Assembly: GCA_947258555.1 (NCBI GenBank)
Contig: CAMYJF010000017.1
Coordinates: 1 to 64,000, forward strand
From: an uncultured Eudoraea sp.
GTDB lineage: Bacteria; Bacteroidota; Bacteroidia; Flavobacteriales; Flavobacteriaceae
Reading direction: 5' to 3'
Length of the DNA stretch: 64,000 nt
The first letter of the stretch is position 1. Each line of letters starts with the position of its first letter. Below, one piece after another: positions 1 through 64,000 of the stretch. The position numbers and the translations under genes are program-made. The notes under the pieces were generated by a model that was given only the letters and a program-made list of their open reading frames with translations, was not told the origin of the DNA and ran no database searches.

Positions 1-1210
1 TCCCCATAACATGATTAGAAGACAAGCTAGTATTATCTTCCACGTCATGGATATATATATTGAATTTATGCAGGGAGGGATCCATTTTATGAAGTCCCCC
101 CGGAAGATTTCCTATCCACAAACGGTCTTGTCTATCTTGTAAAAAAGACCAAACCTGGTTGGAGGCTAAACTGCTGGGATCGGCAGGATCATGATCATAG
201 TGAGTTAGCTTGTTACTGATTGGATCAAAATGGTTTATCCCGGCATTATATGTCCCTACCCAATATGCACCGTTTCGGTCTTGATGTATGAATTTAACAT
301 GGGGACAGGAAGACCATAAACCCATTTCTCCCTGAGGTGCGTAAAAAGTATTAGGATTGGCAGGATCGGGCATCATGCGGATAAACTCCTCTTTTTCAGG
401 CTCATAGTAATGGAGTCCGCTTTGGCAAGATCCGATCCATAATTTCCCTTCCCGATCTTCCATCAATGCAGAAATACGATTGTCGATCAGGCTATTGGGA
501 TTAGCCGGATCATGCATAAAGCGCTTACTTGTGCCGGTGTTTAGATCAAAACGTATGAGTCCCCCACCAGAAATTGATGCATCGAACGTCTCCCCGGTAC
601 CAATCCAAAGATGATTATTTCTATCTACTAAAAGCACTCGCACCTCATCCTCCAGAAGGTTAATCGGGTCATTGGGATCATCTAAAAAGCGGGTGAACTG
701 GTCGCTTTTACGCTCATAGCGAAACAAGCCTCCTTCCTGGGTGCCGATCCAGAGATTGTTATCCCGGTCTTCAGCAAAGGCATTTATCTGTCCTGCCTGG
801 TGGTTATCTGGTGCAGATTCGTTAGAGGAATAACGGATAAAGCAGGCGCATTCCTGACTGTACCGATTGATGCCCGATTTACTTCCGATCCAAATATCCC
901 CTGCAAAGTCTACGAACAGTTTTTCAGGTTGATTCCTGGACAAAGAAGTGGTATCTCCCGGAATGTTACGATAGTTGAGAAATTGGTATCCATCATATCG
1001 TACTAGCCCATCCTCCGATGCCAACCAAATATACCCTTCATGGTCTTGTACTATGTCCTGGATTGTACTACTAGGCAGCCCATCTTTTGTTGAAAATCGT
1101 TCGAATTTGAACCTGGGAGTTATTCTGTCCTCCTGTGCATAACTCCATGACCCAAATAGAAGAATGGATAGCACAAATACAATACAGGATGAGCTTCCTT
1201 TTGAATCCAT
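1..1210 (-). CDS. Two-component regulator propeller protein, 5' part only
   Basis: The reading frame starts at the ATG complementary to 1208-1210 and stays open to the left edge, so about 403 residues are visible and the C-terminus is missing. A signal peptide ends near SWSYAQ. It is followed by WIG-type propeller repeats, seen as GYIWLASEDGLVRYDG, GDIWIGSKSGINRY, NNLWIGTQEGGLFRY, NHLWIGTG, GKLWIGSCQSGLHYY, GAYWVGTYNAGINHF and DRLWIGNLPGGLHK. These are Reg_prop blades of a periplasmic sensor beta-propeller. In known proteins such a propeller precedes a membrane segment and then a histidine kinase, a hybrid sensor or a LuxR-type output domain. Which of these applies cannot be seen here. The family often senses polysaccharide fragments, but the ligand cannot be inferred from this part. 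No gene partner is visible on this side. Confidence 0.85.
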   Translation of the reverse strand, partial: MDSKGSSSCIVFVLSILLFGSWSYAQEDRITPRFKFERFSTKDGLPSSTIQDIVQDHEGYIWLASEDGLVRYDGYQFLNYRNIPGDTTSLSRNQPEKLFVDFAGDIWIGSKSGINRYSQECACFIRYSSNESAPDNHQAGQINAFAEDRDNNLWIGTQEGGLFRYERKSDQFTRFLDDPNDPINLLEDEVRVLLVDRNNHLWIGTGETFDASISGGGLIRFDLNTGTSKRFMHDPANPNSLIDNRISALMEDREGKLWIGSCQSGLHYYEPEKEEFIRMMPDPANPNTFYAPQGEMGLWSSCPHVKFIHQDRNGAYWVGTYNAGINHFDPISNKLTHYDHDPADPSSLASNQVWSFLQDRQDRLWIGNLPGGLHKMDPSLHKFNIYIHDVEDNTSLSSNHVMG

Positions 1211-1583
1211 TGCTTTGGCATTTAGGCTTATTCAAATACATACGACATGCCTGGGAGAAGCAATGAACGGACGTAGCTCTATCAATTTACCTATTATTTA
1301 GCAAATCCCCATACACAATGCCAACGGACTAGAAAAGAGATACCGCAGGAAAGAAAGCCAAGGCGGGCAGCTTCGGGTTTGATTTGGGATAATTGTTCTG
1401 CCTCAGTATTACAAACTCCTCTTACAGACAGTTTTCGTTTGCTTAACTAAGGTACGAAACAAAGAAAATCCCAATAAGAATATTCCCCGGTTTTCTTTAT
1501 GAGTCCTCTTTGGAAATTTCTCCTATCTGGGACGATGTTTAGCATGGACAACATGCCATGTGAGGTTTCCAAATGTTTCTCAT
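1211..1583. other. Intergenic stretch with no recognisable gene
   Basis: This gap separates the propeller gene from the terminator of the methyltransferase gene. I read both strands and found no convincing coding frame, RNA gene or repeat. It presumably holds the promoter of the propeller gene near its right-hand start, but no clean TAnnTTTG box is present. Confidence 0.5.
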
Positions 1584-1624
1584 AAAAATATCAGGAAGGA
1601 GATAGGGGGAGCACCCCTTCCTGA
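1584..1624 (-). terminator. Rho-independent terminator of the methyltransferase gene
   Basis: TCAGGAAGG at 1591-1599 pairs perfectly with CCTTCCTGA at 1616-1624. On the minus strand the stem is followed by ATATTTTTATG. It lies 6 bp beyond the methyltransferase stop codon. Confidence 0.7.
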
Positions 1625-1630
1625 ATGATC

Positions 1631-2710
1631 TTATGGTCTTGCCTCTAAGATCAGATTAAAGGGGGTTTCGGTTGCGCGGCGGAAACGTTTGAAGCCACCC
1701 TGAATAGCTACATCACGTAATCTCTTTTCTCCTGCCTGGGCACCCAGAGCCAATCCAACATCCTGACTCAATGAACTGGGTACGCATAAGACTGTAGAGA
1801 AGGAATAGAATGCCCTGCCGACCGGATTCATGTTCTCGGCCAAAGTGTCATTGGCAAATGGTTCTACCATCAGACAGGTTCCGTCCGCTTTCAAGGCTTG
1901 TACGACATGCTTACATGCACCTACCGGATCGCCCATATCATGGAGGCAATCGAAGAAGGCAACCAGGTCATAATCCTCTCCTGGAAAATCCTGGGCCGAG
2001 CCTACTTCAAATGAAATGTTGGTCAAATTTGTTTTCTTGGCTGCTGCGGCTGCATGATCGACAGATCCTTTATGAAAGTCATATCCGATAAATGTGGAGT
2101 TTGGAAAAGCCTCTGCCATGATCATCGTGGATGCTCCGTGACCGCATCCTACATCAGCTACTTTGGCGCCCCGTTCAAGTTTTTCAACTACGCCATCGAG
2201 GGATGGTAGCCAATTTTGTATAAGATTTGTACTGTAGGAAGGTCGGAAGAATTTCTCTGTGCCACAGAAGAGACAGCTGTGGTGATCGCCCCATGAAACA
2301 CCTTCGCCGGACTTGAATGCTTTTTCCATTATTTCTTCATCGTGATACATGGACGAAATGGCATAGTACGCACCCGTCATCAATACAGGACTATTCGGGT
2401 TGCTGAAGACCATAGACTGTTCCGGAGATAAACTGTACAGCTCGGTTTCCGGTTCGTATGTGATGTAGCCCGATGCCGCCATAGCAGCTAACCATTCGCG
2501 CATATACCTTTCACCCGTACCCGTGGCATCTGCCAGGGCTTTTGACCCGGCTGGACCATAGTCGTCAAGGGCTTTGTAAAGTCCGAGTCGGTCACCAATT
2601 AATATTAATGGGCCCACAGCTGCTGCGCCCATTTCGGTCACCATTTTTACTAAAAATTCGTGAAGTTTTTCCTCATTGACCTGAGGAGCCTTTTGTTCAT
2701 TCACTTCCAT
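1631..2710 (-). CDS. Class I SAM-dependent methyltransferase with N-terminal winged-helix domain
   Basis: The protein has 359 residues. Residues about 15-100 look like the winged-helix dimerisation domain found in O-methyltransferases and Rv2258c-like enzymes (GLYKALDDYGPAGSKALADA, then GERYMREWLAAMAASGYI). The Rossmann methyltransferase domain follows, with SAM motif I VADVGCGHGAS near 184-194, an acidic ribose-binding position in FIGYDFHKGS near 207-216, and motif VAFFDCLHDMGDP near 250-262. The acceptor substrate cannot be deduced. A second cysteine pair, CLFC at 146-149, lies between the domains and is unusual. The gene is transcribed alone: it is followed by its own terminator, and the next gene on this strand lies across the repeat island. 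The ATG at 2708-2710 is the only sensible start. Confidence 0.85.
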   Translation of the reverse strand: MEVNEQKAPQVNEEKLHEFLVKMVTEMGAAAVGPLILIGDRLGLYKALDDYGPAGSKALADATGTGERYMREWLAAMAASGYITYEPETELYSLSPEQSMVFSNPNSPVLMTGAYYAISSMYHDEEIMEKAFKSGEGVSWGDHHSCLFCGTEKFFRPSYSTNLIQNWLPSLDGVVEKLERGAKVADVGCGHGASTMIMAEAFPNSTFIGYDFHKGSVDHAAAAAKKTNLTNISFEVGSAQDFPGEDYDLVAFFDCLHDMGDPVGACKHVVQALKADGTCLMVEPFANDTLAENMNPVGRAFYSFSTVLCVPSSLSQDVGLALGAQAGEKRLRDVAIQGGFKRFRRATETPFNLILEARP

Positions 2711-2906
2711 GATTTGCTATTTAATAGGGTTATACAATTCAAAACAAATCATCTATCTGTAGCCTGTACAGGAGGAACTGTTAATTGGAGGAATGGAGGA
2801 ATGTAATGCTTAGAAAGATGGGTGGGAGAAATTCTGTATCAAGGTACAAAATTTTCTTCTTGGATCATGTTAAAGAACGAACCCGGGTGTTGTTTATATT
2901 ATAATT

Positions 2907-3220
2907 GCACTTCGACTGCGCTCAGTGTGACATAATGCCCTAATTGTGACATGGGAAACTTCAGGAAATGGGAAGTTGCACTTCGACTGCGCTCAGTGTG
3001 ACATAGTACCCTCAATAAGATATGAGAAATTGCACTTCGACTGCGCTCAGTGTGACATAGTACCCTCAATATGATATGAGAAATTGCACTTCGACTGCGC
3101 TCAGTGTGACATAGTACCCTCAATATGATATGAGAAATTGCACTTCGACTGCGCTCAGTGTGACATAGTATTCTCAATATGATATGAGAAATTGCACTTC
3201 GACTGCGCTCAGTGTGACAT
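2907..3220. repeat. Six-copy tandem array, core CTTCGACTGCGCTCAG, 54-bp period
   Basis: A 27-bp core beginning GCACTTCGACTGCGCTCAGT starts at 2907, 2978, 3032, 3086, 3140 and 3194. The last five copies are spaced exactly 54 bp apart and the first spacing is 71 bp. The intervals between copies 3 to 6 are nearly identical too (TAGTACCCTCAATATGATAT and so on), so this is a true tandem repeat with a 54-bp unit rather than dispersed sites. CACT and AGTG near the ends of the core can form a weak imperfect hairpin. The same 16-bp core occurs twice more, in opposite orientations, around the GIY-YIG gene at 3463-3780. A 92-codon frame through the array on the minus strand only translates the repeat and is not a gene. 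Confidence 0.95.
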
Positions 3221-3427
3221 AGGATCCTTATTGTGACAGGCCATTAGTCAATTTGGGAAAGAGTTTTTCTGATCCATGGCTATATAGGCAGAAGAAACAT
3301 GTTATGCTATTGCGTAAGGGAAAATTAATTTCCAGGATGTCGGAGTATGATTTGTCAAAACCCTCAAGTTGTATTCAATACAGTCTAAACCCCTCGAGCA
3401 AGAACGAATTCTGCTAATCAACCGATA

Positions 3428-3817
3428 TGTCAGGCTGAGCGCAGTCGAAGCCCAATTTAACGATGAAGTTCTATTATGTTTATATCCTACTTTGTTCCGA
3501 TGGGTCCTACTATACTGGCATAACATCCAATCTCGAATTAAGATTAGAATCCCATAAGTCGGGTTATTTCCGTGATAGCTATACGTATCATAAAAGACCC
3601 GTTCATCTTGTGTATTTTGAAGCATTCAATGAGGTTCATCAAGCACTTTGGTATGAAAAAAAGATTAAAGGATGGTCACATACCAAAAAGGAGGCCTTGA
3701 TATCTGGAAGATATGACAGAATACAAATCTTGTCGGAATGCAGAAATGCAACACATTCGAAATACAAGCCAAACAAATAATTCAGGAAGTCATACTTCGA
3801 CTGCGCTCAGTATGACA
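3428..3817. mobile_element. Candidate GIY-YIG cassette bounded by 23-bp inverted repeats
   Basis: The left end (3428-3450) begins TGTCAGGCTGAGCGCAGTCG. The right end (3795-3817) is its inverted copy with two mismatches in 23 positions. Between them lies essentially only the 318-bp GIY-YIG gene. The right end has the same orientation as the six copies of the adjacent tandem array. No obvious target-site duplication flanks the ends. Calling this a mobile element is an inference from the layout; movement has not been shown. Confidence 0.5.
3463..3780 (+). CDS. Small GIY-YIG family nuclease
   Basis: The 105-residue protein is a stand-alone GIY-YIG/URI domain. The motif is carried by YVYILLCSDGSYYTGIT near residues 5-21. 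The conserved arginine lies in LELRLESH at 24-31, and the metal-binding glutamate is probably in YEKKIKGW, so the catalytic residues appear intact. Proteins of this size fall in the YhbQ/UPF0213-like group, not in UvrC, which is much longer. After about residue 85 the tail (LSECRNATHSKY) is outside the fold. The gene has no operon partner; it lies between inverted copies of the repeat that also forms the adjacent array. A role in cutting or spreading that repeat is my inference. A second member at 26522-26812 also sits among repeats. Confidence 0.85.
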   Translation: MKFYYVYILLCSDGSYYTGITSNLELRLESHKSGYFRDSYTYHKRPVHLVYFEAFNEVHQALWYEKKIKGWSHTKKEALISGRYDRIQILSECRNATHSKYKPNK

Positions 3818-3883
3818 ATTGATGTTGGTGTGTAACTAGGTCCTTGAGCTAACAAACATTCGAGAAAATCGACATATTTTGTT

Positions 3884-4102
3884 TTATCCCTTTGGCGGTA
3901 AAAACCATTCAATATGCCCACAATTTGTACAGATATAACAATTGGCATTTCTGTTGGCCCAGTCCACATCTAATAGACTGAACAAACGCGTATTCAATAA
4001 GGTGCGCCTTTGGTAAAATTCGTCATGCTGACAATGTCCGCAACGAAGTGGAATTCCTTTTACTTCTATTTTGATGCGCTCTTGTCTTTTAGATCGTCCC
4101 AT
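3884..4102 (-). CDS. Small zinc-ribbon protein
   Basis: The 72-residue protein contains two CxxC knuckles, CGHC near residue 22 and CTNC near residue 58, plus CYIC just before the second, as in a nucleic-acid-binding zinc ribbon. The N-terminus is basic (GRSKRQERIK). It starts 8 bp after the ruvB stop and is therefore probably translated from the same transcript. No specific function is recognisable; small zinc ribbons of this type are commonly annotated only as nucleic-acid-binding proteins. Confidence 0.7.
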   Translation of the reverse strand: MGRSKRQERIKIEVKGIPLRCGHCQHDEFYQRRTLLNTRLFSLLDVDWANRNANCYICTNCGHIEWFLPPKG

Positions 4103-4110
4103 ATAAAAGT

Positions 4111-5136
4111 TTATTTAAACAATCCGGGTTGGTTACCACCCTTATCTCTACCCAAATGTTTATAGGCCCTTTCAGTGGCTTCACGGCCGCGGGGAGTGCG
4201 CATTAGAAAACCCTGTTGAATAAGGAAGGGTTCGTATACTTCTTCCAGCGTTTCCGCATTTTCGGACACGGCAGTTGCCAGGGTGTTGATCCCAACCGGC
4301 CCTCCTTTAAATTTATCGATCAGTGTAGTCAGGATCTTATTGTCCATTTCATCCAAGCCATGTGTATCCACATGCAATGCTTTAAGGCCGTATTTGGATA
4401 TCTCCAGATCAATATTACCGTCCCCTTTTATTTGCGCAAAATCACGTACTCTTCTAAGTAGTGCATTAGATATTCTTGGAGTGCCCCTGCTGCGACCCGC
4501 TATTTCAATAGCCGCATCCTGGGTGATGGGTATTTTTAAAATGTCAGAACTGCGTTCTACGATGGTCGATAACAATTCGGTGTCGTAATATTCGAGTCGA
4601 CTAGCAATTCCAAAACGGGCACGCATTGGTGCCGTAAGAAGTCCCGAGCGTGTAGTGGCCCCTATTAAGGTAAAAGGCTGCAGATTGATCTGTACGGAAC
4701 GTGCATTGGGCCCTGTTTCCAACATGATATCGATCTTATAATCTTCCATAGCCGAGTAGAGATATTCCTCTACGATAGGGCTCAGTCTGTGGATCTCATC
4801 AATAAACAAGACATCCCGTTCTTCCAGGTTGGTCAGCAAGCCTGCCAGATCACCTGGTTTATCCAGAACCGGCCCCGAAGTAACCTTTATGCCTACGCCC
4901 AATTCATGGGCCAGTATATATGCCAGTGTAGTTTTTCCCAATCCGGGCGGACCGTGGAATAATGTATGATCTAAGGCTTCGTTTCTCAAATTGGCAGCCT
5001 GCACAAACACTTTGAGATTATCCAGTACCTGGACTTGTCCGGTGAAATCCTCAAAAGAAATAGGCCGTAAAGCCCTTTCGATTTCGAGCTCTTCTTGAGA
5101 AAAGTTGTCAGAGGTAGGATCCAAGTGTTCATTCAT
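4111..5136 (-). CDS. ruvB: Holliday junction branch migration helicase RuvB
   Basis: RuvB is the hexameric AAA+ motor that, with RuvA, drives branch migration of Holliday junctions before RuvC cleavage. The 341-residue length is usual for the family. Visible motifs are the N-terminal [11 protein letters not shown], Walker [10 protein letters not shown] at 62-70, Walker B FIDEIHR at 111-117, sensor 1 GATTRSG at 159-165, and the C-terminal winged-helix DNA-binding part with [10 protein letters not shown] and the typical end [20 protein letters not shown]. The gene lies just upstream of the zinc-ribbon gene on the same strand. ruvA and ruvC are not in this window. Confidence 0.97.
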
Positions 5137-5256
5137 AGCATCAAAGATACTAAATACAATATCCTTATCATCCAGAAAGCTGGACCTGGCCCTTACTCAA
5201 ACCCCGGATTTACTTTATGATTTTTATCAGTTTAATTAATGGAATTTATGTGCTAT

Positions 5257-5290
5257 TTTGTACAGAATCTGCAAGGGTATAATATCTTTG
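5257..5290 (+). promoter_or_regulatory. Bacteroidota-type promoter of pckA
   Basis: TTTG at 5257-5260 and TATCTTTG at 5283-5290 match the -33 (TTTG) and -7 (TAnnTTTG) elements of Bacteroidota, with a 22-bp spacer. The -7 box ends 32 bp before the ATG at 5323. The promoter lies inside the longer open frame that begins at 5239, which rules that start out. Confidence 0.75.
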
Positions 5291-5322
5291 CAGAGTGTTT
5301 AATTTGGACTAAAAACAATAAC

Positions 5323-6927
5323 ATGGCAACATCTTTCAACCTAAATCAATATGGGATAGAAACCGAAACTATATTCCGTAACAGCAGTGTTCCGGTTTTA
5401 TATGAGTTGGCGTTAGAACTAGAGAAGGGAACAGCGATCTCTGATGTAGGCGCATTAATGACATATTCCGGCGAAAAAACAGGGCGTAGTCCCAAGGACA
5501 AGCGAATTGTCCGTCATCCTGAATCTGAGAATAATATAGACTGGGGCGACATCAATATCGGTCTTGATGAACATACGTTCATGGTTAATCACGAACGCGC
5601 TATTGACTACCTGAATACATGTGATCAATTATTCGTTGTTGATGGATTTGCAGGCTGGGATCCAAAATACCGATTAAAGACAAGGATCATTTGTACACGT
5701 GCATATCATGCCTTGTTCATGCAGAACATGCTGATCATGCCAACCGAAGAAGAATTAGAAAACTATGGTGATCCCGATTATGTAGTATTTAACGCAGGGA
5801 GATTTCCGGCTAACAGGTACACCAGCGAAATGACTTCCAAGACCAGTGTAGATCTGCATCTGGAACGCAAGGAAGTTGTGATTCTTGGTACACAATATGC
5901 CGGCGAAATGAAAAAAGGAATCTTCTCTGTTATGAATTACCTGATGCCTTTAGAGGACGTGTTACCTATGCACTGTTCTGCCAACGTGGGCGATGATGGT
6001 GATGTTACCTTATTGTTTGGCTTATCCGGTACAGGGAAAACAACATTAAGTGCAGATCCCAAACGTAAATTGATCGGGGATGATGAGCATTGCTGGACGG
6101 ATACAGGCGTCTTTAATATAGAGGGAGGATGTTATGCGAAAGCCATAAATCTCTCGGCCGAAAATGAACCGGATATCTATAATGCGATCCGTTTCGGAAC
6201 TGTGTTGGAAAATGTCGTCTATGACAAGAATACCCGTGCAGTGGATTATACCGATACTTCGATCACGCAGAACACACGGGCCTCATACCCAATTGAATTT
6301 ATTGACAATATCCAGATCCCATGTATGGCGGGTCACTCCAAGCATGTGATCTTCCTTACTTGTGATGCTTTTGGTGTGCTGCCTCCTGTTAGTAAACTAA
6401 CACCTCAGCAGGCCAGCTATCATTTTATATCCGGTTACACGGCAAAAGTGGCGGGTACGGAAATGGGGGTTACAGAACCACAAGCTACATTTAGTGCTTG
6501 CTTTGGCGCTGCGTTTATGATGTGGCACCCGAACAAATATGCCGAATTGCTCGCAGAGAAATTGGAACAGCACGGGGCTCAGGCCTGGTTGGTGAATACC
6601 GGCTGGACAGGCGGCGCTTTTGGAGTGGGTTCACGATTTAAATTAAAATATACCCGGGCAATGATCGATGCCATACACAATGGTGATTTTGATAATGTAG
6701 AATTTGTAAGGGATGAAGAATTTGGATTAGAGATCCCAACTTCTTGTCCGAACGTGCCTTCTGAAGTGCTCATTCCAAAAAACACCTGGGATGATAAGCA
6801 AGCTTATGAGGATGCGAAGCAAAAGCTAGTCAAATTGTTCCAGGAAAATTTCAAACAATTTGAAGCCGGTGTAAATGATGAGATCTTAAAGGCCGGGCCA
6901 AAAGATAGTATGGCTCTGTCTTCATAA
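5323..6927 (+). CDS. pckA: Phosphoenolpyruvate carboxykinase (ATP)
   Basis: This enzyme converts oxaloacetate and ATP to phosphoenolpyruvate, CO2 and ADP, the first committed step of gluconeogenesis from TCA intermediates. With the start at 5323 it has 534 residues, the usual length of the ATP-dependent type. Motifs include the substrate loop [15 protein letters not shown] near 47-61, the P-loop GLSGTGKTT at 233-241, the metal-binding GDDEHCW near 252-258, and [19 protein letters not shown] toward the C-terminus. An upstream in-frame ATG at 5239 would add 28 residues unlike the family and would overlap the promoter, so [10 protein letters not shown] is taken as the N-terminus. The gene is monocistronic and closed by a strong terminator. 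Confidence 0.97.
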
Positions 6928-6950
6928 GTCAAAAAAACCATTAAAATAAG

Positions 6951-6977
6951 AACCCGCCGGTTTCGGCGGGTTTTTTT
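6951..6977 (+). terminator. Rho-independent terminator of pckA
   Basis: AACCCGCCG at 6951-6959 pairs with CGGCGGGTT at 6964-6972 around a GTTT loop, followed by a run of T to 6977. It lies in the short gap between the convergent pckA and GIN-domain genes. Confidence 0.9.
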
Positions 6978-6978
6978 A

Positions 6979-7833
6979 TCAGTTCCCCAGAAAACTTTTG
7001 GATTGTTCGGGTCTTTTAAGTAGTTCCGATGAATCCAGGAATTCTATGATCTCAATATGGGGGTCACCGTACAGAAATAGTTTGGAACTCCCCCTGGCGA
7101 TCAATTCCAGATCTCTATAGGCATGAAGTCGCGCTGTAGGAGTCTCTTCCATATCAACCTTGACAACAGCCGCTTTTAAGTCCTGGGCTTTTAAATTAGT
7201 ATTACCATTCATTTTCAAGGTTATTCTCTCTGTACTGCCATCCATGCGCGATCCGGCATTCTTGACCATATCAAGATCGATCGCATCAGAAACGCTGTAT
7301 AATTTTAAGTCTGAGCGCTCTTTTAGCATAATATGCAGGGAATCTGCTTCCAGGTTAAAGTCGCCTTTACTTGTGCCTTGCATAGTAATATCAATTACAT
7401 CCGCACTGGCCCTGAGTTCTAAACGAGAATTGGCATAGGTTTCAATGTTCATAACAGGGGCGTCTATTACATCCTGCATGCTCAATTTACCTTCACGAAT
7501 AACTATGGAATTAAGTTCGCTGTAATGAACTGTGATCTCCAATTTACGTTTAGATGTTACCCGGTAAAAGGAGCTTATCGTTAACAGGCTATCCCTTACA
7601 TCGAACTTGAAAATATCAATAAGGTTGTCATCTGCAATGATCGTGTAGCCCGGAGACGATGCTTTTTCAAGGTAGATATCCAGATCATCTGTTAATTCAA
7701 TTGCCGTAAAGGGAGGCAATTCTTCCCGAACTGTTGTTACTTCTTTGTTTCCCTTGATCTTGGGTTTTCTCTGTGCGTGCACTGCCACTGTACACAAGGC
7801 CAGTGCAACTAATACAAGTTTTTTCATTTTCAT
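6979..7833 (-). CDS. Secreted head-GIN-domain (DUF2807) protein
   Basis: The 284-residue protein begins with a signal peptide (MKMKKLVLVALALCTVAVHAQ). The rest is the repetitive, strand-rich sequence of a DUF2807/head-GIN domain: FTAIELTDDLDIYLEK, LEITVHYSELNSIVIREG, and later rows such as ITLKMNGNTNLKAQDLKA and LELIARGSSKLFLYGDP. This domain is common in secreted or surface proteins of Bacteroidota and forms a beta-helix-like fold; its function is not established. The gene stands alone between pckA and the terminator of the respiratory operon. Confidence 0.8.
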   Translation of the reverse strand: MKMKKLVLVALALCTVAVHAQRKPKIKGNKEVTTVREELPPFTAIELTDDLDIYLEKASSPGYTIIADDNLIDIFKFDVRDSLLTISSFYRVTSKRKLEITVHYSELNSIVIREGKLSMQDVIDAPVMNIETYANSRLELRASADVIDITMQGTSKGDFNLEADSLHIMLKERSDLKLYSVSDAIDLDMVKNAGSRMDGSTERITLKMNGNTNLKAQDLKAAVVKVDMEETPTARLHAYRDLELIARGSSKLFLYGDPHIEIIEFLDSSELLKRPEQSKSFLGN

Positions 7834-7903
7834 TTCTAGTTAGTGTGGACGATAAATTTATTGCAAAAATCTAAGTCTTGGACGCATACTCAATAAAATC
7901 CAC

Positions 7904-7928
7904 AAAAAAGCCCATCAAAAGATGGGCC
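7904..7928 (-). terminator. Terminator of the act-cox operon
   Basis: GCCCATC at 7910-7916 and GATGGGC at 7921-7927 form a stem around AAAA. On the minus strand it is followed by TTTTTTG. It lies about 30 bp after the coxA stop, so it probably ends the whole respiratory transcript. Confidence 0.85.
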
Positions 7929-7955
7929 AAAGCTTATATTTTTTTCATCAAAGTG

Positions 7956-9779
7956 CTAATGATGTAGTTCTTCTTCATTCTCTTTTAGCGGTATATGTTG
8001 CGGCACAAAATCTTGTCCGGGTATAACATATTCCCCATCTGGCATTGTCTTGCTGTAATCATATGCCCATCGGTGAACTTCGGGAATTGCTCCTTCCCAA
8101 TTGCCGTGAAAATGCTCGATAGGTGCTGTCCATTCCAGCGTATTGGAATTCCAAGGATTCTGCTCTGTAGGCTTCCCGTAGAAAATACTGGAGATGAAGT
8201 TGTAAAGAAATATTAACTGAGCTACTCCTGCGATCAGCGCAAAAATGGTGATCAGGATGTTTACATCTGTAAGTTCATCGAACATGGGAAATGCAGTATT
8301 CTCATAATATCTTCTTGGCACACCTGCCATCCCTACAAAATGCATCGGGAAGAATACCCCATATGCCGCTACTGCGGTAACCCAGAAATGGACATAACCC
8401 AGGTTCTTGTTCATCATTCGCTTGAACATTTTCGGGAACCAATGATAGACCCCAGCGAAGAGACCATATAAGGCTGAAATTCCCATCACAAGATGGAAGT
8501 GAGCCACTACGAAATAGGTGTCATGTACATTTATATCGAGCGTACTATCTCCTAAAATGATCCCGGTCAGTCCTCCGGAAATAAATGTTGAAACCAAGCC
8601 AATTGAGAATAGCATCCCCGGATTAAGTTGCAGATTCCCTTTCCAGAGGGTAGTTATATAGTTAAATGCTTTTACTGCTGAAGGAATTGCGATCAATAAA
8701 GTTGTAAATGTAAATACAGATCCCAGGAATGGATTCATACCGGAGATAAACATATGGTGACCCCAAACAATAGTTGATAAGAATGCGATCGCAATAATTG
8801 AGGCTACCATCGCCCTATACCCAAATATCGGTTTACGCGCATTTGTCGACATCACTTCTGAGGTTATCCCCAATGCAGGAAGTAATACGATATATACTTC
8901 GGGGTGACCGAGGAACCAGAATAAATGCTCAAATAAAACCGGCGAACCTCCCTGATAATGCAACACTTCTCCTTGAATAAATATATCTGAAAGGAAGAAA
9001 GAAGTTCCAAAGCTTCTGTCCATGATCAGCAATAAAGCCGCTGATAAAAGTACCGGGAATGACACAACACCAATAATGGCAGTAACTAAAAATGCCCAGA
9101 TGGTTAAAGGGAGTCGGGTCATTGACATTCCTTTTGTACGCAGATTTATAACGGTCACTATATAGTTCAAAGAACCGAGTAAGGAAGAGGCTATAAAGAT
9201 GGCCATGGAAACTAACCACAGCGTCATTCCCATTCCAGATCCAGGTTGCGCCAGAGGTAAGGCACTAAGTGGCGGATAAATAGTCCAACCAGCTGCAGCA
9301 GGTCCTGCTTCCACAAATAAAGACATCAGCATGATCACGCTGGAAAGCCAGAATAACCAATAAGAGATCATATTTAAAAACCCGGAAGCCATATCCCTTG
9401 CCCCGATTTGTAATGGAATAAGCAGGTTACTAAAAGTACCACTCAATCCTGCGGTCAATACAAAGAATACCATAATTGTACCGTGGATCGTGACGAGGGC
9501 CAGGTACATATCTGCATCCATAACACCATCCGGAGCCCATCTGCCTAAAATAGTTTCAAGAATAGGAAAGGATTCTCCTGGCCAGGCTAATTGCAGTCGG
9601 AACATAAGCGACATAGCGATGCCTATGATCCCCATAATGAGTCCGGTGATCAGGTATTGCTTGGAGATCATCTTATGATCCTGACTGAATACATATTTGG
9701 TAATAAATGTCTCCTTGTGATGATGATGCCCATGATCATCTTCATGATGATCGGTATGTGCATGTGCGTGTTCAGACAT
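7956..9779 (-). CDS. coxA: Cytochrome c oxidase subunit I
   Basis: This is the catalytic heme-copper subunit that reduces oxygen to water and pumps protons. It has 607 residues and about 12 membrane segments. The low-spin heme ligand lies in TIHGTIMVFF (H99). GHPEVY at 291-296 carries the CuB histidine, the proton-channel glutamate and the cross-linked tyrosine of A1-type oxidases. HH at 341-342 completes the CuB ligands, and AHFHLVMG near 426-433 carries the remaining heme ligands. The first 22 residues are very rich in histidine and acidic residues (HAHAHTDHHEDDHGHHHH), possibly a metal-handling tail. It is the last gene of the operon, 35 bp after coxB, so it should receive electrons from the ActA-F complex encoded upstream. 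Confidence 0.97.
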   Translation of the reverse strand: MSEHAHAHTDHHEDDHGHHHHKETFITKYVFSQDHKMISKQYLITGLIMGIIGIAMSLMFRLQLAWPGESFPILETILGRWAPDGVMDADMYLALVTIHGTIMVFFVLTAGLSGTFSNLLIPLQIGARDMASGFLNMISYWLFWLSSVIMLMSLFVEAGPAAAGWTIYPPLSALPLAQPGSGMGMTLWLVSMAIFIASSLLGSLNYIVTVINLRTKGMSMTRLPLTIWAFLVTAIIGVVSFPVLLSAALLLIMDRSFGTSFFLSDIFIQGEVLHYQGGSPVLFEHLFWFLGHPEVYIVLLPALGITSEVMSTNARKPIFGYRAMVASIIAIAFLSTIVWGHHMFISGMNPFLGSVFTFTTLLIAIPSAVKAFNYITTLWKGNLQLNPGMLFSIGLVSTFISGGLTGIILGDSTLDINVHDTYFVVAHFHLVMGISALYGLFAGVYHWFPKMFKRMMNKNLGYVHFWVTAVAAYGVFFPMHFVGMAGVPRRYYENTAFPMFDELTDVNILITIFALIAGVAQLIFLYNFISSIFYGKPTEQNPWNSNTLEWTAPIEHFHGNWEGAIPEVHRWAYDYSKTMPDGEYVIPGQDFVPQHIPLKENEEELHH

Positions 9780-9814
9780 AATCAGTTCTTTATAATAATC
9801 TTTCTATAGCGTTC

Positions 9815-10870
9815 TTATTGCATTTCCATTTGTTGGGCAAAGGTTCGTTGCCCTTCTATCCATGCATTGTATTCTTCTTCTGTTTCAACAATAATCTTCA
9901 TTTGCATATTGTAATGCGATTTACCGCAGATCTTATTGCACAGAAGGATGTAATCAAACTCCCATGGATCTGAATTTTCTATGCCAGCTGCCGCCTTTTC
10001 AGCCCGAATGGCATTGGTGCGTTTTACCTTTTCGATCACATCAGGATCTAGTCGCATATCGGCGGTAGTAATAGTTGGTGTAAAAGAGAATTCTGTCGTC
10101 ATTCCGGGAACACAATTCATCTGTGCCCTGAAGTGCGGCATGTAGGCAGAGTGCAATACATCCTGCGAGCGGAATTTGAAATTGATCTTCCTACCAACAG
10201 GCAGATGCAATTCTTTTACGATCACATCGTCTGAGGCATTAGGATCGGTCTCATCTATTCCCAGGATATTCGCCTTTGCGATATCAATTCGGCGTACATT
10301 GGCTTCTCCAAGTACATTATCTGCGCCGCCATATCGTGCCGTCCAATTAAATTGTTGTGCATAAAGCTCGACGATCAAGGGATCGTCTTCATCATTGATA
10401 TCCATGATATTTGTCCAGGTGTACAGACCCCAGATGATCAATCCCGCCAAAACAATAACTGGAATGATCGTCCAGATGAATTCCAGTCGGTCATTATCCG
10501 CATAATACAATGCTTTATTTCCTTTCTTGCCCCTATACCTATATGAAAAATAGTGCAGTAAAGCCTGTGTGATCGTTTGTACAAAAAAGATTATGGCAAA
10601 AGAGACCCACAAGAGTTGATCATAATCGGCACCGTGCTCTGAAGCAGCAACAGGTAGTAATGTCTTGGAGTATTTAGCAAAACTGAAGATAGTGATCCCA
10701 TAGATAAAGATCAGGAACAGGAACATTAGAATACCATTGTATCTATTGTCCTTATCTGTCGCTACCTGTGAGACTTCTGTTTTAAGCTGAGAGAGCTCAA
10801 ATATCTTTGTCATTTGCCAGATAGCTATGGCAATAAGAAGGAGAATCGCTAATGTAAATAATACGGTCAT
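9815..10870 (-). CDS. coxB: Cytochrome c oxidase subunit II
   Basis: Subunit II carries the binuclear CuA centre that accepts electrons from cytochrome c. The 351-residue protein has an extra N-terminal membrane helix (residues 1-19) before the two usual ones (about 48-66 and 85-107, with a further hydrophobic stretch at 133-151). The CuA ligands are visible as H240 (VLHSAYMP), C311, C315, H319 and M322 in CNKICGKSHYNMQM. About 45 residues rich in charge (TADMRLDPDVIEKVKRTNAI and onward) are inserted between the VPG strand and the cysteine loop, where most family members have a short turn. No cytochrome c domain is fused to it, so electrons must come from ActE, ActA or a soluble carrier. It lies 22 bp after actF. 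Confidence 0.95.
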   Translation of the reverse strand: MTVLFTLAILLLIAIAIWQMTKIFELSQLKTEVSQVATDKDNRYNGILMFLFLIFIYGITIFSFAKYSKTLLPVAASEHGADYDQLLWVSFAIIFFVQTITQALLHYFSYRYRGKKGNKALYYADNDRLEFIWTIIPVIVLAGLIIWGLYTWTNIMDINDEDDPLIVELYAQQFNWTARYGGADNVLGEANVRRIDIAKANILGIDETDPNASDDVIVKELHLPVGRKINFKFRSQDVLHSAYMPHFRAQMNCVPGMTTEFSFTPTITTADMRLDPDVIEKVKRTNAIRAEKAAAGIENSDPWEFDYILLCNKICGKSHYNMQMKIIVETEEEYNAWIEGQRTFAQQMEMQ

Positions 10871-10892
10871 CAGTTATACTATAATGCTTTTT

Positions 10893-12203
10893 CTAATAAT
10901 GAAACTGCCTGCTTTCTTCAATATAGGGATTGCGGGTAGGCTGCAATGGAGCTTTTGTAAGCGCCCTGAACACCCAAAAAATAAATAACCCGGCGAAGAA
11001 AAGAATGCCTCCGATCTCAGGAATTCCAATTGACCATTGATCGCCAACTGTCGCCGGCATGATCATATTGAAAACATCCATATAATGTCCACACAAGATC
11101 ACAATTCCTGTCATGATCACAAACCAATTAATCCTCTTGTAATCGCTATTCATCAAAAGCAGTAAGGGGAAAATAAAGTTCATTGCGAGCATACCAAAAT
11201 ATGCAAGTTTGAAATCTTCGATCCGCGTCACAAAATACGTTACCTCTTCCGGAATATTTGCATACCAAATCAGCATGAATTGACCGAACCAGAGATAGGT
11301 CCAGAAAATACTGAAAGCAAACATAAATTTCGCCAGATCGTGTATATGATTGTCATTGACATCGGGTAAATACCCTTTAGACTTCAAATAGATAGATATC
11401 ATGGCGATCACGGTAATACCACTTACGAACATGCTTGCAAATACATACCATCCAAATAACGTACTGAACCAATGCGGATCCACGCTCATGATCCAATCCC
11501 AGGACATGATGGATTCGGTGATCAGGTAAAATACCAGGAAGGCAGCAGACCATCTAAAGTTTTTAACAAAGCTGCTATTATCGTCTGAATTATCCTGAGC
11601 AAGAGATAATTTTCTGGAGTATTCCCTATAAAAAATCCAGCCTCCCAGGAATATGGCAGCCCTAATCAGGAAGAAAGTTGTATTCAAGTAGCCGCTTTTA
11701 TTTTGTAAGAGTTCATCATGTGCGACGACATCTGCGTCCATCCATGGGAACATATGATTCATATGAAGAACCGAAAGAACCAGGATAACAAAGACGATAA
11801 TGCCCCCGGGTACGAGATAGGCAGTGATACCTTCCATGACGCGGAATAATAAAGGCGACCAGCCCGCTTGCGAAGCCCGTTGAATAGCATAGAATGCCAA
11901 TACGCCCAATGCGATCATAAAGAAAAAGAAGGCGGCAACGTATAAGGCAGACCAGGGTCTGTTTTGCAACTGGTGCAACAAATGTTCATCGTGGGCATCA
12001 TCATGGTGTGCTTCTTCGGCAGTGGCTGCATGAGCAGCCTCTTCACTATGGCCTCCTCCGTGCCCATCATCCTGAGCGGCAACCATTGCTTTTGCTTCTT
12101 CAACAGTAGATGGAGCAGAAACAAATCCGACGCCTAATCCCAAAAGCCCTAAAGCCATCAGAATGATTGAACCAATTTTTAGTCTGTTAGAAAACGTATA
12201 CAT
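10893..12203 (-). CDS. actF: Alternative complex III subunit ActF
   Basis: ActF is a membrane subunit of the quinol:cytochrome c/oxidase oxidoreductase (alternative complex III). The 436-residue protein has about ten predicted membrane segments, for example LKIGSIILMALGLLGLGVGF at the N-terminus and IGGILFFAGLFIFWVFRALT near the C-terminus. Between the first and second segments a periplasmic or loop region rich in His, Glu and Ala (GGGHSEEAAHAATAEEAHHD, near residues 49-68) stands out. It echoes the His-rich tail of CoxA from the same operon. It follows actE after 11 bp. Confidence 0.92.
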   Translation of the reverse strand: MYTFSNRLKIGSIILMALGLLGLGVGFVSAPSTVEEAKAMVAAQDDGHGGGHSEEAAHAATAEEAHHDDAHDEHLLHQLQNRPWSALYVAAFFFFMIALGVLAFYAIQRASQAGWSPLLFRVMEGITAYLVPGGIIVFVILVLSVLHMNHMFPWMDADVVAHDELLQNKSGYLNTTFFLIRAAIFLGGWIFYREYSRKLSLAQDNSDDNSSFVKNFRWSAAFLVFYLITESIMSWDWIMSVDPHWFSTLFGWYVFASMFVSGITVIAMISIYLKSKGYLPDVNDNHIHDLAKFMFAFSIFWTYLWFGQFMLIWYANIPEEVTYFVTRIEDFKLAYFGMLAMNFIFPLLLLMNSDYKRINWFVIMTGIVILCGHYMDVFNMIMPATVGDQWSIGIPEIGGILFFAGLFIFWVFRALTKAPLQPTRNPYIEESRQFHY

Positions 12204-12214
12204 TCTTTTTCCGC

Positions 12215-12775
12215 TTATTCAGTTAGTTCACCCTTTAATTTCATCACGTATTCAGAAACCTGCCAGCGTTCTGTGTGATCTAATTGACCGGCATAGGAAC
12301 CCATAGCATTCAGACCGTAATAGATCACATGGTACGTGCTACCTACAGTAATATCCCTTGCAACGTCGGCATAGCTGGGTACACCTAATATCTTTTCTCT
12401 TTTTACCAAGGTACCTTGCCCAGCTCCTTTCGGTCCATGGCAAATGGCACAATAGATATCATATAATTCCTTTCCATTGGCCAGGTTTGCTTCTGTATTC
12501 AAGGAATCCAGCGGACTAAGCTGAGTTCTGGATTGCAGTTTGCCTTCCATATCATTAGCGATCTCGTAAGGTACTGTACCTCGTGCAATGGTATTTTCGG
12601 CCGGTAATAAGGCAAGACTGCCATCAGGTAAAAAATACACAGGCTGGTATGCCTCATAACCCACAGGCTCATACATATTTGGCATGTATTGATAGTTGGG
12701 CCGGTTTTTATCAGCACAAGAGAACCCGATTAATACGAGCATTCCAAAAGCCGCTATTTTGAGTAATTTCATCAT
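12215..12775 (-). CDS. actE: Alternative complex III subunit ActE, mono-heme cytochrome c lipoprotein
   Basis: The 186-residue protein starts with a lipoprotein signal (LVLIGFSC, acylated at C20). It carries one c-type heme site, CAICH at 109-113, followed by GPKGAGQG, and a likely axial methionine in GLNAMGSYAG. ActE is the peripheral mono-heme cytochrome of alternative complex III and a likely exit point for electrons. It lies between actD and actF with gaps of 6 and 11 bp. Two adjacent ATG codons (12773-12775 and 12770-12772) are possible starts and differ by one residue. Confidence 0.95.
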   Translation of the reverse strand: MMKLLKIAAFGMLVLIGFSCADKNRPNYQYMPNMYEPVGYEAYQPVYFLPDGSLALLPAENTIARGTVPYEIANDMEGKLQSRTQLSPLDSLNTEANLANGKELYDIYCAICHGPKGAGQGTLVKREKILGVPSYADVARDITVGSTYHVIYYGLNAMGSYAGQLDHTERWQVSEYVMKLKGELTE

Positions 12776-12781
12776 TCCGAC

Positions 12782-13306
12782 TTATTCCTTTTCTATACTT
12801 TTTATTTCGATAGCTCCTGTAGAAGCCAAAAGATCTTTCAAATTTTCTACGCTGTCATGTGGTTCTACCTCCATGACGAAGAGGTCATCTGTTGTTCTAG
12901 GATTGGGATTCTCGGCTTTCTTAAACGGCCATAATCTACTTCGTAAATAGAAGGTGATCACCATAAGGTGAGCCGCAAAGAAGACCGTCATCTCAAACAT
13001 GACCGGTACAAATGCCGGCATGTTCTCTATATAACTGAAACTAGGTTTACCTCCGATATCCATGGGCCAATCCTGGATCATAATATAATTCATCATTACG
13101 ATAGACACGATCAAACCTAAACATCCGTACATAAAAGATGTTATGGCGATCCTGGTTGGCGCTAAGCCCATGGCCTTGTCCAATCCGTGAACCGGAAACG
13201 GACAATATACTTCTTCAATATGATGTTTGGCCGCTTTGACTTTCTTGACAGCCTGCATCAGTATGTCATCGTCATTATAATATGCGTGTATAACTTTCGA
13301 GGCCAT
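12782..13306 (-). CDS. actD: Alternative complex III subunit ActD (DUF3341)
   Basis: The 174-residue protein has the DUF3341 pattern: an N-terminal cytosolic part with YCPFPVHGLDKAMGL near 35-49, then two membrane helices (ITSFMYGCLGLIVSIVMMNY and VMFEMTVFFAAHLMVITFYL), then a charged C-terminal tail. ActD is a small membrane-anchored subunit of alternative complex III. It starts 2 bp after the actC stop, which indicates coupled translation. Confidence 0.93.
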   Translation of the reverse strand: MASKVIHAYYNDDDILMQAVKKVKAAKHHIEEVYCPFPVHGLDKAMGLAPTRIAITSFMYGCLGLIVSIVMMNYIMIQDWPMDIGGKPSFSYIENMPAFVPVMFEMTVFFAAHLMVITFYLRSRLWPFKKAENPNPRTTDDLFVMEVEPHDSVENLKDLLASTGAIEIKSIEKE

Positions 13307-13308
13307 AG

Positions 13309-15078
13309 TTAGCTGTTTGATTTAAAATTGTTCGCCTGACCTGCCCAATCGTCGCGTTGCGCCCTTCCTGGAAAACTCCCGGTAAGCTTATCGAGCATAT
13401 CGTATTCGCGGGAGGTCATTTTACTCACCTGATCGAAGGTGTAAATTCCGATCTGGTTAAGCGTTGCTTCCATCTGAGGTCCAATGCCCTTGATCTTCTT
13501 CAGATCGTCTGCCTTGTCTGTCTCCGGATTAAATGTACCTAAACTGGCTAAAAGATCATCCGCCTTTGCTCCAGCATCCGTACGTGTATCAGTTACCTCA
13601 TCTTCTATCTTTTCAACTACCTCTTCAACTCTTTCAGGTATGTCTTCCTGAAAGGTCATCTGAGCCGCGGTTTGTATTGGCGGATGCAGGGGTTGACCGG
13701 CAGCCCGTAATTTTTTATATCGCTCTCCTGAGGATTTCAATATTGTTTTAACTTCTGCCTGTGCGATGACAGGGAAAGTTCGTGCATACAATAAGAAGAG
13801 TACAAAGAAGAAACCGATCGTTCCGATAAAAATTCCAATATCTACAAAAGTTGGGGAGAACATGGTCCATGAAGAAGGAAGGTAATCTCTGTGCAAGGAA
13901 GTCACAATGATCACGAATCGCTCAAACCACATTCCGATATTAACTACGATTGAGATAATAAAGGATACGACAATACTGGTTCGGATCTTTTTCACCCACA
14001 TGATCTGCGGAGAAACCACGTTACAAGTCATCATCAACAAATATGCCCACCAATAAGGTCCTGTTGCCCTATTCAGGAATGCGTATTGTTCGTATTCTAC
14101 TCCTGAATACCAGGCGATGAATAACTCAGTGATATATGCACAACCTACAATAGATCCGGTGATCATGATCACGATATTCATCAACTCTATATGCTGTACC
14201 GTGATATATGATTCCAGATTACATACCTTACGCATGATAATCAGTAGTGTCTGCACCATGGCAAATCCTGAGAAGATCGCCCCGGCAACAAAGTAAGGGG
14301 GGAAGATCGTAGTATGCCATCCCGGGATAACCGAAGTGGCAAAGTCAAAGGATACAATAGTGTGTACAGATAGTACCAGCGGTGTGGCCAAACCGGCCAA
14401 AACCAGGGAAACTTCCTCAAATCGCTGCCAATCTTTAGCCCGGCCTGTCCAGCCAAAACTAACAAGACTGTATATCTTTTTTTGAAATGGTTTTACAGCA
14501 CGATCTCTGATCATAGCAAAATCGGGAAGTAAGCCTGTCCACCAGAATACTAATGAAACCGATAAATATGTCGAGATCGCGAATACATCCCAAAGTAGCG
14601 GGGAATTAAAATTCACCCATAGGGAACCGAACTGGTTAGGAATGGGAACAACCCAGTATGCCAGCCATGGACGACCCATGTGAATAATTGGGAACAGACC
14701 TGCCTGAATCACAGAAAATATGGTCATGGCCTCAGCAGAACGGTTGATAGCCATTCTCCATTTCTGTCTGAATAATAAAAGTACAGCTGAGATCAATGTA
14801 CCGGCATGACCGATACCCACCCACCATACGAAGTTGGTGATATCCCAGGCCCAGTTTACCGTCTTGTTCAAGCCCCAGGAACCAATCCCTGTAGAGATCG
14901 TATAGACAATGGCTCCAATTCCCCATAAAAGGGCTGCCAGGGCGATGGAAAAAACGATCCACCACTGTCTGTTGGCACGGCCTTCCACTGGCGCGGCAAT
15001 ATCGACCGAAACGTCATGATACCCTTTGTCTCCGAGGACTAAAGGCTTCCTGATAGGTGCTTCGTAATGCGATGCCAT
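13309..15078 (-). CDS. actC: Alternative complex III quinol-binding subunit ActC (NrfD family) with C-terminal helix-hairpin-helix-like tail
   Basis: ActC is the NrfD-type membrane subunit that binds and oxidises quinol. The 589-residue protein has about ten membrane helices up to residue 440 or so, with family signatures such as WAWDITNFVWWVGIGHAGTL and HMGRPWLAYWVVP. A charged linker then leads to an unexpected C-terminal domain at about 525-589: LKKIKGIGPQMEATLNQIGI, YTFDQV, and RDDWAGQANNF. This is a helix-hairpin-helix-like GIGP module that is not part of the NrfD fold. A related module ends ribosomal protein S2 at 44148-45356. The gene lies between actB and actD. Confidence 0.95.
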   Translation of the reverse strand: MASHYEAPIRKPLVLGDKGYHDVSVDIAAPVEGRANRQWWIVFSIALAALLWGIGAIVYTISTGIGSWGLNKTVNWAWDITNFVWWVGIGHAGTLISAVLLLFRQKWRMAINRSAEAMTIFSVIQAGLFPIIHMGRPWLAYWVVPIPNQFGSLWVNFNSPLLWDVFAISTYLSVSLVFWWTGLLPDFAMIRDRAVKPFQKKIYSLVSFGWTGRAKDWQRFEEVSLVLAGLATPLVLSVHTIVSFDFATSVIPGWHTTIFPPYFVAGAIFSGFAMVQTLLIIMRKVCNLESYITVQHIELMNIVIMITGSIVGCAYITELFIAWYSGVEYEQYAFLNRATGPYWWAYLLMMTCNVVSPQIMWVKKIRTSIVVSFIISIVVNIGMWFERFVIIVTSLHRDYLPSSWTMFSPTFVDIGIFIGTIGFFFVLFLLYARTFPVIAQAEVKTILKSSGERYKKLRAAGQPLHPPIQTAAQMTFQEDIPERVEEVVEKIEDEVTDTRTDAGAKADDLLASLGTFNPETDKADDLKKIKGIGPQMEATLNQIGIYTFDQVSKMTSREYDMLDKLTGSFPGRAQRDDWAGQANNFKSNS

Positions 15079-15107
15079 ATAGTTTTTCTAATTTCTTTAG
15101 TTAGTTA

Positions 15108-18100
15108 TTACGCTTCATCGGTATTGCGCACTTTTACATGGTAAAAGACATTGGGTTGTGTGCCCACGCTTTCCAGTAAGTGGTATACCCGCTCGCTTTC
15201 TTTAAGCTTGCTTACTTCACTTTCTTTATTATTGATATCCCCGAAGACAATTGCTCCGGTATCACATGCATTAGAACAAGCCGTCTGGAATTCATCGTCC
15301 TTCACTTCGCGTCCATCCCGCTTGGCATCCAGTATTGATTTTTGAGTCATTTGGATACATAGAGAACATTTCTCTATAACCCCTCTGGATCTGACAGTAA
15401 CATCAGGATTGATCACCATTTTCCCGAGGTCGTCATTGAAATGGAAATCAAATTCATCATTATTATTATACAAGAACCAGTTAAATCTTCTCACTTTGTA
15501 CGGACAGTTGTTCGCACAATAGCGTGTCCCTACACATCGGTTATAGGCCATGTGGTTTTGCCCTTGTCTACTATGCGTTGTGGCAGCTACCGGACATACG
15601 GTCTCACAAGGCGCATGGTTACAATGCTGACACATGACTGGCTGAAATGCAACCATTGGATTGGCTGCAGGATCTTCCATCTCTCCGAATTTCGTTTTCG
15701 ATTCAAAGGCTCCTGAAATTTCTTTTTTCTTGGTATTGTCGCCTTCAAACGTATCTTCAGAGGAATAGTAGCGATCTATACGCAACCAGTGCATATCTCT
15801 GGAAAGCCGCACTTCTTGTTTTCCTACTACAGGCACATTGTTTTCGGCATGACATGCGATTACACATGCGCCGCAACCTGTACACGCATTCAGATCTATC
15901 GACATATTGAAGTGATGTCCGATAGAGCGGTCAAAGCTCTCCCAAAGATCTACAGATGTGGCAGGAACTTCCTGATGGTTCAAGGATACCTGCGGAACAT
16001 GATTCCACTCGCTGGCATCTTCCGAATTATATGTTTCAAGAGAGGTCTCTTTTATAATATCGCCCCTACCCATTAAGGTATTGTGCAATTGAATACAAGC
16101 AAATTCATGCATTCCTGATGCCTTCTCTATTTCTACTTCCTGTACATTCTTGAAGTCCTTATATATGGTATAGGCATTAACTCCGGTTTGCATTTCTTCT
16201 TTAAGTCCAACCGTTCTTCCATATCCGTATGACAGTCCGATTGTCCCTACTGCCTGACCCGGTTGAATGACTACCGGTATATTTTCAAGTACTATTCCAT
16301 CTGCTTTGACATTTGCATAACTGCCATCAAGGCCTCCATTAGCTACATTCTCGTTGACCAGGCCAAGATTTTGTGCATCGCTTTTAGAAACTGTCAGATA
16401 ATTGTCCCAGCTCACTCGAGTGATCGGATCCGGGAATTCCTGGATCCATGGGTTATTGGCCATTTGGCCGTCTCCCATTCCCGCTTTGGAATATAAGGTT
16501 AGTTCGTAGCCCTGTGCGCTCGCTCCAGCGAGAGCTCCCACAGCAGAAGCCATGCCAGCCACACCTTCTGAGCTGGCAGTATCTGCATTAGAATCAGTAG
16601 TTTCCTCAACGATTACTGCTGTCGTTTCATCAGTCTCCATCGAAGATTCTCCGCTGAATACACCGTCATGCAATGCCTGGTTCCACGAGCCTCCATTTAG
16701 GATATCGGTCTCCCAGGTAGCTTTTACAAAATCGTAATATGATTCTTCCTTGTCAAGCCACATCATTAAAGCCGACTGGAATTGTCTTGTGTCAAAAAGC
16801 TGCTTAATGGTAGGTTGCATAAGGCTGAAATGGCCTTTTTTCATTTCAGTATCGCCCCAGGATTCAAGATAATGATTCGCAGCAGCTGAATATTTTGAAA
16901 CCATACAGGTTTCATTCATCGCCATAGTGAAGCAAATGGATACATTCACTTTAGATAATCCGGATTCAAAGGCAGTGGTATCTGCAAGCGTATACATCGG
17001 ATTCACACCATCCATGATCAAGAGTCCCACATTTCCGGCATTCATGTCCTGGGTCAACTGGACTAGATCTTTTGTATTTCCCTGTCTGATATTTTTTGGT
17101 GCATCTGTATCAACAGCTTCGCTCTCGATCATCTCATTTATGGCAATGGCTATAGATTGCGCACCCACATCATCAATACCTGTTACGACTACAGCTTTAG
17201 ATCCTGCCTCACCAATGGTCTTGGCAATCTGTTGAATAGTTTGTTTAACAGCGTCGTTAAGATCTGTACTTACACTGCTGTTATTTAGTGCACCAAATAA
17301 TGATGCCAGTGCTTTCTTTTGCTCGGAAGGTGTTAAAGCTATTCTTTGGTCTGCATTAGCACCTGTCAGGGTCATATTAGATTCAAACTGAACATGCTTT
17401 GACATTTTACCATCCTTGGGTACACGGCCCTTGGCATATCCGCTTGAGAATCCTCCTCCTTGCCAGTCACCTAAGAAATCTGCGCCGAAAGAAATAATAA
17501 CATCGGCATTTTCAAAACGATAATCCGGCAGGGCGCGGCTTCCATATTTAGCTTCAAACGCATCTAATGCCGCATCTTCTGAAATGGCATCGTAGGAGAT
17601 ATGTTTGGTGTTAGGATATTGCGCTTTAAATTCTTCGATCAATTTAGCTGTAGACGGACTCGCATAAGTTTGAGTAAGGAATGCGATCTGTTTGTCTGAG
17701 CCTTTTAATGAATTCAATTGTGCTTTTACAGTGGCATCGAGAACTTCCCAGGAAATATCCTGATCTCCCGCTCTGGGACCCTGAAGCCTGCTGCTATCAT
17801 AAAGGGAAAGCACCGAAGCCTGGATTCGCGCACTGCTGTGGCTTCCAAATTTCGCTTCTTTATTTCGTTCGATCTTGATCGGTCTTCCTTCACGAGTTTT
17901 TACCAGGATACTGGCAAAGTCAAAACCATTAGCGATGGTGGTTGCATAATAGTTTGCAATTCCGGGTACGATCGAATCCGGTTTCATCACATAGGGAATG
18001 GACTTACGGACAGGACCTTCACAAGCAGCAATAGAAGCAGCTGCTGTACTGAAGCCTACATACTTAAGGAAATCCCGCCTGCTGGTGTTGCTATCTGATA

Positions 18101-18233
18101 GCGTATCACCGTCTCCCAGGAATTCATCTACAGGGATCTCCTCAGGGAATTCGTTGTATCGTAACTTCTTAATAGTGGAATCATTCGGATTAAGTTCCGC
18201 TTCGTTCTTCCAATATTTTTTAGTTGATGCCAT
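15108..18233 (-). CDS. actB: Alternative complex III iron-sulfur subunit ActB
   Basis: ActB is the large peripheral subunit: a molybdopterin-oxidoreductase-like domain without cofactor role, fused to a ferredoxin-type domain. The 1041-residue protein has a twin-arginine motif SRRDFLK at 51-57 and a lipobox-like cysteine at 71, after an unusually long N-region of about 50 residues. The C-terminal domain (about 783-992) carries four cysteine clusters: CTGCGACVIAC, CQHCNHAPCETVC, CVGTRYCANNC and CSLC with the later CSNAC. These would ligate the chain of Fe-S clusters that carries electrons from quinol toward the ActA hemes. It lies between actA and actC with gaps of about 30 bp. Confidence 0.95.
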   Translation of the reverse strand: MASTKKYWKNEAELNPNDSTIKKLRYNEFPEEIPVDEFLGDGDTLSDSNTSRRDFLKYVGFSTAAASIAACEGPVRKSIPYVMKPDSIVPGIANYYATTIANGFDFASILVKTREGRPIKIERNKEAKFGSHSSARIQASVLSLYDSSRLQGPRAGDQDISWEVLDATVKAQLNSLKGSDKQIAFLTQTYASPSTAKLIEEFKAQYPNTKHISYDAISEDAALDAFEAKYGSRALPDYRFENADVIISFGADFLGDWQGGGFSSGYAKGRVPKDGKMSKHVQFESNMTLTGANADQRIALTPSEQKKALASLFGALNNSSVSTDLNDAVKQTIQQIAKTIGEAGSKAVVVTGIDDVGAQSIAIAINEMIESEAVDTDAPKNIRQGNTKDLVQLTQDMNAGNVGLLIMDGVNPMYTLADTTAFESGLSKVNVSICFTMAMNETCMVSKYSAAANHYLESWGDTEMKKGHFSLMQPTIKQLFDTRQFQSALMMWLDKEESYYDFVKATWETDILNGGSWNQALHDGVFSGESSMETDETTAVIVEETTDSNADTASSEGVAGMASAVGALAGASAQGYELTLYSKAGMGDGQMANNPWIQEFPDPITRVSWDNYLTVSKSDAQNLGLVNENVANGGLDGSYANVKADGIVLENIPVVIQPGQAVGTIGLSYGYGRTVGLKEEMQTGVNAYTIYKDFKNVQEVEIEKASGMHEFACIQLHNTLMGRGDIIKETSLETYNSEDASEWNHVPQVSLNHQEVPATSVDLWESFDRSIGHHFNMSIDLNACTGCGACVIACHAENNVPVVGKQEVRLSRDMHWLRIDRYYSSEDTFEGDNTKKKEISGAFESKTKFGEMEDPAANPMVAFQPVMCQHCNHAPCETVCPVAATTHSRQGQNHMAYNRCVGTRYCANNCPYKVRRFNWFLYNNNDEFDFHFNDDLGKMVINPDVTVRSRGVIEKCSLCIQMTQKSILDAKRDGREVKDDEFQTACSNACDTGAIVFGDINNKESEVSKLKESERVYHLLESVGTQPNVFYHVKVRNTDEA

Positions 18234-18262
18234 TCGTGTTTAGTATTTGCTCGATCGTATTA

Positions 18263-19636
18263 TTAATAGTGGCATTTACCACATTCCAATCCGCCAAGCT
18301 GCGCAGCTGTTAATTTATCTACTTCGTATTTTTTAGAAAGCTCTGCATGTATCTTTTCATAATATCCATTGTCTTTCACATCTACATTCGTCTCCTGGTG
18401 ACACTTTATACACCATCCCATTGTCAAGGGTGCAAACTGTTGCACAATCTCCATTTCCTCAATCGGACCATGACAGGTTTGACACTCGATCTTACCGACA
18501 GTAACGTGCTGTGAGTGATTAAAATAAGCCAAATCAGGGAGGTTATGTACTCTTACCCATTGGACGGGTTGTGTTTCACCCGTATATTGCTGGTTTTCTT
18601 CATCCCATCCTACAGCTTTATATAACTTCTTTATTTCACCAGTGTAAAATTCATTGGTGTAACCATTAGCCAGATCCTCTGCACTAGGTCCTTCTGCATT
18701 TCCTGTATACTCATATATAGATTTGTGGCAATTCATACAGACATTCAAAGACGGAATGCCACTGTGTTTGGACACACGTGCCGAAGAGTGGCAGTAATTA
18801 CATTCTATCTTATTATCCCCAGCGTGAATCTTATGTGAATAGTGAATTGGTTGTACAGGTTCATATCCCTGGTCAATACCTAATTGCATCATCCATCCAT
18901 AGGCAAAATAGGCAGCAGCAAGGATCAGCAGGATGGAGGTCACCAAAACCAAAAATTGATTCTGAGCAAAGGCTTTCCAAATCGGTGTTCTTTTTTCAGC
19001 CAGGGCTTTTTCTTTTACCAAGCCATTCGCCTCAGCAATGCGTTTTAAAGTCTTGTTAACCAGGAATAACATCATGACCAACAATCCGAAGATCAATACA
19101 AGCGCACCAAGAATTAATTCATTGGAGATCGCAGATCCACTTCCGCTACCATCACCTGAGCCGGCAACCGGAGTAGTTGCAACGACGGGTGCTGGCGGAG
19201 GGGCAGCAGTGTACGCTAATATATCGTCAATATCCTGATCTGATAAGGTAGGGAAGGCTGTCATGGCAGCCTGATTGTATTCGTTATATGTTCTTACAGC
19301 ATAAGCATCCCCTTCGGCGATCATTGCCGGGCTGTTTTTAATCCATCTGTATAACCAATCTTTATCCAGCCCTTCTTCTTCAGCCAATCTGGATTCAACA
19401 TTGGCTAGTGCCGGACCGGTCATTTTTCGGTTTAAAGAATGACACGCTGCGCAATTCTGATTGAATAATTGTTTTCCCTTGACAGGATCACCGCCCACTA
19501 CTTCCTCAGTAGTAGTCGTTGCCTCTGTTTCGGCCGCAGAATCTTGCGCCAAGCCTGTGTTGAAGATGAGTAGGAGAGTTACTAAGGAAAAACCAAAAAA
19601 ACTTGAAAATGGATTGCGGTTAGAAACCTTTTTCAT
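18263..19636 (-). CDS. actA: Alternative complex III multiheme subunit ActA with N-terminal cytochrome c domain
   Basis: The 457-residue protein has six CxxCH heme sites. A class I cytochrome c domain near the N-terminus holds CAACH at 62-66. The C-terminal part, from about residue 280, holds CNYCH, CMNCH, CQTCH, CIKCH and CGKCH. Between them lie two membrane segments, ELILGALVLIFGLLVMMLFL and LVLVTSILLILAAAYFAYGW. The five C-terminal hemes correspond to the known pentaheme ActA core; the N-terminal single-heme domain is an addition that could pass electrons on to the oxidase. A signal peptide ends near NTGLAQD. It is the first gene of the eight-gene operon. Confidence 0.95.
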   Translation of the reverse strand: MKKVSNRNPFSSFFGFSLVTLLLIFNTGLAQDSAAETEATTTTEEVVGGDPVKGKQLFNQNCAACHSLNRKMTGPALANVESRLAEEEGLDKDWLYRWIKNSPAMIAEGDAYAVRTYNEYNQAAMTAFPTLSDQDIDDILAYTAAPPPAPVVATTPVAGSGDGSGSGSAISNELILGALVLIFGLLVMMLFLVNKTLKRIAEANGLVKEKALAEKRTPIWKAFAQNQFLVLVTSILLILAAAYFAYGWMMQLGIDQGYEPVQPIHYSHKIHAGDNKIECNYCHSSARVSKHSGIPSLNVCMNCHKSIYEYTGNAEGPSAEDLANGYTNEFYTGEIKKLYKAVGWDEENQQYTGETQPVQWVRVHNLPDLAYFNHSQHVTVGKIECQTCHGPIEEMEIVQQFAPLTMGWCIKCHQETNVDVKDNGYYEKIHAELSKKYEVDKLTAAQLGGLECGKCHY

Positions 19637-19828
19637 ATTTAAAATCTTTCAAACAAATTTTTGGCATGATATTTACGATTACACAAGGTAGTAATATAAA
19701 TCATCGCTGCAGGATCGGAAGCAAAAATACGACATACACTTTACTTGATATAGTACGCTGTATTGATAATTAATAATTTATAATAATTCTAAATAAAGGG
19801 TCGGACTAGGGGGAAACTTTTTTAAATT

Positions 19829-19836
19829 TACCTTTG
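19829..19836 (+). promoter_or_regulatory. Candidate -7 box of the SPOR gene
   Basis: TACCTTTG matches the TAnnTTTG element, 33 bp before the ATG at 19870. No good TTTG partner lies at the usual distance upstream, so only the -7 element is claimed. Confidence 0.4.
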
Positions 19837-19869
19837 TAAATCAGGCCTCAACGCAATTTAATGTGTCAT

Positions 19870-20241
19870 ATGAAAAATGTACTTTTTATTGGAATTTTGA
19901 TATTTACCTCACTAGGGCTTTACGCTCAAAAAGGAGAAATCAAAATTGAACAGGATGCAAAATTGGAAGAAGCAATGGAAATCTATGCTTCACATTCCAG
20001 CGATAGTGAATACTATACTATTCAAGTAGGATTTGGCAGCTACCAACGTGCCGAAAACTTAAAATCTCAGGTAGAGGTTGATTTCCCAGGATGGAATTCC
20101 AAGATCATATTTGATTCCCCTACGTATCGGGTGCATGTAGGCAGGTTTAAAACAAAGTTGGAAGCCGAACGCAGATTCATGGAGGTAAGACAAAAGTATC
20201 CCGCCTCTCTCCTATTGAGACCTGAAAAATCTTTGCGTTAA
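19870..20241 (+). CDS. Secreted SPOR-domain protein
   Basis: With the ATG at 19870 the protein has 123 residues and a clean signal peptide (MKNVLFIGILIFTSLGLYAQ). An in-frame ATG three codons earlier at 19861 is possible but adds MCH before the signal. Residues about 45-120 form a SPOR domain: YYTIQVGFGSYQRAENLKSQ and YRVHVGRFKTKLEAERRF. SPOR domains bind denuded glycan strands of peptidoglycan, often at the division site. The gene is divergent from actA and convergent with infB, with 11 bp between its stop and that of infB. Confidence 0.85.
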   Translation: MKNVLFIGILIFTSLGLYAQKGEIKIEQDAKLEEAMEIYASHSSDSEYYTIQVGFGSYQRAENLKSQVEVDFPGWNSKIIFDSPTYRVHVGRFKTKLEAERRFMEVRQKYPASLLLRPEKSLR

Positions 20242-20252
20242 CTTATTGGAAG

Positions 20253-22955
20253 TTAGAGTGTCTTCTTAACGGCGATCTCTTCGAAAGCTTCGATCACATC
20301 CGCTACTTTTATATCATTGTAGTTCTTGATCTGGATACCACAGTCATATCCCTTAGCCACTTCTTTGACATCGTCCTTGAAGCGTTTCAGAGAATCCAAC
20401 TCTCCAGTATAGATCACAACCCCATCCCGGATTAAGCGGACCTGAGAGGACCGTAAAATTTTACCACTGGTTACCATACATCCACCAATGGTTCCAACTC
20501 TGGAGATCTTAAATGTATCCCTGATCTCTGCCGTACCACTGATCTCTTCTTTCATCTCAGGAGATAACATCCCTTCCATAGCATCTTTGAGATCGTTGAT
20601 CGCATCGTAGATGATGGAGTACATCCTGATATCTATCTCTTCCTTTTCGGCCAGTTCCCTGGCATTACCCATAGGTCTTACATTAAACCCAATGATTACA
20701 GCATCTGAGGCTGAGGCTAATAAGACGTCTGATTCCGTAATGGCGCCCACAGCTTTGTGAATGATATTCACCTGAATTTCGTCTGTGGACAGTTTTTGGA
20801 AGGAATCAGTCAAGGCTTCCACCGAACCATCCACATCCCCTTTCAGGATGATATTTAATTCTTTGAACTCCCCAAGTGCAATCCTTCGACCGATCTCATC
20901 TAGAGTGATGTGTCGCTGTGTACGGACGGATTGTTCCCGTAATAATTGACTCCTTTTAGCCGCAATTTGCTTGGCTTCTTTTTCATCTTCCAGGACACGG
21001 AAGTTATCCCCTGCCTGGGGTGCACCGTCTAATCCTAAAATAGAAATTGGCGTTGAAGGGCCTGCTTTCTTAACAATGTTTCCACGCTCATCCTGCATTG
21101 CCTTTACCTTACCACTGCAGGTTCCTGCTAAAACATAATCGCCTATCTCTAATGTCCCGCCTTGTACTAAGATGGTAGACACATACCCTCTTCCTTTATC
21201 AAGGAAAGCTTCTACCACAGTACCGGATGCAAGTTTGTCGGAATTTGCTTTCAGCTCCAATAGTTCGGCTTCGAGCAAGACCTTTTCTAATAAGTCCTTT
21301 ACACCATCTCCAGTCTTTGCAGAAATATCATGAGATTGAATTTTTCCTCCCCAATCCTCAACCAATAAATTCATAGCTGAAAGACCTTCCTTGATCTTAT
21401 CAGGATTCGCTGTTGGCCTGTCTATCTTGTTAATAGCAAAAACGATAGGAACACCTGCTGCCTGGGCATGACTGATGGCCTCTTTAGTTTGAGGCATAAT
21501 ATCGTCATCCGCTGCGATCACAATAATTGCGATATCTGTAACCTGAGCACCCCTGGCGCGCATGGCTGTAAATGCTTCGTGACCCGGTGTATCGAGGAAA
21601 GTAATGCGTTGCCCATTTTCAAGAGCAACACCATAAGCTCCAATATGCTGAGTGATCCCGCCACTTTCACCAGCGATCACATTCTCTTGCCTAATGTAGT
21701 CCAACAATGATGTTTTACCATGATCTACATGTCCCATGACCGTAACTATTGGCGCACGGGGTGTCAAATCTTCGACCTCGTCTATTTCTTCTTCAAAAGA
21801 TTCTTCGAGGTCTGCCGTAACAAATTCTACTTCATAGCCGAATTCATCAGCTACAATGGAAAGTGTTTCCGCGTCTAGTCGCTGGTTCATGGTTACCATG
21901 ATACCCAAGGACATACAAGCGGAGATTATATCAGTTGTAGGAACATTCATCATCGTAGCCACTTCACCGGCTGTAATGAATTCTGTTACTTTCAGGATCT
22001 TACTATCCAGTTCCTGTTGTTCGAGATCCTGCTCTGTCTGTTGACGGTGCAAGTCTCTTTTCTCTCTTCTGTATTTTGCAGCCTTCCCTTTTTTGGATTT
22101 GCCCTGAAGTTTTTCAAGGGTTTCCCTGATCTGCTTTTGAACCTCCTCTTCCGTAGGCTCAACTTTTGGCGCAGAACTAACAGATCCTTTCCGCCCACCT
22201 CTGCCAGGTCCACCTGATTTAGGACGACTATCACTTACAATACGCTTCCTTCTTCTCCTTCTGTCTTTGGGGTCGATTTTCTTGTCAGCATCTGTTTTCT
22301 TCGCTGCCGGTTCTTCCTTCTTTTTCTTCTTTGGCTTTTCAAACTTGGTAAGGTCTATCTTATCTCCCATGATCTTGGGACCAGATAGTTTCTGGTAGGC
22401 CGTTTCAATGGCCTTTACTTTTTCTTTAGCCGGCGGTTCCTCTTTCTCTACAGGAGGCACAGCTTCTTCTGCTTTATTAGGCTCCTCTGCTTTAGTAGGC
22501 TCCTTTGCTTTAGCAGGCTCCTCTACTTTGGCGGGTTCTGGTGCTTTTACTTCAGCCTCCGGTTCCGGTGTTGGCTCTGTCTTTTTCTTAGGTTCCAGAT
22601 CTATTTTACCTACCTGTTTCGGACCGCTCAACTCGGCTTTTGCCTTGACCACTTCGCGGGCTGCCGCACGTTTTTCCCGAGCCAGTCGTTTTTCTTCCTG
22701 CTCTTGTTCCAGTTGCAAACGAATCGCTTCTTTTTCTTTCCTTTTCTCCTCACCCACCTCCTTGGAAGCAACCTTCTTGCTCATGTCCGTTTGGAACTCA
22801 TCCAGCAACACCTGGTATACCTCATTGGAGATTTTGGTCGTAGGTCTTGCTTCCACTTTGTGACCTTTGGAAGCAAGGAATTCCACTGCCCTATCCAGTG
22901 AGATATTTAATTCCCTCAGGACTTTATTAAGCCTTATGTTTGCGATATCTGGCAT
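20253..22955 (-). CDS. infB: Translation initiation factor IF-2
   Basis: IF-2 is the GTPase that brings initiator tRNA to the 30S subunit and promotes subunit joining. The 900-residue protein has an N-terminal IF2_N helix region ([20 protein letters not shown]), a long Lys/Glu/Pro/Ala-rich linker, and a second IF2_N-like part near 325-375. The GTPase domain begins near 400 with [18 protein letters not shown] and NKID. The beta-barrel and C-terminal initiator-tRNA-binding domains follow. It is the third gene after rimP and nusA on the same strand, 42 bp behind nusA. The linker contains an 18-bp tandem repeat (listed separately). Confidence 0.97.
22471..22542. repeat. 18-bp tandem repeat inside infB
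   Basis: Four consecutive 18-bp units (22471, 22489, 22507, 22525) are variants of GCTTTAGTAGGCTCCTCT. They encode repeats of the type KAEEPx in the flexible IF-2 linker. Such units expand and shrink easily by slippage. Confidence 0.8.
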
Positions 22956-22997
22956 ATAATTATTTACCTTCTATTTAAGGTTGCGCTAATATAGAAT

Positions 22998-24230
22998 TTA
23001 ATCTTCAAACTCTTCTTTGAGGATCCGTATTACATCAGATACGGTTTCTTCCTCCAGATCGGTTCTTTTAATTAAATCACCAGGCTCTTGTTCCAGCACA
23101 CTTCTCGCTGTATCCAAGCCTATCTTTTTAAATTCTTCTATGATCCAGGCATCTATTTCATCGGAGAATTCCGTCAACTCTACATCTTCTTCAACGCCTT
23201 CGCGGAAAACATCTATTTCATAGCCTGTCAATTGACCGGCGAGCCTGATATTATGCCCTCCACGCCCAATAGCCTTAGAAACTTCTTCGGGTTTCAGATA
23301 TACCTGAGCTGTCATATTCTCGTCATTCAATTTGACTGAAGAGACTTTAGCCGGGCTTAACGAACGTGTTACCATCAATTGCGGATTATTTGTCCAATTG
23401 ATCACATCAATGTTCTCATTGCCCAGTTCACGAACAATACCATGAATTCGAGATCCTTTCATCCCCACACATGCACCTACCGGATCAATTCTATCATCAT
23501 AGGAATCTACGGCCACCTTTGCTTTTTCTCCGGGAATTCGAACAGCTTTTTTAATACTGATCAAGCCGTCAAATACCTCTGGGATCTCCTGGTGAAACAA
23601 TTGTTCCAGGAAGCTTGGCGATGTCCTTGACATTAAGATCATCGGTTTGTTCCCTTTCAATTCGACACTCTCAATGATCCCGCGAACATTATCACCCTTA
23701 CGGAAGAAATCAGAAGGTATCTGTTTTTCTTTAGGGAGAATGATCTCGTTGCCTTCGTCATCTAACAAGATGATGGCCTTATGTCTGATATGATGAACCT
23801 CAGCGGTGTAAATCTCACCTTCAAGGTCCTTAAATTGCTTATATATTGTCGTATTATCGTGCTCATGGATCTTGGATATCAAGTTCTGGCGCAAGGCCAA
23901 TATTGCCCTACGTCCTAAGTCGATCAATTTCACTTCTTCCGATACATCTTCCCCAACTTCAAAGTCAGGTTCAATTTTGCGAGCTTCACTAAGCGAGATC
24001 TGCTCATTGGGTTCTTCTACTTCCCCCTCCTCTACTACGATCCTGTTTCTCCATATCTCTAAATCCCCTTTATCAGGATTAATGATAATGTCGAAATTTT
24101 CATCAGAACCAAATTTCTTCTTCAAAGCGTTTCGGAAGACATCCTCCAAAATGGCCATAAGGGTTACACGATCAATGAACTTATCATCTTTGAATTCCGA
24201 AAAGGATTCTATCAGCGCAATATTTTCCAT
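22998..24230 (-). CDS. nusA: Transcription termination/antitermination factor NusA
   Basis: NusA binds RNA polymerase and modulates pausing, termination and antitermination. The 410-residue protein has the N-terminal polymerase-binding domain (LIESFSEFKDDKFIDRVTLM), an S1 domain around 130-200 (GEIYTAEVHHIRHKAIILLD), and two KH domains with VGACVGMKGSRIHGIVRELG and KAIGRGGHNIRLAGQLTGYE. It ends after a short acidic tail and lacks the long C-terminal repeats of enterobacterial NusA, as is usual outside the proteobacteria. It lies 11 bp after rimP. Confidence 0.96.
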   Translation of the reverse strand: MENIALIESFSEFKDDKFIDRVTLMAILEDVFRNALKKKFGSDENFDIIINPDKGDLEIWRNRIVVEEGEVEEPNEQISLSEARKIEPDFEVGEDVSEEVKLIDLGRRAILALRQNLISKIHEHDNTTIYKQFKDLEGEIYTAEVHHIRHKAIILLDDEGNEIILPKEKQIPSDFFRKGDNVRGIIESVELKGNKPMILMSRTSPSFLEQLFHQEIPEVFDGLISIKKAVRIPGEKAKVAVDSYDDRIDPVGACVGMKGSRIHGIVRELGNENIDVINWTNNPQLMVTRSLSPAKVSSVKLNDENMTAQVYLKPEEVSKAIGRGGHNIRLAGQLTGYEIDVFREGVEEDVELTEFSDEIDAWIIEEFKKIGLDTARSVLEQEPGDLIKRTDLEEETVSDVIRILKEEFED

Positions 24231-24241
24231 TTAAATCGCTT

Positions 24242-24706
24242 TTAAAATGTTAGTTTCACTTTAGCTTCTTCAATATTTTCTATTAGGAAGTCCCGCTTAT
24301 TTAATACGGTCACTTTTCCTTTTCCTACAGGCTTAGGCTCTCTCGATTTCCACTCCACCGTAATCTGATTTTCGCTGCACTGGGTTAAAGTGCCTTCAAA
24401 GTTTCCTTCTTCAGTACGTACTTCCAGTTTCCTTCCAATATGTTTTGCATATTGCCTGGCCAACACCAAGGGTGTAGTGGCACCTGCCGAAGTTACCTCC
24501 AATGCAAAATCAAGTTCGTCCTCGCTGAGGATTTGCTCAATGGATCGGCTCACCATAATGCAATCTTTCAAGTTTACCCCTGAATCCCCATCAATTACTA
24601 TCTTGATCCGCTGATCAGGTGTGACTGATAGATCGATCAAAAAAAGAGTTTCGTGCTCCTCTAAGATTTTCTGCAGTAGTGAAAAAACCCGCTCTTTAAG
24701 TTCCAT
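24242..24706 (-). CDS. rimP: Ribosome maturation factor RimP
   Basis: RimP assists maturation of the 30S subunit. The 154-residue protein shows the two-domain pattern, with DSGVNLKDCIMVSRSIEQIL and FALEVTSAGATTPLVLARQY (the family SPG region reads SAG here), then the C-terminal SH3-like domain with GTLTQCSENQITVEWKSREP. It is the first gene of the rimP-nusA-infB operon, an order conserved widely in bacteria. Confidence 0.93.
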   Translation of the reverse strand: MELKERVFSLLQKILEEHETLFLIDLSVTPDQRIKIVIDGDSGVNLKDCIMVSRSIEQILSEDELDFALEVTSAGATTPLVLARQYAKHIGRKLEVRTEEGNFEGTLTQCSENQITVEWKSREPKPVGKGKVTVLNKRDFLIENIEEAKVKLTF

Positions 24707-24770
24707 CGATTTCCCTCTGAGTGCCAGGCACTGAACTCAAGCGCCATGAGCTCGTTACGATTGGTGTAAT

Positions 24771-24795
24771 AAAAGAGGGGACCCGTAGTCCCCTC
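24771..24795 (-). terminator. Hairpin with T-tract in the rimP leader (possible attenuator)
   Basis: GAGGGGAC at 24775-24782 pairs perfectly with GTCCCCTC at 24788-24795 around a 5-base loop. On the minus strand the hairpin is followed by TTTTATTAC. It sits between the candidate promoter (24826-24833) and the rimP start at 24706, so it would form within the leader of rimP-nusA-infB. A second small palindrome, AGTGCCTGGCACT, lies just before the rimP start. Confidence 0.6.
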
Positions 24796-24825
24796 ATGAA
24801 TACAATCGATATTCGTTCAGTGGGG

Positions 24826-24833
24826 CAAATATA
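24826..24833 (-). promoter_or_regulatory. Candidate -7 box for rimP-nusA-infB
   Basis: On the minus strand the bases read TATATTTG, a full match to TAnnTTTG, about 120 bp before the rimP start. No good -33 TTTG is seen at the usual spacing. Transcription from here would include the hairpin at 24775-24795. Confidence 0.5.
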
Positions 24834-24949
24834 CAACATTTCATTAAAATCGGCTATGGCAGAGATAACCCTTTTAGTTTATAAGTTGAGACTGATGGTA
24901 TGAGAGAATAATAGTACTTTTAAAATATTGAACCCTATAATCATCCGCA

Positions 24950-26269
24950 ATGGATATTTTCTCCTCATATAACCTGATTATTGAAGCCTCCGTCATCCTT
25001 ATCCTATCATTTTGGTTCAGCGGGCTTGCCAAAAAAACTAACATTCCTGCTGTCCTGATGCTCATAGTGCTGGGTATCATCCTGCAATATGTGGCAAAAG
25101 CATTTGTAGATCAGTTACCTGACCTGTTTCCTGCGCTGGAGGTACTTGGAATTGTTGGCCTGATTATGATTGTACTTGAAGCGGCTTTGGAGTTGGAGCT
25201 TAAAAAGGATAAAGTATGGATTTTATTGAAATCTATGGCGATCGCCTTAATGGGCTTAGGTGCGTCTACCTGGGTGGCAGCACTTATCCTCAAGGCTTTA
25301 GTACCAGAAATGACCATGCCGCAGGCTTGGTTGTACGCCACTCCATTATCCATATTATCCAGCGCTATTATCATTCCAAGTGTAGGTGGCCTGTCACAGG
25401 AAAAAAAGGAATTCCACATATACGAGAGCACCTTTTCTGATATTGCCGGGATTATCCTTTTTTACTTTTTAGTTGGGCAGTTAAACCCGGCCGAAGCAAC
25501 AGGTGCCGCAGGATTTGCTGGAGGTATTCTGCTTACTATCGTAATTGCAGTAGTAGCCAGTTATGCCATTATTCTCATTTTTCAAGGGATAAAATCCCAG
25601 GCTAAACAATTTTTGCTGATCGCTGTCTTGCTTTTGCTCTATGCGCTGGGCAAGAAACTCCATTTATCTTCCCTAATAATCATACTCATCTTTGGTTTGA
25701 TCATTGCTAATATGAAACTCTTTTTTGGAGGGCCGCTTAAAAAGTTTTTAAAAGAAGACCGGGCAAAACAGATCTATAAAGAGTTACATATTATAACCCT
25801 CGAAACGGCTTTTGTTGTTCGCACTTTTTTCTTTGTTGTCTTTGGTATCACCATCGTATTATCGACACTCTTAAGTGTTCGGGTCTTGTTGATCAGCATA
25901 TTGATATTAGCCTCCATTTACCTCATCCGATTCGTTTTGCTGCGTACTTTTTTGGGCAAGGATATCTTCCCCCAGCTGTTTGTTGCCCCCAGGGGTTTGA
26001 TCACCGTATTGCTTTTCTATGCGATACCCCAGGAGGCCCAGCTTGCCGAATTTGAACCGGGTATTTTGTTATTTATAATTATAGGTACAAGCCTGATCAT
26101 GACCTGGGCTATGATCAAAGACAAACGAAAAACAGGAACCATGTTGGATACGGTGGATACCGAATTTGAGGCACGAGACGAGGCCTATGAAGTTGAGGAA
26201 GAGACCGAAGAGCCCATGAAGAATCCCGAATCACTTCCAGGTGAAGATGATGATCTCCATTTGGTCTAA
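24950..26269 (+). CDS. Cation:proton antiporter (CPA family)
   Basis: The 439-residue protein is a multispanning membrane exchanger with about 12 predicted helices, from LIIEASVILILSFWFSGLAK to the end of GILLFIIIGTSLIMTWAMIK. Typical features are TNIPAVLMLIVLGIILQYVA near the N-terminus, helix-breaking ATPLSILSSAIIIPSVGGLS, and GLITVLLFYAIPQ. The family exchanges Na+ or K+ for H+ to control pH and salt. The specific cation cannot be told. The last 60 residues form a very acidic cytosolic tail (EVEEETEEPMKNPESLPGED). It is monocistronic, divergent from rimP. Confidence 0.85.
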   Translation: MDIFSSYNLIIEASVILILSFWFSGLAKKTNIPAVLMLIVLGIILQYVAKAFVDQLPDLFPALEVLGIVGLIMIVLEAALELELKKDKVWILLKSMAIALMGLGASTWVAALILKALVPEMTMPQAWLYATPLSILSSAIIIPSVGGLSQEKKEFHIYESTFSDIAGIILFYFLVGQLNPAEATGAAGFAGGILLTIVIAVVASYAIILIFQGIKSQAKQFLLIAVLLLLYALGKKLHLSSLIIILIFGLIIANMKLFFGGPLKKFLKEDRAKQIYKELHIITLETAFVVRTFFFVVFGITIVLSTLLSVRVLLISILILASIYLIRFVLLRTFLGKDIFPQLFVAPRGLITVLLFYAIPQEAQLAEFEPGILLFIIIGTSLIMTWAMIKDKRKTGTMLDTVDTEFEARDEAYEVEEETEEPMKNPESLPGEDDDLHLV

Positions 26270-26280
26270 TTAACACTGCC

Positions 26281-26297
26281 ACTGCTCTGCAGTTTTA
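26281..26297 (+). terminator. Small terminator-like hairpin after the antiporter gene
   Basis: ACTGC at 26281-26285 pairs with GCAGT at 26289-26293 around TCT, followed by TTTTAATC. The stem is only 5 bp, so the call is tentative. Confidence 0.35.
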
Positions 26298-26322
26298 ATC
26301 AGTATTTTACATTGCCCTGAGT

Positions 26323-26479
26323 GTTGCCCTCGATACATTTCGGCTTTGCCGAAACTAAGGGAAGTGTTGCCCTCGATACAGTTCGGCTTTGCCGAACCAC
26401 TCGGGCAACGATAATAGGGCATCGAGTGGTCCCGCTATTGGCGGGAGTGTACCGAGATGACCGATCACTTTAATACAGT
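26323..26479. repeat. Nested-palindrome repeat array, left part
   Basis: Two element types alternate. Type A (26366-26409) has an outer stem GTTGCCC/GGGCAAC and an inner stem GTTCGGC-TTT-GCCGAAC. Type B (26410-26463) has the stem TCCCGC/GCGGGA within outer pairing CATC/GATG. A shorter A-like variant (A') occupies 26323-26365. After B another A' begins (CACTTTAATACAGTTCG) and breaks off at 26479, where the sequence leading to the GIY-YIG gene starts. The array resumes at 26821. Confidence 0.85.
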
Positions 26480-26521
26480 TCGCTTGTCTAGGAACCCCCA
26501 GTAACCCAGCTATTCGACCCC

Positions 26522-26812
26522 ATGCCAAAAGGCTATATGTACATTCTGAAATGTTCTGATGATACGTTTTACACGGGAAGCACCATTGATCTGCAACGAA
26601 GGTTAAAACAGCATCAGCAGGGTGCCGGTGCAAATTACACCCAAAAACGGCTACCCGTTGAACTCGTTTATCATGAAGTATTCCCAAGAATAGACCACGC
26701 TTTTTATCGTGAGAAACAAGTGCAAAATTGGAGCCAGAAAAAAAAGGAAGCATTAATCAATGGTAATTTTCAAGATCTGCCACAATTGTCAAAGAAAGAT
26801 TTTGGAAGGTAG
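26522..26812 (+). CDS. Small GIY-YIG family nuclease (second copy, diverged)
   Basis: The 96-residue protein is a single GIY-YIG/URI domain: YMYILKCSDDTFYTGSTIDL near 5-24, the arginine in LQRRLKQH, NYTQKRLPVELVYHE, and the glutamate in REKQVQNWSQKKKEALING. It is clearly related to the protein at 3463-3780 (shared YILxCSD, YTG, LVYxE, EKxxxxWSxxKKEALI), but the flanking repeats belong to a different family. Its catalytic residues appear intact. The gene is embedded in the palindromic array, with repeat A resuming 8 bp after its stop codon. Translation probably starts at the ATG at 26522. Function in repeat maintenance or mobility is inferred from position only. Confidence 0.85.
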   Translation: MPKGYMYILKCSDDTFYTGSTIDLQRRLKQHQQGAGANYTQKRLPVELVYHEVFPRIDHAFYREKQVQNWSQKKKEALINGNFQDLPQLSKKDFGR

Positions 26813-26820
26813 GTGGCAAG

Positions 26821-27062
26821 GTTGCCCTCGATACAGTTCGGCTTTGCCGAACCACTCGGGCAACGATAATAGGACATCGAGTGGTCCCGCCATTGGCGGG
26901 AGTGTACCGAGATAACCGACCACTTCAATACAGTTCGGCTTTGCCCTGAAACTCAGGGAAGTGTTGCCCTCGATACAATTCGGCAAAGCCGAATCACTCG
27001 GGCAACAAAAACCGGACATCGAGTGGTCCCGCTATTGGCGGGAGTGTACCGAGATGGCCGGC
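26821..27062. repeat. Nested-palindrome repeat array, right part
   Basis: The order is A (26821-26864), B (26865-26918), A' (26919-26962), A (26963-27006), B (27011-27062), all in the same orientation as the left part. In the second A copy the inner stem is reversed (TTCGGC-AAA-GCCGAA instead of TTCGGC-TTT-GCCGAA). In the last B copy the outer stem is extended by matching changes (CCGG before CATC, CCGG after GATG). These features suggest that the ability to fold is being kept. Confidence 0.85.
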
Positions 27063-27072
27063 TTTATTGCAT

Positions 27073-27097
27073 AAAAAATCCCGGCTTTCGCCGGGAT
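27073..27097 (-). terminator. Terminator of tRNA-Gln
   Basis: ATCCCGGC at 27078-27085 pairs with GCCGGGAT at 27090-27097 around TTTC. On the minus strand the stem runs into TTTTTT. It lies 14 bp past the tRNA 3' end and directly borders the palindromic array. Confidence 0.85.
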
Positions 27098-27110
27098 ACG
27101 TTCAACTTTG

Positions 27111-27182
27111 TTGGCCTACTAGGACTCGAACCTAGAACGACTGGACCAAAACCAGCTGTGTTGCCAATTACACCATAGGCCA
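27111..27182 (-). tRNA. tRNA-Gln (anticodon TTG)
   Basis: The minus strand folds as a 72-nt tRNA. The acceptor stem is TGGCCTA/TAGGCCA with discriminator A, the anticodon loop TTTTGGT gives anticodon TTG, and the T arm contains GGTTCGAGTCC. The 3' CCA is not encoded. A terminator follows. The repeat island with the second GIY-YIG gene begins immediately beyond it. Confidence 0.95.
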
Positions 27183-27349
27183 GTGCTTTAATAGAGCGTG
27201 CAAATTTAAAACAAATCTTTGGTTGGTCAAACATTATTCCACGATACCTTCTTTCATCCCATATATCGGCTGTTAAAGGTTTATAAAAAGTAGGAAGGCG
27301 TCCGAAATTTAATTAGTAATTTCGCCCCGACCTGAAATTCTGTCAACCT

Positions 27350-30300
27350 ATGTTTTCAAAGAATTTTTCGAAATGGGACACCCTCTTAGGATGGGTTGTT
27401 TTTTTTATAGCCCTTATCGTCTACGGGATTACTGTAGAGCCCACAGGTAGCTTTTGGGATGCAGGTGAATATATCACTACCGCAGCCAAACTCCAGGTAG
27501 CGCACCCACCTGGCGCACCCTTGTTGCAAATGATCGGGGCTTTCTTTTCCATGTTTGCCATGGGTGCAGACAACATTGCCAAAATGGTTAACTATGTTTC
27601 CGGAGCCTCCAGCGCATTTACCATATTGTTCATGTTTTGGACCATTACCAACCTGCTTCGAAAGTTGGTTCAAAGCGGGAAAGAACTTTTGACAGAGAAT
27701 CAGGCAATTGCAATTCTTGGAAGTGGACTTGTCGGGTCATTAGCTTTTTCGTTTACGGATAGTTTTTGGTTTAATGCAGTAGAAACTGAAGTCTATGCCA
27801 TGGCCAGTATGATCATGGCCCTCCTTCTTTGGTTAGGATTAAAATGGATCGATAATATTGACGACCCCAGGGGTCATAAATACCTGGTGTTGATTGCCTT
27901 TGTGATCGGACTTACATTCGGGGTCCAGTTTATGGGATTCCTGGCTATCCCTTCAATCGGTCTGCTCTATTATTTTAAGCGTTATAAAACAACTACGGTC
28001 AAAAACTTTTTGATCGCTAATCTGGTAGTGATAGGTGTACTGATCCTTGTCTACAAATTTTCACTCACCTATGTGCTAAAACTCTTCGGGTGGAGTGAGG
28101 TCTTTTTTGTAAATAGCTTAGGACTTCCTTTTAATTCCGGGACCCTTATTATGGGATTGCTCATGGCCGGGGCATTTTACTACGGACTGCGCTATACACG
28201 AAGGAACAATTATAAAATGGCCAACACCCTTGTTCTTTGTGCTATGTTCCTGATCCTGGGATTCTCTTCCTGGCTCATGCTGCCCATACGGGCCAATGCT
28301 AATGTTGTGGTCAATGAAAACAATCCATCGGATGCCCGTTCACTCCTGGCTTATTATAATAGAGAGCAATATCCCGGCGTAGACAGTCCGATATATGGCA
28401 ATTACTATTCCGATGCTTTTGCCCCGGCAGGAGACGATATAGACGACAAGCCCAAATACGAGCAGGACAAGGCCTTAGGAAAATATATTATTGTAAATAA
28501 ATACAAGGACGCCATGCAGGGTCCTAATAAAGAGCATCGAGGCATTTTACCACGTATGTGGAGCGACCAGAATGCGGAGAACTACATGAAATATTTCGGC
28601 GCTCTTGAATTTAGGGTCACTTCATCCAATGAAGAGTTGAGACAGGCTGTCAACCAGGTTAAAACTGGTTATGCTAATGGGGAAATAGATGAAGAGCAAT
28701 ATATATCTTTCCTGCGTCAGTTCAGTGATTATATAGAAGTACAACCTCCCAGCATATGGCAAAACATCAAATACATGTGGCAGTTTCAATTCGGTTATAT
28801 GTACTGGCGTTATTTTATGTGGAATTTTGTTGGAAAGAGCAATGATGTACAAGGTCGTTATGACGGCAATGGGGAATGGCTGAGTGGGATCGGGTTCATT
28901 GACAGCCTAAGGTTGGGTACCCAGGATAACCTGCCCTCAGATGTCCTGGATAACAAAGGAAGGAATACATATTTCTTTTTACCCCTAATCCTGGGGATCA
29001 TCGGTCTGGTGTTTCAGGTTACAAGAAACCCAAAGCAATTCTGGGTTTTACTCGTATTCTTTCTCTTCACAGGTTTAGCCATTCAATTCTATACTAATCC
29101 GGGGATCTTTCAACCGCGGGAAAGGGATTATTCCCTGGTTGGTTCCTTTTATATATTCGCCTTATGGATAGGGATGGGCGTCTATGGCTTATTCGATGAA
29201 TTCCAACGCTGGATCAAACCCAAGATATTAGCGCCTGCAGTGATCCTTGTTTCGCTCCTGGCCGTTCCTCTGGTCCTGGCTGCACAAAACTGGGACGATC
29301 ATAACCGCGCGAATAGATATACGGCGGAGGCAACTGCCAAAGCCTACCTTGCTTCTTGTCAGGAAGATGCCGGAGCTATGCTCTTCACAATTGGTGATAA
29401 CGACACATTCCCACTGTGGTATGTACAGGAAATTGAGGATTTCAGAACAGATGTGCGCATTATTTGTACCAGCCTCTTTGCCACAGATTGGTATGTAGAT
29501 CAAATGAAGCGTAAAGCATACAAGAGTGATCCCATCCCCTCACAACTCACACATGAGCTTTACAGATACGGAAACAGGGATGTCATCTATTACCAGGGTA
29601 TTACAGATAAACGATGGGATATTAAGGACTTTATGAATTGGATCCAGAGTGATAACCCCCAAACGAAATTCAAATATATCCTCGACAAACAGGATATAGA
29701 TATTAGCGAATTACCGGAAAGTACGTTGGACATAGTCTATTACCCAACTAATAAGATCCGGGTACCTGTGAACAAGGAAAATGTGCTAAAAAGTGGATTG
29801 GTAAAACTGAAAGATGCAGACCAGATCGTAGAATACATAGATATTGATCTGCCTCAATCTGCCTTACCTAAAAACAGGATCATGATGCTTGATATCCTGG
29901 CAAATAATGATTGGGAGAGGCCTATTTATTTCTCAGGCGGTAGTTTCGATAAAGCGGAATACATCTGGATGAAGGATTATCTCCAATTGGATGGACTTGT
30001 CTACAAATTGGTACCGATCAAAACGAAAAATGAAAGCGCCTTTGAAATGGGTCGTATTGATAGCGATCTTATGTACGATATCGTAAAAGGATGGGAATGG
30101 GGTAATAGCGGTAGCCCAGATATTTACCACGATACCCAGACACGGATCCAGGGACTTTCATTCCGTAGTAATTTAGCCCGACTCACCGAAACACTTTTGT
30201 CTGAAGGTAAGATCGATAAAGCTAAAGAGATCATAGATCTGGCCATTGAAAATATTCCGGTTGAACACTATGGATTTTACACCTTTGTAGAACCCTTTGT

Positions 30301-30664
30301 CGATGGATATTACAAAGTAGGGGAAACACAAAAAGCCCGGGCTGTTTATGAGAAATTGAAAAAGATCTACAGAGAACGCCTGAACTATTATGCTGGTATC
30401 CCTCTTGATGAGCAATACGACAAGATTGAGGATATCATTTCAGATATGGAAGGATACCGCAGAAACATCGACATACTTATTGAGAATGATGACCGGGAAA
30501 TGGCCGAGAAAGAAACTGCTTTATTCAATGATCATATCGATCAGTTCAGTCATTTTTACAGAGATAGCTTTATGGAAGATGAAGATCAAGAGAATACGGT
30601 CCAACCGGACACAGCGGCACCAACAGAACCAGATACAACAGAATCTGCCGATTCTGTGGAGTAA
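27350..30664 (+). CDS. DUF2723 (TMEM260-like) multispanning membrane protein
   Basis: The 1104-residue protein begins with the typical DUF2723 stretch: a first membrane helix, then EPTGSFWDAGEYITTAAKLQ and VAHPPGAPL, resembling the acidic loop of GT-C type glycosyltransferases. About a dozen membrane helices follow to around residue 650, with a large globular C-terminal part that includes TPR-like helices near 930-1040 (GKIDKAKEIIDLAIENIP, VGETQKARAVYEKLKKIYRE). TMEM260 relatives act as protein O-mannosyltransferases in animals; for the bacterial proteins a role in protein glycosylation is plausible but unproven. The protein ends in an acidic Thr/Pro-rich tail. It is convergent with the thioredoxin-like gene with no gap between the two stop codons. 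Confidence 0.85.
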   Translation: MFSKNFSKWDTLLGWVVFFIALIVYGITVEPTGSFWDAGEYITTAAKLQVAHPPGAPLLQMIGAFFSMFAMGADNIAKMVNYVSGASSAFTILFMFWTITNLLRKLVQSGKELLTENQAIAILGSGLVGSLAFSFTDSFWFNAVETEVYAMASMIMALLLWLGLKWIDNIDDPRGHKYLVLIAFVIGLTFGVQFMGFLAIPSIGLLYYFKRYKTTTVKNFLIANLVVIGVLILVYKFSLTYVLKLFGWSEVFFVNSLGLPFNSGTLIMGLLMAGAFYYGLRYTRRNNYKMANTLVLCAMFLILGFSSWLMLPIRANANVVVNENNPSDARSLLAYYNREQYPGVDSPIYGNYYSDAFAPAGDDIDDKPKYEQDKALGKYIIVNKYKDAMQGPNKEHRGILPRMWSDQNAENYMKYFGALEFRVTSSNEELRQAVNQVKTGYANGEIDEEQYISFLRQFSDYIEVQPPSIWQNIKYMWQFQFGYMYWRYFMWNFVGKSNDVQGRYDGNGEWLSGIGFIDSLRLGTQDNLPSDVLDNKGRNTYFFLPLILGIIGLVFQVTRNPKQFWVLLVFFLFTGLAIQFYTNPGIFQPRERDYSLVGSFYIFALWIGMGVYGLFDEFQRWIKPKILAPAVILVSLLAVPLVLAAQNWDDHNRANRYTAEATAKAYLASCQEDAGAMLFTIGDNDTFPLWYVQEIEDFRTDVRIICTSLFATDWYVDQMKRKAYKSDPIPSQLTHELYRYGNRDVIYYQGITDKRWDIKDFMNWIQSDNPQTKFKYILDKQDIDISELPESTLDIVYYPTNKIRVPVNKENVLKSGLVKLKDADQIVEYIDIDLPQSALPKNRIMMLDILANNDWERPIYFSGGSFDKAEYIWMKDYLQLDGLVYKLVPIKTKNESAFEMGRIDSDLMYDIVKGWEWGNSGSPDIYHDTQTRIQGLSFRSNLARLTETLLSEGKIDKAKEIIDLAIENIPVEHYGFYTFVEPFVDGYYKVGETQKARAVYEKLKKIYRERLNYYAGIPLDEQYDKIEDIISDMEGYRRNIDILIENDDREMAEKETALFNDHIDQFSHFYRDSFMEDEDQENTVQPDTAAPTEPDTTESADSVE

Positions 30665-30961
30665 CTAGATATATTCGTTGAGGATACCTATAAGTGTATT
30701 GGCATCTTGTTCCCCACTTTGACGCCAAACCATTTCACCTTTTTTGTAGATCATTAATGTCGGTAATCCCTTAATACGGAGTGCTTGTGACAACTCCTTG
30801 TTTTTATCGACATCGATCTTTATGACCTTTCCCTTATCACCTAGCGCAGCTGCCACATCACGTAAGACAGGATGCATGGCCGTAGATTGTTCATTCCATT
30901 CTGCGTAGAAGTCCAACAAGACGGGGATAGTTAGGTCAATGAGCTCTCCGAACTTAGACAT
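30665..30961 (-). CDS. Thioredoxin-fold protein lacking the active-site cysteines
   Basis: The 98-residue protein has the thioredoxin pattern: PVLLDFYAEWNEQSTAMHPV, VIKIDVDKNKELSQALRIKG, then the cis-proline strand LPTLMIYKKGEMVWRQSG. The usual WCGPC active site is WNEQS here, and there is no cysteine in the whole protein. It therefore cannot act as a dithiol oxidoreductase. It may be a binding or chaperone-like thioredoxin-fold protein. It has no signal peptide and is likely cytosolic. The fold call is firm, the function is open. Confidence 0.8.
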   Translation of the reverse strand: MSKFGELIDLTIPVLLDFYAEWNEQSTAMHPVLRDVAAALGDKGKVIKIDVDKNKELSQALRIKGLPTLMIYKKGEMVWRQSGEQDANTLIGILNEYI

Positions 30962-31056
30962 ACGTAGTTGTTACTTTGGGTTATGCGCCAAATGTAGTAA
31001 AAAATGTTAAAATCCCGTGGAATGAATTGAAATTAGGGCTATTGGAGAGGTTAAAT

Positions 31057-32286
31057 TCACGTTAAATTTTTCTTCTTTAAAGTGATCACAGATATCTCAG
31101 GCCAAATCCCAACCCGACCCGGATACCCAATAAATCCAAATCCGCGGTTCACATTAATGAATTGTTCCTTTTCCTTATATATACCAGCCCAGTATTTATA
31201 ACGCCATTTTACCGGGCTCCATTTGATCACTCCAGGTATCTCAATTCCAAATTGCATACCGTGTGTATGCCCGCTTAATGTAAGGTGATAATGATACTCA
31301 TCATCGATAACTATATCTTCCCAATGTGAAGGATCATGACTTAACAGGATCTTGAAATCATCAGCCTTAACGCCATTGGTAGCCTTTTTAAGATCTCCGG
31401 CTTTCTTAAAACCTCCGCGTCCCCAATTCTCTACACCTACCAATGCCAATCTTTCTGCTCCCTTCTCCAGAAATTTACTCTCGTTCATTAATAATTGGAA
31501 TCCCATTTCCTTTTGTATCCGCTTAAGATCTTCCAGGTTTTGTGATTTGAGCTCTTCCGAATCCCAGGGAACATAATCGCCATAATCGTGATTCCCAAGA
31601 ATGGAAAATTTGCCATCTTTCGCATCGAGTTGCGTAAAAAGGTCGGCCCAGGGTTCCATTTCAGCAGCCTTGTTATTAACCATATCCCCGGTAAAAAATA
31701 TGACATCGCTTTCTTGTTTATTAATAAGGTCAATGCCATAGGTTATCTTTTCACGATTGTCAAAACTGCCACTGTGTACATCTGATATCTGCGTGATCTG
31801 GTAGCCATCAAAGGCATCTGGTAAATCATCAAACTCGAGCACGTATTTGAGAACTTTAAAATTGTATTTGCCACGATACATGCCATAAAGCAATGCCCCA
31901 AAAGGTATGGCACCAAGGCCCAGCGCAACTAAGCTGAGAAAGCGCCTTCTTGCTGGCAAGCTAAATTCTTGTGTAGTTCCGAAAAGTCGCTGGTAGGTTG
32001 CGGTCAGAAATCGAAAGATATCTTCGGAAAAAAGAAACATTATGGTAATAAGTTGAAAAGTAATGATGGCGGTCAGGAACCCGAAAGCGTAACTTTTTGG
32101 TCTGCTCAACACACGTCCTTCTGCTGCACCCCAGGTAAATTGGTAGATAAAATTCCCAAGGATCAATAGTGAAATAATTATGAACGCATAATAGGTCCAC
32201 GGGTAGCGCGAAGCCGTTTTAATGGCTTGCAAGGAATAAAATCCCAGTAAGATGTAAATAGCAATAAAGATGATCCAGCGAATCAT
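31057..32286 (-). CDS. Membrane-anchored metallophosphoesterase
   Basis: The 409-residue protein has an N-terminal membrane domain of about four helices (residues 1-135) followed by a calcineurin-like phosphoesterase domain. The metal-binding motifs are visible in order: DVHSGS, FTGDMVNN, LGNHDYGDY, and LSGHTHGMQFG near the C-terminus. Homologues (YkuE/YaeI type) hydrolyse phosphodiester bonds in lipid or nucleotide substrates; the substrate here is unknown. It is transcribed on its own, 61 bp upstream of nothing else on this strand except cutC at 32348. Confidence 0.85.
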   Translation of the reverse strand: MIRWIIFIAIYILLGFYSLQAIKTASRYPWTYYAFIIISLLILGNFIYQFTWGAAEGRVLSRPKSYAFGFLTAIITFQLITIMFLFSEDIFRFLTATYQRLFGTTQEFSLPARRRFLSLVALGLGAIPFGALLYGMYRGKYNFKVLKYVLEFDDLPDAFDGYQITQISDVHSGSFDNREKITYGIDLINKQESDVIFFTGDMVNNKAAEMEPWADLFTQLDAKDGKFSILGNHDYGDYVPWDSEELKSQNLEDLKRIQKEMGFQLLMNESKFLEKGAERLALVGVENWGRGGFKKAGDLKKATNGVKADDFKILLSHDPSHWEDIVIDDEYHYHLTLSGHTHGMQFGIEIPGVIKWSPVKWRYKYWAGIYKEKEQFINVNRGFGFIGYPGRVGIWPEISVITLKKKNLT

Positions 32287-32347
32287 GGCAGTTTTTTAAC
32301 AAGTACAAATATATCCTATTACAAACAGCGTAGAAGATACTTTGGTA

Positions 32348-33064
32348 TTATTTAACGCATTTGATCATTGAACGAACCCAATCAGGCTCTAATTCCAATT
32401 TTATTTCCTTTAGGTTATCGTTATCAAGTCGACTTCCCGGAATGCCCGGGGCAACACCTTTTTTTCGTGTACCTGAAAAATGAATGGCTTTAAATCCGGC
32501 ATCTTTAAACACACCAATGTTATCAGGATTGATACCTGCCCCCGGCATGATGGTCATGTCGCCAGCCATTTCTTTTAGTTCCTGTAAAAGATCAAGCCCT
32601 TCCAATGCAGTATTCCTTTGTCCGGATGTCAGTATTGTATTTACTCCTATGCTCTCGAGATCCTTTAGGGCTTGAACAGGGTTAGAAACTTGATCGAAAG
32701 CCCTGTGAAATGTAAGATGCAGATCTTTTGTAAGACTTCGGATCTCATTTATTCTAATTAAATCTATGGTCTGATCTTCCTTTAAAATGCCAACAACAAT
32801 TCCTGCCACCCCCAATTTTTTATACCCATGGATCTCCTGAAGGATAGTTTCGTATTCGGAAACGGAGTAGATGAAACCACCTTCTCTGGGCCGCACTAAA
32901 ACATGTATAGGAATATCAATCAGACTTTGAATTTCTTGCAACAGGCCTTCCGATGGACTCACGCCTCCAACGGCCAGGTTTTCGCACAGCTCCAGTCGAT
33001 CAGCGCCCGCTTCGGCCGCTATTACCGCGGCTTCTAAATTTTGAACACATACTTCTACCAGCAT
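32348..33064 (-). CDS. cutC: CutC family protein
   Basis: The 238-residue protein is a CutC-type TIM barrel: an N-terminal EVCVQNLEAAVIAAEAGADR, LELCENLAVGGVSPSEGLLQ, IHVLVRPREGGFIYS, LTFHRAFDQVSNP and the C-terminal IMPGAGINPDNIG. CutC was linked to copper tolerance in E. coli, but that role is disputed and the enzyme activity is unknown. It is divergent from the glycosylasparaginase gene. Confidence 0.93.
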   Translation of the reverse strand: MLVEVCVQNLEAAVIAAEAGADRLELCENLAVGGVSPSEGLLQEIQSLIDIPIHVLVRPREGGFIYSVSEYETILQEIHGYKKLGVAGIVVGILKEDQTIDLIRINEIRSLTKDLHLTFHRAFDQVSNPVQALKDLESIGVNTILTSGQRNTALEGLDLLQELKEMAGDMTIMPGAGINPDNIGVFKDAGFKAIHFSGTRKKGVAPGIPGSRLDNDNLKEIKLELEPDWVRSMIKCVK

Positions 33065-33103
33065 ATACCTATATTTAATCTGATAAAAGTAAAGAACCTA
33101 AGT

Positions 33104-34084
33104 ATGCAACGCAGAAAATTTTTAGAAGTCACTTCGCTCTCTACAGCCGGGATTGCAACCTCAACTATGATGGCATGCAAGGATCCGAAATCAGGATCTG
33201 AGGCAGTAGATCAGAAAGAAATCAAACCCATTGTTATTGCCACCTGGGATGTGCCCAATGCTACCTCAAAGGCCTGGTCTGTGCTACAAGACGGGGGCAG
33301 TTCCTTAGATGCTGTCGAACAAGGGGTAATGATCGAAGAAGCAGATGTCAATAACCAGTCTGTTGGCAAAGGTGGAAGACCTGACAGGGATGGACAGGTT
33401 AGCTGTGATGCCTGTATAATGGATAAGGAGGGCAACTGTGGTTCTGTAGTCTATCTTCAGAATGTGGTCCATTCTATTTCTGTTGCGCGCAAAGTAATGG
33501 AAGACACCCCGCATGTCATGCTGGCCGGTGCTGGAGCCGAACAGTTTGCTTATGAAAAAGGATTTCCAAAGGAAGACCTCCTGATCGATAAATCAAAAAA
33601 AGAATGGGAAGACTGGCTAACAACCAAGGAATATAAACCCGTTATCAATATTGAGAATCACGATACCATTGGCATGCTTGCAATTGATAAAAACGGGGAT
33701 CTGTCGGGTGCATGTACTACAAGCGGTATGGCATACAAGCTTAAAGGCCGGGTTGGCGATTCCCCGATCATCGGAGCCGGATTATTTGTCGATAATGAGA
33801 TAGGCGGCGCAACGGCTACGGGCGTTGGCGAAGAGGTCGTAAAAACTGTGGGGAGTTTTCTTATTGTAGAATTGATGCGCCAGGGAATGAGTCCTCAGCA
33901 GGCCTGCGAGGAAGGCGTACGCCGTATTGTAACTAAAAACCCTGAATTGGATTTTCAGGTAGGTTTCATCGCCATCAACAAAAAAGGACAAACCGGCGGC
34001 TATTGCATCCAGCCCGGTTTTACCTATAGGGTATATTCTCCTGAAGGACATATTAACCATCCTTCGGGAAGCCATATTTCCTGA
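33104..34084 (+). CDS. N4-(beta-N-acetylglucosaminyl)-L-asparaginase (glycosylasparaginase)
   Basis: This Ntn hydrolase cleaves the bond between asparagine and N-acetylglucosamine in glycopeptides, or related isoaspartyl/asparagine bonds. The ATG at 33104 gives 326 residues with a twin-arginine-like start (MQRRKFLEVT) and a lipobox ending at C25 (TMMAC), suggesting export and lipid anchoring. An upstream in-frame start at 33041 would overlap the cutC coding region and bury the signal, so it is rejected. The self-cleavage site and nucleophile are in NHDTIGMLAID (T188). GRVGDSPIIGAGLFVDNEIG, GGATATGVGEE and the Thr/Ser-rich contacts of the family follow. Confidence 0.92.
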   Translation: MQRRKFLEVTSLSTAGIATSTMMACKDPKSGSEAVDQKEIKPIVIATWDVPNATSKAWSVLQDGGSSLDAVEQGVMIEEADVNNQSVGKGGRPDRDGQVSCDACIMDKEGNCGSVVYLQNVVHSISVARKVMEDTPHVMLAGAGAEQFAYEKGFPKEDLLIDKSKKEWEDWLTTKEYKPVINIENHDTIGMLAIDKNGDLSGACTTSGMAYKLKGRVGDSPIIGAGLFVDNEIGGATATGVGEEVVKTVGSFLIVELMRQGMSPQQACEEGVRRIVTKNPELDFQVGFIAINKKGQTGGYCIQPGFTYRVYSPEGHINHPSGSHIS

Positions 34085-34086
34085 CA

Positions 34087-34115
34087 TTTAGAACGCTCAA
34101 GAATTCGTAGCTTTG
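34087..34115 (+). promoter_or_regulatory. Candidate promoter of polA
   Basis: TAGCTTTG at 34108-34115 fits TAnnTTTG. TTTA at 34087-34090 is a near match to the -33 TTTG with a 17-bp spacer. The -7 box ends 20 bp before the ATG at 34136. Confidence 0.5.
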
Positions 34116-34135
34116 AGATTCACTCCTAATTGAAT

Positions 34136-36967
34136 ATGGCCGAACAAAAACGACTCGTTTTACTCGATGCATATGCCCTGATCTTCAGAGGGTATTATGC
34201 ATTTATAAAAAATCCACGGATTAACAGCAAGGGAATGGATACCTCTGCGATAATGGGTTTTATGAATTCCCTCTTGGATGTGATCCGCCGTGAAAAGCCA
34301 GATCATCTTGCCGTTTGCTTTGATAAGGATGGAAGCACTGAACGTACAGCGCTCTATCCGGAATACAAAGCCAATAGGGATGAGACCCCCGATGCTATTC
34401 GTATTGCGATCCCCTATATTCAAAAGATTTTAAAGGCCATGCATATTCCTGTGATCGAAGTATCAGGCCTTGAGGCAGATGATATCATAGGAACCTTATC
34501 CAAACAGGCAGAAAAAGAAGGGTATATAGTTTATATGGTTACCCCGGATAAAGATTTCGGGCAGCTGGTCTCTGAAAATATTTTTATGTACCGCCCTTCA
34601 CGCATGGGCAATGGTATTGAGATCTGGGGCATCCCTGAGATCCAGGAACGTTTTGGGGTAGAGCGACCCGAACAAGTAATAGACTATCTCGGGATGATGG
34701 GAGATGCCAGTGATAATATCCCCGGTCTTCCCGGAGTTGGAGATAAGACGGCTAAGAAGTTTATCCAGCAATTTGGTTCTCTTGAAGAACTTTTGGCCAA
34801 TACAGATCAGCTCAAAGGAAAAATGAAAGAGAAGGTAGAGGCTAATGGCGATTTGGGCCGACTTTCAAAACAACTGGCAACGATCTGTATCACTTGTGAG
34901 GTAGAATTCGATGCAGAAGACTACGAATTGTCAGAGCCGGATATACCACAAGTACAAGAAGTGTTTGACGAACTGGAATTCCGAAGACTGCGGGATCAAT
35001 TCATCAAGTTATTTACCGAGGAGGAAGAAGTCTCTCAGGATAATAAAGAACCAGCCCCTAAACCCGCATCTTCTGGACCTGCCGGCAGCGGTCAGTTCGC
35101 TCTATTCGAGGAGGGTGCTGCCCAGGCGACGACTCAGGCTTCCTATTCAGGGAGAAAAACCAGTAAAGACGTGCCTCATGTGTATCAAAGTGTAAATGCA
35201 GGCATGGCACTTCAACTATTCGTTAAGAATCTGATGAAGCAAAAATCTGTTTGTTTTGATACCGAGACCACTTCCATCGATCCGCTGCATGCCGAACTGG
35301 TAGGTATTGCATTTTCCTGGAAATCCGGCAAAGGATATTACGTTCCATTTCCTGAAGATAGCGATGAAGCCAACGCACTATTAAATGAGCTACGACCTTT
35401 CTTTGAAAGTACGGATATAGAAAAGATCGGTCAGAATTTGAAATATGACATCAAGGTCTTAAAGCAATACGAAATGCCCGTATTAGGGCCGCTTTTTGAC
35501 ACCATGTTAGCCCACTATCTGATAAATCCGGATATGCGTCATAATATGGATCTCCTCGCAGAAACCTATTTAAACTATACCCCCATCAGCATTACAAGCC
35601 TCATCGGTAAAAAAGGAAAGAATCAGTTAAGTATGCGCCAGGTACCCCTGGAGCAACAGACGGAATACGCGGTAGAGGACGCAGATATTACTTTTCAATT
35701 AGCGCAGCATTTCAGGAAGGAACTGGCTGAAGCAGGTACGCATGACCTCTTTGAAAAAATTGAAGTTCCCTTATTAAGAGTGCTGGCAGATATGGAACTA
35801 GAGGGGATAAATCTAAATCAGGATTTCCTGAACAAACTTTCGATTGAATTGGAAGGTGATATGAGAGACTTATCGACCAAGATCTATGAGCTGGCCGGAA
35901 TTGAATTTAATATTGCTTCTCCCAAACAGTTGGGTGAGATCCTATTCGATAAAATGAAATTGGTAGACAAGCCTAAAAAGACTAAAACCGGCCAATATTC
36001 CACAGCCGAAGATGTGTTGTCTTCTATAGCCAAAGAACACCAGATCATACGGGATGTCCTGGATTACAGAGGGGTGACAAAACTCAAAAGCACCTACGTT
36101 GACGCTTTGCCTGAGCAAGTAAATCCCAATACCGGAAGAGTGCATACAGACTATATGCAAACTGTTGCGGCTACTGGCCGTTTGAGCAGCAATAATCCGA
36201 ATCTGCAAAACATTCCCATCCGAACAGAACGGGGTAGACAAGTGCGTAAAGCATTTATCCCAAGAGATAAGGATCACATTTTACTAGCTGCGGATTATTC
36301 GCAGATAGAATTGCGCATTATAGCCGCTTTGAGTAAGGAAACCAATATGATCGAAGCCTTTAAAAATGGAGAGGACATTCATGCCTCAACGGCTTCCAAA
36401 GTTTTTAATGTTCCGCTGAAGGAAGTAACAAGAGAACAGCGAGGAAATGCGAAGACGGTCAACTTTGGGATCATTTATGGCGTTTCCGCCTTCGGCCTCA
36501 GCAACCAGACAGATCTCAGCAGGACGGAAGCCAAGGAATTGATCGAAACCTATTATAAAACCTATCCAAAATTGAGGAATTTTATCAGTGAACAGATCGA
36601 TTTTGCGAGAGAGCACGGTTATGTGCAGACGGTCTTAGGACGAAGACGTTATTTGCGGGATATCAATGCAGGGAATCAGGTGGTTAGAGGTGGGGCAGAG
36701 CGCCTTGCGATCAATGCACCGATACAGGGTAGTGCAGCAGATATCATAAAGATCGCTATGATCAATATTCATGAGAAACTGGAAAAAGAAAAGCTGAAGA
36801 CAAAAATGCTCTTGCAAGTTCATGATGAACTTGTCTTTGACGTGCACAAGACCGAATTAGACCATATAAAAGAACTTGTGAAGTCTGAAATGGAAAGCGC
36901 ATACACCCTGGAAGTTCCTTTGGTCGTGGATCTGGGTACAGGGAAGAACTGGCTGGAAGCGCATTAA
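34136..36967 (+). CDS. polA: DNA polymerase I
   Basis: Pol I fills gaps in repair and removes RNA primers. The 943-residue protein has a 5' nuclease domain (about 1-290, with FDKDGSTERTALYPEYKANR and ASDNIPGLPGVGDKTAKKFI). A Pro/Ala-rich linker follows, then a 3'-5' exonuclease domain that starts CFDTETTSIDPLHAELVGIA; the acidic DTE motif is present, so proofreading should be active. The polymerase domain carries DYSQIELRI near 718 and HDELVFDV near 895. ATG at 34136 is preferred over a TTG two codons upstream. It is monocistronic. Confidence 0.97.
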   Translation: MAEQKRLVLLDAYALIFRGYYAFIKNPRINSKGMDTSAIMGFMNSLLDVIRREKPDHLAVCFDKDGSTERTALYPEYKANRDETPDAIRIAIPYIQKILKAMHIPVIEVSGLEADDIIGTLSKQAEKEGYIVYMVTPDKDFGQLVSENIFMYRPSRMGNGIEIWGIPEIQERFGVERPEQVIDYLGMMGDASDNIPGLPGVGDKTAKKFIQQFGSLEELLANTDQLKGKMKEKVEANGDLGRLSKQLATICITCEVEFDAEDYELSEPDIPQVQEVFDELEFRRLRDQFIKLFTEEEEVSQDNKEPAPKPASSGPAGSGQFALFEEGAAQATTQASYSGRKTSKDVPHVYQSVNAGMALQLFVKNLMKQKSVCFDTETTSIDPLHAELVGIAFSWKSGKGYYVPFPEDSDEANALLNELRPFFESTDIEKIGQNLKYDIKVLKQYEMPVLGPLFDTMLAHYLINPDMRHNMDLLAETYLNYTPISITSLIGKKGKNQLSMRQVPLEQQTEYAVEDADITFQLAQHFRKELAEAGTHDLFEKIEVPLLRVLADMELEGINLNQDFLNKLSIELEGDMRDLSTKIYELAGIEFNIASPKQLGEILFDKMKLVDKPKKTKTGQYSTAEDVLSSIAKEHQIIRDVLDYRGVTKLKSTYVDALPEQVNPNTGRVHTDYMQTVAATGRLSSNNPNLQNIPIRTERGRQVRKAFIPRDKDHILLAADYSQIELRIIAALSKETNMIEAFKNGEDIHASTASKVFNVPLKEVTREQRGNAKTVNFGIIYGVSAFGLSNQTDLSRTEAKELIETYYKTYPKLRNFISEQIDFAREHGYVQTVLGRRRYLRDINAGNQVVRGGAERLAINAPIQGSAADIIKIAMINIHEKLEKEKLKTKMLLQVHDELVFDVHKTELDHIKELVKSEMESAYTLEVPLVVDLGTGKNWLEAH

Positions 36968-36991
36968 AAAACCCTGCATAAATATGCAGGG
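36966..36991 (-). terminator. Terminator of the lipoprotein gene, at the polA stop
   Basis: CCCTGCAT at 36972-36979 pairs with ATGCAGGG at 36984-36991. On the minus strand the stem is followed by TTTTTTAATG, so it terminates the leftward gene at 37017. On the plus strand no T-tract follows the stem. Confidence 0.7.
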
Positions 36992-37016
36992 CTGTAATTC
37001 TATACTTGGAAGTTTC

Positions 37017-37517
37017 TTATCGTTTTACAAAAACCAATTGACCACTGTCATTGAAATTTGGAATATCCAGGTCCTGTGCATCCACTAACATCATATTTCC
37101 ATCGATCTCCACGGCCACAGTTACAGATTGCATATCAGAATCTATATAGGTCAAAATGCCGTTTTCATATGTATACGTGCTTGATTCCATATCACTTTGG
37201 GTAGGACATGGCACATCGAGGCCAGTACCGTCAGGATTGACGTTGATCTCAAGATAGTTCACAGAATTCTCAGTATCTACAGAAAGATCCGCTCGAAAAC
37301 TCAAGGTCATGATGTAACAATCCCTTGCTGTCAGAAAACTTAGAATATCCCGTGCATTTTTTGCGTCGTCAGAAGCGGTTGCATTGTCTATTTGCAGTGC
37401 AGTTGCGTCCCAGGTACCTACAATACTGTCGCTGGAATTACCATCATTGTTTTTATCCGTAGAACAGGATGTACTAAGGAAAAGAAAACAACTTACCAGC
37501 AGTAAAAAACGATTCAT
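37017..37517 (-). CDS. Lipocalin-like lipoprotein
   Basis: The 166-residue protein has a lipoprotein signal (LLLVSCFLFLSTSC, cysteine near 18) followed by a Ser/Asn/Asp-rich linker and a domain beginning IVGTWDATALQ. The GTW start and the series of beta strands (YTYENGILTYIDSD, VTVAVEIDGNMMLV, SGQLVFVKR) fit the lipocalin-like domains frequent in flavobacterial lipoproteins. No ligand is known. It follows the DUF5916 pair on the same strand by 74 bp and may be independent. Confidence 0.7.
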   Translation of the reverse strand: MNRFLLLVSCFLFLSTSCSTDKNNDGNSSDSIVGTWDATALQIDNATASDDAKNARDILSFLTARDCYIMTLSFRADLSVDTENSVNYLEINVNPDGTGLDVPCPTQSDMESSTYTYENGILTYIDSDMQSVTVAVEIDGNMMLVDAQDLDIPNFNDSGQLVFVKR

Positions 37518-37591
37518 CTTACTTGATTTAGAGTTTTATCATTAAAAAACGGTAAAAAGAGGGCAATATTATATAGAATGAGGACGAATCC

Positions 37592-40153
37592 CTACCTGAC
37601 AAAGCGGTAAGTTACCTTTATTAAAAAGGTATCATCAGCTTCTTCGCCCAGGATCTGTGTGTCCAGGCTCCTTCCTAAGGAATCGAGTGGATCTCCAAAA
37701 CCGGTCACGCCGCGCGACCAAACAAGAAAGATCTCTGAACCAGGTATATATTCCCAACGAGCCACAAGATTAGAACGAAATTGAACAAATGAGAAGTCAG
37801 GATCATCAATGGTGTAGTCTGTATTTCCGTCAATATCTTCATCTATGGAATAGGCTCCGTCTGCAAAAGCGATCTGGTTTGGTTCCAATAAGGTTACACG
37901 CTCATTGAGATCTTCCGCAACGGAATTATTCACGTAGTTAAAATTCGAATATATACCTCTGGAAATAAATGGTTCCCCATAAAACTGCACACTCAGGTTG
38001 GGGTTAATACTATAATTAAAGCGCACTGCCGTACTGATAGTCTTTTGATCGATATCTGCCATTATGTACCTGGGATCTGCACCGAATGCCGTTTCTGTTA
38101 CATACTGGGTTTTATTTACGTTGGGCCTATAGCTCGCATTGATCGACAAATTGAAGGAATCAAAAGGTTGAAACCCGAGTCGTACCACGTAACGTTGAAA
38201 AGTAAAGTTATCCTGCCGTGCCTGGCTACGTACGTAACCCAGGGTAAAGAAGAACTTCTTGCTGCGATCCGATCCAAAGAACAAATAGGCAAAATTTTCA
38301 TCTGACCACCTCCAACGTGGTCCCCCACGCAAAACTGTATTGGAAAAAATACGGGGTTTATGCCCAAATCCTACTTCTGTAAACCAACGGTTTTGATACG
38401 ACATTTCGGCTTCTAATTCGTATTGGATCCGATTATAATTTCCTTCAAAATCATAGGAACTGAACTGCTCGGCACCTATTCTAAAAGAACGATATAATGA
38501 TGTTGGTTTAAGCCACAGATAGTTAACATCTACATATTGAATGATCTCGTCTGTCTGTCTCAGGAATCCAACATCATTCAATTCCAATTCCGGGGATCTC
38601 CATATGAATCCGCCTTCATACCTCCAATTGCCGCCCCCATCTTTACCATGGGAAATTCTACCTGCTGTTCCTGTAAGCGCAGTACGAGTCGGATCTACTT
38701 CTACATGCCCTGCATCGGTACGCTGAAAAAGGTGGGTAAGACTTTCTTGAGTTCGCAATATAGACTCTTCACTTCCACTTACATGACTGGCAATTATATT
38801 TCCATCAATGAAATAATTGCGATTCTTCCACATATGCCTGAAATCTATTCCCCCGGTATAGGCAGATGTGTGAAGAAAATCCAGATCACCTTCTATTTTC
38901 CGGTTCGTGGAAGTAAGCATACCTCCAATAAAGGTGTTCCTTTCATTAAAATCTTTTTGTGCACGTATAACGGCATAATTGGTAAGTGGCTCTACGATCT
39001 CTTCCCGCCTGTCTCCATTGGAATCTATCTCCGCATTCATTTTACCGGTTACACTTTCCAATACCCCAATGGACCAACCGTTTTTGGTTTTACCAGAGAA
39101 CTTAGCCGCACCCAGGATAGTGGAATTATTTGGAATATCCACAAATTCATCTGATCCTATATCGGGAAAACCCGCCGGGTTCCTGCCAATTCGCCTGCTG
39201 TAGAAGAGGTTATCATTCCCATTGGCAAATTCAAAATCAAAGATGTTCTTATTCTCAACAAAGAAAGGTCTGCGCTCCTGGAAGAAGATCTGAAATCCGT
39301 CTAAAGCAATGGCTCCCGGATCTGCGTCTACCTGACCAAAATCAGGATTGACGGTCAGGTCAAGTGTCAGGTCGTTCGTAATACCAATTTTGGCATCTAA
39401 ACCGCCATTCAAAAGTACATCAGAGCCATCTCTAAAGGGATTCCCGGCTTCTTCAGGATACGTATCCCATTGAGTAACCATAAAAGGTTGAATTTCTAAC
39501 TGTTTTTGGGGCTCAATATTCTTAAGCCCGTGCAGCTCCCCAAATTCACTTACCCAGCCAGGTGCTTCCCTGGGAATTCGATCCCAGACAGACCATTGGT
39601 TTTCTCGAAATATCATCCGAGCCACCTGCAAGCCCCATACTTGTTCATCTGCTTTTCCAAATTTGATCTGGCTCAGCGGAATTCGCATTTCAGCTGTCCA
39701 GCCTTCTTCATCAATGTTGGTATCTGTATACCAAATAGGATTCCAACTATCATCAGAATTATTCCCGTTATCAGAGATCAACTCATCTCCTTTCACGCCT
39801 GCCGCATTTCTCCTCGATAATCGGGCGTCGATCTCATCTGTATCTGATTCAAAGCAGCGAATTGCGACATATAAATTCTTTTGATCGTATAAGATCCGGA
39901 ATTTAGACTGCTCATCAGGGGGAGTATTCTCATCCGGAAGCCATTCGATGAATTCTCCGGCCCATTCGGCATTCTCCCAGGCATCGTCGGTCAATAATCC
40001 ATCAATAACCGGAGGTGTGGCATTCCCCACTGCCATAGCTGTATAAACTCTTGGCGGTGTAAGCTGAAGGCTATCCTGGGCTTTCAGATATATGGATGTA
40101 AAGAGAAAAAGTGTAAAGAAGGTTGCAGTGGCAACACGGTTAGTCAAGTTCAT
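37592..40153 (-). CDS. DUF5916 outer-membrane protein with CBM9-like N-terminus (copy with internal deletion)
   Basis: The 853-residue protein has a signal peptide, an N-terminal CBM9-like beta-sandwich (ATPPVIDGLLTDDAWENAEW and GWTAEMRIPLSQIKFGK) and a long C-terminal DUF5916 barrel-like region. That region has the family hallmarks LTLDLTVNPDFGQVDADPGA, DGFQIFFQERRPFFVENKNI and the final TFLIKVTYRFVR. The neighbour at 40236-42887 is a close paralogue in the same order. Compared with it this copy lacks about 26 residues in the CBM9-like domain: the paralogue's stretch from GFEGDWIEFNIDSYYD to FSFTVT is missing between LSRR and AAGVKGDEL. Function is unknown; it is probably a surface-exposed or outer-membrane protein. 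Confidence 0.85.
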   Translation of the reverse strand: MNLTNRVATATFFTLFLFTSIYLKAQDSLQLTPPRVYTAMAVGNATPPVIDGLLTDDAWENAEWAGEFIEWLPDENTPPDEQSKFRILYDQKNLYVAIRCFESDTDEIDARLSRRNAAGVKGDELISDNGNNSDDSWNPIWYTDTNIDEEGWTAEMRIPLSQIKFGKADEQVWGLQVARMIFRENQWSVWDRIPREAPGWVSEFGELHGLKNIEPQKQLEIQPFMVTQWDTYPEEAGNPFRDGSDVLLNGGLDAKIGITNDLTLDLTVNPDFGQVDADPGAIALDGFQIFFQERRPFFVENKNIFDFEFANGNDNLFYSRRIGRNPAGFPDIGSDEFVDIPNNSTILGAAKFSGKTKNGWSIGVLESVTGKMNAEIDSNGDRREEIVEPLTNYAVIRAQKDFNERNTFIGGMLTSTNRKIEGDLDFLHTSAYTGGIDFRHMWKNRNYFIDGNIIASHVSGSEESILRTQESLTHLFQRTDAGHVEVDPTRTALTGTAGRISHGKDGGGNWRYEGGFIWRSPELELNDVGFLRQTDEIIQYVDVNYLWLKPTSLYRSFRIGAEQFSSYDFEGNYNRIQYELEAEMSYQNRWFTEVGFGHKPRIFSNTVLRGGPRWRWSDENFAYLFFGSDRSKKFFFTLGYVRSQARQDNFTFQRYVVRLGFQPFDSFNLSINASYRPNVNKTQYVTETAFGADPRYIMADIDQKTISTAVRFNYSINPNLSVQFYGEPFISRGIYSNFNYVNNSVAEDLNERVTLLEPNQIAFADGAYSIDEDIDGNTDYTIDDPDFSFVQFRSNLVARWEYIPGSEIFLVWSRGVTGFGDPLDSLGRSLDTQILGEEADDTFLIKVTYRFVR

Positions 40154-40235
40154 AGAAAATCTATTCCGGTCAAAAGTAAAAAAACCCCTATCCTTCGCAT
40201 GGGTATTACGAATTTTTTAACATCGCATTTATGCA

Positions 40236-42887
40236 TTAAAATACAAATCGGTAAGTTGCTTTTATCAAGAAAATATTCATGGGCTTAGAATCCCCAAACA
40301 AGGTGTTGTTAAGGCTCTCTGTTAGTCCTAATTGTGGATCCCCGCTTTCAGAAAGATCCTGGGACCAAACTAAATAGAGTTCGGATCCGGGAATGTATTC
40401 CCACCTTAAAACGAGATTGGATCGAAATTGAATAAATGAAAAATCGGGATCGCCAAATGTAAAATCGGTCACCCCATTCATATCCTGATCTACAGAATAA
40501 GTCCCATCGGCAAATTGGATCTGACCATCATTATAAGGGGTAATTCGATCTTCAAAAACCTCAGCCATTGGAGCACTTATGTACTTAAAATTAGAATACC
40601 TACCTCTGGAAATAAACGGTTGTCCCCAATACTGCAAAGTGAGGTTGGGGTTGATCGTATAATTGACCCGCAATGACATGCTAAAAGTTCGCTGATCGAT
40701 CTTTCCGTTGAGGTAAAGAGGTTGGCCGTTTACCTCTTCAGTACTTACATATTGAAGTTTGTCCTGGTTAATGCTGATATTGGGCCATGCCGAAATACGA
40801 AGAGCGTTAATGGGTTGGTATGTGGCGCCAAATTCTATGCTGTATCTGGAATAGGAATTATCCAGACCTCGATTGCCATTGTGAAAGACTCCAAACCGGA
40901 TCTTCTTCCTACTATCTGTATTGATCCCATTCCAAAAAGAGAATGACGGAGATTGTCGAAGGCGGGGGCCTCCCCTGAGCGCAAAATTATTGTAGCGAAC
41001 CGGGCTGTAATTGAAGCCCATATTTCCAAACCAATTATTTTTAAAATTCGCCCAGGCATTGGTGTTGAATTGGAGTAAATTGTGATTCCCGCCATAATCC
41101 CAAGCTGTCCAATGGTTATAGTTAAGACCGAGCTGCCTGAATACATTATCGGGTTTAAGTGTCCTGTACCCTACCCAGGTATAATGCCGGATGTCATCTG
41201 CCTGGCGTTGAAAGCCAATATCATTCAGTTCCAGTTCCGGTGATCGCCAGGTACCTCCGGTCTCAAAACGCCAGTGTCCGTCTCCTATCTTTCCCAATTG
41301 TAAATTACCTCCTGTGCCTGTCAAAGAAGTCCGGGTAGGATCTACTTCCACATGGTCTGCGCCTTCCCTTTGGAATAAATGGGTAATAGACTGCTGGGTG
41401 TTGAGTATGGCCTCTTCGCTTCCCCTGACATGACTCCAGTTAATATTACCGCCAACGTACCAGACGCGATCTTTCCAATTGTGTTTGAAATCAAATCCTC
41501 CGGTATACGCTTGCTTGTGCAGAAAATCAAGACCCTCTGTTAAGTCACCTCGGTTCGTAGCTGTAAAGATCCCTCCAATATAAGAGTTACGATCATTAAA
41601 ATCCTTTTGTAATCGACCGACAAAATAATTCGTGAGGGGTTCAACAAGTTCTTTACGTCTGTCGCCATTATTGTCAATTGAAGCAAATCGCCTGTCTGTT
41701 ACACTTTCCAGGACACCAATAGACCAACCATCTTTAGTTTTGCCACTAAATCGTGCGGCACCCGCTAGGGGTGTATTTTCTGGTATATCTACGTATTCGC
41801 CTTCTGTGGTCGATGGGAATCCCTGAGGACGACGGCCCACTCTTCGCGAATAAAATACATTATCCGACCCAAAGGTATTTCCGGCATTTGAGCGCGAAAC
41901 CCTAAAATCAAAGATGTTATTATTTTCTACAAAAAAGGGGCGTTGCTCTCTGAAAAATATTTGAAAGCCATCCAGGGCTATCGCAGAAGGATCTGCTTCC
42001 ACCTGACCGAAGTCGGGATTGATCGTCAAGTCTAGTGTCAGGTCATTCGTAATACCAATTTTCGCATCCAATCCAGCTGAAAAATCTCCATTATTTCCAT
42101 CCCGAAATGGATTTCCAGGCTCTGCTTCAAAGCTCTCTACTTTACCAACTGAGTACGGTTGTATTTCCAGCTGTTTTTGAGGCACCAGGCCTTTGAGTCC
42201 GTGGAGCTCACCAAATTCACTTACCCAACCCGGGGCATCCTGGGGAACCCGTTGCCAAAGGGAGCGTTCTTCTTCCCTGAAAAATCGTCTGGTAGATTGG
42301 AGTCCCCATATTTGGTTATCTGATTTACTGAATTTGATCTGACTAAGCGGAATACGCATTTCGGCTGTCCAGCCTTCTTCATCTACTTGCGACTTGGCAT
42401 ACCAAATTGGGTTCCAGCTGCTATCCCAATTATTCCCGTTGTTGGAAATAAGTTCATCTCCTTTTACACCAGCAGCAGTGACGGTGAAGGAAAACGCTGT
42501 GCGTTTGTCGTAATAACTATCAATATTGAATTCTATCCAATCTCCTTCGAAACCATCTCTTCGGGATAAACGTCGGATAATTTTGTCAGGTTCCCCATCA
42601 AGGCACCTCACACCTATGTACAGGTTTTTGGCATCATAGAGGATCTTAAATCGTGTCTGATAACTGGGTGGGGTATTTTCATCCGGTCTGTTCTCAATAT
42701 ATTCTGTAGTCCAATCTACTAAGTCCCATGCCTGGTCATTCAAACTACCATCTATAGCAGGTGCGGGGGTTGTTCCGATGGAGGCAGTTGTATATATCCT
42801 TTTCTGGACCACCTCTGTGGAATCTTGTGCATATGTGGCGGAAAGTGTAAAAACGGCAAGAAACAGAAATCTGCTCTTTAGGCACAT
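40236..42887 (-). CDS. DUF5916 outer-membrane protein with CBM9-like N-terminus
   Basis: With the ATG at 42885-42887 the protein has 883 residues and a signal peptide of the same form as its paralogue (MCLKSRFLFLAVFTLSATYA). The frame extends 12 codons further up to 42923, but that would place a hydrophilic stretch before the signal. The CBM9-like domain is complete here (APAIDGSLNDQAWDLVDW, then FEGDWIEFNIDSYYDKRTAF). The DUF5916 region shows LTLDLTINPDFGQVEADPSA, DGFQIFFREQRPFFVENNNI and the end IFLIKATYRFVF. It precedes the second copy by 82 bp, which points to a tandem duplication. Confidence 0.87.
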   Translation of the reverse strand: MCLKSRFLFLAVFTLSATYAQDSTEVVQKRIYTTASIGTTPAPAIDGSLNDQAWDLVDWTTEYIENRPDENTPPSYQTRFKILYDAKNLYIGVRCLDGEPDKIIRRLSRRDGFEGDWIEFNIDSYYDKRTAFSFTVTAAGVKGDELISNNGNNWDSSWNPIWYAKSQVDEEGWTAEMRIPLSQIKFSKSDNQIWGLQSTRRFFREEERSLWQRVPQDAPGWVSEFGELHGLKGLVPQKQLEIQPYSVGKVESFEAEPGNPFRDGNNGDFSAGLDAKIGITNDLTLDLTINPDFGQVEADPSAIALDGFQIFFREQRPFFVENNNIFDFRVSRSNAGNTFGSDNVFYSRRVGRRPQGFPSTTEGEYVDIPENTPLAGAARFSGKTKDGWSIGVLESVTDRRFASIDNNGDRRKELVEPLTNYFVGRLQKDFNDRNSYIGGIFTATNRGDLTEGLDFLHKQAYTGGFDFKHNWKDRVWYVGGNINWSHVRGSEEAILNTQQSITHLFQREGADHVEVDPTRTSLTGTGGNLQLGKIGDGHWRFETGGTWRSPELELNDIGFQRQADDIRHYTWVGYRTLKPDNVFRQLGLNYNHWTAWDYGGNHNLLQFNTNAWANFKNNWFGNMGFNYSPVRYNNFALRGGPRLRQSPSFSFWNGINTDSRKKIRFGVFHNGNRGLDNSYSRYSIEFGATYQPINALRISAWPNISINQDKLQYVSTEEVNGQPLYLNGKIDQRTFSMSLRVNYTINPNLTLQYWGQPFISRGRYSNFKYISAPMAEVFEDRITPYNDGQIQFADGTYSVDQDMNGVTDFTFGDPDFSFIQFRSNLVLRWEYIPGSELYLVWSQDLSESGDPQLGLTESLNNTLFGDSKPMNIFLIKATYRFVF

Positions 42888-43054
42888 ATTACCGGTTGTT
42901 TGTTGATAGCTAAAAGACGACATAGAAAAGCAATCGTTACAGTTTTATCTGTTTATTTTTCGTTAAAGTTTTAAAAGTTACAACATCCGTATCCATTGAC
43001 TCCATCAGCCATCCGGGCATTTTTTATTTTCATTCTATTTAATGAGAACCCCGA

Positions 43055-43085
43055 TTTGCAATTCAACTTAATAATCGTACATTTG
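43055..43085 (+). promoter_or_regulatory. Promoter of rplM-rpsI
   Basis: TTTG at 43055-43058 and TACATTTG at 43078-43085 with a 19-bp spacer match the Bacteroidota -33/-7 consensus exactly. The start codon of rplM is 46 bp downstream of the -7 box. Confidence 0.85.
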
Positions 43086-43131
43086 CAGCCCGTTTTGGAA
43101 AGAGTAATTTTTAATACTAAACGCGTACCCT

Positions 43132-43587
43132 GTGGATACACTGAGTTATAAAACAAAATCGGCCAACAGAAGCACTGTTTCAAAAGAATGGTTGTTGGTA
43201 GATGCTGAAGGCCAGCAATTAGGTCGTTTGGCCTCTAAAGTTGCCAAATTGTTACGAGGAAAACACAAGCCAGATTTTACTCCTCATGTGGATTGTGGAG
43301 ATAATATCATTGTAGTCAATGCTGAGAAGATCCAGTTGAGTGGTAACAAATGGACTCAGAAGATCTATCAGCGCTATACCGGATATCCGGGAGGGCAACG
43401 TGAAAGAACTGCCCAGGAGCTTTTAGATAAAAAACCTGAAGCCTTGGTAGAAAAGGCAGTCAAGGGGATGTTGCCTAAGAATAAATTAGGCGCTGCGCTT
43501 TTCAGAAATCTTCGGGTATACACAGGAGTGGATCATGGGCAGGAGGCTCAGAAACCAAAAGAATTTGATTTAAATAGCTTTAAATAA
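43132..43587 (+). CDS. rplM: 50S ribosomal protein L13
   Basis: The 151-residue protein matches L13 throughout (EWLLVDAEGQQLGRLASKVA, GDNIIVVNAEKIQLSGNKW, YPGGQRERTAQELLDKKPE). It starts with GTG at 43132; the N-terminus DTLSYKTKSAN is the form conserved in flavobacteria, and no ATG is better placed. Its stop codon overlaps the rpsI start (TAATG), which couples their translation. L13-S9 pairing is the normal order. Confidence 0.97.
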   Translation: MDTLSYKTKSANRSTVSKEWLLVDAEGQQLGRLASKVAKLLRGKHKPDFTPHVDCGDNIIVVNAEKIQLSGNKWTQKIYQRYTGYPGGQRERTAQELLDKKPEALVEKAVKGMLPKNKLGAALFRNLRVYTGVDHGQEAQKPKEFDLNSFK

Positions 43588-43973
43588 TGGATGTTATTCA
43601 CAAAATAGGAAGGCGTAAAACAGCAGTTGCCCGGGTATATGTTTCTACGGGTAAAGGGAATTTTACGGTGAATAAGCGAACTCTGGAAGAATATTTCCCA
43701 ACACCAACACTTCAGTACAAGGTTAGACAACCTTTCGCGCTAACTGATACGACAAACTCGTATGATGTAAAGGTGAATGTATATGGTGGAGGTGCAACAG
43801 GTCAGGCTGAAGCGGTCCGACTTGCGCTTTCAAGAGTGCTTTGTGAAATTAATGAAGAACATCGAGCGGCATTAAAGCCGGAGGGATTACTGACAAGGGA
43901 TCCCAGAATGGTTGAGCGTAAAAAATACGGTCAGAAAAAAGCAAGAAAGAAATTCCAGTTCTCTAAACGATAA
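43587..43973 (+). CDS. rpsI: 30S ribosomal protein S9
   Basis: The 128-residue protein matches S9: GRRKTAVARVYVSTGKGNFT at the start, VNVYGGGATGQAEAVRLALS in the middle and the basic end RMVERKKYGQKKARKKFQFS followed by KR. The C-terminal lysine and arginine that reach the P-site tRNA are present. It overlaps the rplM stop by one base. Confidence 0.97.
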   Translation: MDVIHKIGRRKTAVARVYVSTGKGNFTVNKRTLEEYFPTPTLQYKVRQPFALTDTTNSYDVKVNVYGGGATGQAEAVRLALSRVLCEINEEHRAALKPEGLLTRDPRMVERKKYGQKKARKKFQFSKR

Positions 43974-44147
43974 TTGGATCTTTATATAAGTTCATTGAAT
44001 TGTTCCATCACGGAACCCGATAAAATCCCGGCATCTTATAGTTCAGAAACCGGGTAATTAGTTTAGCATCTAAACAATGCAGGCTATTATCATTTGATAA
44101 GAACCACTGTGTTGTTGCTAAAAGTAAGAACGTAAACTATATTAAAA
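43974..44147 (+). promoter_or_regulatory. rpsB leader region
   Basis: This 174-bp gap precedes rpsB. It contains a small hairpin, GTTCC/GGAAC at 44002-44016 with loop ATCAC, and CCCGG/CCGGG pairing further on. No clear TAnnTTTG box is visible. An S2-binding leader for autoregulation is possible but not demonstrated. Confidence 0.3.
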
Positions 44148-45356
44148 ATGGCAAAAAAAGCAGAAGTAAAAGAACTCTTGGAGGCCGGCGTACATTTCGG
44201 TCACCTAACTCGTAAGTGGAATCCAAACATGGCTCCTTATATCTACATGGAGCGCAATGGGATTCACGTAATCAATTTATACAAGACAGCCGCCAAATTG
44301 GAGGAAGCTAAAGAAGCATTGAAGAAAATTGCAGCTTCTGGCAGAAAAATCCTTTTTGTGGCTACCAAGAAACAAGCCAAGGACATCGTTTCTGAAAAGG
44401 TATCCAATGTGAATATGCCTTATATCACAGAGAGATGGCCTGGTGGAATGCTGACCAATTTCGTGACTATCCGAAAAGCCGTCAAGAAAATGGCTTCGAT
44501 CGATCGAATGAAGAAAGATGGAACCTTTAATACACTCTCTAAAAAGGAACGCTTACAGGTAGACCGGTTACGGGCTAAACTTGACAAGAACCTTGGATCT
44601 ATTGCCGATATGACTCGCCTTCCAGGTGCTGTTTTCGTAGTAGATGTTATGAGGGAACATATTGCTGTTAGAGAGGCACAAAAATTAAATATTCCCATTT
44701 TCGCAATGGTGGATACAAATTGTGATCCCCGTTCAGTAAATTATGTGATCCCTTCTAATGACGATGCGTCTAAATCTATCCGATTGATCATGTCTGAAGT
44801 GACCGATGCTGTGGCCGAAGGCTTGGCAGAGCGCAAAGCAGACAAGTCGGGCGAAAAGGACATGGCTGAAGGTATGGCAGAACAGGCAAAAGCTCAGGAA
44901 AAAGCTGAAGCACCAGTAGAAAAGGCTCCGGTAGCCAAAGTAGCTCCGGAAGCTAAAGAGGCTCCTGCTAAAGAAGAGGTAAAACCTGAGCCTAAGGCCA
45001 AAGAGGAAGTTTTGGAGGAAAAGCCAGCAGCTAAGAAAGAAGAGAAGGCTCCCGCTAAAAAAGCCGAAAAAGCACCGGCCAAAAAAGCCTCTAAAAGTGA
45101 GAGTGATAATTTAACTAAGGTTGAGGGTATTGGACCTAAAGCGGCGGAAGCATTAACTGCTGCCGGAGTTGCTACTTTTGCTGATCTGGCGAAAGCAAAG
45201 CCAGAGGCAATTAAAAATATTCTTACCGAGGCGAGTTCTCGCATGGCTCATTTAGACCCTACAACCTGGCCAAAGCAAGCCAAAATGGCGGCCGATGGTA
45301 AATGGGATGAGCTTAAAGAATGGCAGGACAATGCCAAAGGTGGAGTTGAGAAATAA
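44148..45356 (+). CDS. rpsB: 30S ribosomal protein S2 with a long C-terminal extension
   Basis: Residues 1 to about 230 are a complete S2 (LEAGVHFGHLTRKWNPNMAP, TERWPGGMLTNFVTIRKAVK, AMVDTNCDPRSVNYVIPSND). At 402 residues the protein is far longer than the usual 230-260. The extra part is a Lys/Ala/Glu-rich linker (about 235-318) and a C-terminal domain (about 319-402) with LTKVEGIGPKAAEALTAAGV, ATFADLAKAK and DPTTWPKQAKMAADGKWDEL. This is a helix-hairpin-helix-like GIGP module similar to the tail of ActC. It is followed by tsf, the usual partner, after 35 bp. Confidence 0.95.
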   Translation: MAKKAEVKELLEAGVHFGHLTRKWNPNMAPYIYMERNGIHVINLYKTAAKLEEAKEALKKIAASGRKILFVATKKQAKDIVSEKVSNVNMPYITERWPGGMLTNFVTIRKAVKKMASIDRMKKDGTFNTLSKKERLQVDRLRAKLDKNLGSIADMTRLPGAVFVVDVMREHIAVREAQKLNIPIFAMVDTNCDPRSVNYVIPSNDDASKSIRLIMSEVTDAVAEGLAERKADKSGEKDMAEGMAEQAKAQEKAEAPVEKAPVAKVAPEAKEAPAKEEVKPEPKAKEEVLEEKPAAKKEEKAPAKKAEKAPAKKASKSESDNLTKVEGIGPKAAEALTAAGVATFADLAKAKPEAIKNILTEASSRMAHLDPTTWPKQAKMAADGKWDELKEWQDNAKGGVEK

Positions 45357-45391
45357 ATAAGAGTAAGATCACTGAATAATAAGAAATAGAA

Positions 45392-46095
45392 ATGACAAAG
45401 ATCACTGCTGCAGAGGTAAATAAATTAAGAAAAACCACAGGGGCTGGAATGATGGATTGTAAAAATGCCCTGGTGGAAGCCGAAGGAGACTTCGATAAAG
45501 CCATTGAGATACTACGTAAAAAAGGTCAGAAAGTTGCTGCCAAACGTGCCGACAGGGATTCATCTGAAGGCGCTGCGATCGCTCTAGTCAATTGGAATCT
45601 TTATTACAAGCGAGCATAGATGGCTTTTCTGTTCAGGAAAAGTTACTAGAACAAACAGGTGTGATAGGTGAAAAGATCGAGATAGGTGCATTTGAAAAAC
45701 TCGATGCTCCTTTCGTAGGTTCCTATATTCACGCTGGAAACAAGATCGCGACCCTGGTAGGTCTCTCTTCTCCGGTAGAAGGCGCTGCTAATGCTGCAAA
45801 AGACGTAGCCATGCAAGTTGCTGCTATGAATCCAGTAGCTCTTAATGAATCGGCAGTTGATCAGGAGACCATCAATAAGGAAATTGAGATCGCTAAGGAT
45901 CAGCTTCGCCAGGAAGGAAAGCCGGAAGCTATGCTTGATAATATTGCCAAAGGGAAACTTAAGCGTTTCTTCAAAGACAATACCTTGGTTAACCAGGCTT
46001 TTATTAAGGATAGTAAACAGAGTGTTGATCAATACATAAAATCTGTGGATGACAATCTTGAAGTTACCGCCTTTGAGCGTGTTGCATTAGGATAA
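45392..46095 (+). pseudogene. tsf: Elongation factor Ts gene with internal deletion and frameshift
   Basis: EF-Ts is the nucleotide exchange factor for EF-Tu and is normally essential. The N-terminal part (45392 to about 45593) reads as a normal EF-Ts, from [20 protein letters not shown] through [17 protein letters not shown]. It then runs out of frame to a stop at 45619. The C-terminal part continues in another frame from about 45595 ([20 protein letters not shown] through VIGEKIEIGAFEKL to FERVALG). The roughly 40 residues between them, which in this family contain the conserved NCETDFV motif contacting EF-Tu, are absent. The gap is therefore about 120 bp and not a multiple of three. Either the assembly lost a segment here or the gene is really broken with another copy elsewhere. 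Confidence 0.85.
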
Positions 46096-46116
46096 GTACT
46101 CCAAGCATCTAACTGA

Positions 46117-46142
46117 ACCCTGCCGAATGGCGGGGTTTTTTT
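46117..46142 (+). terminator. Terminator of rpsB-tsf
   Basis: AACCCTGCC at 46117-46125 pairs with GGCGGGGTT at 46130-46138 (one T-G pair) around GAAT, followed by TTTTTTT. It lies 22 bp past the tsf stop. Confidence 0.85.
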
Positions 46143-46201
46143 ATGCCATAAAATAACAGGAGCCGCATTCCCCTGACCCTGAATGGCCTGATTTATTTTA
46201 G

Positions 46202-46209
46202 TATTTTTG
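46202..46209 (+). promoter_or_regulatory. Candidate -7 box of pyrH
   Basis: TATTTTTG fits TAnnTTTG and ends 19 bp before the pyrH ATG. No clear -33 element is seen. It follows directly after the terminator of the preceding operon. Confidence 0.45.
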
Positions 46210-46228
46210 CTTCCAGACGTATCAATTC

Positions 46229-46936
46229 ATGCACTATAAAAGAATTCTATTAAAATTAAGCGGAGAAGCCCTTATGGGCTCTAAACAATATGGCATAGAT
46301 CCGGATCGACTTTCCATGTATGCCGATGAGATCAAATCTGCTACAGAAAAAGGTATTGAAGTGGCCATAGTTATCGGCGGAGGTAATATATATAGAGGTT
46401 TGTCCGGGTCCAGCAATGGAATAGACCGGGTTCAAGGGGATCATATGGGTATGCTGGCAACCATCATTAACGGTCTCGCTTTGCAATCTGCGCTGGAAGT
46501 GAAAGGCCAGGATACACGCCTTCAAACTGCAATTAAGATCAATGAAGTGGCAGAGCCCTTTATTCGCAGACGGGCGATGCGTCATTTGGAAAAGGGACGT
46601 GTCGTAATTTTTGGAGGAGGGACAGGAAATCCTTATTTCACAACAGATTCTGCCGCAGTGCTTCGAGCGATAGAAATAGAAGCCGAGGTAATATTAAAAG
46701 GTACCCGTGTAGACGGAATTTATACTAGTGATCCGGAGAAAGATGCAACGGCTACAAAGTTTGATAGCATCAGCTTTAAAGATGTTCTGACCAAGGGACT
46801 TAAAGTGATGGACTCTACAGCCTTTACCTTAAGCCAGGAAAATAAGCTGCCAATAGTGGTATTTGATATGAATAAGCCCGGTAATCTGCTCAAAGTAATT
46901 TCCGGAGAAAATATTGGTACTGTTGTAAATCTGTGA
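46229..46936 (+). CDS. pyrH: UMP kinase
   Basis: PyrH phosphorylates UMP to UDP with ATP. The 235-residue protein has the amino-acid-kinase fold motifs: [13 protein letters not shown] at 5-17, [32 protein letters not shown] and [20 protein letters not shown]. Length is normal. frr follows 43 bp downstream, the usual order in bacteria. Confidence 0.97.
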
Positions 46937-46979
46937 TATTTTGGTATACTTTATGATACCCGCTTATAAATATTGAATC

Positions 46980-47534
46980 ATGGACGAAGAAGTAAAATTT
47001 ATATTAGAGACCACAAGAGAAGGGATGGATGCTGCTATTGATCATCTGGAGAAAGCATTTATTAAAATTAGAGCTGGGAAAGCAAATCCTTCTATGCTAT
47101 CTTCCGTAATGGTGGAATATTACGGTTCCCAAACCCCTTTGTCTCAAGTTTCAAATATTAATACCCCGGATGCCCGTACCATATCAGTGCAGCCCTGGGA
47201 GAAATCCTTACTACAGGAAATAGAAACTGCCATCATGCATGCTAACCTGGGTTTCAATCCAATGAACAATGGCGAAATGGTCATTATCAATGTGCCTCCT
47301 TTAACTGAAGAACGTCGTGTTGATTTGGTTAAGCAAGCACGGGCGGAAGCTGAAGAAGCCAAGATCAGTGTTCGAAGTGCCAGGCAGGAAGCAAATAAGG
47401 AAATTAAAATTTTAGACATTTCTGAAGATCGAGAAAAGAATGCAGAGATCGATATTCAAGAAATGACCGATACTTTCTCCAATAAAATTGATTCGTTACT
47501 GGAAGCCAAGGAAGCGGAGATCATGAAAGTCTAA
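46980..47534 (+). CDS. frr: Ribosome recycling factor
   Basis: RRF splits post-termination ribosomes together with EF-G. The 184-residue protein matches throughout: the helical arm beginning MDAAIDHLEKAFIKIRAGKA, NPSMLSSVMVEYYGSQTPLS, SVQPWEKSLLQEIETAI and VPPLTEERRVDLVKQARAEA. Its stop codon overlaps by two bases with the stop of the small gene on the opposite strand. Confidence 0.97.
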   Translation: MDEEVKFILETTREGMDAAIDHLEKAFIKIRAGKANPSMLSSVMVEYYGSQTPLSQVSNINTPDARTISVQPWEKSLLQEIETAIMHANLGFNPMNNGEMVIINVPPLTEERRVDLVKQARAEAEEAKISVRSARQEANKEIKILDISEDREKNAEIDIQEMTDTFSNKIDSLLEAKEAEIMKV

Positions 47535-47665
47535 GGCACTTCTTCATTGTAATACCATATTAAAATGGCAATGATCATGGCCACTGCGCAAATTACGATC
47601 AGGATCCTGTAAAGCAAGCGCGCTCGTCTTCGATACTTCTTATGTTCTGTGATCCCCACAACCAT
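47531..47665 (-). CDS. Small single-helix membrane protein (44 residues)
   Basis: This short frame fills the gap between frr and the MMPL gene on the opposite strand. It reads MVVGITEHKKYRRRARLL and then a hydrophobic helix YRILIVICAVAMIIAILIWY before a short tail NEEVP. A basic N-terminal segment followed by one membrane helix fits a small inner-membrane protein with the N-terminus inside. Its stop codon overlaps that of frr. No family is recognised; the support is composition, topology and fit to the gap. Confidence 0.5.
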   Translation of the reverse strand: MVVGITEHKKYRRRARLLYRILIVICAVAMIIAILIWYYNEEVP

Positions 47666-47721
47666 CTAAAGGTACTCAAACAAATAAAAGCCTCCTGTAA
47701 CAAAGAATACCTTGTATTTTC

Positions 47722-47729
47722 TACCTTTG
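47722..47729 (+). promoter_or_regulatory. Candidate -7 box of the MMPL gene
   Basis: TACCTTTG fits TAnnTTTG and ends 16 bp before the ATG at 47746. No convincing -33 element is seen. Confidence 0.45.
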
Positions 47730-47745
47730 CGGCTGCAAGAACTTT

Positions 47746-50136
47746 ATGGTAGCCAAACTCACATCCACTTTTTGGGCACGCGTTTCCCGCATCATTTTGC
47801 GAAATAGGATAGCTATATTATTGGGCATCCTGGTAGCGACTGTGTTACTTGCGCTGCAATGGGATAAAATGCGCCTATCTAATTCGGAGGCCAACTTATT
47901 GCCCGATGACCATCCGCTTAATCTGGAATATCAAAATTTTCTCAACCTGTTTGGTGAGGAGGGTAACGCAATAGTAATTGCCGTAAAAGACAGTGCGCTT
48001 TTTGAGCTATCCAATTTTGAACGCTGGAATACACTTAGCAAACAACTTGTAGCCTTCCCGGAGGTGTCTTTTGTTATCTCAATAGACAACTTACAAACCC
48101 TGGAAAAAGATCCGAAAGGAGAAGAGTTTGTCATGACCCCTTTTCTAAAATCACCTCCTTCCTCTCAGGAAGAAGTTGATGGCTTAATGAAACACCTTTT
48201 TGAAGAGATGCCGTTTTATAAGGATCTGCTTTTTAATGCCGAAACGGGTACTATCAGAACAGTTGCTTACTTAGATAAAGATATAATCAATACGACGGTT
48301 CGGAAGGATTTTATCTTGCAAGACCTTAATACCCTTGTAGATAATTTTGAGCAGGAAACCGGACTGGATGTGCGTGTTTCGGGAATGCCGTATATCCGAA
48401 CTATGAATTCTCAGAACATACTGAGCGAGATAGGACTATTTATCGGAGCCGCACTGCTTGTTACTTCGCTGATCTTTTTCTTTTTCTTCCGAAGTTTTAG
48501 GGCAACTTTTATCTCTATGATCGTGGTGATCATTGGAGTGATGTGGGCACTTGGGCTATTGGGTCTTTTGCAATATGAGATCACAGTCCTAACAGCACTT
48601 ATCCCTCCGTTGATCATTGTAATTGGAGTACCCAATTGCATCTTCCTGATCAATAAGTATCAACAGGAAGTGAAGAAGCATGGAAATCAGGCTAAGTCGC
48701 TTCAACGGGTGATCTCTAAAATTGGTAATGCAACGCTGATGACGAATGTGACTACAGCATCCGGATTCGCAACTTTTATCTTTACGGATAGTAAGCTTTT
48801 AAGTGAATTTGGAGCGGTTGCATCAATAAATATCCTTTGTATTTTCATCTTATCCCTATTGATCATTCCTATTCTCTACAGTTTTATGCCTTTGCCCAAA
48901 TCGAAGCATTTAAAGCATTTGAACAAACGCTGGATAGACACATTTGTGAATTGGATGGAATTTGTGGTACGCGAAAAACGAATTTCCGTTTACGTGATCT
49001 CCATATTATTATTGGTCGTCAGTATCATAGGGATTTATCAAATTCGTATTTCCGGTAGCCCTATCGAGGATATGCCAAAAGGGGCAGCCTTCTTTGCGGA
49101 TATTGAATTCTTTGACGAAGAATTCAATGGCATAATGCCCGTTGAAATCGTAGTGAATACCAAACGCAAGAATGGCGTGATGAAATTACCTACGCTAAGA
49201 CGCATGGATCAATTAGGCGAAGTGATCCTAGAAACAGAAGAGCTCTCTCCACCGGTAAGTGTGGTGAATTTAGTTAAATACAGCAAGCAGGCATTTTACA
49301 ATGGGATCCCGAAGTATTATCAAATACCCACCAATCAGGAGAACACCTTCATTATGAATATGGCCAGAAAATCCAGTGGCAATGCCGATCTTCTGCAAAA
49401 CTTTACAGATAGTACGGGTCAGACGGCCCGCATTACGACCTTCCTGCAAGATGTAAAAACAGAGCGTATGGAAGCGATCGAAGAAAATCTTCTCTCTGAG
49501 ATCAAAAAGATCTTCCCAGCAGAAAGGTATCAGGTCTATTTAACGGGTAAGGCTCTTTTATTTTTAAAGGGAACCAAATATCTGGTTAAGAATTTAGTGT
49601 TATCCCTCTCTTTGGCCATTGGATTGATCGCATTATTTATGGCCTACCTCTTCAGGTCCTTCAGAATGATCATTATTTCATTGATTCCCAATCTTTTACC
49701 ACTGGTGGTCACCGCTGGAGTAATGGGATTTGCCGGAGTTCCGATCAAGCCTTCTACTATTTTGGTCTTTAGCGTGGCCTTTGGCATATCGGTGGATGAT
49801 ACCATTCATTTTCTGGCTAAATACCGCCAGGAACTGACTGAAAACAGATGGCGCATTAAGAAATCGGTATACGCAGCCCTAAGGGAAACCGGAGTGAGTA
49901 TGTTCTATACTTCCATTGTCCTCTTTTTTGGGTTTTCCGTTTTTATAATATCAAGTTTTGGGGGTACTGTAGCCCTGGGGGCTTTGGTGTCTGCTACTTT
50001 ATTATTTGCCATGTTGGCAAATCTTATTTTACTCCCATCCTTACTTCTATCCTTAGAAACGAGTATTGCCAATAAGGCTGTAATGAAAGAACCTCAGATC
50101 GATATTCTACCCAAAGAAGACGGGACAAGCCTCTAA
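47746..50136 (+). CDS. RND/MMPL-family transporter
   Basis: The 796-residue protein has two repeats, each made of one helix, a large periplasmic loop and about five further helices, as in MMPL/HpnN-type exporters. Signatures include RLSNSEANLLPDDHPL after helix 1, the helix block LTALIPPLIIVIGVPNCIFL with KIGNATLMTNVTTASGFATF, and in the second half SVAFGISVDDTIHFLAKYRQ and ALRETGVSMFYTSIVLFFGF. The acidic residues in the membrane (ISVDDTIHF) fit proton coupling. Such proteins move lipids or hydrophobic molecules; the substrate is unknown. No fusion-protein or outer-membrane partner lies nearby. Confidence 0.85.
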   Translation: MVAKLTSTFWARVSRIILRNRIAILLGILVATVLLALQWDKMRLSNSEANLLPDDHPLNLEYQNFLNLFGEEGNAIVIAVKDSALFELSNFERWNTLSKQLVAFPEVSFVISIDNLQTLEKDPKGEEFVMTPFLKSPPSSQEEVDGLMKHLFEEMPFYKDLLFNAETGTIRTVAYLDKDIINTTVRKDFILQDLNTLVDNFEQETGLDVRVSGMPYIRTMNSQNILSEIGLFIGAALLVTSLIFFFFFRSFRATFISMIVVIIGVMWALGLLGLLQYEITVLTALIPPLIIVIGVPNCIFLINKYQQEVKKHGNQAKSLQRVISKIGNATLMTNVTTASGFATFIFTDSKLLSEFGAVASINILCIFILSLLIIPILYSFMPLPKSKHLKHLNKRWIDTFVNWMEFVVREKRISVYVISILLLVVSIIGIYQIRISGSPIEDMPKGAAFFADIEFFDEEFNGIMPVEIVVNTKRKNGVMKLPTLRRMDQLGEVILETEELSPPVSVVNLVKYSKQAFYNGIPKYYQIPTNQENTFIMNMARKSSGNADLLQNFTDSTGQTARITTFLQDVKTERMEAIEENLLSEIKKIFPAERYQVYLTGKALLFLKGTKYLVKNLVLSLSLAIGLIALFMAYLFRSFRMIIISLIPNLLPLVVTAGVMGFAGVPIKPSTILVFSVAFGISVDDTIHFLAKYRQELTENRWRIKKSVYAALRETGVSMFYTSIVLFFGFSVFIISSFGGTVALGALVSATLLFAMLANLILLPSLLLSLETSIANKAVMKEPQIDILPKEDGTSL

Positions 50137-50200
50137 TTGATTTACGATATTCCTCATTTCTTTTAGGCCGGGGTAAATCTGATAATCCCTTCCAAAGACG

Positions 50201-50208
50201 TATCTTTG
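50201..50208 (+). promoter_or_regulatory. Candidate -7 box of asnS
   Basis: TATCTTTG fits TAnnTTTG, 28 bp before the asnS ATG. No clear -33 element is seen. Confidence 0.5.
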
Positions 50209-50236
50209 CGCTTTAAAATTTGAATTTTTAAGAGGT

Positions 50237-51670
50237 ATGAAATCGTATCGGATCTCCACCCTGATTGAAGAATCTCCCCTTAACCAAAAAGTTGAAGTTA
50301 AAGGCTGGGTTAGGGCATTCAGGAGTAATCGTTTTGTTGCACTTAACGATGGTTCAACATTGAAGAATATTCAATGTGTTCTAGATTTTGAAAATTTTGA
50401 CGACTCAATCCTTAAGCAAATAAATACTGGCGCTGCGCTTCAAATACAAGGAACCCTTGTTGAAAGTCAGGGACGTGGGCAGGCAGTCGAGATCCATGTG
50501 GATCAAATAGATGTAGTCGGACCTGCAGATCCTGACGAATATCCCATTCAACCCAAGAAGCACAGTATGGAATTCTTACGGGAACAAGCCCATTTGAGGA
50601 TTCGTACAAATACATTTTCGGCAGTGATGAGAGTACGGTCTGCACTAGCTTTTGCGGTCCACCAGTATTTTAAGGATAATGGCTTTTATTACTTCCATGC
50701 CCCTATTATTACAGGGTCTGATGCCGAAGGTGCCGGTGAGATGTTCCGTGTGACTGCCTTAGATCCAAAATCGCCTCCCCTAACAGAATCCGGAGAAGTA
50801 GACTATAAACAGGATTTCTTTGGGAAAGAGACTAACCTTACCGTATCCGGCCAATTGGAGGCAGAAGCGTATGCCCTCGGACTAGGAAATGTCTATACGT
50901 TCGGACCAACTTTTCGCGCAGAAAATTCAAATACGTCCAGGCACCTGGCCGAATTTTGGATGATTGAACCGGAAATGGCCTTTTATGATCTGAACGATAA
51001 TATGGATTTGGCAGAGGATTTTATTGTTCATATTATTCGGTACCTTATAGATAACTGCCAGGAAGACCTTGAATTTCTTGAAAAGCGACTTCTGGATGAG
51101 GAGAAACAAAAGCCACAGCAAGAGCGTAGTGCTATGCCTTTGATGGAGAAATTGCAATTTGTTGTGAGCAACGCTTTTAAGCGAGTTACCTATACAGAAG
51201 CTATAGATATTTTACGCAATAGCAAACCTAATAAGAAAGGGCGTTTTCAATTTCCAATAGACGAATGGGGCGTCGATCTACAAAGTGAACACGAACGTTA
51301 TTTGGTTGAAAAGCATTTTAATTGTCCCGTGATCCTCTATGATTACCCGGCAAATATCAAAGCATTCTATATGCGGCTCAACGAAGATGGTAAGACGGTA
51401 CGTGCCATGGATGTTTTGTTTCCAGGGATCGGCGAGATAGTAGGTGGCTCTCAACGGGAAGAGCGTCTAGACGTCCTCAAGGAGAAGATCGCCGAGTTAA
51501 ATATTGATGAAAAAGAACTTTGGTGGTATTTGGATCTAAGGAAATTCGGCTCTGTCCCTCATAGTGGATTTGGACTCGGATTTGAACGTTTGGTCCAGTT
51601 TGCGACAGGTATGGGAAACATTCGGGATGTGATCCCATTTCCCAGAACACCTCAGAATGCCGAGTTTTAA
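50237..51670 (+). CDS. asnS: Asparaginyl-tRNA synthetase
   Basis: This class II synthetase charges tRNA-Asn. The 477-residue protein has the N-terminal OB-fold anticodon domain (KVEVKGWVRAFRSNRFVALN, 19-38), motif 2 region TFGPTFRAENSNTSRHLAEF, EIVGGSQREERLDVLKEKI, and motif 3 GFGLGFERLVQFATGMGNIR near the C-terminus. RHLAEFWMIEPE is typical of the AsnRS/AspRS group and the length is typical of AsnRS. It precedes rpoN by 45 bp. Confidence 0.97.
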   Translation: MKSYRISTLIEESPLNQKVEVKGWVRAFRSNRFVALNDGSTLKNIQCVLDFENFDDSILKQINTGAALQIQGTLVESQGRGQAVEIHVDQIDVVGPADPDEYPIQPKKHSMEFLREQAHLRIRTNTFSAVMRVRSALAFAVHQYFKDNGFYYFHAPIITGSDAEGAGEMFRVTALDPKSPPLTESGEVDYKQDFFGKETNLTVSGQLEAEAYALGLGNVYTFGPTFRAENSNTSRHLAEFWMIEPEMAFYDLNDNMDLAEDFIVHIIRYLIDNCQEDLEFLEKRLLDEEKQKPQQERSAMPLMEKLQFVVSNAFKRVTYTEAIDILRNSKPNKKGRFQFPIDEWGVDLQSEHERYLVEKHFNCPVILYDYPANIKAFYMRLNEDGKTVRAMDVLFPGIGEIVGGSQREERLDVLKEKIAELNIDEKELWWYLDLRKFGSVPHSGFGLGFERLVQFATGMGNIRDVIPFPRTPQNAEF

Positions 51671-51682
51671 TCTCAAATACCG

Positions 51683-51690
51683 TAATTTTG
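51683..51690 (+). promoter_or_regulatory. Candidate -7 box of rpoN
   Basis: TAATTTTG fits TAnnTTTG, 25 bp before the rpoN ATG, and suggests that rpoN can be transcribed separately from asnS. Confidence 0.4.
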
Positions 51691-51715
51691 GGTATCGTTA
51701 GATTTTCACCCCAAC

Positions 51716-53173
51716 ATGCTTAAGCAACACTTACAATTTAAACTATCACAGAAGCTTTCGCCACAGCAGATCCAGCTTATGAAGCTGATCCAGTTGCCGA
51801 CCCAGGCTTTTGAACAAAGGCTTAAACAAGAATTGGAAGAGAATCCTGCCCTGGAAAGTGGTAAGGAAGAGGTCTCCGATCTTGATGACACTTTTGAGGA
51901 TACCTATGAGAGCGATTCTGATACGGAATCCATCGACACAGATGATATTAATATCGATGAATATTTAAGTGACGATGAAGTTCCTGATTACCGCACAAGA
52001 GCAAACAATTACAGTGCAGATGACGAAGAAAAACAGATCCCGTATGCTGCTGGGATCTCCTTCAATCAGTACCTGATCACTCAACTAAATACCTTTCAGC
52101 TCGACGACAACCAGTGGGCCATTGCAGAATTTCTGGTAGGAAGTGTTGATGAGAGTGGGTATATACGAAGGCCTGTTGCGGATATTATGGACGATCTGGC
52201 TTTTACCCAAAATATCTACACTGAGGAAAAGCAGATAGAAGAAGTCCTTCAAATCGTTCAAAATCTCGATCCTCCTGGTGTAGGAGCGCGCAGTTTGGAC
52301 GAATGCCTGATCCTGCAGTTAAGGCGTAAAGAAATAAACCCGGCAACAGATTTAGCCATTGATATATTAGAGCGTTCCTTCGATCAATTCACAAAGAAGC
52401 ATTACAAGAAGCTATTACAGCGACATGATATTAATGAGGAGGAGTTGAAAGAAGCTATCTCTGAGATCGAAAAATTAAACCCGAAACCCGGGGGTTCCTA
52501 TGCGGGAAGCAACAAGATCATTGAACACATTGTTCCTGACTTTTCTATTCGAATTGTGGAAGGAGAATTAGAGCTTTCGCTTAACGGGAGGAATGCACCT
52601 GAACTTCATGTTTCCAGGGAATATAGCAATATGCTGGCAGGCTATAAACAATCCAAGGATAAATCTAAATCGCAAAAAGATGCGGTGATGTTCATCAAGC
52701 AGAAATTAGATGCCGCCAAATGGTTTATCGATGCCATCAGGCAAAGACAGCAAACACTGTTTATTACGATGAATGCCATTATGCAATATCAGAAGGAGTA
52801 CTTCTTGACTGGTGATGAAAGAAAACTACGCCCAATGATCTTGAAAGATATTGCAGATACCATTGATATGGACGTTTCAACAGTCAGCCGTGTGGCTAAT
52901 AGTAAATATGTGGATACGCCTTATGGCACAAAACTCATTAAAGTCTTCTTTTCTGAGGCGATGAAAAATGTACAGGGAGAGGATGTTTCTACAAGAGAGA
53001 TCAAAAAGATCCTTGAGCAGGTAATTCGGGAAGAAGAAAAGAAGAAACCCCTCACTGACGATAAATTAGCTGCGATTCTTAAAGAAAAAGGATATCCTAT
53101 TGCCAGAAGGACAGTAGCTAAGTATCGCGAACAGTTGGGTATTCCCGTCGCCCGTTTACGCAAGCAGATCTGA
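51716..53173 (+). CDS. rpoN: RNA polymerase sigma-54 factor
   Basis: RpoN directs transcription from -24/-12 promoters with the help of AAA+ activators. The 485-residue protein has the glutamine-rich region I (QKLSPQQIQLMKLIQLPTQA, ELEENPALE), an acidic region II (about 48-90), the core-binding domain (NLDPPGVGARSLDECLILQL) and the DNA-binding domain. That domain includes LKDIADTIDMDVSTVSRVAN and the RpoN box ARRTVAKYRE near the C-terminus. Its stop overlaps the start of the next gene (TGATG). Confidence 0.96.
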   Translation: MLKQHLQFKLSQKLSPQQIQLMKLIQLPTQAFEQRLKQELEENPALESGKEEVSDLDDTFEDTYESDSDTESIDTDDINIDEYLSDDEVPDYRTRANNYSADDEEKQIPYAAGISFNQYLITQLNTFQLDDNQWAIAEFLVGSVDESGYIRRPVADIMDDLAFTQNIYTEEKQIEEVLQIVQNLDPPGVGARSLDECLILQLRRKEINPATDLAIDILERSFDQFTKKHYKKLLQRHDINEEELKEAISEIEKLNPKPGGSYAGSNKIIEHIVPDFSIRIVEGELELSLNGRNAPELHVSREYSNMLAGYKQSKDKSKSQKDAVMFIKQKLDAAKWFIDAIRQRQQTLFITMNAIMQYQKEYFLTGDERKLRPMILKDIADTIDMDVSTVSRVANSKYVDTPYGTKLIKVFFSEAMKNVQGEDVSTREIKKILEQVIREEEKKKPLTDDKLAAILKEKGYPIARRTVAKYREQLGIPVARLRKQI

Positions 53174-53778
53174 TGCGGCTATTTTTTCAAATCCTATCGT
53201 ATCTCTTCCACCCAATATTAATTCCCGTTGCCGGTGTCATAGCTTACTTTATGATCACCCCAAAGTATAGTCCGCTTGAATTTCAAGGCGGCAATATTTT
53301 ACCCATTTTTATATTAACGGTGATCATACCCATTCTAAGTTTTTTTATCCTGAGAAATATTGGGATTGTGCACTCATTTGGATTACCCAATATAAAGGAA
53401 AGGATGCTTCCGATGTTAATCCACCTGGTTCTATTGCTAATGATCTTATATCAAGTTATTCCCAATAATTATACAGCTGAGATCTACTTCTATTTTGTGG
53501 GTCTGGTTATCGCCAACCTCAGTGCTTTTTTACTGCTACTAATGAATTATAAGATCAGCCTACATATGTTGGGGTTAGGATGTCTACTGATGTTTCTGAT
53601 CTGTTTGAGTATTCATTTTGAGATCAATATTACTATAGCTCTAAGCGGGACTGTATTGATTACCGGTTTGGTAGCCACCGCTCGTTTATACCTAAGGGCG
53701 CATTCCCGTATGGAAGTATTGATAGGGCTGTTTATCGGGACCATTTCACAGCTCCTTACTGTAACCTTCTGGTTATAG
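53173..53778 (+). CDS. Multispanning membrane protein, PAP2-like
   Basis: The 201-residue protein has six predicted membrane helices. Its last third (ISLHMLGLGC, ATARLYLRAHSRMEVLIGLF) resembles the end of PAP2-type phosphatases (SRxxxxxH region), but the KxxxxxxRP and PSGH motifs are not present. It may be a degenerate, non-catalytic relative. Its start overlaps the rpoN stop, so translation is coupled, and its end overlaps the PorT-like gene by 6 bp. Confidence 0.6.
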   Translation: MRLFFQILSYLFHPILIPVAGVIAYFMITPKYSPLEFQGGNILPIFILTVIIPILSFFILRNIGIVHSFGLPNIKERMLPMLIHLVLLLMILYQVIPNNYTAEIYFYFVGLVIANLSAFLLLLMNYKISLHMLGLGCLLMFLICLSIHFEINITIALSGTVLITGLVATARLYLRAHSRMEVLIGLFIGTISQLLTVTFWL

Positions 53779-54456
53779 AATATAAAATATGATCCCCAAT
53801 CGAAGGGGTTTCATGGTCAATGTATTCCCATCGCTTAAAGTAACATCGTCATTAAACAGGGGATTCAAGCTATAATACAGATGCAGGTTGAAGGTATTAT
53901 AGCCAAAATTGAGCATCGCGCCATATTGAAAGCTTCGAAGATCATCATTACTGAACGAAACTTTCTCGTCTTGGGTGACCAGCTTCGATCTGCCACTAAA
54001 GACATACCCTAGTTTTATTCCAGGGTAGAACCTCCAGAATTTAAATTCTGTCGGGGTGGAATTCCGCCATCTGAATTCTATCGGAAATTCAACCGTATGA
54101 GTTTCTAATTTATTACGCTTTACGCCTTCTATCTCTGCCAGTGAGTCTTCATACCTTATGCCCGTATTTTCATTTGATACCAATAGGTTGCTGTAGTAAG
54201 AATTAGTAGCATATCCAACACCCAGGCCCAACGCAAAGGTGCGGGAACTATTCAGAGGGATATCCTTAATAAAGCCTGTTTGAATACCATAGGAAAGATT
54301 CTGTTGTTTTATGGCATCTGGTTTTTCCAGAAGTGCATTGTACGTAAGCCCGAAATAAAACTGATCCTCAAGATAAGCACTATCCTCCAACGCAGGTTCC
54401 TGCCCGTAAATCAGACTGCAAAAGGTTAAACACAGTAATCCCAACCAAGGTTTCAT
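53773..54456 (-). CDS. PorT-like outer-membrane beta-barrel protein
   Basis: With the ATG at 54454-54456 the protein has 227 residues and a signal peptide (MKPWLGLLCLTFCSLIYGQ). A longer frame up to 54498 would begin inside the terminator hairpin of the exbD gene and is rejected. The rest is an eight-stranded-barrel type sequence (DQFYFGLTYNALLEK, FALGLGVGYATNSYYSNL, THTVEFPIEFRWR, FYPGIKLGYVFSGRSK, LRLGIIFYIL). It resembles the PorT family; PorT itself is a component of the type IX secretion system. Whether this is the PorT orthologue or a paralogue cannot be decided from the sequence alone. Confidence 0.75.
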   Translation of the reverse strand: MKPWLGLLCLTFCSLIYGQEPALEDSAYLEDQFYFGLTYNALLEKPDAIKQQNLSYGIQTGFIKDIPLNSSRTFALGLGVGYATNSYYSNLLVSNENTGIRYEDSLAEIEGVKRNKLETHTVEFPIEFRWRNSTPTEFKFWRFYPGIKLGYVFSGRSKLVTQDEKVSFSNDDLRSFQYGAMLNFGYNTFNLHLYYSLNPLFNDDVTLSDGNTLTMKPLRLGIIFYIL

Positions 54457-54486
54457 GATGCGTAAAGGTATAGTTAAAAGTAAATA

Positions 54487-54517
54487 AAAAAGCTTCAAAG
54501 AAATCTTTGAAGCTTTT
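54487..54517 (-). terminator. Terminator of the exb operon
   Basis: AAAAAGCTTCAAAG and CTTTGAAGCTTTT form a long stem around AAAT (54487-54500 and 54505-54517). On the minus strand a T-run follows. It lies between exbD and the PorT-like gene. Confidence 0.85.
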
Positions 54518-54541
54518 AAAATATGATTAAAAATATATTAC

Positions 54542-55024
54542 TTACTGAAGGTTTCTGAACGCATCACCCTCATAGGTAGTATAATTTATTTTTAAAGCAT
54601 TTACTTTTCGTAATTCTTGTTTAATATCAGATATCAAGCCCATATTTGCACCTTTATCAACTTTCAAAGCAGTCGTTAGTACATTTTGCAGCTCCTGAGG
54701 TTTTTTAGCACGTTCCTGTAGAATAAAAGGCCCTACTTCGCTAACACTGGCAAACTTATCATTTAGCTGTATCTTAGGCTCTGAACCAAACACTTTCTGG
54801 TATTGCGAAGTGGGTTTCCCTACATAAACATATAGTACCCGATCTTTTTTCTCCAGTTTCTTGACTTCACTTGCATTAGGCAAAGTGTTCTGAACCATTA
54901 AGGAACTATCCTTCATTGTAGTTACCGTCATAAAAAAGAACAACAGCATGAAAACAATGTCCGGTAGAGATGCTGTAGAAACAGCAGGTAAATCTCCGTC
55001 TTTCTTTTTATTAAATTTTCCCAT
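54542..55024 (-). CDS. exbD: ExbD/TolR-family protein (second copy)
   Basis: ExbD-type proteins form, with ExbB, the proton-driven motor that energises TonB or Tol. The 160-residue protein has one N-terminal membrane helix with the essential acidic residue in ASLPDIVFMLLFFFM (D22) and a periplasmic domain (KKLEKKDRVLYVYVGK). It lies 21 bp after the first exbD and ends in its own terminator. Confidence 0.92.
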   Translation of the reverse strand: MGKFNKKKDGDLPAVSTASLPDIVFMLLFFFMTVTTMKDSSLMVQNTLPNASEVKKLEKKDRVLYVYVGKPTSQYQKVFGSEPKIQLNDKFASVSEVGPFILQERAKKPQELQNVLTTALKVDKGANMGLISDIKQELRKVNALKINYTTYEGDAFRNLQ

Positions 55025-55045
55025 GTTTGTGCTTCGTTTCTTAGC

Positions 55046-55669
55046 CTAATTGGCCGTTGATGTTTGGGCTTCCGACAATTTCTGTGGAAACAATTCCTGA
55101 ACTCTTCTCACCTTGTCCTTCAGTTCATCTCGAATCCGTGAAGGTGTTTCCGGATTTAGAAATTGTCCTTCCATTTCAGTAAAATCCCTACCGTACAATC
55201 GTTGTGCTTCCCTGTTTCGAAGATCATTGTATGCACCCACTAACTCATTTTGAACGGTGATATAGGTCCCATACTTTGTTTCGCGATCATTCTTTAAGGA
55301 AATAATTGCTTTAGTTGGACTATCAGAAGAAGAAGCATCTCTCCTCCCCTTACAATAGTTGCAGTAATCAGAAGTTCCCGAAGGTGATCCTCCATTATCC
55401 AAAAATGCCATTGCTTTTGCCCGAAGATCCTTTAATTGGGTTAATTCTTCTTCGACAAGTAATTGTCCATTCTTGTTAATATTCACTGTAAAGATGTTCT
55501 TCTGCTTGATCACCACATCTGTTTCTGGTGGTTCAAGCGGAGGTAGCATCCTATCCAGTCCGGCATCCGTTTCGATTGTTGTGGTCACCAGGAAAAAGAT
55601 CAACAGGAGAAAGGCGATATCTGCCATGGATCCTGCATTCACTTCCGGTGGTCCTCCTCGTCTAGACAT
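55046..55669 (-). CDS. exbD: ExbD/TolR-family protein (first copy, with insert)
   Basis: The 207-residue protein has the N-terminal helix with D17 in NAGSMADIAFLLLIFFLVTT and a periplasmic ExbD domain. The domain carries an insert with a CxxC pair (DYCNYCKGRRDASSSD), where most ExbD proteins have a short loop; this may form a disulfide or bind a metal. It lies 11 bp after the preceding gene in the same operon. Confidence 0.92.
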   Translation of the reverse strand: MSRRGGPPEVNAGSMADIAFLLLIFFLVTTTIETDAGLDRMLPPLEPPETDVVIKQKNIFTVNINKNGQLLVEEELTQLKDLRAKAMAFLDNGGSPSGTSDYCNYCKGRRDASSSDSPTKAIISLKNDRETKYGTYITVQNELVGAYNDLRNREAQRLYGRDFTEMEGQFLNPETPSRIRDELKDKVRRVQELFPQKLSEAQTSTAN

Positions 55670-55680
55670 AATTCTTTATT

Positions 55681-56124
55681 TTACTTGTTAGTCATCTTGC
55701 GTAATCCGCCCCAGGCCATTGATCCAATTGCGATAACGACCAATAGGAAGAAAAGATTGAGTCCTGTGCCAATGTTTTTAATTGTGCTTTCAGTGGTGGC
55801 AACACCTCGGTTAGCCATTTCTTCAATACTTACATCAGACCCACTTGAGATAAGGTAGGATAATAAAACTACTGCAAGAAATGCGCCAATTACCAACAAG
55901 CTCTTTTTAAGGCTTTTTGGATTCGCAAAGAGGTTCTTTAATGTAAAGAACAAGCTGGCTAAAACGGCAACTGCAAGTAAAGCATACGTGAGCGTGAACA
56001 TAATGTTCATAGGCCCGCTTTGAGCAGCTTCAGCCACCGGTACATCCCTACTGGGAAGTTGATACCACATTATAGCCGCAACAACTCCAACAACCGCGAG
56101 AACGATTTTTACTATTCTGTTCAT
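55681..56124 (-). CDS. Small three-helix membrane protein of the exb operon
   Basis: The 147-residue protein has four hydrophobic stretches: IVKIVLAVVGVVAAIMWYQL, the stretch IMFTLTYALLAVAVLASLFF, SLLVIGAFLAVVLLSYLISS and LNLFFLLVVIAIGSMAWGGL. No family domain is recognised. It lies between exbB and the first exbD, with gaps of 22 and 11 bp, which suggests that it belongs to the same membrane complex. Confidence 0.7.
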   Translation of the reverse strand: MNRIVKIVLAVVGVVAAIMWYQLPSRDVPVAEAAQSGPMNIMFTLTYALLAVAVLASLFFTLKNLFANPKSLKKSLLVIGAFLAVVLLSYLISSGSDVSIEEMANRGVATTESTIKNIGTGLNLFFLLVVIAIGSMAWGGLRKMTNK

Positions 56125-56146
56125 AACTGTGGTTTAAGAGTTGAAC

Positions 56147-56920
56147 TTATTTTTTGTGGTCTACCAGCATATCTATCAAAGAGATAGAAGAATCTTCCAT
56201 ATCATTTACGATACTATCGATCTTGGCAATAATATAGTTATAGAATATTTGTAAGATAATAGCCGTGATCAAACCGAATACTGTTGTCAAAAGTGCTACC
56301 TGAATATCTCCGGCAATTAAGGAGGCACTCAAGTTACCTACAGCACTAATTTTCTGGAAGGCCTGGATCATACCAATTACCGTTCCCATGAACCCAAGCA
56401 TGGGAGCAATGGCGATAAAAAGAGAAAGCCAGGATACATTTTTTTCAAGTTGACCCATTTGAACGCCACCATATGCAACAACCGCTTTCTCAGCAGATTC
56501 TACACTTTCTCCGGCTCTATCCAAACCTTGATAATAAATAGATGCAACTGGGCCTTTAGTATTTCGACAAACTTCTTTTGCCGCTTCCACACCACCAGAG
56601 GCAAGTGCATCTTCAACTTGTTGCTTCAATTTAGACGTATTGGTGCTTGCCATATTAAGGTAAATAATTCGCTCAATGGCTACAGCTAATCCAAGGATCA
56701 AACATAATAGTACGATCCCCATGAATCCTGCACCCCCTTGAATGAATTGTTCTTTAAGTACTTGGGTAAAACCCTTACTGCTTTCTGCAGCAGCCTCATC
56801 TTGAAGCATAAGAGCAACAGTTGTGGCCATGCCAGAAGCGTTCGTCATGGCACTGGCTACACCTGTACCAAGAACAAAAATCCCAGCAGTGGCTAGGTTG
56901 GAGTTTAATTTTTTCATCAC
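56147..56920 (-). CDS. exbB: MotA/TolQ/ExbB proton channel family protein
   Basis: The 257-residue protein has an extra N-terminal hydrophobic segment with signal-like character, then the three ExbB helices. The conserved parts are FMGIVLLCLILGLAVAIERI, LFIAIAPMLGFMGTVIGMIQ and ASLIAGDIQVALLTTVFGLI. The helix 2-3 motif with GTVIGMIQAF and the Thr-rich turn are those of the channel family. It is the first gene of the exbB-orf-exbD-exbD operon. Confidence 0.93.
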   Translation of the reverse strand: MMKKLNSNLATAGIFVLGTGVASAMTNASGMATTVALMLQDEAAAESSKGFTQVLKEQFIQGGAGFMGIVLLCLILGLAVAIERIIYLNMASTNTSKLKQQVEDALASGGVEAAKEVCRNTKGPVASIYYQGLDRAGESVESAEKAVVAYGGVQMGQLEKNVSWLSLFIAIAPMLGFMGTVIGMIQAFQKISAVGNLSASLIAGDIQVALLTTVFGLITAIILQIFYNYIIAKIDSIVNDMEDSSISLIDMLVDHKK

Positions 56921-56997
56921 GTTCAGACTTTATTTTTTAGTTAGTAATAGATTCTAAAGATATAAAAAAATAGCAATTAGAAAATTTTTAATAATCG

Positions 56998-57085
56998 CAG
57001 AGAGGAAGGGATTCGAACCCTCGATACGCTTTTGGCGTATACACACTTTCCAGGCGTGCGCCTTCGACCACTCGGCCACCTCTCT
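56998..57085 (-). tRNA. tRNA-Ser (anticodon GGA)
   Basis: The minus strand folds as an 88-nt class II tRNA. The acceptor stem is AGAGAGG/CCTCTCT with discriminator G, the anticodon arm CCTGGAAAG gives anticodon GGA, a long variable arm (TATACGCC...GCGTAT) follows, and the T arm contains GGTTCGAATCC. CCA is not encoded. It lies between the exb operon and the asparaginase gene. Confidence 0.95.
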
Positions 57086-57146
57086 ATTACCGAATATCGG
57101 GCTGAGCAAGAAACAAAAAATATATGATACGATGAAATTTTATCTC

Positions 57147-58178
57147 CTAAAATAAGGCCATTTCGCCGCGAATAGGAGTTTCAAAACTCAATTTAAAATT
57201 AGACGCTTCTTCACCCTTTCCTAAGAGATACATCAATTTAGTGATCGCTGCTTCTGTAGTAATATCCTTTCCATTTATCAATGGCATCTTAAGCAAGGCA
57301 TCACTGGTCTCATATCTCCCCATTAAAACACTGCCTCCTGAGCACTGTGTTACGTTAACTATGTGAATCCCCCTGTTTATTGCTGCCTGCAAGCCCTCTA
57401 ATAACCAGGATTCCGTTGGTGCATTCCCTGCCCCGAATGTTTCTAATACAATTCCTTTTAGATCAGGCAACTCCAGGATACCTTTTACAACCGAAGGATG
57501 CATACCCGGAAAGATCTTGAGGATCGTTACTCGACTATCAAGTATCGTGTGCACTGCAAAAGGAGCTTTAGTAGCTGGTATTAAATTTTCTTCAAACACT
57601 TTTAAATGCACACCGGATTCTGCAAGAGGCGGATAATTCATTGAAGAAAATGCTTCAAAATGCTCGGCGTTAATCTTGGTTGTCCGATTTGCCCGGTACA
57701 ATTTGTATTCGAAATACAAGCCAACTTCTCGAATCACAGGTACACCTTTAGTGTGCAGGGCAGCTAGCTGGACTGAAGTGATCAGATTCTCCTTAGCATC
57801 TGTGCGCAAATCGCCAATAGGTAGTTGCGATCCGGTAAAGATGACCGGTTTACTAAGATTTTCCAGCATAAAACTAAGCGCCGAAGCCGTATAGCTCATC
57901 GTATCACTTCCGTGAAGTATTACAAATCCATCGTACTCGTCGTAGTTTTTCTCAATACTAGAGGCAATGCTCTTCCAATGTTCTGTATTCATATTGGAAG
58001 AATCTATAGGCTGTTTAAATGAAATGCTGTCAATGCTACAGCCAAGGTGGTGCAATTCAGGAATGTGCTCTACGAGCTTCTCAAAATTAAAGGTCTTTAG
58101 GGTTCCGGTACTAAAATCCTTCACCATACCAATGGTTCCCCCGGTATAGATCATCATGATCTTTCGCTGACTCTTCAT
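57147..58178 (-). CDS. ansA: Asparaginase (type I)
   Basis: The enzyme hydrolyses asparagine to aspartate and ammonia. The 343-residue protein has the first threonine motif IYTGGTIGMV near 10-19 and the second in FVILHGSDTMSYTASALSFM near 90-110. The N- and C-terminal halves match the cytoplasmic type I enzyme, and there is no signal peptide. Its start overlaps the tatD stop by 4 bp (ATGA), so the two are co-translated. Confidence 0.93.
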   Translation of the reverse strand: MKSQRKIMMIYTGGTIGMVKDFSTGTLKTFNFEKLVEHIPELHHLGCSIDSISFKQPIDSSNMNTEHWKSIASSIEKNYDEYDGFVILHGSDTMSYTASALSFMLENLSKPVIFTGSQLPIGDLRTDAKENLITSVQLAALHTKGVPVIREVGLYFEYKLYRANRTTKINAEHFEAFSSMNYPPLAESGVHLKVFEENLIPATKAPFAVHTILDSRVTILKIFPGMHPSVVKGILELPDLKGIVLETFGAGNAPTESWLLEGLQAAINRGIHIVNVTQCSGGSVLMGRYETSDALLKMPLINGKDITTEAAITKLMYLLGKGEEASNFKLSFETPIRGEMALF

Positions 58179-58942
58179 ATCCCAAATATACGTTTAGAAT
58201 TTTCTGTTGTCCGTGCCGCGATCTCTTCTTCAGGAATGTTGTAGATCTCACTCATTTTCTGCAATATATTAGCTAAATAAGCCGGTTCATTTCGCTTTCC
58301 TCTATAGGGTGTTGGAGCCAGATAGGGCGCATCTGTTTCAAGAACAATATGTTTGAGATCTATCCGACCAAGAAATTTATCCAATCCCCCATTTTTGAAA
58401 GTAACAACTCCTCCAATACCTAGCATCATATTGAGTCCGATTGCCGTTTGGGCCTGCTCATAGCTGCCGGTAAAACAGTGAAATATACCTCTCAATTTTT
58501 CATCTTCTTCTTCCTGTAATATTGGAATGATCTCGTCAAAAGAATCCCTGGAATGTATGACGATCGGCAGTTCGTATTCCTTAGCCATTTGGATCTGTCT
58601 TTTAAAAGCCAAACGTTGCTTTTTAATAAAGGTATCGTCCCAATATAAATCGATCCCTATTTCGCCAATAGCATAATACTTATATCGTTTTAGATTTTGA
58701 GCAACATGGGCTAATTCCTCTTCCATATTCTCTTTGACATGTGTAGGATGTAGTCCGGCCATGAGGTAAATATGATCGGGATATTCCCTTTGTAGTGACA
58801 ACATAGAATCTGTGTAAGTAGAATCAATGGCAGGTAGAAAAAATCGATCAACACCTTTGTCAATTGCCCTTTGGACGACTTCGGATCGGTCATCATCAAA
58901 GGCTTCTACGTATAAGTGGTTGTGCGTATCCGTGATCTGCAT
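58175..58942 (-). CDS. TatD-family metal-dependent hydrolase
   Basis: The 255-residue protein is a TatD-type amidohydrolase-fold nuclease. The metal and active-site motifs appear in order: DTHNHLYVEAFDDDR at 5-19, AGLHPTHVK, AIGEIGIDLYW, VIHSRDSFDE, GIFHCFTGSYEQA and LETDAPYLAP. It overlaps the asparaginase gene. TatD proteins act as 3'-5' exonucleases or deacylases; the specific substrate is open. Confidence 0.93.
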   Translation of the reverse strand: MQITDTHNHLYVEAFDDDRSEVVQRAIDKGVDRFFLPAIDSTYTDSMLSLQREYPDHIYLMAGLHPTHVKENMEEELAHVAQNLKRYKYYAIGEIGIDLYWDDTFIKKQRLAFKRQIQMAKEYELPIVIHSRDSFDEIIPILQEEEDEKLRGIFHCFTGSYEQAQTAIGLNMMLGIGGVVTFKNGGLDKFLGRIDLKHIVLETDAPYLAPTPYRGKRNEPAYLANILQKMSEIYNIPEEEIAARTTENSKRIFGI

Positions 58943-58981
58943 GCAGCAAAAATAGGACTATCTTCGCCAAAATCATTAGTA

Positions 58982-59428
58982 ATGGTCAAGCTTAAAAAAC
59001 TATTAAAGAAAAAATCATATACAGCTACCAAGCTAACATTGACCAAAACTAATCACCTTGAGATCGAGGCTGAACTTAATGGGGTAAAAGGAATATTTAT
59101 ACTAGACACAGGAGCTTCTAATACCTGTGTCGGGGTTGACAAAGGAGATAAGTTTCATCTGGAGTTTACTGAGTCGGATGTAAAAGCCGCCGGCGCAGGT
59201 GCTACTGAAATGGACACATTCGTGTCAAGTAAAAATTCATTGACCATTAGTGCCTGGAAGACTAAAAAGCAGCAGATCGTTCTCTTTGATCTATCCCATG
59301 TAAATACTGCCCTTGAATTACATGATGCCAGTCCTGTTGACGGTATCATTGGTGCAGATGTGCTCAAAAAAGCAAAGGGGGTGATCGATTACAATACAAC
59401 TACCCTGTACGTGCGTAAAAAAAGGTAG
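58982..59428 (+). CDS. Retropepsin-like aspartic protease
   Basis: The 148-residue protein (ATG at 58982) has a retropepsin-like fold with the active-site aspartate in IFILDTGASNTCVG near 42-55 and a flap-like stretch near VKAAGAGATEMDT. Retroviral-type enzymes act as dimers of such units. A longer frame from 58916 overlaps the tatD start and is not used; TATCTTCG at 58959-58966 is a near match to the -7 box, 15 bp before the chosen ATG. Substrate unknown. No signal peptide is obvious. Confidence 0.75.
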   Translation: MVKLKKLLKKKSYTATKLTLTKTNHLEIEAELNGVKGIFILDTGASNTCVGVDKGDKFHLEFTESDVKAAGAGATEMDTFVSSKNSLTISAWKTKKQQIVLFDLSHVNTALELHDASPVDGIIGADVLKKAKGVIDYNTTTLYVRKKR

Positions 59429-59508
59429 TTCACCGTAGATTTCGGCCAAACACATATTTTTTTTAGAAGTAAATTCAAGGTATTGTAATTTCAATGGTCA
59501 TTAAATGA

Positions 59509-60867
59509 ATGAATGGCCAACCGATGAGAATACTACTTAACAGGGGATTTGTTGTTCTGACTTACCTGATTTTGATAGGCTGTGTTGACGATGAACTCAT
59601 TTTCCACCCCATAGCTGATCAGGAACAATTATTTAAAGAACGGATTACTGATCTTTTTGGTAATACAGAGTCGCTGGTCTTACCAGGAGAGCAGGAATTA
59701 TCCAAGATCCCCGCAGATTTCAGGAACGAATTATCTTCTGATAAAATTATCTTAGGCCAGCTTCTCTTTCACGAGACGGGTCTGGCCTTAAATCCAAAAA
59801 ACGAGATCGGCAGGGGAACCTATTCTTGTTCAAGTTGTCATATAGCGGCATCCGGCTTTCAAAGTGGAATGCAGCAAGGCATGGCTGAAGGGGGACTGGG
59901 CTTTGGATTTAGAGGAGAAAATCGGATCATGAATCCGGAATATCATCCTGATTCTGTTGATGTTCAGCCTATTAGAGTTCCAACGATCCTAAATGCAGCT
60001 TTCCAGCAAGTTGTTCTGTGGAATGGTCAGTTTGGAGCAAATGGTTTAAATACAGGTACGGAGGCTCATTGGACAGAAGGTACTCCAAAAGCCACCAATC
60101 ATTTAGGATTTGATGGTTTGGAAACCCAGGCGATCGCCGGACTCGGAGTTCACAGGATGGTCATTGATACGGCAATGATCACAAATGGACCATATAAGCA
60201 CCTATTTGACCGAGCTTTTCCAGATGCGCCAGAAAGTGATCGCTATTCCCTTTTGAATGCAGGACTTAGTATAGCCGCTTTCGTACGAACTGTTTTGGCC
60301 ACAGAAGCCCCGTTCCAAAAAATGCTTCGAGGTGAATCGCATACAATGACCGAAGAAGAATTTAAAGGCGCATTTCTTTTTTACGGGAAAGCACAGTGTT
60401 ACCAATGTCATTCCGGTCCGGGAATGAATGGAATGGATTTCCATGCCCTTGGAATGAATGACCTAAGTGGTACCCGGGTAATCGGCCAGGCAGATGAGGC
60501 TACTAAAAAAGGGAGAGGTGGTTTCACCAATAATGCCGCTGATGATTTTAAGTTCAAAACACCCCCTTTATATAATTTAAGGGATGTATCATTTTTCGGG
60601 CATGGCAGTAGTTTTACTTCCGTAAGGGAGGTGATAGAATATAAGAATTCGGGAACAGCACAAAATACTGAAGTGCCATCCGATCAACTGTCATCCTTAT
60701 TTACGCCCTTGAATTTAAGCGATGAAGAAATTGATCAGTTAACATTGTTCATAGAAAATGCCCTTCATGATCCGGATTTAAATAGGTATGTGCCGGAAGC
60801 TACACCAATGGGGAATTGTTTTCCCAATGCCGATGCACAGTCGAAAATAGATCTGGGTTGCGAATAA
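59509..60867 (+). CDS. Di-heme cytochrome c peroxidase family lipoprotein
   Basis: The 452-residue protein belongs to the CcpA/MauG group. The first heme site is CSSCH in GTYSCSSCHIAASGFQSGMQ near 103-122, and the second is CYQCH in GKAQCYQCHSGPGMNGMDFH near 293-312. A lipoprotein signal ends at LIGC (cysteine near 25), so the protein is probably anchored in the periplasm. An in-frame ATG at 59524 gives a slightly shorter signal (MRILLNRG) and is equally possible. The enzyme would reduce hydrogen peroxide or oxidise a partner. Confidence 0.9.
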   Translation: MNGQPMRILLNRGFVVLTYLILIGCVDDELIFHPIADQEQLFKERITDLFGNTESLVLPGEQELSKIPADFRNELSSDKIILGQLLFHETGLALNPKNEIGRGTYSCSSCHIAASGFQSGMQQGMAEGGLGFGFRGENRIMNPEYHPDSVDVQPIRVPTILNAAFQQVVLWNGQFGANGLNTGTEAHWTEGTPKATNHLGFDGLETQAIAGLGVHRMVIDTAMITNGPYKHLFDRAFPDAPESDRYSLLNAGLSIAAFVRTVLATEAPFQKMLRGESHTMTEEEFKGAFLFYGKAQCYQCHSGPGMNGMDFHALGMNDLSGTRVIGQADEATKKGRGGFTNNAADDFKFKTPPLYNLRDVSFFGHGSSFTSVREVIEYKNSGTAQNTEVPSDQLSSLFTPLNLSDEEIDQLTLFIENALHDPDLNRYVPEATPMGNCFPNADAQSKIDLGCE

Positions 60868-60880
60868 AGCAATGAGAATA

Positions 60881-62104
60881 TTACATTTCCAGTGCTTTCT
60901 TCATATTATTATCCATAAGGTGCTCCACAGGATCTTCCAGAGCCTCCTTTACGGCTACCAGGAATCCTACTGATTCTTTCCCGTCAATGATCCTGTGATC
61001 ATAAGAGAGTGCCACAAACATAATTGGGGCGATTACAACTTTCCCGTCTATTGCTATAGGTCTTTCCACGATATTGTGCATCCCCAAAATAGCACTTTGA
61101 GGCGGGTTAATGATAGGCGTAGATAACATGGATCCAAATACGCCTCCATTAGTAATTGTAAAGGTACCCCCAGTCATTTCATCTACAGTGATCTGACCAT
61201 CGCGAGCGCGAATTGCCAATCGTTTCACTTCCTCTTCGATCCCTTTGAAACTGAGTTCTTCTGCATTGCGGATCACAGGAACCATTAAACCCTTAGGCCC
61301 CGATACGGCAATGCTAATATCACAAAAGTCAAAAGTGATCATTTCCTTTCCGTCTATCATAGAATTCACAGACGGGTACATTTTCAAGGCACGAGTGACT
61401 GCTTTTGTGAAAAATGACATGAATCCGAGACTTACTCCATGCTTTTCCTTGAACTTCTCCTTGTATTGTTTACGGATATCAAAAATAGGCGTCATATCCA
61501 CTTCGTTAAAAGTAGTAAGCATGGCCGTTTCATTCTTAACGGAAACGAGTCGCTCCGCAACCTTTCTTCTCAACATGGAAAGTTTCGTCCGGGTTTCTCC
61601 TCCACGATTGCTTCCTATAGCACTTCCCATGGATGGCACTGCTTTAACGGCATCCTCCTTGGTGATCCTGCCATCTCTTCCTGTACCAGTGACGGCCTCT
61701 GGTGCGATCCCTTTTTCGTCCATGATCTTTCTGGCAGCCGGCGATGCTGATCCTGTGGCATATGTAGTCCCATTTGAAGAAGCAGCTTGTTGTGTTTCCT
61801 GTGGTGCAGCTACACTTTCAACTATTTTTGACTCTTCTTTTGCAGCTGAACTCCCTTCGGGCTTTGGGGCACTGGTATCGATCAGACATACAACTTCACC
61901 TACAGCCACAGCATCGCCTTCTTCGGCCTTTAAGGTAATGGTGCCGCTATCCTCTGCTGGTAATTCGAGGGTAGCTTTATCCGAATCTACCTCAGCAATA
62001 GCCTGGTCTTTTTCTACATAATCCCCATCTTTTACGAGCCATTCAGCGATCTCCACTTCAGTGATCGACTCCCCGGGTGAAGGAACTTTCATTTCTAAAA
62101 TCAT
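60881..62104 (-). CDS. sucB: 2-oxoglutarate dehydrogenase E2 (dihydrolipoyl succinyltransferase)
   Basis: E2 transfers the succinyl group to CoA in the 2-oxoglutarate dehydrogenase complex. The 407-residue protein has one lipoyl domain with the modified lysine at K43 in [10 protein letters not shown], a peripheral subunit binding domain ([20 protein letters not shown], about 120-155), and the catalytic domain with [13 protein letters not shown] near the C-terminus (His and Asp of the active site). It lies 3 bp after sucA. Confidence 0.96.
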
Positions 62105-62107
62105 GTT

Positions 62108-64000
62108 TTAGCGTTTAGGTGTTGATGCCCCTTTTGGGAGCTTACGTGTCATATTATCCTTGTTTTTGTCAAATACGTAATCGATGATCTGTTCGTGCCT
62201 GATCTTAGAGCGTACGCCGCTACCTGCTGCAGGCGAGGCGTAAATCCTTCTGGAAGCGACACGGAATTTACGAGCCGGTTCGAAGTGCATTAAGATATGG
62301 CTCCATGCGCCCATATTTCGTGGTTCTTCCTGCGCCCACACGATATCCTTGGCATGGTTATATTTCGTGAGGATGGCTTTGAGATGCTCTGAGGGAAGTG
62401 GAAATAATTGTTCAACCCGGACCAAAGCGACATCATCCCGTCCGTATTCTTCCCGACGTGCCAACAAGTCGTAGTAAAATTTACCTGTACAGAATACGAG
62501 TGTCTCAACTTTTTTGACATCCGCAGCATTGTCATCGATCACTTCCTGGAAATTCCCAGAAATCAACTCATCGACGGGAGAGACAGCCCGGGGATGCCGC
62601 AGTAAACTCTTGGGAGAAAAGACGATCAATGGTTTACGGTAATTCACTTTCATCTGTCTGCGCAGGACGTGGAAGAAATTTGCCGGAGTTGTACAATCCA
62701 CTACGAACATATTATCTCTTGCACATAATTGCAGATAACGTTCCATTCGCGCCGAGGAATGTTCCGCTCCCTGCCCTTCATACCCATGGGGTAATAGCAT
62801 AACGAGACCGTTCTGGGTTTTCCATTTGTCTTCAGCGGCGGAGATATATTGGTCGATCATGATTTGTGCTCCGTTACTAAAATCCCCGAATTGAGCCTCC
62901 CAGATCGTGAGGGTGTTAGGGCTGGCCATGGCATAACCATAATCGAATCCCACGACACCATATTCCGATAATAGCGAGTTGTAGATCTGAAACGATCCTT
63001 GTTTATCCGATACGCTCTGTAATAGAATGACCTCCTCTTCGCTATCTTCAACTTTGATCACTGAATGCCTGTGAGAAAAGGTACCACGCTCTACATCCTG
63101 ACCCGATATCCGGACATCGAACCCTTCGTCCAGCAAACTACCATATGCAAGTAGCTCACCCATGGCCCAGTCCAGTTCCTGGGTTTCAAAGAACATCTTT
63201 TTTCGCCCACCGATCAACCGCTCGATCTTCCGTATGAATTTCTTGTCCGAAGGAAGTTCGGTAATGGCTTTGGCAATTCGATTGAGGTCTTTTTCTGCAT
63301 AGCCAGTCTTCACCGGATCCATCATCTCCCATTCCCGAACATTTTTAAATCCACTCCATTCATCTGCCATAAATGGCGTGATGATCGTTTTCTCTTCCTT
63401 GCGGGAATCCATAAGTTCTTCTTCCAGGCTCGCCTTGTATCCAGTCTCTAATGTTTTGACATAATCCGCATTGATGACACCTTCCCTGATGAGCCGTTCT
63501 GCATAGATGTCCCGTGGATTTTTATGCTTTGCGATGGCTTTATAGAGAATCGGCTGGGTAAACCGGGGCTCGTCTCCTTCATTATGTCCATATTTTCGAT
63601 ACCCTAATAGATCCAGAAACACGTCCGTCTTAAAACGCATCCTGTATTCCAGGGCAAATAATGAGGCATGTACAACAGCTTCGACATCATCAGCATTGAT
63701 GTGCAAGACCGGACACAAGGTAACCTTGCCTACATCTGTGCAATAGGTTGACGTCCTGCCATCGAGGTAGTTGGTGGTAAAACCGATCTGGTTGTTGACC
63801 ACGATATGCACCGTACCATTGGTACGATAGCCATCAAGACCCGCCATCTGTACGACTTCGTACGCTATGCCCTGACCGGCAATGGCTGCATCGCCATGTA
63901 CGATAATGGGTAGGACCTTTGAATAATCGTCAGCGTAGTGGGAGTCTTGTTTGGCTCTGCTGATCCCGGCTACAACCGAACCTACGGCCTCAAGGTGTGA
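62108..64000 (-). CDS. sucA: 2-oxoglutarate dehydrogenase E1, C-terminal part only
   Basis: The frame stays open to the right edge; the Met at 63845-63847 is internal. About 631 residues are visible. The part upstream of that Met reads SHLEAVGSVVAGISRAKQD and then VHGDAAIAGQGIAYEVVQMA, the typical E1 thiamine-diphosphate region. It is followed by VVNNQIGFTTNYLDGR, VFLDLLGYRKYGHNEGDEPR, LPHGYEGQGAEHSSARMERY and WAQEEPRNMGAWSHI. E1 decarboxylates 2-oxoglutarate and reductively succinylates the lipoyl group of SucB, encoded just downstream. Confidence 0.96.
   Translation of the reverse strand, partial: SHLEAVGSVVAGISRAKQDSHYADDYSKVLPIIVHGDAAIAGQGIAYEVVQMAGLDGYRTNGTVHIVVNNQIGFTTNYLDGRTSTYCTDVGKVTLCPVLHINADDVEAVVHASLFALEYRMRFKTDVFLDLLGYRKYGHNEGDEPRFTQPILYKAIAKHKNPRDIYAERLIREGVINADYVKTLETGYKASLEEELMDSRKEEKTIITPFMADEWSGFKNVREWEMMDPVKTGYAEKDLNRIAKAITELPSDKKFIRKIERLIGGRKKMFFETQELDWAMGELLAYGSLLDEGFDVRISGQDVERGTFSHRHSVIKVEDSEEEVILLQSVSDKQGSFQIYNSLLSEYGVVGFDYGYAMASPNTLTIWEAQFGDFSNGAQIMIDQYISAAEDKWKTQNGLVMLLPHGYEGQGAEHSSARMERYLQLCARDNMFVVDCTTPANFFHVLRRQMKVNYRKPLIVFSPKSLLRHPRAVSPVDELISGNFQEVIDDNAADVKKVETLVFCTGKFYYDLLARREEYGRDDVALVRVEQLFPLPSEHLKAILTKYNHAKDIVWAQEEPRNMGAWSHILMHFEPARKFRVASRRIYASPAAGSGVRSKIRHEQIIDYVFDKNKDNMTRKLPKGASTPKR

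Follow-up and report, generated by a model that had tools for sequence, protein, structure and literature searches.

The GIY-YIG nuclease gene at 26522-26812 of the window (the whole stretch of 64,000 nucleotides analysed here) lies between nested palindromes, and elements of the same class recur beside homologous genes. We consider it probable that this locus represents a single copy of a two-component system that resembles REPIN/RAYT, in which flanking and dispersed nested palindromes would be paired with a GIY-YIG nuclease and not with an HUH transposase. REPINs are dispersed inverted pairs of REPs with a RAYT partner (PMC3116915). The pairing of gene and repeat described below is well supported. 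From the sequences, we infer that the nuclease cleaves and mobilises the elements. To our knowledge, no GIY-YIG hydrolase has been reported to disperse REPs.

Structure of the palindrome array

The features of the locus are as follows.

26305..27062, no strand: gene-plus-array island, missing from the orthologous interval of G001, a genome of the same genus (exact ends not resolvable)
26323..26362, + strand: leftmost A element, truncated (sequence reading, module alignment)
26366..26409, + strand: A element, forward copy, GTTGCCC-TCGATACA-hairpin-CACTC-GGGCAAC (sequence, fold, core search)
26420..26459, - strand: B element, reverse copy of the same class, CATC-TCGGTACA-hairpin-CACTC-GATG (sequence, fold, core search)
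26460..26484, + strand: start of a decayed forward copy, A'; the left-array homology ends here, 37 nt before the ATG
26522..26812, + strand: GIY-YIG nuclease gene, single domain, 96 aa (Pfam PF01541, E=1.1e-18; active-site residues and dN/dS)
26821..26864, + strand: A element, forward copy, 8 bp past the stop codon (sequence, fold, core search)
26875..26914, - strand: B element, reverse copy (sequence, fold, core search)
26915..26962, + strand: A', decayed forward copy (sequence reading, module alignment)
26963..27006, + strand: A element, inner stem altered to ATTCGGC/GCCGAAT (sequence, fold, core search)
27017..27056, - strand: B element, reverse copy (sequence, fold, core search)

Direct reading of the sequence bore out the first-pass annotation, which had described A and B elements alternating on both sides of the gene, a left array broken off inside A', a right array resuming at 26821 and thus a gene within a continuous repeat pattern. 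The 117-nt module on the left shares 96% identity with its counterpart beyond the gene, and its homology ends at about 26484, within the decayed A' copy. The A elements of the window are nested, with a 7-bp outer stem, a conserved internal core and a 7-bp inner stem. A and B had been listed as two elements. Both are indeed present; A and reverse-complemented B, however, have in common CTCGRTACA-hairpin-ACCACTCG. They are therefore not unrelated but belong to a single class, of which A is the forward and B the reverse copy, with stems that differ between them. The plan of this class is arm-TCGRTACA-hairpin-CACTC-arm'. Folded as single-strand DNA, the intact copies gave z-scores of -2.9 to -4.5 against dinucleotide shuffles.

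The window's own genome is a 2.73-Mb draft assembly of 104 contigs, whose closest matches suggest a member of the Bacteroidota. A search of the whole of it with TCGRTACN{9,39}ACTCG showed six copies at the locus, in the strict order +,-,+,-,+,-. Away from its gene, the window's long-type element is almost absent from this genome, the one other credible inverted pair being at C47:7099-7184. Among the 60 relatives searched, the exact A+B module was found only at the window locus, and the association with GIY-YIG genes emerges only when cores are compared, not stems. No GTAG tag was found in the window elements or in the listed element flanks, and no CGTC/TGTC/CCTC tag in the A and B elements of the window.

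Since the elements are intergenic and fold, and some are close to stop codons, the palindromes might function chiefly at the RNA level, as terminators, mRNA stabilisers or protein-bound structured RNA, the link with the gene being regulatory. An Rfam scan, however, matched only the tRNA and none of the palindromes. Moreover, both orientations are represented among the elements, which form long arrays as well as dispersed pairs, and their strand-specific core and tag fit recognition as DNA at least as well. A role mainly as RNA is therefore very improbable.

Two further regions of the window are worth noting. The region 2854-3881 is a second island of this kind, in which a GIY-YIG gene (match at 3472-3690) is accompanied by a different palindrome, CACTTCGACTGCGCTCAGTGTGACA, arranged as a 54-bp tandem array. 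In the region 38901-42477, direct repeats have diverged to 70-77% identity; they are separated by about 2.65 kb and probably reflect a gene duplication.

The GIY-YIG protein

The 96-aa protein matched PF01541 over residues 3-75 with 67.7 bits (gathering score 22.6). T5orf172 was a weak match overlapping this domain, and no second DNA-binding domain was found in the Pfam search. Among 84 homologues, G19, R27, H31 and E64 were present in 84/84, Y17 in 83/84 and Y7 in 82/84. The dN/dS of the homologues was about 0.04-0.17 where synonymous change is unsaturated. The low dN/dS and the near-invariant active site indicate that the nuclease is maintained by purifying selection, and it appears to be catalytically intact. 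Among solved structures, the UPF0213 proteins come closest to it in sequence (PDB 1zg2, BH0048, E=1.2e-16).

Elements beside homologous genes

Loci were retrieved solely on the basis of protein similarity, 52 of them from named genomes and others from 149 family genomes. Elements of the same core adjoined the homologues in Bacteroidota, Ignavibacteriota, Kapabacteria and Calditrichota. The palindromes in the flanks of these relatives follow a common plan: a variable outer arm, TCGA.., a variable inner part, ..CTC and the complementary arm. Elements were counted strictly, each arm having to pair perfectly over 5 bp or more, and flanks were taken as the sequence within 300 bp of the genes. The 48.2 kb of gene flanks contained 119 elements (55/83 loci). 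Control windows of the same loci, at a distance of 1.2-1.5 kb and totalling 42.4 kb, contained 5, and dinucleotide shuffles contained 1. In 138 elements chosen by the core alone, outer-arm pairing was 0.744, compared with 0.369 after permutation (sd 0.019), and inner-arm pairing was 0.848, compared with 0.380. These 138 elements have 59 distinct outer and 74 distinct inner arm sequences. The stems covary while the core TCGRTACA/CACTC stays fixed.

The elements around the genes are mostly oriented '- gene +' (28, against 6 for '+ gene -'), which equals tags outward. This layout, a gene between outward-facing elements, recurs across phyla and thus fits a gene/repeat system rather than one chance insertion. 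A link of GIY-YIG genes with nested palindromes of more than one repeat sequence, already noticed in the first-pass annotation, is upheld by the recurrence of elements beside other GIY-YIG genes, which is the main result of this study. The opposite case, the gene at the same place without elements, was not found. A chance origin of the association was rejected on the basis of the shuffles, the control windows and the reversed patterns given below.

At five loci (L034, L046, L050, L056 and L003), the GIY-YIG frame enters the adjacent palindrome, so that the C-terminus is repeat-encoded. Tandem copies of the gene, two or three at each locus, were seen at G132:C1:200565-201352 and G015:C15:34555-35863, where the genes were checked to be identical and represent local amplification of gene plus array, and at G167:C1:1005437-1006329, where the copies have identical match scores. 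The L056 contig is labelled as a Rhodobacteraceae MAG; its gene is 61% identical to the window protein and its element is of the Bacteroidota type, which points to misbinning or transfer. Gene remnants in gene-less array units are a weak hint seen at L018, this locus only, and do not enter the argument here.

Core type and protein phylogeny

Four core types were distinguished: a long type with an inner hairpin, a 12-nt type (TCGACNNNGCTC) and two 11-nt types (TCGACNNNCTC and TCGAGNNNCTC). On the protein tree, the core types require 11 changes, compared with a mean of 34.5 after shuffling (0/200 as low), a clustering to which near-copies add. The clade of the window protein has the same long core in hosts from Flavobacteriaceae, Saprospiraceae, Kapabacteria, Ignavibacteria and Calditrichia, and several core types occur within hosts of one family, even within the window's own genome. 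The core type thus goes with the protein and not with the host. In the window's own genome, the dispersed TCGACTCCGCTC and TCGACTGCGCTC elements match those flanking GIY-YIG genes on C47/C7 and C17.

On C47 and C7 (L003, L004, L220), GIY-YIG genes and element pairs stand repeatedly just before paralogous genes that start with about MIKFFRHIRKDLMETGKTGKYLKYAIGEILLVVIGILIAL. In the same genome, three more divergent small GIY-YIG genes (L005, L007, L008) each closely follow a tRNA gene or what appears to be the 3' end of one; no TCGA..CTC element was found near those of L005 and L008.

Co-occurrence in genomes

In the 149 family genomes, nearly one per genus, a window-like gene was present in 58 and absent from 91. 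The mean number of elements per genome was 20.8 with the gene and 4.1 without it (p=1.2e-12, genomes treated as independent). In genomes without Y1 transposases, the corresponding numbers were 18.4 and 3.2 (p=1e-9, genomes again treated as independent). Reversed control patterns gave 88 matches in total over the 149 genomes, against 1581 real ones. The element number correlated with the PF01541 count with rho 0.57 and with the Y1 count with rho 0.19. A RAYT/Y1 enzyme was considered as the partner and rejected, given this weak correlation and the absence of any Y1_Tnp/RAYT (PF01797) match at E<=1e-5 in the window's own genome. About a quarter of the genomes without a window-like gene hold at least 5 elements, which are perhaps served by other GIY-YIG subfamilies.

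Dispersed elements often form inverted pairs, e.g. in the relatives G134 and G149. Besides the long-type pair on C47, the window's own genome has short-type pairs at C7 and C24. The dispersed short-type pairs have their tags outward in G149, and the C24 pair has its tags inward.

Relation to CGTC-tagged REPs

CGTC REPs, which include dRS3 of Neisseria and RPE-4/RPE-6 of Rickettsia, were reported to lack a dedicated transposase, and the question was left open (Di Nocera et al. 2013, PMC3733652). These REPs have stems of 8-9 bp, loops of 4-5 nt and a tag at one end, and their dimers mostly have the tags outward (PMC3733652). In our elements, GAC[AG] was found exactly 5 nt past the core in 47/129 long, 10/55 twelve-nt and 10/30 eleven-nt elements. 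It is strand-specific, being absent on the mirrored side, and was found in several Bacteroidota clades. Read on the other strand, GAC[AG] equals the CGTC/TGTC tag that Di Nocera et al. described. A CGTC/TGTC/CCTC tag is also present in other element families of the window's own genome (TGTCAGGTCGAG.., TGTCACACTGAG..) and in sister clades. The window elements themselves belong to a clade without the CGTC tag, and we therefore do not file them as CGTC REPs.

The relation was further analysed with GIY-YIG genes from PLSDB records, mostly proteobacterial. Tagged hairpins numbered 27 in the 300-bp flanks and 1 in control windows; they were found at 12 loci, mostly with at least one on each side of the gene. 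Textbook CGTC REPs lie by GIY-YIG genes in Neisseria, Azospirillum, Rhizobium, Shinella, Aeromonas, Photobacterium, Sphingobium and Novosphingobium; examples are CGTCATTCCCGCGCAGGCGGGAATCCA (dRS3) in Neisseria and CGTCATCCTCGGGCTTGACCCGAGGATCCA in Shinella and Neorhizobium. By eye, the gene was also seen to have repeats beside it in Sinorhizobium, Methylobacterium and a cyanobacterium, each with repeats of its own. No repeats were seen beside yazA of Bacillus subtilis, two Cupriavidus genes and one Sphingomonas gene, and the Vibrio rows were scored as repeat-free from the strict flank count. In a quick tree, in which the YazA row has a long branch, the window protein falls outside a clade (support 97) that unites YazA with the Cupriavidus and Vibrio proteins. 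Three records listed as plasmids in PLSDB (NZ_CP119140.1, NZ_CP119142.1 and NZ_CP030101.1) are chromosome-sized (about 2.2 Mb for Neisseria and 2.9 Mb for Listeria).

It could also be supposed that the nuclease is a host housekeeping enzyme, a structure-specific repair protein resolving palindrome cruciforms, and that the repeats spread otherwise, linkage with the gene being favoured. Slx1, YhbQ and YazA are in one family (PMC7017083), and the low dN/dS and conserved active site would agree with such a function. The distribution of the gene is patchy, however: a genome may hold as many as 10 PF01541 copies, identical copies occur in tandem, and the gene was gained or lost within a genus. It is the YazA relative without repeats that lies within an operon-like gene row. 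A housekeeping function is thus quite unlikely. We consider it more likely than not that GIY-YIG nucleases are the missing dedicated enzymes of CGTC-type REPs and of the larger class of palindromes with a TCGA..CTC core. They would then form a second, HUH-independent system of REP mobilisation across Bacteroidota, Ignavibacteriota, Calditrichota, Proteobacteria and Cyanobacteria.

Empty sites

The gene had been thought to be inserted into a pre-existing array, replacing part of an A' element. The comparison with G001 does not support this: the orthologous interval between the antiporter and tRNA-Gln genes has neither gene nor array. Both neighbours of the intergenic gene are kept there, and the flanks are 88-90% identical. 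The other GIY-YIG island of the window, at about 2854-3881, is likewise missing whole, with 21 nt left in G001 and about 48 nt in G002. Since both islands are absent whole in genomes of the same genus, gene and array behave as one unit; at these two loci they were gained or lost together. On C24, a contig with no GIY-YIG match, there is an element pair (L166) that spans about 92 bp and is cleanly absent from the orthologous G001 site. This is the one clean solo empty site among those tested, the flanks of L147, L163 and L170 being too diverged.

These observations bear on another possible interpretation, namely that the gene is a homing-like selfish gene. It would target pre-existing palindromes, cut gene-less copies and be copied in by repair through repeat homology, the repeats being its target and not its partner. 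The two modules that enclose the gene do share 96% identity, the gene breaks up a decayed A' copy, the repeat arms would supply homology for repair, and GIY-YIG is a classical homing nuclease fold. However, an array-without-gene allele was not found and the sister genome lacks both, while the core type tracks the nuclease phylogeny. The protein of 96 aa has no second DNA-binding domain, its best NCBIfam match, to a group I intron endonuclease, is far under the cut-off of that family, and neither an intron nor a split conserved target gene was found at the locus. We therefore regard homing as unlikely.

Possible mechanism

In the two-component system that we prefer, the nuclease would recognise the conserved internal core (TCGA..CTC), the 3' tag or both in an extruded hairpin or cruciform, and would cut at the core or the tag. 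Repair or replication of the broken end by the host might then copy and expand the elements, and the products would be arrays next to the gene and dispersed pairs elsewhere. No covalent intermediate is formed when GIY-YIG enzymes hydrolyse DNA, so that joining would depend on host functions; this is the weakest step of the mechanism.

Comparison with known systems

A full-text literature search found no paper linking GIY-YIG genes with REP-type palindromes; most subscription journals and preprints lie outside its coverage, and earlier publication is possible. The core sequence had no match in the literature. REPs are among the commonest repeats of bacterial genomes, and GIY-YIG is a candidate enzyme for CGTC REPs in several phyla. 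Because the candidate adjoins the CGTC repeats and tracks their sequence type, the question of their dedicated enzyme is directly testable. If the proposal is correct, it would also give a role to a common small gene that is annotated only as 'GIY-YIG nuclease family protein'.

CGTC REPs resemble the elements described here in that a strand-specific tag occurs in the elements of several Bacteroidota clades and in that they flank related GIY-YIG genes. They differ in having a short stem and loop with no nested core, whereas the A elements of the window are nested and its A and B elements are untagged. The UPF0213/YhbQ/YazA proteins have the same fold and size as the window protein, but the relatives of the UPF0213/YazA type in Bacillus, Vibrio and Cupriavidus have no such repeats adjoining and form a separate supported clade. 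GIY-YIG homing endonucleases, free-standing or intron-encoded, share the catalytic domain and a gene embedded in its putative target. The window gene, in contrast, comes without a second DNA-binding domain, an intron or a split host gene, and a homing endonuclease has one target whereas genes of the window type are associated with many dispersed repeats.

The closest likeness in organization is to REP/REPIN-RAYT. In both cases, short palindromes flank a dedicated enzyme gene and occur as dispersed inverted pairs genome-wide, the palindromes differ between enzyme lineages, and a genome can hold several enzyme/repeat families. The GTAG tag of REP/REPIN-RAYT is absent here, however, and many of the present elements consist of two nested stems around the TCGATACA/CACTC core. 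The enzyme of REP/REPIN-RAYT (TnpA-REP) is an HUH/Y1 tyrosine transposase, whereas that of the window is a GIY-YIG hydrolase. If the proposed system is real, the nuclease partners of palindromic repeats would come from two or more unrelated folds, HUH and GIY-YIG among them.
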